Positions 1 through 14,913 of a stretch of DNA of 14,913 bases are shown here, piece after piece (the first letter of the stretch is position 1; each line of letters opens with the position of its first letter). The stretch lies in contig NYZA01000055.1 of the NCBI GenBank assembly GCA_002686955.1, positions 1 through 14,913 on the forward strand, read 5' to 3'. The position numbers were made by a program, and so were the translations under genes. The notes beneath the pieces are model-generated. The model was not told the DNA's origin, searched no databases, and worked only from the letters and a program-made list of their open reading frames with translations. This stretch comes from Gemmatimonadota bacterium (lineage in GTDB: Bacteria; GCA-2686955).

Positions 1-1
1 C

Positions 2-105
2 TAAGGGTCCGCGCAAGAATGACTTGTCATTTGGCATCCCATCTGAACCACATCTCCGGCACATCTGGGCGCCAAGATGACAAGTTATTCTTGCGCGGAC
101 CCTAA
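2..105 (-). repeat. Palindromic repeat, copy A (short form)
   Basis: The arms at 5-35 and 71-102 are reverse complements over about 31 nt, with one G·T pair (21/86) and one 1-nt bulge. The outer part reads GGGTCCGCGCAAGAAT and the variable 10-nt part is AACTTGTCAT (read on the minus strand). The centre carries the two asymmetric motifs CCCAGATGTG and CAGATGGGATGCC, which set the orientation; copy A is inverted relative to B and C. TAA flanks the GGG...CCC unit on both sides (2-4 and 103-105) in direct orientation, as a 3-bp target duplication would. The stop codon of the gene at 102-1082 is built from the right flank plus the first G of the repeat. No open frame in it looks real. It could be a mobile hairpin (MITE- or REP-like) or a structured 3' end; the repeat and its folding are certain, the nature is inferred. 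Confidence 0.9.
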
Positions 106-1082
106 TTGTCCGCTCCGGTCTTCACCTCCGCGAGATCCACTCCTTCGAATCTGCGGCCTACCAGAGCGAGAGCGAGCGCGCCGACCGCCACGGCGAACCA
201 GAGTGTACAGACCCGCACGATGATCGCAGCCATACCGGCAACGCCTTCGCCGACTCCGAAAAGCTGTTGCGAGAGTCCGGTCAGGCTCGCCTCCGTGAGC
301 CCCAGTCCCCCCGGCAGCATGGCAAGTGCGCCCACCATGGTCGACACGGCATAGGTGAAGCTGGCGGCACCAATCTCCACCGAGCGACCGAAGCCGGCGA
401 AGGTCAGTGCAAAGGCCAGGCACTCCGCCCCCCAGGAGAGAACCGAGAGAGCCGTCGCGATGGCCAAAGGGATCGGTGAGAGGAGTTTCGCCGCACTCCC
501 GTATGCGGTTTCGATTCGTTCGATGTTCCCGCCGACGCGCGGCAGATGGGAAAAGCGACCGAGAGTGCCGATCACCAATCGCCGCGAGCTCACGAAACCG
601 AGTCCGGCCGCGGTCAGCACCGCACCGGCAAGCACGGCGCTTCGCCCGTACTCGAAAACCAGGGCTCCCCACAGAGAGAGCACGACCAACGAGGCCACGT
701 CGGTCAGACGTTCGGCGAGCACGACCGGCGCCACCACCGAGACCCGCGTGCCCAGTCTCGCTTTCACTAGGTACGCCTTGGCCACCTCGCCCAGTTTTCC
801 CGGCGTGATCGAGAACATGAGCCCCGCCAAGAACACCAAGAGGCTGTCGTAGGGAGGGAGCGGCACATCAAGACGATTCAGATAGTAGTGCCACTTCAGG
901 TATCGGACCCCGTAGTTGACGAGCGAAAGGGCCAGCAATAGCGGAAGGAACGACCACCGAAAGCTCGATGTCGCGAGACGGAGCCCCTCCCACCCGATAT
1001 AGATCGAAAGGGCGAGATAGACGATGCCGCCTACCGCGACACCAACCAACATCTTCCGCTTCAGATTGGTCGGGATGGACAA
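102..1082 (-). CDS. UPF0104 / lysylphosphatidylglycerol synthase TM-like membrane protein
   Basis: This is a 326-residue polytopic inner-membrane protein with about eight hydrophobic segments. It matches the LPG_synthase_TM/UPF0104 (YbhN, AglD-like) family: RYLKWHYYL near residue 60, TPGKLGE at 93-99, ERLTD at 124-128 and the signature LPGGLGLTEASLTG at 256-269. Family members act as flippase-like or glycolipid/aminoacyl-lipid-related membrane modules. This one lacks the soluble aminoacyl-transferase half, so lysyl transfer is not implied. The start chosen is TTG at 1082, with a weak AGGT upstream; an ATG at residue 11 is an alternative. It lies 19 nt downstream of the radical SAM gene on the same strand, so co-transcription is likely. 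Its TAG stop is formed at the edge of palindromic repeat A. The family call is firm; the substrate is unknown. Confidence 0.85.
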   Translation of the reverse strand: MSIPTNLKRKMLVGVAVGGIVYLALSIYIGWEGLRLATSSFRWSFLPLLLALSLVNYGVRYLKWHYYLNRLDVPLPPYDSLLVFLAGLMFSITPGKLGEVAKAYLVKARLGTRVSVVAPVVLAERLTDVASLVVLSLWGALVFEYGRSAVLAGAVLTAAGLGFVSSRRLVIGTLGRFSHLPRVGGNIERIETAYGSAAKLLSPIPLAIATALSVLSWGAECLAFALTFAGFGRSVEIGAASFTYAVSTMVGALAMLPGGLGLTEASLTGLSQQLFGVGEGVAGMAAIIVRVCTLWFAVAVGALALALVGRRFEGVDLAEVKTGADN

Positions 1083-1101
1083 AGACGCTACCTGTGCGGG
1101 G

Positions 1102-2523
1102 TCACGACGATGCGAAGAAACGGAGTGAATCCGATATCAACCCGAGCTCGTTGTTGTTGATGATTGCGTAGGGCGCACGGTGTGTCAGGTAGCGCCAGAT
1201 TTGTTTCGGCGAGAGCAGATACTCCAAATAGAACCGCCGCTGTAGACTGAAAAGCTCGGCTTCAGGGATCTCGGAGTAGTTGAATCGCAGGGAGTTGTAG
1301 TGCGACAGATTGCCCAGATTGTCTTCGATGTCGTTTTTCACGTCTTCGTAGAAGGGAGATCCCGGATAGGGAGTGAAAAAGGCGCACTGAATGACATGGC
1401 TTCCGATCTGTTTGGCAAGGGCGAGGGTTTCGAGCGCTTCGGTCTTGGTCTCGGTCGGATTCCCTATCATGTAGTAACAGGTCAAGGCCAGGCCGGCCTT
1501 CTTGACAAGCCGAGCTCCTTCGAGCATCTCCTCCGATGTCTCCTTCTTCTTCAAAACCTTGAGTACACGATCGGAACCGGATTCCACCCCAAAAGTCACG
1601 CCCGCGCAACCCGCCCGCTTCATGCGATCCACGAGATCGGCATCGAGAGCATCTCCCCGTGTCTGGCAAACCCATTTCACACCGAGGTCCCGTCGAATGT
1701 ACTCATCGCATATCGATCGGGCGCGGTCCATGTCGAAAGTGAACACATCGTCTTCGATGAAGATGGCATTGATACCGCAATCGCGTTCCTGCCGCTCCAT
1801 ATCGTCAACGACACGGACCGGTGACATTGCCCGAAACGCCCGGCCGAAAGTCTGTCGCAATGTCTGAGAGCAGTAGATGCAGGGGTACGGGCAGCCGCGA
1901 CTGGTCAGCAGAAAACCCCAGCGCAGTTTTCGAATTGTCTTTACGTGAGAAGAGACGATGATGTACGGATCGAGGTCGAGGAGCGAATGATCGATAGGCG
2001 GATAGTCGTCGAGCTCGTCAACGAGAGGCCGCGCCGGGCTGGTCTCGAATTGGCCACCCCCACCCGTGGCGAACGCGATTCCGGGGATCGAAGCGTCGAT
2101 CGGCTTGCCCGCTCGATAGGCCTCGCAAACGTCGATCGCTGCGCCTTCAGGCTCCGCCATGAGCAGGCCGTCGAAGCCCGCGCCGCTGAAGAGCTGATCG
2201 GGGATGGAGGTCGCGTGTTGCCCCATACCCCAGATCAGCGCGTCGGGAAGATGCCCGGCGATCCGCTTGACGAGATCGTTGACGGTTTCGGCGGTCTGGG
2301 TCATTCCGTCGAGAAAGACCAGATCGGAACGGTGATCGCGTATCCAGTCGACGATTCGCTCGATCGGCCAGGTGTGGACCCATGTGTCGAGCAGGTGGGC
2401 CTCGAAACCTCGCTCTCGGAGCATCGTGGCGGCATACAGGGTCGGAATCGGCCACATTCGATCCTGCGGATGCTGGCGCGGCTCGTCGTAGAAGGGTGCG
2501 ATGCGCACGAAGCTGATGTTCAC
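1102..2523 (-). CDS. B12-binding-domain radical SAM protein
   Basis: The protein has 473 residues. The N-terminal half (about 1-165) is a Rossmann-type cobalamin-binding-like domain, with PIPTLYAATMLRERGFEAHLLD near 25-46, but without the classical DxHxxG cobalamin ligand. The radical SAM core follows: TSRGCPYPCIYC places the CxxxCxxC 4Fe-4S cysteines at 211, 215 and 218, followed by IEDDVFTFD and GVTFGVESGSDRVL. This is the BchE/MiaB-like class used for methyl transfer or cyclisation on lipids, tetrapyrroles and natural products. The start is GTG at 2523, chosen because AGGAG lies 6 nt upstream. It is the first gene of an apparent pair with the UPF0104 membrane protein 19 nt downstream, which suggests a hydrophobic or lipid-linked substrate (inference). 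The exact reaction cannot be read from the sequence. Confidence 0.93.
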   Translation of the reverse strand: MNISFVRIAPFYDEPRQHPQDRMWPIPTLYAATMLRERGFEAHLLDTWVHTWPIERIVDWIRDHRSDLVFLDGMTQTAETVNDLVKRIAGHLPDALIWGMGQHATSIPDQLFSGAGFDGLLMAEPEGAAIDVCEAYRAGKPIDASIPGIAFATGGGGQFETSPARPLVDELDDYPPIDHSLLDLDPYIIVSSHVKTIRKLRWGFLLTSRGCPYPCIYCSQTLRQTFGRAFRAMSPVRVVDDMERQERDCGINAIFIEDDVFTFDMDRARSICDEYIRRDLGVKWVCQTRGDALDADLVDRMKRAGCAGVTFGVESGSDRVLKVLKKKETSEEMLEGARLVKKAGLALTCYYMIGNPTETKTEALETLALAKQIGSHVIQCAFFTPYPGSPFYEDVKNDIEDNLGNLSHYNSLRFNYSEIPEAELFSLQRRFYLEYLLSPKQIWRYLTHRAPYAIINNNELGLISDSLRFFASS

Positions 2524-3186
2524 GGAGGTCTCCTCACGCGCGGGATTCGATCCGAGCTCTAACCCGCAGCCCTCAAGAATAGACTACGCCGGCTCGAGAG
2601 ATGCTCCGATTCTCCAGTTTCCAAGATCCTGGACGCGCGCGAGAGCTGTGGGCCCCGTGCGGGACGAAGGGCAAGAGCGAACGGTCCCATCATCGGGAAC
2701 CGGGAGTTGCGATCCATATATGCGTCGTAAACACTGGTTTCCATGGTTGAACCGGCAGTTACGACAGCTATTCGCGCCGCAACTCGTAGTTTCAAATCGT
2801 GAACGATGAGTTGTGGCGTGAATCGTTGCCTCGATGGGGCCCCGGCGTATGGGGCGCGGGCGTTCGAGGCGCGCCACGCGGCGCTCTTCAGGCTCGGGAT
2901 CCGCGTCACGGCGGCGGCGATCCCGCTGCTCCCCGATCCGCCCGCGGCGCTGATTGCGGCCATGACGGCGGCGCTTGTCTCCATGGCCGCGGGCGGCAGG
3001 TGTGCGTGGCGGCCGAAAGCGTTGGCGCGGGTGAACGCTGCGTGAGGCGGGGCGCGTCGCGCCGCGGCGCGGCGTTTCGAGAGCAATTAGAGCGGGAAGC
3101 TCGGGGGAGCGGAGCGACGGGGCTTGCCTGGAAATGAAGGGCGGCGCGCGGCGAATCAGTGCTCGGTCCTCCCGAGGATCTCACGC
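2524..3186. other. Intergenic stretch, no confident gene
   Basis: About 660 bases separate the radical SAM start from palindromic repeat B. The first 270 bases have ordinary composition and should hold the radical SAM promoter, but I see no convincing -35/-10 pair. From about 2820 to 3160 the GC content rises sharply, with many GCG/GGCG runs, unlike the flanking genes. One plus-strand frame (2806-3045) is coding-like and is listed separately. Other frames here, including a cysteine-containing minus frame at about 2584-2877, have no recognisable domain, ribosome site or family motif. No tRNA or rRNA was recognised. Confidence 0.5.
2806..3045 (+). pseudogene. Possible membrane-protein gene fragment
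   Basis: This 79-codon plus-strand frame has strong G/C at third codon positions from about 2853 on (GCG, CTC, ATC, CCG, GCC), as a real GC-rich gene would. It encodes an amphipathic segment (RLGIRVTAAAIPLLPDPPAAL), then a hydrophobic stretch (IAAMTAALVSMAAG) and a basic tail (GRCAWRPKALARVN). The layout faintly resembles the middle of NnrS-type membrane proteins, but this is an impression by eye and may be wrong. There is no good ribosome site, the first 15 codons do not fit, and the frame stops where a membrane protein would be expected to continue. The GCG-heavy codon use differs from neighbouring genes. It may be a decayed or imported fragment, or only a GC-rich accident. Confidence 0.22.
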
Positions 3187-3372
3187 TTAGGGTTCGCGCA
3201 AGAATAGAATGCTGTTTTGGCGCCCAGATGTGCTTCAGATCTGGGCGATCGGTGAGTTCCGAAACCGCAGGAATAGTAGGGCTATTTCGAGGGTTTCGGG
3301 GCTTGCCGATCGGCCGGAGATGGAGTGCAGATGGGATGCGAAAATAGCATTCTATTCTTGCGCGAACCCTTA
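3187..3372 (+). repeat. Palindromic repeat, copy B (long form)
   Basis: This is the longest of the three copies. The outer arms, from 3190 and back from 3369, pair over about 32 nt: GGGTTCGCGCAAGAAT, then the variable part AGAATGCTGT (3206-3215) pairing with 3344-3353 with one G·T pair. Next come the unpaired conserved motifs CCCAGATGTG and GCAGATGGGATGC. Inside them lies a second stem: 3246-3266 pairs with 3292-3312 as 17 Watson-Crick and 4 G·T pairs. An apical stem pairs 3270-3277 with 3281-3288 around a 3-nt loop. A competing small hairpin joins CGCCCAGAT (3221-3229) to ATCTGGGCG (3239-3247). TTA flanks the GGG...CCC unit directly on both sides (3187-3189, 3370-3372). It lies about 245 nt upstream of the beta-helix gene and about 140 nt after the coding-like fragment. 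Confidence 0.9.
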
Positions 3373-3616
3373 TGTCGAAACGTCAGCTGGCTGACTCCAT
3401 CCGTTGACGGTCCCCGTGACCTGGGTTGCCAATCGGCCCCATTCCCGGGCGCTAGAGATCGGCCTAGAACTCACAATACGTTGATCTACCGTGGTTTAAG
3501 GGCGCCGGAGCGCCGAGACTACGTTTTGGCACCGCGATTGCGAGACATGGCCCCGCCGCCGGCGGCCGGCGCCGTCCGCGGAACCCCCAGACCAGAATCA
3601 CCACACGGAGGACTAG

Positions 3617-5473
3617 ATGTCCAATTCTCGATTCAACGGAATCCACCGGCGCCTTGTCGCGCCATCCATCGCCTTCGTCACCCTGGCCGGCTCCGCTCAT
3701 GCCTATCGCGCTACGAACGGTGTCGAAGAGTTCGACATGGCCTACGCCTTGGATGACGTGATGACGCTGATGGAATGGGATTGGATCTTCAATCCAGCGG
3801 TCATCACCGTTCCGGACGACTATCCGTCGATCAGCGAAGCGCTCGATCACGCCGCCTACTACAACCAGAAGATCTTGGTGAAGGAGAGCCCAGACGGCAA
3901 GTACACCGAAAACGTCACGATCCTCGCCGAGGATTTCAGCAACCTGACGATCCAGGGAGCATGCGGATCGCTTCCCGAAGTGACGTCGGCCGAAAACGGT
4001 ACTCCAGTCTTCCACATCATCAACGAAGACAACGTCACCACGACGATCAATATTCGCAATCTTACGATCACCGGCGCTTATGGCGGCGACATCGCCGGCG
4101 TTCAGGTCTCGACGTCCAACGACGACTGGGACGCGGTGACAACGACCGTTAATCTCTCTCGTCTCCATATCACGGACTGCAGCGTTGGAATCCAAACCGG
4201 TGTTCGAACCGGGACCTATTCCTGCTCCACGGGCCATTGGGGATCGATCAACGCGACCTTGCTGCTCCAACCGATTACGGAGATCACGGTTGATCGATGC
4301 TCGGTCCTTGGTTGCTACTCGGACGGTATGAACCTCTGGCGCGCCGAGGGTGAGATTCTATCGACGATCATCGCCAACAACGGCGGCGAGGGCATTCATA
4401 CCACGAACTTCAAAGGCACTGTTCGCAACAGCATCATGATCGGTCATTCCGACAACCAGATGCACTTGCACTTCCCGCGTGAAGTACTCTTCGTCAACAA
4501 TTTGGTGGCCGCGGCTTACGGCATCGATCCTCTCGGCGACGGCCTGGTAGTCGAAGGTACCGACCACGATGCCGATCCCTTGCCGATCATTGGAGTGTAC
4601 AACAACATATTCGCCGGGAACGACAATGCCGGTGCAAGGATCGGATTCGTTCGACTAGTCGAGTCTACTAATCCTTGCGAGGAAGAGATCATCGCTTGCC
4701 GGGCGCGCTTCTTCAACAACGTGTTCTTCGAGAACTCCCCACAGGGCGAGAAGTATGCAATGCACTCGAGCCACCAAGATGCCAACGAAATTAGCAACTG
4801 GATGGCGTACAATTTTTTCTACAACAACAACGGAATGGACTACGATTCCTCGGTCATTACTCCGGGCGCCGGCAATGTCTACGGCACGAGTCCTCTGTTC
4901 ACCGCCGACCCCGATGACGAGGTGTTGGAATCGGAGATAGACGCGCCCTTGATTCGGAATGCCGCGATGGGTGTTCTGCCGCAGGTGTCATCGCCTCTGA
5001 TCGATGCGGGGCACCCCATAGCCAGCCTGAACGACGTTTCCAGCTATGCGGCGGGCGCGGCCCGCAACGATATCGGCATCTTCGGTGGGCCTTGGGCGTC
5101 GCCGGGGCCGCTGAGCGCCGGCGCGCGCCCAACGCGCTGTCTCTGGCTGATTGCCGACTTCGTTCTGGATCGCATCTTCATCCAAAACGTACTGTACTCC
5201 GAGCCGGGAGGTGATCCGTGGGCGGATAAGATCGTCTACACCGATCCCCGATCTCAGCGAACACTGACTGTCTACTGGGTACCGGAAGGCATGAAGGCCA
5301 ACTGGCTCGGCGACGCGCGGGACGTGCAGTACCTTCCGCTGGGCGACAAGAGGGTCAAGCTCTATCGCACGCCGGAAGAGCGCGCGGAGCTCAATCCCGT
5401 GACCGCCCGCCGCGAGTTCGAAGTGAAGCAGTGGCCCTACGAAGAAGACGTGCCGCTTCCGCCGATCGAGTAG
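3617..5473 (+). CDS. Secreted right-handed parallel beta-helix protein
   Basis: The protein has 618 residues and is the only plus-strand gene. A signal peptide (RRLVAPSIAFVTLAGSAHA, predicted cut after residue 29) is followed by a helix-entry segment (VITVPDDYPSISEALDHA). Many short beta-strand rungs with N-rich turns follow (ITVDRCSVLGCYSDGMNLW, GVYNNIFAGNDNAGARIGF, FFNNVFFENSP) up to about residue 510. The helix closes with SPLIDAGHP and ARNDIGIFGGP, typical of pectate-lyase-like surface helices. About 105 residues follow, non-helical, with one hydrophobic patch (LWLIADFVLDRIFI), and could be an anchoring or interaction tail. Such folds bind or cleave polysaccharides; no catalytic triad is identifiable. 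The start is supported by GGAGG 5 nt upstream of ATG. It is convergent with the GH114-like gene, with 4 nt between stop codons. Confidence 0.87.
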   Translation: MSNSRFNGIHRRLVAPSIAFVTLAGSAHAYRATNGVEEFDMAYALDDVMTLMEWDWIFNPAVITVPDDYPSISEALDHAAYYNQKILVKESPDGKYTENVTILAEDFSNLTIQGACGSLPEVTSAENGTPVFHIINEDNVTTTINIRNLTITGAYGGDIAGVQVSTSNDDWDAVTTTVNLSRLHITDCSVGIQTGVRTGTYSCSTGHWGSINATLLLQPITEITVDRCSVLGCYSDGMNLWRAEGEILSTIIANNGGEGIHTTNFKGTVRNSIMIGHSDNQMHLHFPREVLFVNNLVAAAYGIDPLGDGLVVEGTDHDADPLPIIGVYNNIFAGNDNAGARIGFVRLVESTNPCEEEIIACRARFFNNVFFENSPQGEKYAMHSSHQDANEISNWMAYNFFYNNNGMDYDSSVITPGAGNVYGTSPLFTADPDDEVLESEIDAPLIRNAAMGVLPQVSSPLIDAGHPIASLNDVSSYAAGAARNDIGIFGGPWASPGPLSAGARPTRCLWLIADFVLDRIFIQNVLYSEPGGDPWADKIVYTDPRSQRTLTVYWVPEGMKANWLGDARDVQYLPLGDKRVKLYRTPEERAELNPVTARREFEVKQWPYEEDVPLPPIE

Positions 5474-5477
5474 ATCC

Positions 5478-6806
5478 TCAGCGTGTGGTGCAAAGGGCTC
5501 TCCGTCTTTCCCTTCGTGACGAGGGGGAGGGCGGGGAGCTTTCTGCATCCAGGTCGAGCACAACCGACTCGTGCTCGCTCAGCTCCAGATCGACCATCGC
5601 GGTGGCCACGTCGCCGCTCTTGCTTGCCGTGACGAGCCACTGCCCCTCGGCAACCATGCGAAACTCGTGCGTGCCGCTCGCCGGCGTAACCGCGGTCTGA
5701 AGCGCGGCGGGGGATGGAGACTGTCGCTCGATTTCCAGATCGGCGTTGTTCACCAAGAAAGAGCCTCTCATCACAGTGCATGTGATTCGGCCGTCCGACC
5801 ATGGCTCGTGGCCATCGTTGACGGTCATTCGGTCGAGATCCACACGTGTGCAGTACGGAATGTAATCTTTGTAGTTCATGCAGATGTCGTAGGTCTCGTC
5901 GATCTTGCTGTTCTGGTTCGCGTAGTCTACTTCGAGCACGAGCCCGAAGCCCCAAGGTCCGGCCGTGAGGTAACGGTCCAAGTTCTCCTCGGTCCAGAAG
6001 CGATCGTTGTTGCTCGTGCGTTGATTGGTCGCCTCGAAATAGGTCTCTTCCTTGCCGATGCCGTTCACGCCCGCCACGTACTCCGGGTGGTCCTCGGCGA
6101 TCTCCTCGGCATTCTGGGGGAAGATCGCGAAGTCGTCCCCTTTGGCGGCTCGCGCGTAATCGGCGAGTGCGAGCACCAGGTCGACCATCGCCTGGCGGGC
6201 CGCCGCCTTACTGCCCAGCTCTTGACGGGCGTAGCTTTCGAGATAGGAATCGACGAGATCGAGATAGATCCCATCGAAGTCCTGAGCGAGGATTCGGTCG
6301 AGATAGGCATCCGGAGATCCGAAGAGGATCGCCTGCCACTCACTATCCCAGTATTTCACCTTGTAGTTCCCGGGCCATTGCGGGTTCTCCGAGACGATGA
6401 ACTCCGGGTCACCGACCTGCCACCAGGGCTCCCAGTAGAAGCGGTAATCCTCGGCCTCGCCGATCGACAGATAGGCGACCATGCGGCGGGGACCGTTCGG
6501 GCCGGTGCGGGCGGAATGCACTTCGGCCGCGGTCCATTCGGTCGCTCCGGTACCGTCGGCGGAGTAGTCCACGACGGCGAGGTCGAAATGACTCGATCCG
6601 ATCTCATCGAGGCTGTTGCCGGAATACCCCTGGAGTTGGTAAGTCCAGGTCTCGATATCGGCCCAGTCGCGCTCCTGCGCGGGCGCGGTATGACGCACCG
6701 GAGTCTCGGGGATGCCCTGTATCGCCGGTGCCGCGGTGGAGAAGGGGACCAGAAGAAGCGGGACGGCGAGCAGAATGACCGAAGGTGGAAACAGCGACTT
6801 GCGCAT
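5478..6806 (-). CDS. GH114-like secreted glycoside hydrolase
   Basis: The protein has 442 residues from the ATG at 6806, which has GGAG 8 nt upstream and opens a good signal peptide (MRKSLFPPSVILLAVPLLLV, cut near residue 26). Residues about 47-335 match the GH114 / TM1410-type (beta/alpha) barrel: WTYQLQGYSG, FDLAVVDYSADG, MVAYLSIGEAEDYRFYW near 109-125, DGIYLDLVDSY near 178-188 and FAIFPQNAEE. The characterised activity of this family is endo-alpha-1,4-polygalactosaminidase; here the substrate is inferred only. A C-terminal beta-sandwich (about 340-422, regulatory-domain-like) follows, then a low-complexity tail SSPPSPSSRRERRRALCTTR encoded by the opposite strand of a hairpin. It is probably last in a minus-strand group after the FG-GAP gene, with repeat C between them. 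Confidence 0.85.
   Translation of the reverse strand: MRKSLFPPSVILLAVPLLLVPFSTAAPAIQGIPETPVRHTAPAQERDWADIETWTYQLQGYSGNSLDEIGSSHFDLAVVDYSADGTGATEWTAAEVHSARTGPNGPRRMVAYLSIGEAEDYRFYWEPWWQVGDPEFIVSENPQWPGNYKVKYWDSEWQAILFGSPDAYLDRILAQDFDGIYLDLVDSYLESYARQELGSKAAARQAMVDLVLALADYARAAKGDDFAIFPQNAEEIAEDHPEYVAGVNGIGKEETYFEATNQRTSNNDRFWTEENLDRYLTAGPWGFGLVLEVDYANQNSKIDETYDICMNYKDYIPYCTRVDLDRMTVNDGHEPWSDGRITCTVMRGSFLVNNADLEIERQSPSPAALQTAVTPASGTHEFRMVAEGQWLVTASKSGDVATAMVDLELSEHESVVLDLDAESSPPSPSSRRERRRALCTTR
5492..5542 (+). terminator. Strong plus-strand RNA hairpin after the beta-helix gene
   Basis: Starting 18 nt after the beta-helix stop, 5498-5516 pairs with 5520-5538 across a 3-nt loop (TGA): 14 Watson-Crick and 5 G·U pairs, with no mismatch. 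The stem extends by AAAG (5492-5495) with CTTT (5539-5542) after a 2-nt bulge. All imperfections are G·U pairs in plus-strand RNA; in minus-strand RNA they would be A·C mismatches, so the structure is specific to the plus transcript. No U-run of intrinsic-terminator length follows. It may stop transcription, protect the 3' end, or limit read-through into the convergent gene. It overlaps codons for the tail of the GH114-like protein. Confidence 0.6.
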
Positions 6807-6853
6807 TGATGCAGCTCCGGTTGTTGTTCTTGGTCTCTGGTAGATCGGACTTC

Positions 6854-6948
6854 TTAGGGTCGGCGCAAGAGTAACTAGCGATTTTGGCGCCCAGATGTGG
6901 TGCAGATGGGATGCCAAAATCGCTAGTTACTCTTGCGCCGATCCTTTA
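6854..6948 (+). repeat. Palindromic repeat, copy C (short form)
   Basis: The arms at 6857-6888 and 6914-6944 pair almost perfectly, with a single G·T pair near the base. The outer part is GGGTCGGCGCAAGAGT and the variable part AACTAGCGAT (6873-6882) matches its partner at 6919-6928 exactly. The centre is CCCAGATGTG then GTGCAGATGGGATGCC, the same orientation as copy B. TTA stands at 6854-6856, and TTA (after one extra T) at 6946-6948; the latter, read on the minus strand, is the TAA stop of the FG-GAP gene. The copy sits between the FG-GAP gene and the GH114-like gene, so in a minus-strand transcript it would form an intercistronic or 3'-end hairpin. Confidence 0.9.
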
Positions 6949-8733
6949 GGAGTCTAACCGCCCCCGCCAATGATGCACCTTTTCCCGCAGAAGGGGAAAG
7001 GCGGTCCGCGTTGTGAGCAGGAGCCGATCGATGCGCGACGGATCGGGGCCGGCGTCGATCGTCATCTCGTGCAATCCGGCATCGAGCTCGACCACACCCA
7101 GCTCGAGCCAGCGCCAGCCATCGGGGGAGCCCGCCTTCCCCGATCGCGTGCCGAGCTCGCGCCCGTCGATACGCGTGGACGGAATTGTCGCCCCTTCTCC
7201 ACGCGCGCGGATCCAGATCGCATACTTGCGCAGGGCGGGCACTTCGATTCGATAGCCGAGCCGCGAGCGCTTCCCCGTCCCCGGTTCCACCTCCCGCGTC
7301 AAGCACCGATGCCCCCATGCCGTCGTATCCCCGACCACGCTCCACTCGCGCAGGTCGTCGGCGGACTCCGCCTCGCGGTAGAGGTCGATCTCGAACGATC
7401 CGGTATGCCAGCGGTCGTACTGGTAGGCCGAGCAGGCGATCCGGTCCGCACGGTAGAGCCCCGGCGTGTCGAAAACGTGCACACGCCCATCGTATCCCTG
7501 AAAGACGATATCGGTGTCGCCGTCGCCATCGAGGTCGGCGAGCTGTCCCGTCCCGAAATCGTTGGTACCGGTGTGGATCGGCCACCCCGCCACCGGCGAG
7601 CCGTCCTGCTCCAGGGCCCAAAGATTCGGATTGGAGCCACCCACGAACGCCTCCTGCTCAGGGTCACCGTCGAGATCGGCGACGAGAAGCTGGGAACGGA
7701 TCAACCAGCTTCCCAGCCAGGGCCATCCCGGCAGCTGCCTTCCTTCGAGATCGACCAACGAGACCCGGTGGTCGTCCGAAGCCGACCAGAGCGCCGGTGT
7801 GCTCCTCCCCTCGAGCGTGACCACCACCGGCATCTCGGCTCGAAATCCCCCCTTCGGCCATGGCCGCTCCGGTAGGGCGCTCCCCCGGTGATCGAGCAGC
7901 CGAATGCGGCCGAGGTCGTCCGACAGGAGCAGCTCCGGTCGCGAATCACCCGCGAGATCAACCGCCGAAAGCGGAGGCGTGGAGACCGGCGCATCCAGCT
8001 CCGCGAGCACCGTCGAGGGTCCGAGTGCGGATCCGTCCCACTGGATCGCGTAGATCCGTCCTCGGCCCACTTTCGGTCGGTCGTAGGCGGAGAAAGCGAT
8101 GTCGAGATCTCCATCGAGGTCCAGATCGGCGATCACGGGGCTCGATTCGATCGTCAGGTCGACGGAGAAGGGCGACCAGGGCAGCTCTTTGCCCTCCGCG
8201 TCGTAGCCTTCGATGTTGCTTGGTCCGCCCCAACGAGGATGGGCAGCGACGATCGTCTCGAGCCGACCGTCTCCATCGAGATCGGCCACCGTCGGCGCGC
8301 GACCGCCGACCTGGTGTAGCTCGATCGGCCAACCCGGCGGCTGGCTTCCGTCGCGCCGAATCGCACACAGATAGGCGCGATCCGACGCCGTATGCCACGC
8401 GTGCGCCACAACTTCGACCTCTCCGTCGTGGTCGAGATCCGCCGCGGCGGGGGCTTCGATCGTGCCGAGAGGGAGCGGGATCGGCCACCCTTCGAGCGCC
8501 TTGCCGTTCACGTCCCACGCATGAATGCTCGGATCGGACCAATCGAACGATCCGGCCACCACTTCGGGCGCGCCGTCGCCGTCGAGATCCGCAACGACCG
8601 GCGTCGTGCCCCATTTCCAGCGGACCGGCCAGCCCTTGTTCTCATCGATCGCGCACGCGTTTGAAGCGACCATCGCCGCCAAGAGCAAGAGGCATGGTCC
8701 GCGCAGACTTACTGGCAAGAGTTTGTGCAACAA
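6946..8733 (-). CDS. Secreted FG-GAP/VCBS beta-propeller with C-terminal CBM-like domain
   Basis: The protein has 595 residues. The signal peptide (LLPVSLRGPCLLLLAAMVASNACA) would be cut near residue 28. Eight blade-like units follow, usually a GWP[IVW] segment then [VA]ADLDGDG..E: loops at about 48, 98, 150, 202, 259, 305, 351 and 399. The fifth and seventh are altered, and the sixth (VVVTLEGR) has lost the Asp-rich calcium loop. Residues about 452-583 form a beta-sandwich resembling CBM6/35-type domains (YREAESADDL, WLELGVVELDAGLHEMTID, SRIDRLLLT). A sugar-binding surface role is inferred. The start is uncertain: tandem TTG codons at 8733/8730 are the only starts preserving the signal peptide, with no clear ribosome site. 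Its start overlaps the upstream beta-helix gene by 25 nt, so translational coupling is likely. Its TAA stop is the flank of repeat C. Confidence 0.85.
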   Translation of the reverse strand: MLHKLLPVSLRGPCLLLLAAMVASNACAIDENKGWPVRWKWGTTPVVADLDGDGAPEVVAGSFDWSDPSIHAWDVNGKALEGWPIPLPLGTIEAPAAADLDHDGEVEVVAHAWHTASDRAYLCAIRRDGSQPPGWPIELHQVGGRAPTVADLDGDGRLETIVAAHPRWGGPSNIEGYDAEGKELPWSPFSVDLTIESSPVIADLDLDGDLDIAFSAYDRPKVGRGRIYAIQWDGSALGPSTVLAELDAPVSTPPLSAVDLAGDSRPELLLSDDLGRIRLLDHRGSALPERPWPKGGFRAEMPVVVTLEGRSTPALWSASDDHRVSLVDLEGRQLPGWPWLGSWLIRSQLLVADLDGDPEQEAFVGGSNPNLWALEQDGSPVAGWPIHTGTNDFGTGQLADLDGDGDTDIVFQGYDGRVHVFDTPGLYRADRIACSAYQYDRWHTGSFEIDLYREAESADDLREWSVVGDTTAWGHRCLTREVEPGTGKRSRLGYRIEVPALRKYAIWIRARGEGATIPSTRIDGRELGTRSGKAGSPDGWRWLELGVVELDAGLHEMTIDAGPDPSRIDRLLLTTRTAFPLLREKVHHWRGRLDS

Positions 8734-10415
8734 GCCAGGTTGTTGCCAACCTTGTACTCAAGACAACCCTCGTCGCCCCATGATGCGAATGGGCCGCCGT
8801 AAGCGCCCGCGTCGTTGCGAAGCCCGCCGAGTCCCGGTGGCTGGACATCGTTGTAGATCGGGTTCGTCGGGCCGGCATCGATGGCCCGCGACACCGAATC
8901 AGGGCTCGACGTGGCCCCGTAGCAGGAATGAGGAGGATCGTAAGTCTTCAACATGTAGCTGTGCGTCATATTCGCGATCGAGCCCCGCCAGTAGTGGGGA
9001 TTCGACCCCCCGAGATCGCTCTCCGTGACGTCGTTCACACCTTCTACACCGGCAGGGTAGACGCCCACGGGGGAATAGTCCGCGATCTGTCCCTTCTCCC
9101 GGTTGCCCCATAGAACATTGTAGTCGGTGTACAGACTGTCGGGATTGAAGGCACCATGGATTGCCGCGATTCCGGCGGTTTGCGCTTCGGCGAAGAGGGG
9201 TGGGACGTCGCGGGTGCGCGAGACGATGTTGCCCAAGAGGACGGCATTGTTATCGTCATCCATCGCGATGCCGTACCCCTCTGACCAGTCGACAGTGTTG
9301 TTGAAAACGTCGACGATAGTGGGGACCCGGCCACCATCGCCCTGTGCCTCGATATCGAACGAACCCCACATACCCATACTGTTCGAGGCCCCCGCGGACC
9401 GCCCCGATGCGATCCCCGATGCGTCGGAATTGGTTTGGTACCACGTACGAGCCACAATATTGTTGCGAACAGTTCCCAGCGAACCGTGGGTGAAATGGAT
9501 GCCGGTTTGTTCGTTGCAATAGAGGAGGTTATGTTGGATGATCGTTGACGCGTATTCGTCCCACGGCGGCTCTTGCAGGAAAAACGGCACGGGATCGCCG
9601 AGTCGCGCGAAACTCATGTGCACTCCTTCGGCCGTGCCAGTGACCCGGTTGTTCTCGATCTTGCCGACGAAATGGAAAGTGGAGATACCGTCGGAAAGAT
9701 AGCGATTGGGGTCTCCACCGTTGATCGTAATGATCTCGTTGTCTTCGATCGCGCCCCATTTCAGCGACTGGTATTCGAGGCACTCTCGCCACTCGGGCAA
9801 ACAGGTGTAGTCGGGTCGGCGCCCGATCCAGAGCGCCCCCGCTCCTCGAACTCTCGGCGGGATCAATACGCGTTGGGCCTGAAAGTAGTTGTGCCGCAAG
9901 AAGAGCCCGGTGTTGTACTCCTGCCCGACATCGTCCATCGCCGTCCAAACCGAAAGGGCGCCCGTGTAGTCGTCGGTGGCGACGATCTCGAGATTCTCGA
10001 TCGTCACTCTCATGTCTCGGCAGCGAGACTCGGGACCGTCGTTCATGTCGTTGTGGATCTCGACGACGGCGTAGTTCTCCCAGATCTCGGTCGGTTCCCC
10101 CGAGGGTTCTCCGATTGCGTGCTCGATGCGCGGTCGATCGGTATCGTCTTCGGCGCGAAGCGTGATGTAGAACGAATCCTCGGCGGAGGGGTAGATGTGG
10201 AGCCGCTCGAAGTACACACCCGACTCTACCGCGATCTCGTCGCCGTGCCGCGCCGAATCGATAGCCGCTTGTATCGTCGCGATGCATTCGACGCACGTGC
10301 CGACGGTGAGGGTGTCGGCCCGGGCGCTGGGAGGAACGACGACCGAACCAGCCAGCCATCCGAGCGCGACCATCAAGCACAATCGGTAGGGTTGTCTATC
10401 GGGGGGGAGCCCCAT
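8709..10415 (-). CDS. Secreted right-handed parallel beta-helix protein with Cys-rich C-terminus
   Basis: The protein has 568 residues from the ATG at 10415; an adjacent ATG at 10418 is possible, but AGGAG lies 6 nt from 10415 and only 3 nt from 10418. The signal peptide ends PPSARA, cut near residue 33. The helix entry is classical: TIQAAIDSARHGDEIAVESGVYFERL. Many rungs follow (VTIENLEIVATDD, GAIEDNEIITINGG, GIHFTHGSLGTVRNNIVART, VDVFNNTVDWSEG), closing with AIDAGPTNP and LRNDAGAYGGPFASWG. The last residues, CLEYKVGNNLACCTNSCQ, are cysteine-rich and unlike the plus-strand helix protein, which otherwise shares the fold and closing motif. It is first in a minus-strand group with the FG-GAP propeller (25-nt overlap). 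A polysaccharide or surface role is inferred; no catalytic site is assigned. Confidence 0.87.
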   Translation of the reverse strand: MGLPPDRQPYRLCLMVALGWLAGSVVVPPSARADTLTVGTCVECIATIQAAIDSARHGDEIAVESGVYFERLHIYPSAEDSFYITLRAEDDTDRPRIEHAIGEPSGEPTEIWENYAVVEIHNDMNDGPESRCRDMRVTIENLEIVATDDYTGALSVWTAMDDVGQEYNTGLFLRHNYFQAQRVLIPPRVRGAGALWIGRRPDYTCLPEWRECLEYQSLKWGAIEDNEIITINGGDPNRYLSDGISTFHFVGKIENNRVTGTAEGVHMSFARLGDPVPFFLQEPPWDEYASTIIQHNLLYCNEQTGIHFTHGSLGTVRNNIVARTWYQTNSDASGIASGRSAGASNSMGMWGSFDIEAQGDGGRVPTIVDVFNNTVDWSEGYGIAMDDDNNAVLLGNIVSRTRDVPPLFAEAQTAGIAAIHGAFNPDSLYTDYNVLWGNREKGQIADYSPVGVYPAGVEGVNDVTESDLGGSNPHYWRGSIANMTHSYMLKTYDPPHSCYGATSSPDSVSRAIDAGPTNPIYNDVQPPGLGGLRNDAGAYGGPFASWGDEGCLEYKVGNNLACCTNSCQ

Positions 10416-10579
10416 CATTGTCTCCTGAGAACCGCTGCATAGACCCACGGGACAACCCATTCTCACCCCGGTCGGGGCCGATCTCAACCTCGATTGTTCG
10501 ATATGGCGAGGCGGAACAGCAGATGTCGTTCAGCCCGAGGCCACCCCGCGACACCTCTCCGCCTCGAGAATCCAGGGCC

Positions 10580-10608
10580 GGAGCGCTCCGCCTCGGGCGA
10601 GCGCTTCC
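10580..10608 (-). terminator. Hairpin after the SGNH/hypothetical pair
   Basis: Positions 10580-10588 (GGAGCGCTC) pair with 10599-10608 (GAGCGCTTCC): 9 bp with one bulged T and a 10-nt loop. It begins 18 nt past the minus-strand stop at 10627, where a terminator for the MFS-to-hypothetical group would be expected. No T-run follows on the minus strand, so it may be a Rho-dependent end, a 3' stabiliser or chance in GC-rich DNA. The rest of the 10419-10626 gap should hold the promoter of the beta-helix operon; no clear -35/-10 pair is seen. Confidence 0.35.
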
Positions 10609-10626
10609 TCACCGCCCCGCGCCCCT

Positions 10627-11139
10627 TCACCGATCTTCCAAGCGGTTGATCAACAGCCTGTTGGGGCCGATTGCGTCGATGATCCTCCGCACATGGACCC
10701 AGGGCGCCGTCCCGAGCTCGTGACCCGATCCGCTCCCCTCCCGAAACCTCGCCTCGAGCACTTCTCCCCTTCCCCCGAGCTCGACAGTGATCTTCTCGTC
10801 GGTCAGAAGGGCATCCCCACCCTGTAGGAGCACAACGGCTCTCATCGCCACATCCGCGGCGAAGAAGCGAACCAGCAATCGCACCGCATCGGCCTCCAGG
10901 AAGATTCCGCGGCGGCTCCGGGCCAGCGCTTCGGCCGAGCGATGGAAATGCAGAACCGGCAGCCCCCCTACCGGTGCCGGCTCGGGATGGGGAAGTCCAC
11001 TTTCGAGGTCGATTCTCGTGGTCAGCACGGGCAGAATCAGTCGAGGCCCTTCCCGTTCCTCCACTCGATCCGCCTCGATCCGGAAGACCGAGGTGGGTGC
11101 GTCGAGAGTAGGCAGGTCGAGGCGTAGCGATCGGCTCAT
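10627..11139 (-). CDS. Unknown beta-rich protein, translationally coupled to SGNH hydrolase
   Basis: The protein has 170 residues and I recognise no family. The start is fixed by the ATGA overlap: the ATG at 11139 shares bases with the TGA stop of the SGNH gene, so the two are almost certainly translated in succession. The sequence opens MSRSLRLDLPTLDAP and has alternating hydrophobic strands (PRLILPVLTTRIDLESG, GIFLEADAVRLLVRFFA, MRAVVLLQGGDALLTDEKITVEL, WVHVRRIIDAIGPNRLLINRL), suggesting a small beta-sandwich or jelly-roll-like fold. There is no signal peptide and no membrane segment, so it is probably cytoplasmic unless exported with its partner. An in-frame upstream extension to 11349 is possible but lies inside the SGNH gene and has shadow-like composition. 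Confidence 0.75.
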   Translation of the reverse strand: MSRSLRLDLPTLDAPTSVFRIEADRVEEREGPRLILPVLTTRIDLESGLPHPEPAPVGGLPVLHFHRSAEALARSRRGIFLEADAVRLLVRFFAADVAMRAVVLLQGGDALLTDEKITVELGGRGEVLEARFREGSGSGHELGTAPWVHVRRIIDAIGPNRLLINRLEDR

Positions 11140-12566
11140 CGCACCGGGCCGAGCAGCCCCTGTTCTTCGATGGAACGGGCGACGAGCTTGGCGATCGCGC
11201 GGCATCCGAGAGCCGAAGGGTGGATCGGCTCGGCCATGAGCGGCAACCGCCCGAAGCTCACCCGCTCCGGAACAGGGTCTCCCGGCTTCCACCGCCGGCA
11301 TGCCACTGTCGATTCGAGACCCGTCCACGTTCCGGATGGGGGGCCGCACCGAAAGAGATAGCGGGTTTCGCCTAGCCTTGGAAGCTCCACGGAAACCGAG
11401 TGAATGCCGTCCCCCGCGCGCCGGTCCGCACCGGCACCGTCATCGGGCAGCAGGAGCGCCCCGGGCAAATCCCCACCGAACGCCCCGCGATTCCCTACAA
11501 GGGTGATCGGGCGGGGCAGGTGGCTGGGCACCGCGACCTCGAACGTGATCGTCCGCGTGGCGGCGGCCGATCGATCGGCACCCACCGGGATCAGCTCTTC
11601 GACCAGCTCTGGCAGCGCTTGCGATTCCCAGCCCTTGCGAAACTCGCTTCGTGCGTCGACAAAGGGCAGATCGAGCTCGTCCGCGACCATCGAGAGAGCC
11701 TCGGTCCTCTCCCCGCGAGGAAAATCGAGCGAGAGCAGCATCGCCCGGCGTCCGGTCCTCCGAATCGACTGGATCATCTCGCCCAGGTTCTCGGCCGTCC
11801 GCTCATCGCTCACGCGCGTGCCTCTCGCGCCGTACCTCTTTTCGGCGGGGCCTGTGACGTGATCCAGAGCCCTCCCGACGAATCGCTCGAGAAGGCGCGC
11901 GCTACTCGATTTCATCATTCCTCGCCGGATCCGGCTCGCCACGCTCTTCTGGCGAGCGATTCGATCGCGATCCGACTCCCTCGCCGGCCATGTGTCGTTG
12001 AATCCGAACGAGAGCACGACCAGATCGGGGTCGGCTGGCAAGACGTCCGACCGAAGAACCGACAGTCCCTGCTCCGATGTGAAGCCGGGAACGGCGAAGT
12101 TCAGTACCTCGACCGGTCGATCGGAGCGAAGGCTCAGAATCTCGCCCAAGCGCTCCGGCCAGGTCTCTCCCTGATCGACCAGGAGTCCGAAAGTGCACGA
12201 ATTCCCGATGCACGCCACCCGCACGCCGGGGCGAGGCTCGATCGGCGGCTCGCCCCGGTAACCGTGAGGGCCGATTCGGACCGTCCAGGGTTGCCCACCC
12301 TCCACATAGCTCGGCACTTCACCCTGGAATCCGGGGACGAGAGACCAGAGAGTCTCGCCGTCTTCGCGCAGCAGCCGGCGATCGGCCGGATTCGGCTCCC
12401 AGCCCATTTCGCGCACCGCCTCGACGAGTGCCGGAGGGGCGTCTCCCGATGCCGCGGGCTCGTCCGCCGCCAAACGCACCGTCACTTCGATCGAAGCGAG
12501 GACCAGCCCGGCGGCCAGAAGGCCGAACGATGCCTTGCGAGGGAGGGAGGGAGCAGCCTCTTGCAT
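11136..12566 (-). CDS. Membrane-anchored SGNH/GDSL hydrolase with an inserted beta-sandwich domain
   Basis: The protein has 476 residues. A hydrophobic N-terminal segment (about 13-31) is a membrane anchor or uncleaved signal. SGNH blocks follow in order: GYRGEP near 102, block I CIGNSCTFG with nucleophile Ser123, block II NFAVPGFTS with Gly161, block III LSFGFND with Asn190, and block V PIHPSALGCRAIA with His449. The usual Asp of DxxH is Glu446 here. Between the Rossmann-like core and block V, residues about 337-440 form an extra domain (TITFEVAVP, ITLVGNRGAFGG, GDGIHSVSVELP, TRYLFRCG) with the look of a CBM20/48 or similar starch-binding-type sandwich. The family acts as an esterase/deacetylase, often on extracellular polysaccharide. 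The start ATG has no strong ribosome site. The stop overlaps the next gene by ATGA. Confidence 0.88.
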   Translation of the reverse strand: MQEAAPSLPRKASFGLLAAGLVLASIEVTVRLAADEPAASGDAPPALVEAVREMGWEPNPADRRLLREDGETLWSLVPGFQGEVPSYVEGGQPWTVRIGPHGYRGEPPIEPRPGVRVACIGNSCTFGLLVDQGETWPERLGEILSLRSDRPVEVLNFAVPGFTSEQGLSVLRSDVLPADPDLVVLSFGFNDTWPARESDRDRIARQKSVASRIRRGMMKSSSARLLERFVGRALDHVTGPAEKRYGARGTRVSDERTAENLGEMIQSIRRTGRRAMLLSLDFPRGERTEALSMVADELDLPFVDARSEFRKGWESQALPELVEELIPVGADRSAAATRTITFEVAVPSHLPRPITLVGNRGAFGGDLPGALLLPDDGAGADRRAGDGIHSVSVELPRLGETRYLFRCGPPSGTWTGLESTVACRRWKPGDPVPERVSFGRLPLMAEPIHPSALGCRAIAKLVARSIEEQGLLGPVR

Positions 12567-12575
12567 GAGCGGAGA

Positions 12576-12969
12576 CTACCTACCCGAACGAGAATCTTCC
12601 CGCCATTCCCCCATCTCCATGAAGTGGCGAGCGATCTTCTCGATCGCGACTACGAAAGCCGCGGTGCGCAGATCTTCGACCGCCTCTTCGCCGTGCCAAA
12701 CCTCCCGGATCTCCCCGTAGGCCTTCCGCATTGTGTCGTCGAGACCGGAGCGCACCAGATCGATCTTCAGGCCGCCTTTCGCGCCGCCAAAGGGAACGTC
12801 GACGATCGCGTATTTGAACGACATGAGGGCGGCGAGCGCCTCCACCTCGTCCTGTGAGACAACCGGAGCGAATCGGATGCCGCCCTTCACCGGCAACCGG
12901 TGCTCCGAGTGATTCGCCCTCCAGCCGGAGAACACACGGTGCTCGCCGCGGATCTTCACCGCGAATCGG
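12576..12969 (-). pseudogene. Glutamate/leucine dehydrogenase remnant, internally deleted
   Basis: The frame reads as a Glu/Leu/Phe/Val dehydrogenase with its middle removed. [20 protein letters not shown] and [27 protein letters not shown] and [13 protein letters not shown] are the conserved N-terminal domain, including the lysines of PVKGG and GAKGG. They are followed at once by [20 protein letters not shown] and [15 protein letters not shown], which belong to the extreme C-terminus. The NAD-binding Rossmann domain, roughly 290 codons, is absent, and so are the first ~50 residues. A GTG at 12959 would give 127 residues against about 415-480 for the family. The junction falls on GATCGATC (12758-12765), consistent with a microhomology deletion. 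The C-terminal tail EDSRSGR is off-family. It stops 9 nt before the SGNH gene. It cannot be a working dehydrogenase; an assembly error is the main alternative. Confidence 0.85.
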
Positions 12970-13077
12970 CTTCCCCTATCGGATGGCCGCCGGCGCTTCT
13001 TGTTGGGAGATCGATCGGGTGCTCAATAAAGGGGCGCTGGTTTTCGCGCACCGCGGGGCGTGGCCGGCGATGGGGGA

Positions 13078-14256
13078 TCAGGTCCCCCTCTCGCTCTCCT
13101 TCCGTCCCAGGCTCCACACCGCCCCGGCGATTCCTAGACATAGCAACGCTCCGAGCGCCAAGAGCGCCGGCCGTTGTCCGCTGCGATCGACCGACCAGCC
13201 CACGAGCGGTCCCAGGACGAGAAACGACAATCGAAAGAGCAGGCTTCGTAGCGACAGAAATCCGGCACGATCGGACGAGGTTAGAGCGCGGTGCTCCTCG
13301 TGCTGCAGCATCGGTGAAGTGAGCCCGCGGGCGCAGGTGAGAAAGAAGTAGAAGACGAATCCCCAGACCTGATGGACCGATGCGAGCCCGAAATAGCCGA
13401 TGCCGATCAGCAAGCCGCAGAAACCGAGGGCGGCGGGGAGGCCGAACAAGCGCTCTAGCCGGTGGCTGAGCAGGGCGCTGAGGGCGACGATGAAGTTGGC
13501 GACGGCCCACATCGGACCGAGCCACGGCTCCGGAAGTCCCGATTCGACGGCATAAATCTGTATCATCCAGACCGGGATGAACGATGCCAGTCCAAAGACG
13601 ACGATCGCAAAGACGAGTCGTCGTAGGCGTGGCGATTCGGAGACGACGAAACGGAGCATTGCACGGATCTGCGCGAGACCGTGGCTCATGGGCGGCCGGG
13701 TCCGCTTCGGTTCGGTCAAGGCGGCGGCGATCCCCAGATTGATGATCCAGACACCGACCTCGATCTGAAATGGAAGGCGGGTCGATACGGCGTAAAGGAG
13801 GCCGGCGCTCAGGGCGGCCAGACCCTCGGCGGACTGTCCCCAGAAAACCATGCGGCCGGACCAGCGGGCGAAAGTCCGCTCGTCACCAAGGTCGAGCAAC
13901 GATTCGTAGAGCAGGGCGGAGTCGGCGCCGGAGACGAGCGAGAGCCCGACGCCGAGCAGCGCCTCGGCCGCGGCGATGCGCTGAAAGGTGTCCGCACCCA
14001 CGTAGAGTCCCCAGCCGGCGGCGGTGACGACCGAGGCGATGATGAGGGTGCGGCGGTATCCGATCCGATCGGCGAGGAAGCCGGAGGGGAACTCGAAGAG
14101 GGCGACGGCCAGACCAAATCCCGCCTGGAGCGCCATGATCTGGGTCATGCTCATCCCCACCTGTCGCTGCCAGAAGATCGTCAGAACGGCCATCGGGAAG
14201 AGGCTCATCTGAAGGCCGTGAAAGAGACAGATCAGGGGCGGGTTGCGGTGCTGCAT
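13078..14256 (-). CDS. MFS transporter
   Basis: The protein has 392 residues from the ATG at 14256, with about twelve hydrophobic segments, the usual length for a 12-helix major facilitator. The loop between helices 2 and 3 carries motif A as GFLADRIGYRRT. LLGVGLSLVSGADSALLYESLLDLG in helix 4 and SDRAGFLSLRSLLFRL in the second half match a subgroup of poorly characterised MFS_1 exporters and permeases. The substrate cannot be read from sequence. The start at 14256 is preferred to an in-frame upstream ATG at 14331 because the extra 25 residues are not family-like; neither has a clear ribosome site. It lies upstream of the dehydrogenase remnant on the same strand, with about 110 nt between, so a shared transcript is possible but unproven. 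Confidence 0.9.
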   Translation of the reverse strand: MQHRNPPLICLFHGLQMSLFPMAVLTIFWQRQVGMSMTQIMALQAGFGLAVALFEFPSGFLADRIGYRRTLIIASVVTAAGWGLYVGADTFQRIAAAEALLGVGLSLVSGADSALLYESLLDLGDERTFARWSGRMVFWGQSAEGLAALSAGLLYAVSTRLPFQIEVGVWIINLGIAAALTEPKRTRPPMSHGLAQIRAMLRFVVSESPRLRRLVFAIVVFGLASFIPVWMIQIYAVESGLPEPWLGPMWAVANFIVALSALLSHRLERLFGLPAALGFCGLLIGIGYFGLASVHQVWGFVFYFFLTCARGLTSPMLQHEEHRALTSSDRAGFLSLRSLLFRLSFLVLGPLVGWSVDRSGQRPALLALGALLCLGIAGAVWSLGRKESERGT

Positions 14257-14505
14257 CGGGGCGATTGTAGTGCTTGGGCGCCTTTTGGAGTCGGGAGAAA
14301 GCCGCCAAGAGAAGCAGGCGCAAGGCGCCATCCGTAGCGCTCATCGCTTCGTTTCGAGTCCATGGCACGAAAGCCGAAGATTCCCGGGGGGACCGCGCAT
14401 TGGTTTTCAGGCTTCCGCCATTCGTAGCCAGGCCCGCCCCGAGGCTCCGCATCCCCGATCCGGCGATTCAGTGTGCTCGCACCGGCAACACAGTTTCGCT
14501 CTCCT

Positions 14506-14913
14506 TCATCGTTCGGTGTCGGGCTCCCGCCCGAAGGCCCGCCCCGCCCGCACAATCTCCACATCGACCAGATCGCTCGCCTCGATCGAGCTCCCGAAGA
14601 GCCCCCGGCGCGCCTTGACGCGGTAGGGACCGAGCGGCAGATCGGCCGGGATCGCGGCGCTCCCTTCGATCAAGTGTAGCGCGCCGGGCCGGATCGGAAT
14701 CGCGGCTCGTTTCGGCAAGACGCCGTGGCGCCGCTTGCCCGTGAGCTCGACCCACGCGTCTCGGCGGACGAGCGGATCACCGGGGGGCAGAGCGCCGGTG
14801 AGAGTGAGCGTGTAGTCGAGCGTGTCGCCGGGAGAAAAGCGTCGCTCACTGAGAGCGAGCTCGATCTCGGCGGTGGCCGGCTCGGTGTACTCGAACTCGA
14901 AGGGGCCGATGTC
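14506..14913 (-). CDS. C-terminal part of an exported-type beta-rich protein (cut by window edge)
   Basis: The frame is open from the right edge to a TGA at 14506, giving the last 135 residues. It reads as an immunoglobulin- or macroglobulin-like strand pattern: FEFEYTEPATAEIELALSER, FSPGDTLDYTLTLTGALPPGD, AWVELTGKR, LHLIEGSAAIPADLPLGPYRVKARR, SDLVDVEIVRAGRAFGREP. The 'F.PGDTL.Y.L.L.G.L..G' strand resembles MG2/Ig-like extracellular domains, but no named family is claimed. The end is natural, so the protein terminates here. The real start is beyond the window. The 250-base gap to the MFS start (14257-14505) shows no gene, repeat or recognisable promoter. Confidence 0.75.
   Translation of the reverse strand, partial: DIGPFEFEYTEPATAEIELALSERRFSPGDTLDYTLTLTGALPPGDPLVRRDAWVELTGKRRHGVLPKRAAIPIRPGALHLIEGSAAIPADLPLGPYRVKARRGLFGSSIEASDLVDVEIVRAGRAFGREPDTER

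Follow-up and report, generated by a model that had tools for sequence, protein, structure and literature searches.

A dispersed ERIC-like family of palindromic mobile elements with an interior that folds on one strand

Three palindromes, A, B and C, occur in a 14,913-nucleotide stretch of a Gemmatimonadota genome, the whole of which is called the window here. In each of them the two arms change together, which raises the question of whether folding is selected or one arm is copied from the other, the two options offered by an initial annotation of the window. The palindromes and their shared arm changes are real. The variable 10-mers match the opposite arm at 9, 9 and 10 of 10 positions in A, B and C, and the outer stem carries the paired changes described, with TTC in both outer arms of B and GG...GAG in both arms of C. 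The arms of A also pair as reported, the letters of its left arm being GACTTGTCAT, not AACTTGTCAT. The copies, and the parts of the full-length one, are as follows.

5..102, foldable strand minus: copy A, a 98-bp short form with the inner hairpin deleted
3190..3369, foldable strand plus: copy B, a 180-bp full-length element (covariance model E 9e-33)
3190..3216, plus strand: left terminal inverted repeat of B, containing the subfamily-specific 10-mer
3246..3312, plus strand: inner hairpin of B, CGATCGGTGAGTTCCG... / ...CGGGGCTTGCCGATCG, G-U-paired on the plus strand
3343..3369, minus strand: right terminal inverted repeat of B
6857..6944, foldable strand plus: copy C, a short form of about 88 bp, CTAGCGAT subfamily

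Copy A is inverted relative to B and C. It is flanked by the direct repeat TAA at 2-4 and 103-105, and the stop codon of a minus-strand gene (102-1082) adjoins it. Copy B has the target duplication TTA at 3187-3189 and 3370-3372. Copy C lies between TTA at 6854-6856 and TTTA at 6945-6948, that is TTA/TTA plus one extra T, and its arms read GGGTCGG on the left and GGATCGG on the right. Elsewhere in the window, a 127-aa open reading frame at 12576-12959 matches only the N-terminal dimerisation domain of the Glu/Leu/Phe/Val dehydrogenase (PF02812) and is apparently a truncated gene.

The palindromes are members of a dispersed family. A search of the 4.28-Mb genome (84.5% complete) for the arm 20-mer GGGTCCGCGCAAGAATAACT, allowing up to 3 mismatches, gave 80+71 matches, which is far beyond chance; the reversed-pattern control gave 0. 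BLAST, pattern and covariance-model searches combined gave about 112 loci, truncated copies and lone ends counted. Copy statistics rest on the arm copies among the matches listed, from which a few copies may be missing. Many contigs end within the palindrome (for example C18, C81, C96, C131, C138, C156, C195, C228, C244, C260 and C266), so the assembly under-represents the family. Three size classes are found, full-length copies of 179-182 bp and deletion forms of 87-99 bp and of 40 bp. What the short forms lack, compared with the long form, is the inner hairpin, which lies between AGATGTG-like direct repeats; they can be read as recurrent deletions. The 40-bp minimal forms, at C8:32786-32825, C176:6984-7023 and C86:773-812, consist of the two outer arms only; their target duplication is exact in two and agrees at 2/3 bases in C86. 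A second repeat (CCGACCTCCCCGCGCGCAGTGCCACACTAGAGTGGCCTGCAG...) splits two palindrome copies at different loci, C17:5509-5745 (L096) and C212:5772 (L083), and is probably another mobile repeat family nested within the palindromic element.

The family was seen in this genome only. BLAST of 59 other genomes found no copy, covariance-model searches of 115 other genomes and of a same-family genome gave no match, and an exact 26-mer of the element was absent from the named genome collection. Rfam gave no match above the gathering threshold in the window; its best sub-threshold score was 23.7 bits, compared with 60 for a full copy.

Copies are concentrated at the 3' ends of genes. With gene ends taken from a hexamer-scored gene prediction, the distance to a predicted 3' end is at most 10 bp for 20/50 copies, compared with 3.5% for random positions, and 14 copies have their target duplication at or next to a predicted stop codon. 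The foldable strand is antisense to the neighbouring upstream gene in 16 cases and sense in 6.

The element has the features of a MITE. It is short (40-182 bp) and dispersed, and in 55 paired copies the ends of about 27 bp are inverted relative to each other, forming terminal inverted repeats. Exact 3-bp duplications flank 26 of these 55 copies, while shuffled flanks gave a mean of 9.5 and a maximum of 19 in 5000 shuffles. The insertion target is C-TWA-G and the duplication is the 3-bp TWA. The element carries no transposase gene of its own, the sole transposase found within a copy being that of a guest insertion sequence (IS) described below. The family is a new one of non-autonomous palindromic mobile elements, MITE in kind and ERIC-like. 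No autonomous relative with the same ends was found in the assembled genome, 84.5% complete. A search of it with PF01609 (DDE_Tnp_1) gave two partial matches, neither with matching ends, and PF13359 (DDE_Tnp_4) gave no match. Lone arm ends were considered as a trace of the parent and rejected; those examined either lie beside ordinary genes or belong to truncated copies.

The outer 27 bp or so hold the variable 10-mers, and it is here that the initial annotation had placed arm coupling. Across the genome the 10-mers form a few subfamilies, TTGTCAT, CTAGCGA, GAATGCTA, TTCCCAT and GTGGTGAG. The same arm class is present on both sides in 44/49 copies (permutation mean 23.5, maximum 32), and five copies are hybrids of two different classes. 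Arms therefore match between subfamilies. Within the main class of 31 copies, however, they diverge mostly independently, with 73 one-arm changes and 12 both-arm changes, of which 5.5 were expected. Departures from Watson-Crick pairing in the outer 27 bp show no preference for either strand, the ratio of G-U to A-C being 11:9 for types shared between copies and 9:7 for private ones. This balance, together with independent arm decay, points to matched DNA ends founded per subfamily rather than a maintained stem. The outer-arm match is what paired transposase sites would give and is no evidence for folding. A further, deeper subfamily is GGGTCGGCGAAGAAAT. In the deep subfamily at C123 (L134), C125 (L135) and C144:21406 (L136), 11-nt units have been exchanged between arms; the exchange concerns the GTGCCGC and GTGGTGC types and keeps same-strand G-U pairing.

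The interior behaves differently from the outer arms; it co-varies, and on one strand only. Copies were oriented by sequence with the GGCGCCCAGATGTG side first. The mean RNA MFE is -127.8 kcal/mol for the foldable strand and -96.3 for its complement, the foldable strand being lower in 30/30 long copies and in 11/11 held-out copies. RNAalifold gave -116.4 and -54.1 for the two strands, and DNA folding parameters favour the same strand in 30/30 copies (-64.3 versus -53.5). Within the interior hairpin an A is bulged, and two-by-two internal loops of AG/AG recur about every 11 nt, or about one turn. Arm differences such as GCGCCC/GGGATGC and GTGCCGC/GTGGTGC amount to pairing through G-U. In the alignment of 29 long copies, 96.0% of cells are paired, against 91.8% in shuffles, and double changes that keep pairing occur in 29/72 pairs. 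The covariation score is 0.218 compared with 0.135 in shuffles, and was reached by 0/500 of them. At columns 65-117, 66-116, 69-113 and 70-112 the series C-G, U-G, U-A is found at one and the same pair. The segment first taken for a conserved centre is thus the one with strong strand-specific covariation through G-U intermediates, and of the two original options folding gains support, in the interior instead of the segment for which it was proposed.

When this fold was selected can be asked by comparing shared and private changes. A transition on either side of a Watson-Crick pair produces G-U or A-C, with equal odds if the strand is irrelevant. Variants were classed as shared if present in at least two copies and private if in one. 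The interior has 22 G-U and 1 A-C shared types, and 12 G-U and 11 A-C private ones (Fisher p=0.0017). A cell-based definition gave 341:4 for shared and 11:9 for private changes, and 11 copies outside the alignment have 89 G-U and 4 A-C interior cells. The balance of private changes rejects strand-biased mutation as the source of the G-U excess. It also implies little or no selection on resident copies. On population-genetic grounds we infer that the fold looks to have been filtered while copies spread and to be relaxed in resident copies; mild purifying selection on residents that has yet to have time to act could possibly produce the same contrast.

ERIC, also called IRU or RU-1, a 127-bp enterobacterial palindromic MITE (PMC2229807, PMC2759123) whose mode of movement is described as not elucidated (PMC2759123), was used as a yardstick. 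According to published surveys, such repeats can as a rule fold on either strand, except where G-U pairs are indispensable (PMC2267715). Loci from named enterobacterial genomes contained the exact ERIC core at 116 places, which yielded 64 distinct 127-mers free of gaps. In 63/64 one strand folds better (-54.9 versus -41.9), and the G-U to A-C ratio is 16:1 for shared and 6:6 for private types (p=0.011). The palindromic family and ERIC combined gave CMH p=6e-5. Local alignment of the 127-bp ERIC consensus to the element was no better than alignment to shuffles. No report of the shared/private contrast was found in the open-access literature.

The reading we favour, with some confidence though well short of certainty, is a MITE that is mobilised in trans by way of its ends and whose one-strand hairpin matters in cis while copies spread. 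The outer 27 bp or so would be paired DNA sites for a transposase supplied in trans, which would make the 3-bp TWA target duplication in the C-TWA-G context; a need for both ends to match would leave subfamilies with matched ends. The interior would specify a long one-strand hairpin held by G-U pairs and the AG/AG two-by-two loops. Spreading copies would be filtered for this fold, and resident chromosomal copies would lose it at the neutral ratio. The fold would act in cis during spread, most likely as an element-derived RNA and less likely as single-stranded DNA. RNA is somewhat favoured because the abundant G-U pairs would preserve a hairpin in RNA without making the DNA a perfect palindrome. 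Read-through mRNA is not the obvious source of such an RNA, since the foldable strand is mostly antisense to the upstream gene. The short forms lacking the inner hairpin are numerous; a strict need for the full fold would therefore require that all of them arose by deletion in place.

The folded strand might instead be single-stranded DNA, with the element moving or replicating as a hairpinned strand whose two ends pair to give a single duplex site for recognition, comparable to integron attC sites or the ends of IS200/IS605. DNA itself is the most natural carrier of a cis requirement during spread, and DNA parameters select the same strand in every long copy. However, double-strand insertion of the DDE type is what the 3-bp duplications and the symmetric terminal repeats suggest; no G-T preference is seen in the ends, which would have to pair in such a hairpin, and many G-T pairs are costly in DNA. 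We regard this possibility as rather unlikely.

A process without any folding selection is improbable. Template switching or hairpin-mediated arm copying would re-perfect the palindromes, and the subfamilies would be amplified founders. Stems are known to be restored by template switching (PMC8794818), and arms that match by subfamily are in keeping with it. Copying from one arm to the other is best seen in this family at C242:23624-23712 (L027) and C8:22720-22898 (L044), where the inner marker GGCGCC of one arm is on both sides; the first has the same arm type on both sides and the second is a partial copy. Copying does not predict one-strand G-U far above A-C, the C-G, U-G, U-A series at the same pair, or fixed differences between the arms for which G-U is the only pairing. 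It would leave no G-U intermediates confined to one strand and is therefore not the main route in the interior. As a general cause arm copying is rejected there and retained as a rare event; in the terminal repeats it is possible.

A host function, with the hairpin retained because it gives neighbouring genes a 3'-UTR structure or a terminator, is more improbable still. The strong enrichment at gene 3' ends, insertions at stop codons included, would suit it, but this location is explained by insertion into C-TWA-G, which contains stop codons, together with purging from genes. The orientation of the foldable strand, more often antisense to the upstream gene, gives a 3'-UTR role no support, and private mutations in resident copies have no G-U preference.

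The guest IS, 2.4 kb long, lies in palindrome arms and encodes a PF21804 (Transposase_29) transposase (E 1e-117) and a helix-turn-helix protein of 173-182 aa. No paper on the Transposase_29 (PF21804) family was found in the open-access literature. Its occurrences in the genome are:

C108:63483-65966 (L105): full copy of the IS
C99:1-1878 (L103), C102 (L104) and C22 (L130): PF21804 matches
C131:1649 (L107): short remnant of the IS

The arm in C108 reads GGGTCCACGCAAGAATAACTT[IS]AACTTGTCATTTGGCATCCC, with the 5 bp AACTT duplicated. In two other genomes, G210 and G149, complete copies terminate at CAGNNCTCCTGA; the 5 bp AAGTT are duplicated around them and their flanks are unrelated, which also holds for the flanks of further IS ends in G257 and G265. 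The target duplication of the IS is thus the 5-bp AASTT. PF21804 matches adjoin a palindrome arm in 4/4 places in the genome (C108, C99, C102 and C22), as does the C131 remnant, and the palindromes are preferred landing sites for this IS, as REPs are for ISPpu9 (PMC8450116). That the IS, which shares arm sequence in that GGGTCCGCGCAAGAATAACTT precedes its ends in the source genome, is the autonomous parent is hardly credible and is refuted by its own ends and 5-bp target in relatives and by its insertion into the element, where it splits the C108 arm.

If the preferred reading of a trans-moved element filtered for its fold is extended, ERIC-like palindromic elements generally, the new family included, might spread through obligatory folding of one specific strand, as RNA or single-stranded DNA. 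We put this forward tentatively and as doubtful at present. Were it true, the hairpin would belong to the machinery of movement instead of being an incidental result of inverted repeats. The shared/private comparison of G-U with A-C separates spread-time selection from resident-copy selection by sequence alone. Its outcome agreed between two families that are unrelated and differ in target duplication, and it is repeatable on any palindromic repeat; if that outcome holds, mobility assays should seek a folded RNA or single-strand form. A host function does not follow from covariation in a repeat family alone.

Among known systems, the IS1031 group of the IS5 family and the PIF/Harbinger transposons have a 3-bp TNA/TWA duplication and G-rich termini. 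The element resembles them in its TWA duplication and G-rich termini; no matching transposase was found in the assembled genome. It resembles REP/REPIN sequences with their RAYT transposases in being a high-copy extragenic palindrome. REPs, however, measure 20-40 bp and carry a GTAG or CGTC tag (PMC3733652), while the element reaches 182 bp and has a 3-bp target duplication, features that place it outside that group. Correia/NEMIS, YPAL (RU-2), RUP and BOX, at 100-200 bp, are like the element MITEs that are palindromic or folded; they have long and short variants, and their transcripts are predicted to form stem-loops (PMC2229807, PMC3049150). In this comparison, made by description, the termini of Correia/NEMIS and ERIC are TA (PMC2229807, Table 1), unlike those of the element. 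ERIC differs further. It has TA and TATACCC where the element has a 3-bp TWA duplication and GGGTYCGCGC ends, and the element has a nested inner hairpin and recurrent deletion forms and is known from one genome only. The two are alike in size range, full-length palindromic hairpin, intergenic position, non-autonomy, target duplication and the lack of a proven mobiliser. They also share a strand-specific fold, an excess of shared G-U over A-C and neutral private changes, a likeness of analogy rather than membership.
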